Origin: a bacterium | Lineage (GTDB): Bacteria > Blakebacterota > Blakebacteria > Blakebacterales > Blakebacteraceae | Reading direction: 5' to 3' | Length of the DNA stretch: 9,194 nucleotides | Assembly: GCA_025774615.1 (NCBI GenBank) | Contig: JALGVQ010000116.1 | Span: 1 to 9,194, forward strand | In this document: in pieces, positions 1 to 9,194 of the stretch | Layout: each line of letters starts with the position of its first letter | Numbering within the stretch: the first letter of the stretch is position 1 | The notes under the pieces: model-generated | What the model was told of the DNA's origin: nothing | The model's database searches: none | Seen by the model: the letters and a program-made list of their open reading frames with translations, nothing else | Translations under genes and position numbers: made by a program

Positions 1-356
1 GCGGCGATCATCTCCTTGGTCGTGGTCTTGCCGTTGCTTCCTGTCACTCCGACCACCGGCAGGCCGAGTCGCCGTCGGTGGTACAGCGCCAGTGACTGCA
101 GGGCATCAAGAGTATCGGGTACCGGTATGAGGGAGAGACCCCTCACCGTTCGTTTCTTCTGCTTCGAGAGCCAGCCCTGTTCCACGACTGCCGCTGTTGC
201 CCCGGCCTCCAGGGCACTGCGGATGAACTCGTGCCCGTCGAACCGTTCACCCCGGAGCGCGACGAAGAGATCGCCCTCATGGATCTTCCGGCTGTCGATA
301 CTGACGCCGGTGAACGTGGCCTCGGCCGGCAATCCTCTGGGCAGATTCAGACTCAC
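1..356 (-). CDS. murF: MurF, UDP-MurNAc-tripeptide:D-Ala-D-Ala ligase (N-terminal part, cut by left edge)
   Basis: MurF adds D-Ala-D-Ala to UDP-MurNAc-tripeptide in the cytoplasm, the last soluble step of the stem peptide. Only the first 118 residues are in the window. Visible are the N-terminal Mur-ligase motif (GVSIDSRK at 17-24, then GDLFVALRGERFDGHEF at 28-44) and the ATP-binding P-loop TGSNGKTTTKEM at 105-116. The GERFDGH stretch and the KEM after the P-loop fit MurF better than MurE, MurC or MurD. The start is a GTG overlapping the murE stop as GTGA, with GGAGGG nine bases upstream. Reading upstream in frame meets a stop at 408-410 with no other usual start codon. The protein therefore begins about ten residues later than E. 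coli MurF relative to the DSRK motif. The 3' end is outside the window. Family assignment is secure. Confidence 0.95.
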   Translation of the reverse strand, partial: MSLNLPRGLPAEATFTGVSIDSRKIHEGDLFVALRGERFDGHEFIRSALEAGATAAVVEQGWLSKQKKRTVRGLSLIPVPDTLDALQSLALYHRRRLGLPVVGVTGSNGKTTTKEMIA

Positions 357-1831
357 GATCCCCTGCCCTCCCCGCGATTTTCGACCGCTTCGGCCACAAC
401 CTCCCGTTCATCGAATCGAAGACGTTCCGATCCAATCAGCTGATACTGTTCGTGTCCCTTGCCTGCCACGAGAATCACATCACCCGGGAGCGCTTCACTG
501 ATCGCCATTGTGATCGCTTTGCGACGATCGGATTCCACCGAGCAGTCGGCCTCCTGCGGCACTCCTGCCATGATCTCGGCGATTATCGTGTCCCGATCTT
601 CGGTGCGTGGATTGTCGCTGGTCACGATGACGCGATCAGCGCCAAGAGCAGCTATACGTCCCATCAGTGGCCGCTTCCCCCGGTCGCGGTCACCACCGCA
701 GCCGAATACGCATATCACCTTTCCTGCTGCCAGTTCCTGGCACGCGGTGAGTGCCACCTTGAGGGCATCAGGCTTGTGGGCATAGTCGAGTACGACCTCG
801 ACTCCATCCGGAGCCGGCAGGCGCTCCATCCGACCCGCAACGTATCCGAGTGTACCCAGTGATGATGCCACCGCCTCAAGCGGTACCCCCGCCATCAATC
901 CCACTCCGGCAGCTACAAGAAGGTTCTGAACATTGAACGCTCCCAGGAGAGGACTCGACACATCGACCGTCCTCTCCTGCCATGAGAGTTCGAAGGTCAG
1001 ACCGTCCCACCCGACCTTCACCTCCGAGGCGGTCAGATCCGCGTTCGGGGAGAGTCCGACCGTGACGACCGGTGGATCGATCGCCGAAGCCAGCCTCGCA
1101 CCGGCGCTGTCATCCACGTTTATAATCGCGACTCCATCGGGTTTCCGGTGGTGCGTGAAGAGCCTGGTCTTCGCCGCCAGGTACTCTTCCATCGTGGGAT
1201 GGAAATCGAGGTGATCCCTGCCGAGGTTCGTAAAACAGGTGATATCGAACCCGAGTCCATCCACCCGTCCCAGAGAGAGCGCGTGGCTGGAAACCTCCAT
1301 GACCGCCGCTGAATCATCCTCCGAGATCATCCTGGCCAGCATTTTCTGGAGGTCTATCGCTTCAGGTGTTGTGTGTGGCGCGTCCTCTTCATGGCCTCCT
1401 ACGCGGTATGAGATCGTGCCGATCGATCCGACCTGTCCCACCTGCGCTTCAAGCAGGGCGCAAATGAGATACATGGTCGTTGTCTTGCCGTTGGTGCCGG
1501 TGATTCCCACCGTGAAGAGCCGCTCTCCCGGATTGCCCCAGAACGCAGCAGCAAGAGGACCCATGGCTTTGCGCGTATTGTCCGTTACAACCTGCGGCAG
1601 ATCTGATCCCGTCCGCTCCTCCACAAGGGTTGCCGCCGCACCCGCGGCGGCGGCCTCTCCTACGTGGCTGTGGCCATCGGAGGAGAATCCGCGCACTGCG
1701 ATGAAGAGGTCACCCGGCACTACCCGGCGGCTGTCATATGCCAGGCCGGTTATTTCGAGGCCCCTGAACGATTCCCAGCCCTCAGTACGACTGGAGAGAC
1801 CGGCAAATTCCAGGAGTGTTTCGAGCCTCAT
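353..1831 (-). CDS. murE: MurE, UDP-MurNAc-L-Ala-D-Glu:meso-diaminopimelate ligase
   Basis: This cytoplasmic ligase adds the third residue of the peptidoglycan stem peptide. The 492-residue length is normal. The N-terminal domain carries AYDSRRVVPGDLF at 31-43. The central ATPase domain has the P-loop TGTNGKTTT at 111-119, HTTPEA at 153-158, MEVSSHAL at 178-185, NLGRDHLDFH at 202-211 and the lysine normally carbamylated, K221 in YLAAKTRLF. The C-terminal domain has DYAHKPDAL at 349-357, GCGGDRDRGKRP at 377-388, DNPR at 406-409 and GKGHEQYQ at 457-464. DNPR is the known signature of enzymes using meso-diaminopimelate rather than lysine, so a mDAP-type wall is inferred. The ATG overlaps the ftsI stop by four bases, with GGGAG seven bases upstream. 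Its own stop overlaps the murF GTG. No key residue is missing. Confidence 0.97.
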   Translation of the reverse strand: MRLETLLEFAGLSSRTEGWESFRGLEITGLAYDSRRVVPGDLFIAVRGFSSDGHSHVGEAAAAGAAATLVEERTGSDLPQVVTDNTRKAMGPLAAAFWGNPGERLFTVGITGTNGKTTTMYLICALLEAQVGQVGSIGTISYRVGGHEEDAPHTTPEAIDLQKMLARMISEDDSAAVMEVSSHALSLGRVDGLGFDITCFTNLGRDHLDFHPTMEEYLAAKTRLFTHHRKPDGVAIINVDDSAGARLASAIDPPVVTVGLSPNADLTASEVKVGWDGLTFELSWQERTVDVSSPLLGAFNVQNLLVAAGVGLMAGVPLEAVASSLGTLGYVAGRMERLPAPDGVEVVLDYAHKPDALKVALTACQELAAGKVICVFGCGGDRDRGKRPLMGRIAALGADRVIVTSDNPRTEDRDTIIAEIMAGVPQEADCSVESDRRKAITMAISEALPGDVILVAGKGHEQYQLIGSERLRFDEREVVAEAVENRGEGRGS

Positions 1832-3933
1832 CTGCCACTCCCTGAGTTGAGCCCGGCAACCACCCTCAGGTCGGTTCCCCTGTTCACCAGGGTGCCTGCC
1901 CGCGGGTTCTGGTTCCGCACGAGACCGCTGCCTTCAACGCTCAACACCAGTCCAAGTGTGGATGCTTCTGCCGCAGCCTCCCTGAGACTGCGCCCCCTCA
2001 GATCGGGGACGATCACCTGAGAGACCGATTCGGTGATGCCGGGAGCTTCGAGATGGAGGACTACCACCACTCCTTCTTCTACCTGACTGAGTGGCTCTGG
2101 TTCCTGTGAGAGTACCGTGTGCCCTTCTCCCACAAAGCGCATACGGAGTCCCCGCTGATTCAGTGCCTTTCCGGCCTCAGCTGCCGGCCAGCGACGGAGG
2201 TCGGGTACGACCGGCGCGGGACGCTCAACCACCTGGTGGATCGAGGATTGGAATCCCCTCAGTGGATTCTGCGGGTGACAGATGAGTCGCTGGATGGTGC
2301 TGGCAAAAATCGGTGCCGCCACCTCGCTTGCGTAGTACCTGTTCGCCGGCTCATCCACAATCACCAGAAGAAGGAATTTCGGATCGTCAGCTGGAAGGAA
2401 CCCGCAGAAGCTGGAGATATACTGACCGGCCTCGTACCCGGAGGGGCCCGCCTTTCTGGCGGTACCTGTCTTGCCGGCGATCTGCAGTCCTGGAACACGA
2501 GCCTGCTTACCGGTGCCGCCTGATACCGCATCCCTCAGAAAGCCCCTCAGCAGGAGTGATGTCTCCTCATGCATGACCCGTCGGACAACCTGGGTACCAC
2601 CAGCCGAATGCCATCTGCCCTTTTCATCCCTTACCGCATCGACCAGCCATGGTTGCAGCAGGCGTCCCCCGTTGGCGACTGCCGCGTAGGCCGCTGCTAT
2701 CTGGAGCGCGGTGACGGAGATCCCGTACCCGATCGAGAGACTTTCCAGCGCGGGGCCGTACCAGTCCGGCAATTTCCGGAGCACACCTGATGCCTCACCA
2801 GGCAGACCGAGTCCCGTCACCTGGCCGAATCCGAAGTCTCGCGCGTACCGGTAGAGCCGGTTTTCTCCGACATGGCGGGCGATCTTCACGGTTCCCACAT
2901 TGCTCGAAAATTGCAGCACCTCGCCCAGGCTCATCCTTCCGTGCGCATGCACATCACGGATCTCCGAACCGACCACCTGGATCACTCCGTTCCCGCCATC
3001 GATCGTGTCAGCCGGAGTGTAACGGCCTGCGTCAAGAGCTGCGGTGAAGGTCACCAGCTTCAGGACCGAGCCGGGTTCGAAGGGATCGGTGATCGCGCGA
3101 TTCCGCCGCTGCGAAGGATCGACATCATCGGGAGCATTCGGATCGAAGGTCGGCCATCCGGCCATTGCCAGGATCGCTCCCGTTTCCGGATCGAGTGCCA
3201 CGGCGATTCCAGCCGCCGCTTCCGATGATTCGACTCCGCGGGCGAGTTCCTCTTCCAGAACTTCCTGGATCACCGCATCGAGAGTGAGGCGCAGGTCCAT
3301 TCCCGATACTGGTTCCTCCCGGGCAGCATCTCTGCCGGGGATCGACGCGCCAAGCGCGTCGACCTGCTGAACGATACGCCCTGCCCTGCCGCTCAGGACA
3401 TTGTCGTAATCCAGCTCGAGTCCCTCGAGCCCTACACCATCGATACCGGTATACCCGAGCACACTCGAGGCCATCCTCCGCTGCGGATAGGTCCGCCGAT
3501 ATGCCTCGGTGATATCGAGACCGCCAGGCAGTTCATGCGAGGGGGGGGGCTCTTCCAGAAGGTAGATTCTTCGCGCAGCATAGAAGTAGCCCTGGTGATC
3601 TGCGATCTCTGCGAGCCACTCTTCATCTGTTCTTCCCACGAGGGTTGTCAGTCCCCGGGCCACTGCTGCCGCGTCAGTCACGTACTTCGGGTGAACACCG
3701 ACGGTATGGAGGAGTCTGTCGACCGCGAGAAGTCGTCCTTCCCGGTCGAGTATCTCTCCACGCCGGGGCTGAAGGACCTGTTCCTGGAGATGCTGGCGAC
3801 GTGCCTTTTCGTGATATGACGCACTACGAAGGAGCTGGATGTCAGTCAGTCGATAAACACAAATGGCCCATCCTGCCACGAACAGGAGGGCCAGGAGCCG
3901 GAGGCGTCCAGAGTGAAGAGGAGCCCCAATCAT
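1828..3933 (-). CDS. ftsI: FtsI-type class B penicillin-binding protein (septal transpeptidase) with two PASTA domains
   Basis: This is the septal peptidoglycan D,D-transpeptidase, anchored in the inner membrane and acting in the periplasm with FtsW and FtsL. Of 701 residues, a single membrane helix lies at about 11-29. The PBP dimerisation domain covers about 55-200 (RRGEILDREGRLLA at 58-70). The transpeptidase domain covers about 240-550, with SVLK at 289-292 (catalytic S289), SSN at 343-345 and KTGT at 488-491. All three active-site motifs are intact. Two PASTA domains follow (about 575-630 and 638-695, each opening with VPDLR), so the protein is longer than E. coli FtsI and has the architecture of PBP2x or SpoVD. 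The ATG overlaps the ftsL stop as ATGA, and the stop overlaps murE. No standard GGAGG precedes the start; a G10 run ending seven bases upstream may serve. A C9 run encodes the proline triplet at 129-131. Confidence 0.96.
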   Translation of the reverse strand: MIGAPLHSGRLRLLALLFVAGWAICVYRLTDIQLLRSASYHEKARRQHLQEQVLQPRRGEILDREGRLLAVDRLLHTVGVHPKYVTDAAAVARGLTTLVGRTDEEWLAEIADHQGYFYAARRIYLLEEPPPSHELPGGLDITEAYRRTYPQRRMASSVLGYTGIDGVGLEGLELDYDNVLSGRAGRIVQQVDALGASIPGRDAAREEPVSGMDLRLTLDAVIQEVLEEELARGVESSEAAAGIAVALDPETGAILAMAGWPTFDPNAPDDVDPSQRRNRAITDPFEPGSVLKLVTFTAALDAGRYTPADTIDGGNGVIQVVGSEIRDVHAHGRMSLGEVLQFSSNVGTVKIARHVGENRLYRYARDFGFGQVTGLGLPGEASGVLRKLPDWYGPALESLSIGYGISVTALQIAAAYAAVANGGRLLQPWLVDAVRDEKGRWHSAGGTQVVRRVMHEETSLLLRGFLRDAVSGGTGKQARVPGLQIAGKTGTARKAGPSGYEAGQYISSFCGFLPADDPKFLLLVIVDEPANRYYASEVAAPIFASTIQRLICHPQNPLRGFQSSIHQVVERPAPVVPDLRRWPAAEAGKALNQRGLRMRFVGEGHTVLSQEPEPLSQVEEGVVVVLHLEAPGITESVSQVIVPDLRGRSLREAAAEASTLGLVLSVEGSGLVRNQNPRAGTLVNRGTDLRVVAGLNSGSGR
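3541..3549. repeat. Nine-base G/C homopolymer inside ftsI
   Basis: Nine G on the plus strand (C9 in the coding strand) encode three consecutive proline codons at ftsI residues 129-131, between two glutamates and SHE. The reading frame is open on both sides, so the length shown is a functional one. Slippage by one base would shift the frame well before the catalytic domain. Confidence 0.9.
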
Positions 3934-4400
3934 GGGACTGCCCCCCCCCCGGAGGAATCAGCGGCAGCAGGTTCTCCGGCGCGGGCGGATGGGTAGAGTT
4001 GCCGTTCGATTCCTTCAACAGTCATGGCGAACGCGTTTTCCAGATAGATCCGAAGTGATCTCCCCTTTCTGATGGCCGCGGGCAGGACTGCCAGCACCTC
4101 GGTCTGTCCGAGAGGAAATTCCATGTCGAGACGCTGACGCGCCAGTTCGACTACCCGTTCTCCTCTTCTCTCTTCGAGTACTTCCAGTTCGAGTCGATCA
4201 ACAACCCGCTGGATCGCTTTGAACTCCTGCTGGAGGGACTCTACCTGGCCGGCGAGATAGAGGGTCCGGTTCATCCCGCCCAGGTAGAGCAGACACCAGG
4301 CGAATCCCAGGGCTGTCAGCAGCCCCATCCTGCTGCCGGAGAACCGGGTGGGTCTCTCCGGTTTCTTCCGGTGGTTCTTCCGGTTCGTATTCCTGCTCAC
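3930..4400 (-). CDS. ftsL: FtsL-like cell division protein
   Basis: FtsL is a bitopic inner-membrane protein that, with FtsB/DivIC and FtsQ, activates FtsWI at the septum. The 156 residues show a basic cytoplasmic N-terminus (1-24, rich in R and K), one membrane helix at about 25-43, and a predicted periplasmic coiled coil at about 51-92. The FtsL-typical stretch ELARQRLDMEFPLGQTEVL follows at 85-103. Sequence similarity in this family is low; identity rests on this architecture and on the position between rsmH and ftsI. The start is the GTG overlapping the rsmH stop (GTGA), with a GGGAGAGG region upstream. The same frame stays open further upstream, but that part lies inside rsmH. The tail after about residue 110 is longer than in most FtsL proteins and ends in a low-complexity SSGGGAVP coded by a G10 run. 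It overlaps ftsI by four bases. Confidence 0.88.
   Translation of the reverse strand: MSRNTNRKNHRKKPERPTRFSGSRMGLLTALGFAWCLLYLGGMNRTLYLAGQVESLQQEFKAIQRVVDRLELEVLEERRGERVVELARQRLDMEFPLGQTEVLAVLPAAIRKGRSLRIYLENAFAMTVEGIERQLYPSARAGEPAAADSSGGGAVP
3941..3950. repeat. Ten-base G/C homopolymer at the ftsL/ftsI junction
   Basis: Ten C on the plus strand (G10 in the coding strand) lie in the last codons of ftsL (glycines 151-153) and end seven bases before the ftsI ATG. A run of G can pair with the CCUCC of 16S rRNA with one G-U pair, so this tract may act as the ftsI ribosome-binding site; no other candidate is near. It is also a slippage-prone sequence. Confidence 0.9.
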
Positions 4401-5374
4401 TCTGCCCTCTCCCTGGCCAGTCGTTCCGCTACCCTCAACCGCGCGCTCCGTGCCCTGGGATTCCGGGAGATCTCCTCCTGGGACACCTTCACGGCCTTGC
4501 GCGTCAGGACCTCCACCAGCGCCTCGGCACCGCAGGCACACACAGGGAAGCCGGGAGGACATGTGCAGGCCCCGGCCTGCATCCGGAAGAACTCCTTGAC
4601 GATCCGATCCTCCAGAGAGTGATAAGCGATGACCACCAGCCTGCCTCCCGGTCGCAGCACATCGATCGAACCTGCCAGTGCCTGCTCGAGCTGACCCAGT
4701 TCATCGTTGACCGCGATCCTCAGCGCCTGAAAGACCTGACTCAGGACCTTCATGTGACGATGGGGCGGCGTACCTGCCTCGACTACTCTTCGCAGGTCGC
4801 CACTCCGTTCAAGGGGCGCCTCCATTCTGGTCTTCACGATCCTTCGTGCCAGACCACGCGCGTCCCTGACCTCTCCGTACTCGCGGAGTATCCGCCCGAG
4901 TTCTTCTTCCGACTCATCCGCGATCAGATCAGCCGCGGTCATCGGAAGATCGGGATCCATCCTCATGTCGAGCGGGGCATCCGCCCGGTACGTGAATCCC
5001 CGCTCCGGTTCATCCAGCTGGAACGAGGAGACCCCCAGATCGAGCAGGATCCCGTCGAGGGGGAGCATTCCCTCCTCTTCGGTGAATCGCGCGAGATCGG
5101 CGAACGGTCCCTGTCTCAGCACCACCCGTTTCCCATCCCCGATCCTGCCCGCAGTCTCTTTCAAAGCTTCAGGATCCCGGTCGATAGCCAGGATCTCCGC
5201 GCCTTCCTCCAGAACATCCAAAAGGACCGCCAGGTGGCCTCCGCCGCCGACAGTCCCGTCGAGATACCTTCCATCGGCCCTTGTTACGAGCCATTCGATG
5301 GCCGTTTCGGCCAATACCGGAGAGTGATACACCCTGAAATGGCACAGCCTCTGCGCCTGCGACACAGAGGCCAT
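4397..5374 (-). CDS. rsmH: RsmH (MraW), 16S rRNA (cytosine-1402-N4)-methyltransferase
   Basis: RsmH uses S-adenosylmethionine to methylate N4 of C1402 in 16S rRNA, in the ribosomal decoding centre; the gene is a standard dcw member. The 325 residues include the SAM-binding DGTVGGGGH at 39-47, AIDRDPEAL at 63-71, DLGVSSFQLD at 112-121, GFTYRADAPLDMRMD at 126-140, FQALRIAVNDELGQLE at 215-230, AYHSLEDR at 250-257, a cysteine cluster CTCPPGFPVCACG at 270-282, and SRNPRARSARLR at 303-314. These are the family's hallmark blocks, in the right order. The chosen ATG has AGGGA six bases upstream and lies 13 bases after the STAS gene stop. A later in-frame GTG (residue 15, just before HSPVL) is possible but has no good ribosome-binding site. 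The end overlaps the ftsL GTG by four bases. Confidence 0.97.
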   Translation of the reverse strand: MASVSQAQRLCHFRVYHSPVLAETAIEWLVTRADGRYLDGTVGGGGHLAVLLDVLEEGAEILAIDRDPEALKETAGRIGDGKRVVLRQGPFADLARFTEEEGMLPLDGILLDLGVSSFQLDEPERGFTYRADAPLDMRMDPDLPMTAADLIADESEEELGRILREYGEVRDARGLARRIVKTRMEAPLERSGDLRRVVEAGTPPHRHMKVLSQVFQALRIAVNDELGQLEQALAGSIDVLRPGGRLVVIAYHSLEDRIVKEFFRMQAGACTCPPGFPVCACGAEALVEVLTRKAVKVSQEEISRNPRARSARLRVAERLARERAE

Positions 5375-5387
5375 GCAGATTCCCTGC

Positions 5388-5738
5388 TCAGGCGATCTGC
5401 TGAACGCCGAAGCTGGCCAGGGCCTCCCGGGGAGTTTCGTAGATATCGATGAGCCGATCGGCTCCTACGAACTGGAAAGCGTCAGCAACCGTGCCATGCA
5501 GACCGGTGACCTTCACTTCTCCTCCGGCACCGCGGAATCTGAAGGCCCGCTCACTGAGCAGGCCAACACCGCGGTAATTGATGTCTCCGACTCCCTCGAA
5601 ATCGAGGATCATTCTGCGGACATGATTCTCCTGGTGGCGCTGCAGAAGGTTGTCGAGATCGACCATTGCCATCGCAGTGATCTCCCCCTCCAGGTGAAGA
5701 ATCCTGATGCCGCGGATCTCTTCCTCATTACTCGTCAT
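5388..5738 (-). CDS. STAS-domain protein, anti-sigma-factor-antagonist-like, inside the dcw operon
   Basis: This small single-domain protein (116 residues from this ATG; 118 from a GTG at 5744) has the STAS fold pattern: IRILHLEGEIT near the N-terminus, VRRMILDFEGVGDINYRGVGLL in the middle, GGEVKVTGLHGTVADAFQFVG, and EALASF near the end. STAS proteins such as SpoIIAA and RsbV bind anti-sigma kinases in the cytoplasm and are controlled by phosphorylation of a serine in a DSSG-like motif. Here the equivalent reads NYRG (56-59 in the longer numbering), so that serine is absent and phospho-switching at this site cannot occur. The ATG is preferred because AAAGG lies nine bases upstream; the GTG would have it only three bases away. 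The gene sits 24 bases after mraZ and 13 before rsmH, so it should be co-transcribed with the division genes. Partner and function are unknown; a role in division or envelope control is only inference. Confidence 0.88.
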   Translation of the reverse strand: MTSNEEEIRGIRILHLEGEITAMAMVDLDNLLQRHQENHVRRMILDFEGVGDINYRGVGLLSERAFRFRGAGGEVKVTGLHGTVADAFQFVGADRLIDIYETPREALASFGVQQIA

Positions 5739-5762
5739 GGACACCTGCCTTTACCGAACGGG

Positions 5763-6203
5763 TCAGAACAGCACATCCTCTGCCAGTTTTTCGAACTCAT
5801 CCTCCATGTCGGCGGTATACGCCGCGAACATCCCGGGATCCCAGATCTCGATGTGATCGAGCATGCCATTGATCACGACATCCTTGTCGAGCCTTGCCCA
5901 CTTCGTCAGGTTGGGTGGGAGCATGATCCGGCCCTGCTTGTCACAAACGGCATACGTGGCACTCGATGCGAACATCCGTACCCACTTGCGGGATCTCTCA
6001 TCAGACATCGGCTGGTCGCGCAGGATCGAAGCTTTCTGCTCCCAACGATCTATGGGGTAGACGAAGAGGCACTTGTCGTGACCAATAGTCACAACGAAGG
6101 TCTCCTTCGTCTCGGGCATGAGTTCCCGCCGGAATTTGGCTGGAACACTGACGCGCCCCTTCTCGTCGAGGGAGTAGTTATATTGTCCAAGGAAATCGGG
6201 CAT
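5763..6203 (-). CDS. mraZ: MraZ transcriptional regulator of the dcw cluster
   Basis: MraZ is an AbrB/SpoVT-type DNA-binding protein, usually the first gene of the dcw cluster, which in E. coli represses its own operon by binding TGGGN repeats. The 146 residues match the family length (E. coli 152). Both swapped-hairpin domains carry the signature: DEKGRVSVPAKFR at 13-25 and DKQGRIMLPPNL at 88-99. The ATG has AGGAG four bases upstream. The promoter side of the gene holds three TGGGN-like boxes at 10-bp spacing, consistent with autorepression. The next gene, a STAS protein, begins 24 bases downstream in the same direction. No residue of the signature motifs is missing. Confidence 0.97.
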   Translation of the reverse strand: MPDFLGQYNYSLDEKGRVSVPAKFRRELMPETKETFVVTIGHDKCLFVYPIDRWEQKASILRDQPMSDERSRKWVRMFASSATYAVCDKQGRIMLPPNLTKWARLDKDVVINGMLDHIEIWDPGMFAAYTADMEDEFEKLAEDVLF

Positions 6204-6238
6204 TCGGCTCCTGTGCCTTATCAGTGATCATGGGCATT

Positions 6239-6263
6239 TCCCACAATTACCCATTTTTTACCA
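6239..6263 (-). promoter_or_regulatory. MraZ operator: three boxes at 10-bp period
   Basis: Read on the minus strand, the boxes are TGGTA (6263-6259), TGGGT (6253-6249) and TGGGA (6243-6239), each separated by exactly five bases. This is the known MraZ site architecture (TGGGN repeats with 5-bp spacers). The first box has one mismatch. An inverted TGGGC lies at 6231-6235 on the plus strand. The sites lie 36-60 bases before the mraZ start, just downstream of the promoter candidate, a position suited to repression. Confidence 0.8.
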
Positions 6264-6272
6264 CTGCGGCAC

Positions 6273-6302
6273 AGGTTAGGTGCGAAATGCAATGAGCGTC
6301 AA
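6273..6302 (-). promoter_or_regulatory. Candidate sigma70-type promoter for the mraZ (dcw) operon
   Basis: On the minus strand, TTGACG (6302-6297) is a 5-of-6 match to the -35 hexamer. After 18 bases comes TAACCT (6278-6273), a weak -10 matching only at the first, second and last positions. An AT-rich block at 6330-6303 directly upstream resembles an UP element. The predicted start site near 6266 would place the MraZ boxes within the first 30 transcribed bases and give a leader of about 60 bases. The weak -10 limits confidence. Confidence 0.5.
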
Positions 6303-6360
6303 GTAGAAATCATAATCTTTTTATTTATCGTACAGGACCACTCTACGCACCGTTTACCGT

Positions 6361-6405
6361 TCATATAGGTGTAATAACATACAAATAACTACAATTGAGT
6401 CGCAT
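6361..6405 (-). CDS. Possible 14-residue small ORF with a strong Shine-Dalgarno
   Basis: The ORF runs from an ATG at 6405-6403 to a TGA at 6363-6361 and would encode MRLNCSYLYVITPI. It is preceded by a perfect AGGAGG (6416-6411) with a five-base spacer, a better ribosome-binding site than most genes in the window have. The peptide is short and hydrophobic, with two tyrosines. It lies between the upstream gene and the mraZ promoter candidate, so it would be translated only from RNA started further upstream. It could be a leader peptide, a small protein or chance; nothing in its composition suggests a classical attenuation peptide. Its ribosome-binding site falls within an inverted repeat. Confidence 0.3.
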   Translation of the reverse strand: MRLNCSYLYVITPI

Positions 6406-6407
6406 TT

Positions 6408-6423
6408 GTTCCTCCTGAGGAAC
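6408..6423. repeat. Inverted repeat GTTCCTC-CT-GAGGAAC
   Basis: Two perfect 7-base arms are separated by two bases. In DNA this could be a dimeric-protein site. In minus-strand RNA, allowing a hairpin loop would unpair some inner bases; the structure covers the AGGAGG of the small ORF. There is no T-run after either arm, so it is not a rho-independent terminator. Confidence 0.6.
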
Positions 6424-6503
6424 CATGAGAACCGGAATATCCCCCACATTTTTTCGAAATGGACTGCTCTTTCCGGCGATATCTCGATAGATCAGGAGAA
6501 TGG

Positions 6504-6516
6504 GACTGATTCAGTC
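6504..6516. repeat. Perfect 13-base palindrome GACTGA-T-TCAGTC at the end of the upstream gene
   Basis: Six-base arms flank a single central base, overlapping the stop codon (6515-6517) of the gene ending here. No U-run follows on the minus strand (the next bases are CCATTCTCC), so it does not look like an intrinsic terminator. It may be a small protein-binding site or chance. Confidence 0.45.
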
Positions 6517-7894
6517 AGAAAAATCTCAGCTTCAGCGTAACACCCGATATCCGTCCTTCCTGCAGGACACCGGTCGATGTGTTGACACCGTCTGCCATCC
6601 AGGGCGATATGGTGACGGTTAAACGATTCCGACCTGCCGAACCGGGCACCAGACCGGTCTGTCCTGCCGGTGACTCACGCAGTGTCCCGGTGATGAGGGC
6701 CGCTACAGCTCCAACCAGACGACCCGCCACAATCCCGCTCAGAGCGATCTTTGCCCGGTTCTCCGCCAACCGGGAATCCCTCCTCAATTCACGATACCGT
6801 TTCCACGATGATTCTGAGTCCCATCGCCACTCATAACCGATACCGGCAGGATACGCTTCCGAGGGGGAGCCGAGCCCTGATCGCTGGACGGCGTTATAGG
6901 TTGTGAAGTCGGGATAGAGCGCAAGTACCCGATAGTATCCGGAATCCTTGAGCCAGGGATCAGCTCCGGCATGAGATACTGCCCAGCGGCGACTGTCATC
7001 CAGCATCCAGTCGCTGTAGACGCTGAACGCCTTGAGACCACCCCAGAACATTCCCTCACAGAGCGTCAACACACCCGCCAGCCCGCGCTTTCCCTGCAGG
7101 CGCTGTCCCCAGCCGGGGAAGAGCAGGCTTCTGGCCGCCGCGCCCCAGGGTGTGAGTTCCCGGGATCGGGAGTGAGTGTTGCCGGAGGGCTCACCACCGC
7201 TGAAAAGAACTTCCGTACCGGCGGCAAGGTGATTCAGGAACACCAGCCCACCCGCGGTCAGGGACCACTTCAGGTATCGGTTCGCCTCGAAACGTCGATT
7301 CAGATAGCTCTCGCGTGATCGGGAGACTCCACGCCAGGGAACATCCCAGGAGGCGTGCCAGTCGGTCCAGCCGGGGGCGAACTGATCATATTTTCCGATC
7401 ATCTCGTAGTAATCGTGATCGCGTATATCCGCCGGAGGCAGGGTATGGTGATCGTGGGGCCAGGGAGACCCGGTGAGCGACTCGAAGGTCGTCAGATATT
7501 CGAGATACCGGTCCCTCTCCCAGTTGAGATCGGCGAACCGTTCATATTCCCCCTTCAGCCCCCTCCCCTCATGGCGTGCCCAGAGACCACTCCCGATCAG
7601 CGCAGCTTCGGTCGCGATGAGTCCCCACCCCCACGATCGCCCGGTCAGAATCTGACCACTGCCGGGCAGCGCCAGGGAGGCCAGCGCCGCTTTCCAGGGA
7701 AGGGAGGCATACTCCTCTTCCTGATCTGCCTGCCGGGAGGTCAGCGCGAGGAGTCGCAACCCTGATACTTCCCGATCGGGCAGTTCGATCCCGACCTGTT
7801 GAGCGTGCAGTGCCGGTATCGGGGAGAAGCCCGTTACCAGGAGGATCGCACATGCAAGCAGGACTGAATGACTTCTTCCGGTATACCGGTCCAT
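6515..7894 (-). CDS. Exported protein with two DUF5683-like PGxGQ modules, function unknown
   Basis: I do not know a specific function. The 459 residues begin with a signal peptide (MDRYTGRSH, hydrophobic core at about 10-24, likely cleavage after ALHA at 28-31). The body contains a module twice: SLALPGSGQ at 73-81 and SLLFPGWGQ at 256-264. Each is followed by a glycine-rich hydrophobic segment (about 82-106 and 265-291). Each half also ends in a charged stretch and another hydrophobic helix (about 209-226 and 382-402). This resembles the DUF5683 family of FCB-group bacteria, in duplicate. The C-terminus, alternating and ending VTLKLRFF, looks like a last outer-membrane strand, but this is weak. 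The ATG lies two bases after the upstream stop and gives the signal peptide at residue 1. The frame is open for 43 codons further upstream, but that part overlaps the preceding gene and lacks signal-peptide character. It is probably co-expressed with the secreted protein before it. Confidence 0.8.
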   Translation of the reverse strand: MDRYTGRSHSVLLACAILLVTGFSPIPALHAQQVGIELPDREVSGLRLLALTSRQADQEEEYASLPWKAALASLALPGSGQILTGRSWGWGLIATEAALIGSGLWARHEGRGLKGEYERFADLNWERDRYLEYLTTFESLTGSPWPHDHHTLPPADIRDHDYYEMIGKYDQFAPGWTDWHASWDVPWRGVSRSRESYLNRRFEANRYLKWSLTAGGLVFLNHLAAGTEVLFSGGEPSGNTHSRSRELTPWGAAARSLLFPGWGQRLQGKRGLAGVLTLCEGMFWGGLKAFSVYSDWMLDDSRRWAVSHAGADPWLKDSGYYRVLALYPDFTTYNAVQRSGLGSPSEAYPAGIGYEWRWDSESSWKRYRELRRDSRLAENRAKIALSGIVAGRLVGAVAALITGTLRESPAGQTGLVPGSAGRNRLTVTISPWMADGVNTSTGVLQEGRISGVTLKLRFF

Positions 7895-7896
7895 GA

Positions 7897-9194
7897 TCAC
7901 CGCACCACCATCAGGGTGAGCCGGTGTCGACCGAGACTCTTGCCAGGGTTCAGGGTTGTGATCGTGCCCACCTGCTCCACGACCAGATGGTAGATACCGG
8001 GAGCGAGATGGGAGACATCCCAAGTGGCTTCGACGACACGATTGAATCCCGTGGGATTGGATTCTGAAGAGAGGGTGGCAACGGTCCCGAGACGCGTGCC
8101 AGTGGCCGTAAAAGCCCGCACGATCAGGTCTCCCTCGAATCCCTCGGCCCGGATTGTGCAGCGGTCCCGGGTCGGATTCGGGTAGAGGTAGATGATGTCG
8201 GGGGCGATCGTCTCATCCTCAACAACCCCCTCCCTGAAATGCAGGGGGATTCCCCGACCACTGGCGCTTCCCCCCGGCCCCCCCCAGACCGGTTCGACTT
8301 CTGAAAGTCCTGTTGCTCCCAGCGAGTTGACCCGGAGACTGTCCTCGTCGCTGTACAGGAAGCGTATCGGCTCCGAGCCACCTCCTCCCAGTGTCACCGG
8401 GCTTATCGGACGGGTGGAGAGCTGGCGAGCGGGTCCAGCGGAGAGTTCTGCAACCGCGTTGAAAAGCATGACCTCGTCGGCATTGGTGAGACCGATCGTG
8501 ACACCGTCCGTCAGGGTGAGGGGAATTCCGATGAAAACAGGTGGATCCTCGGAGGCTCGCCCACCGGGGGCCGGTGGCCAACCAGCCACGGGCAGACCCT
8601 CGGCCCAGATGGCCCTGAGACCGTCAATGGTTGGCACGATCATGGCCGACTGGCGCATCGCCGACAGGTAGGCGACCGAGATAGTTCCGGTCGGATCAGG
8701 CAGGTCGAGACTCCATTTGACCTCCAGAACCTGCCAGGCGTTCCAGGCCAGCCACGTCAGGGTACCCCGGGCGGTCAGGGTCACGACATCCCATCCCCCC
8801 AGTGGAGCCGGGGTCGAATGGGGAGCAAAGAGATAATCGATGATGGGATCATCTCCGGTCCATACAACCCGGGATTCTCCACCACTCTCTGGTATCAGAT
8901 GGATCAGTTCCTCCTCGACGACAGCGATCCGTCTATAATCCCTGGAGCAGGTCAGTCGTGAGATTCCGGGGCGGGCGGACCATCCATCCACGATCCCCAT
9001 CTCGGTAATCTCGAATACCTCTCCCGTTTCCACCACGACAAGTGCAGTCGCCTTGTCCAACACGGGATAGCCAACCGGCCGGCAGGAGATCGTGGAACCG
9101 AGATCGAATGAAGCGGTCTCGGTTCCGAGTCCATCCAGGAAGGTGATGGATGACCCGGCAGCCACGACGATCCGGTCGTGGGCCAGAGTAAGTC
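7897..9194 (-). CDS. Secreted propeller-like protein with C-terminal T9SS-type sorting domain (N-terminus beyond right edge)
   Basis: About 431 residues are visible and the frame is still open at the right edge, so the start is outside the window. A GTG at 9165 is in frame but lies within what reads as continuous protein (LTLAHDRIVVAAGSSITFLDG), so I do not take it as the start. The body consists of short beta-strand-like segments of the kind VVVETGEVFEI, RIAVVEEELIHLI and VVTLTARGTLTWLAW, and a GLPVAGWPPAPGG motif, typical of propeller or VCBS-like surface proteins. The last 100 residues hold YLYPNPTRDRCTIRAEGF, a GDLIVRAFTATGTRLG strand, WDVSHLAPGIYHLVVE and a final LTLMVVR. This is the pattern of type IX secretion sorting domains, also similar to FlgD-like repeats. 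Such domains are removed during export and the protein is released or anchored at the cell surface. The molecular role is unknown. It is followed two bases later by the DUF5683-like gene. Confidence 0.82.
   Translation of the reverse strand, partial: LTLAHDRIVVAAGSSITFLDGLGTETASFDLGSTISCRPVGYPVLDKATALVVVETGEVFEITEMGIVDGWSARPGISRLTCSRDYRRIAVVEEELIHLIPESGGESRVVWTGDDPIIDYLFAPHSTPAPLGGWDVVTLTARGTLTWLAWNAWQVLEVKWSLDLPDPTGTISVAYLSAMRQSAMIVPTIDGLRAIWAEGLPVAGWPPAPGGRASEDPPVFIGIPLTLTDGVTIGLTNADEVMLFNAVAELSAGPARQLSTRPISPVTLGGGGSEPIRFLYSDEDSLRVNSLGATGLSEVEPVWGGPGGSASGRGIPLHFREGVVEDETIAPDIIYLYPNPTRDRCTIRAEGFEGDLIVRAFTATGTRLGTVATLSSESNPTGFNRVVEATWDVSHLAPGIYHLVVEQVGTITTLNPGKSLGRHRLTLMVVR
8278..8285. repeat. 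Eight-base G/C homopolymer in the propeller gene
   Basis: Eight C on the plus strand (G8 in the coding strand), beside a second run of six at 8270-8275, encode the glycine-rich segment VWGGPGGSASG just before the sorting domain. The frame is open through both runs. The low-complexity glycine stretch reads as a linker between the propeller body and the sorting domain. Confidence 0.7.

Follow-up and report, generated by a model that had tools for sequence, protein, structure and literature searches.

A small gene for a single-domain STAS protein without the phosphorylatable serine stands between mraZ and rsmH at the head of the dcw cluster in the stretch of DNA analyzed here (9,194 nucleotides, called the window below), and it belongs to a recurrent family instead of being an oddity of one genome. 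The order mraZ–STAS–rsmH was verified in at least seven phylum-level groups and in 36 family-level groups, a distribution wider than the earlier sequence-only reading of this DNA had assumed. With middling confidence, we regard the dcw-linked STAS protein as a phospho-switch-free single-domain protein that would bind one putative partner via the usual STAS face, with a dose set by dcw transcription, and act on division or the envelope.

Organization of the dcw Cluster in the Window

The dcw cluster of the window lies on the minus strand and starts with mraZ (positions 5763–6203; PF02381, E 2.4e-30), followed by the STAS gene (5388–5738; 116 aa; Pfam PF01740, E 4.5e-14) and rsmH, also called mraW (4397–5374; PF01795, E 2.1e-99). 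Between rsmH and ftsI there is an ftsL-like gene (3930–4562) with a weak DivIC match (E 0.011) that is kept in the relatives; its ORF overlaps rsmH and the true start is probably farther downstream. The cluster continues with ftsI, coding for a transpeptidase with PASTA domains (1828–3933; PF00905, E 1.7e-75; PASTA, E 3.1e-21), with murE (353–1831; Mur ligase domains) and with the beginning of another Mur-type ligase gene. The PASTA domains of the FtsI-type transpeptidase are C-terminal. Elsewhere in the window (7897–9165), the same genome encodes a protein that weakly matches Por secretion-type C-terminal sorting domains.

The STAS ORF was listed as 5388–5744 on the minus strand with a GTG start at 5744. 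The ATG at 5738 is the likelier start since this GTG is situated inside a Shine–Dalgarno-like AGGTG. The mraZ stop codon is separated from the STAS ATG by 24 nt and the STAS stop codon from the rsmH ATG by 13 nt; in the region 5200–6600, neither a terminator-like site nor a sigma-70 promoter was found by the respective scans. The sequence-only reading had placed a STAS gene between mraZ and rsmH with short gaps, which the Pfam matches and the measured distances confirmed, and had argued that its position favors joint production with the division genes, which the same distances and the terminator scan support.

A putative MraZ operator, TGGT-N6-TGGG-N6-TGGG with 10-bp spacing, was located upstream of mraZ (6240–6263, minus strand). 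The TGGGN6TGGG pattern, with 0.67 matches expected over a window of this size, occurs here only in the operator core, TGGGTAATTGTGGG (6240–6253), and TGGT precedes this core with the 10-bp spacing maintained. A genus-mate (G001) and a further family member (G002) have an identical core upstream of mraZ, and similar repeats are present upstream of mraZ in G004, G026, and G173. The MraZ boxes of E. coli have this form, and on the basis of this resemblance the operon, STAS gene included, is probably under MraZ. Co-transcription of the STAS gene with the dcw genes and its control by MraZ are thus probable, as judged from spacing and motifs.

Fold and Conservation of the STAS Protein

The window protein scored 52.6 bits against PF01740 (curated cut-off 22.6), and all 66 scanned dcw STAS proteins matched this profile at E 0.01 or better. 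Structure modelling, a check proposed in the sequence-only reading, was run in AlphaFold2 with an alignment of these 66 proteins as input and gave a confident SpoIIAA-like fold (pLDDT 94.2, pTM 0.88). The top fold match of the model was SpoIIAA from the SpoIIAA–SpoIIAB complex (Z 17.5, rmsd 1.8, 112 residues), and further matches were other STAS domains, including RsbS and the STAS domains of SulP proteins.

The STAS protein of the window is 93% identical to its counterpart in G001 and 84% identical to that in G002; the corresponding values are 88% and 62% for MraZ, 78% and 65% for RsmH, and 71% and 50% for FtsL. The dN/dS ratios of the STAS gene amount to 0.04–0.07 in these comparisons, those involving G002 being rough with synonymous sites near saturation. 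The dcw STAS gene of this family is under strong purifying selection, and its product changes less than RsmH or FtsL. That the ORF did not arise by chance is implied by the closely similar copies at this locus in both relatives, the low dN/dS, and the occurrence of the arrangement across phyla.

The loss of a known functional residue would suit a functionless, decayed STAS paralogue located in the operon by accident. We consider this next to impossible and rejected it, as it is ruled out by conservation: dN/dS is low (0.04–0.12), the gene is intact in all 62 matching genomes of one phylum, and the proteins have a conserved signature of their own.

Loss of the Switch Serine across the Family

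In the window protein the switch motif reads D-I-N-Y-R-G, with Tyr aligned to the phospho-Ser of SpoIIAA. The claim of the sequence-only reading that the switch serine is missing, which puts this residue out of reach of the standard kinase/phosphatase switch, was therefore upheld. An alignment revealed no conserved Ser or Thr that would speak against it, these residues being absent from the switch position in 149 of 151 distinct dcw STAS proteins (the two others come from loci L136 and L268). The 149 proteins have Tyr (94), Ala (10), Leu (10), Val (9), Phe (8), or other residues there, whereas 42 of 43 distinct STAS proteins encoded outside dcw clusters have Ser or Thr. The Fisher p-value for this difference is 5.6e-39; after collapsing at 50% identity, Ser/Thr was present in 0/32 dcw proteins vs 28/29 elsewhere (p 1.5e-16), and at 40% identity in 0/23 vs 23/24, the p-values serving only as a guide because the proteins are related and the non-dcw set was chosen by similarity to the dcw profile. 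Some members from the G207 phylum carry a Ser or Thr one residue after the switch position (NVSG, NATG), and this residue might be modified instead.

Other columns are also specific to the dcw proteins relative to other STAS domains, namely Glu-Arg in helix 2 and G-x-N-x-Y after strand 4, a signature that suggests a common specific partner. In a tree built with the switch columns excluded, the dcw and the other STAS proteins separate with three label changes. A tree with all dcw proteins in one clade had a log-likelihood 20.4 above that of the free search and a p-AU of 0.847 (switch columns again excluded), so that a single clade is not rejected, in agreement with an earlier tree. The simplest reading of these results would be a single old dcw STAS family, although about 105 columns are not proof of one origin.

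Distribution of the mraZ–STAS–rsmH Arrangement

A profile built from eight dcw STAS proteins was used in the first search of 386 genomes and gave a clear top group of matches situated between mraZ and rsmH (G000, the genome of the window, and G001, G002, G004, G026, G173, G311, G030, G042, G059, G142, G279, and G207). In the window's own phylum, all genomes searched belong to its family. Sampling by phylum, with match counts that vary with E-value cut-offs and genome completeness, showed the dcw STAS gene in 3/3 genomes of the G026 phylum, 1/3 of the G042 phylum, and the only genome of the G059 phylum. The profile matched 62 of 68 genomes (68 species) of the G279 phylum, with all 62 matches in dcw context, some of them at contig ends, and 34 of 45 genomes of the G207 phylum, where all 30 examined loci were in dcw context. 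Among the 117 sampled genomes of the G030 phylum, every examined Ser-less match adjoins mraZ and/or rsmH; the five examined DSSG matches (L292–L296) are not beside these genes. The seven groups, counting that of the window, represent separate phyla. The link to mraZ and rsmH, which scattered homologues would have undermined, thus held for the Ser-less relatives.

A separate sample comprised 87 mraZ loci, i.e., the best-scoring mraZ matches and one locus per further family. A STAS gene was found in the mraZ–rsmH gap at four of them, representing four additional families (G134, G341, G314, and G094), and the switch residue is Phe or Tyr in all four. The dcw STAS gene is therefore recurrent, though most bacteria are without it.

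Several variants of the locus were seen. In one family of the G207 phylum the mraZ–rsmH gap contains two tandem STAS genes (L127, L128, L129, L131, L133, and L134), both without the switch serine. Gaps of 290–475 bp in other families hold different small ORFs (L187, L163, L165, L213, L223, and L240), that of L187 resembling, by our own reading, a MerR-type regulator. The ORFs in the long gaps of these loci and of L221 gave no significant STAS match and were left uncounted. In G496 (L279), a 12 Mb genome, the order STAS–rsmH–ftsL is kept with no mraZ adjoining.

Candidate Partners and Mode of Action

The dcw STAS proteins resemble SpoIIAA and RsbV in being single STAS domains of about 115 aa with the same fold and the same G-x-G and GG-D-L-K framework; they differ in lacking the phospho-Ser and an adjacent kinase or phosphatase gene and in their location in the dcw cluster. 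Against the NCBIfam models of the SpoIIAA/RsbV type the window protein scored below the cut-offs (41.1 bits vs 53.45 for TIGR00377 and 31.4 bits vs 114.75 for TIGR02886). The remaining STAS proteins of the window's genome (contigs C7 and C172) have Ser at the switch. On contig C7 (12272–12981) a Ser-bearing STAS gene (MNSSG) directly adjoins the gene for an RsbW-type kinase, the best kinase match of the genome, and a Ser-bearing STAS gene and RsbW-type kinase pair is also present in G001 and G002.

A non-phosphorylatable SpoIIAA/RsbV protein could be a constitutive anti-anti-sigma factor, always bound to an RsbW-type anti-sigma kinase and tying a sigma factor to division-gene expression. SpoIIAA is the nearest relative in fold and sequence among solved structures, and RsbW-type kinases are encoded by many carriers, including the genome of the window. 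Nevertheless, we find this role rather improbable: the best kinase gene in G000, G001, and G002 directly adjoins a separate Ser-bearing STAS gene, and the neighbors of the window's dcw STAS gene are mraZ and rsmH, with no kinase gene adjoining. Moreover, no strong RsbW/SpoIIAB-type match was detected in four carriers, G311 (92% complete, best E 6.7e-7), G314 (100%, 6e-6), G513 (96%, 2.6e-6), and G597 (89%, none), which makes an anti-sigma kinase unlikely as the general partner.

The neighboring gene products were weighed as targets as well, since the mraZ–rsmH interval is the nearly invariant place of the dcw STAS gene. The protein might bind MraZ, relieving or setting dcw repression, or modulate RsmH, and MraZ and MraW are known to act antagonistically (PMC8475190, citing Eraso et al. 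2014). On the other hand, binding is not demonstrated by gene neighborhood alone, most bacteria have mraZ–rsmH with no STAS gene between them (as in all but 4 of the 87 sampled loci), and G496 retains the STAS gene where mraZ does not adjoin it, although mraZ is possibly elsewhere in that genome. Altogether, we rate a partnership with either neighbor as doubtful.

The N-terminal domain of MinC has a SpoIIAA-like fold. The dcw STAS protein might act as this domain does and regulate FtsZ where MinC is absent, and indeed none of the dcw STAS carriers among the 386 sampled genomes had a MinC_C match. With MinC present in just 63 of the 386 genomes, however, its absence from some 15 carrier families carries no significance (about 6% expected by chance, by our own estimate). 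No MinC_N profile match was obtained by sequence, and MinC was not among the fold matches listed, although a resemblance may exist beyond that listing. We judge this role very unlikely.

STAS proteins that regulate partners outside sigma control are exemplified by MlaB of the MlaFEDB lipid transporter (PMC7367683). In the MlaFB structure, Thr52 of MlaB, the equivalent residue, is located close to the middle of the interface with the partner, and the largest number of contacts comes from helix 2 (PMC7367683), which renders the switch position a plausible binding spot. In SpoIIAA, RsbR, and RsbS this position is the phosphorylation site, and phosphorylation disrupts binding; the stressosome proteins RsbS and RsbR retain a phosphorylatable Ser/Thr (PMC7367683). 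The dcw STAS proteins share the fold of RsbS/RsbR (6jhk, Z 16.3), but the latter assemble with RsbT and none of that context is found at the dcw STAS genes. MlaB retains Thr and belongs with an ABC ATPase, whereas the STAS gene of the window has dcw neighbors only, with no MlaF, MlaE, or MlaD; the NCBIfam model of MlaB matches 19 of the 66 dcw STAS proteins, weakly.

We return to the preferred reading, a dosage-controlled protein free of the phospho-switch. The sequence-only reading had suggested a constitutive partner-binding protein or a STAS adaptor for division or envelope control, and both would be candidate roles here. The STAS gene would be transcribed together with mraZ, rsmH, ftsL, ftsI, and murE from a promoter that MraZ probably controls, and the protein level would accordingly follow division-gene expression. 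The protein would bind one partner via the usual partner-binding face of STAS domains, made up of the switch loop and helix 2, with an aromatic residue (Tyr or Phe) in most members taking the place of the phospho-Ser at the binding face. Tyr is not universal at this position (Leu, Ala, Val, Asn, and others occur), which counts against the proposal. The fold and helix 2 were kept and the serine was replaced mostly by an aromatic residue; hence, binding was most likely kept and control by phosphorylation dropped. Binding would then be set by dose and not by phosphorylation, and the target would most likely be cell division or envelope synthesis.

Implications

The STAS domain itself is known; in the literature searched, which lacks most subscription journals, no description was found of the dcw STAS family, of its location among the dcw genes, or of the consistent loss of the switch residue. 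None of the papers retrieved there connects mraZ or the dcw cluster with a STAS gene, and the dcw and mraZ papers whose text was searched for STAS show no such gene in the cluster.

With about even confidence, we propose that the family is an undescribed, widespread dcw component, an ancient phospho-switch-free STAS family that may regulate division or septal wall synthesis through its dosage in several phyla, probably including Myxococcota. Few bacterial gene clusters have been studied as much as the dcw cluster. A small gene without an assigned role that is conserved at the head of this cluster in whole phyla, under strong selection, suggests that a part of division control is still missing from the picture. 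The family departs from the rule of a broadly conserved Ser/Thr at the switch position, and phospho-independent partner binding by STAS proteins becomes a directly testable question. If the carriers include relatives of Myxococcus and Corallococcus, a tractable organism would be at hand for such experiments.
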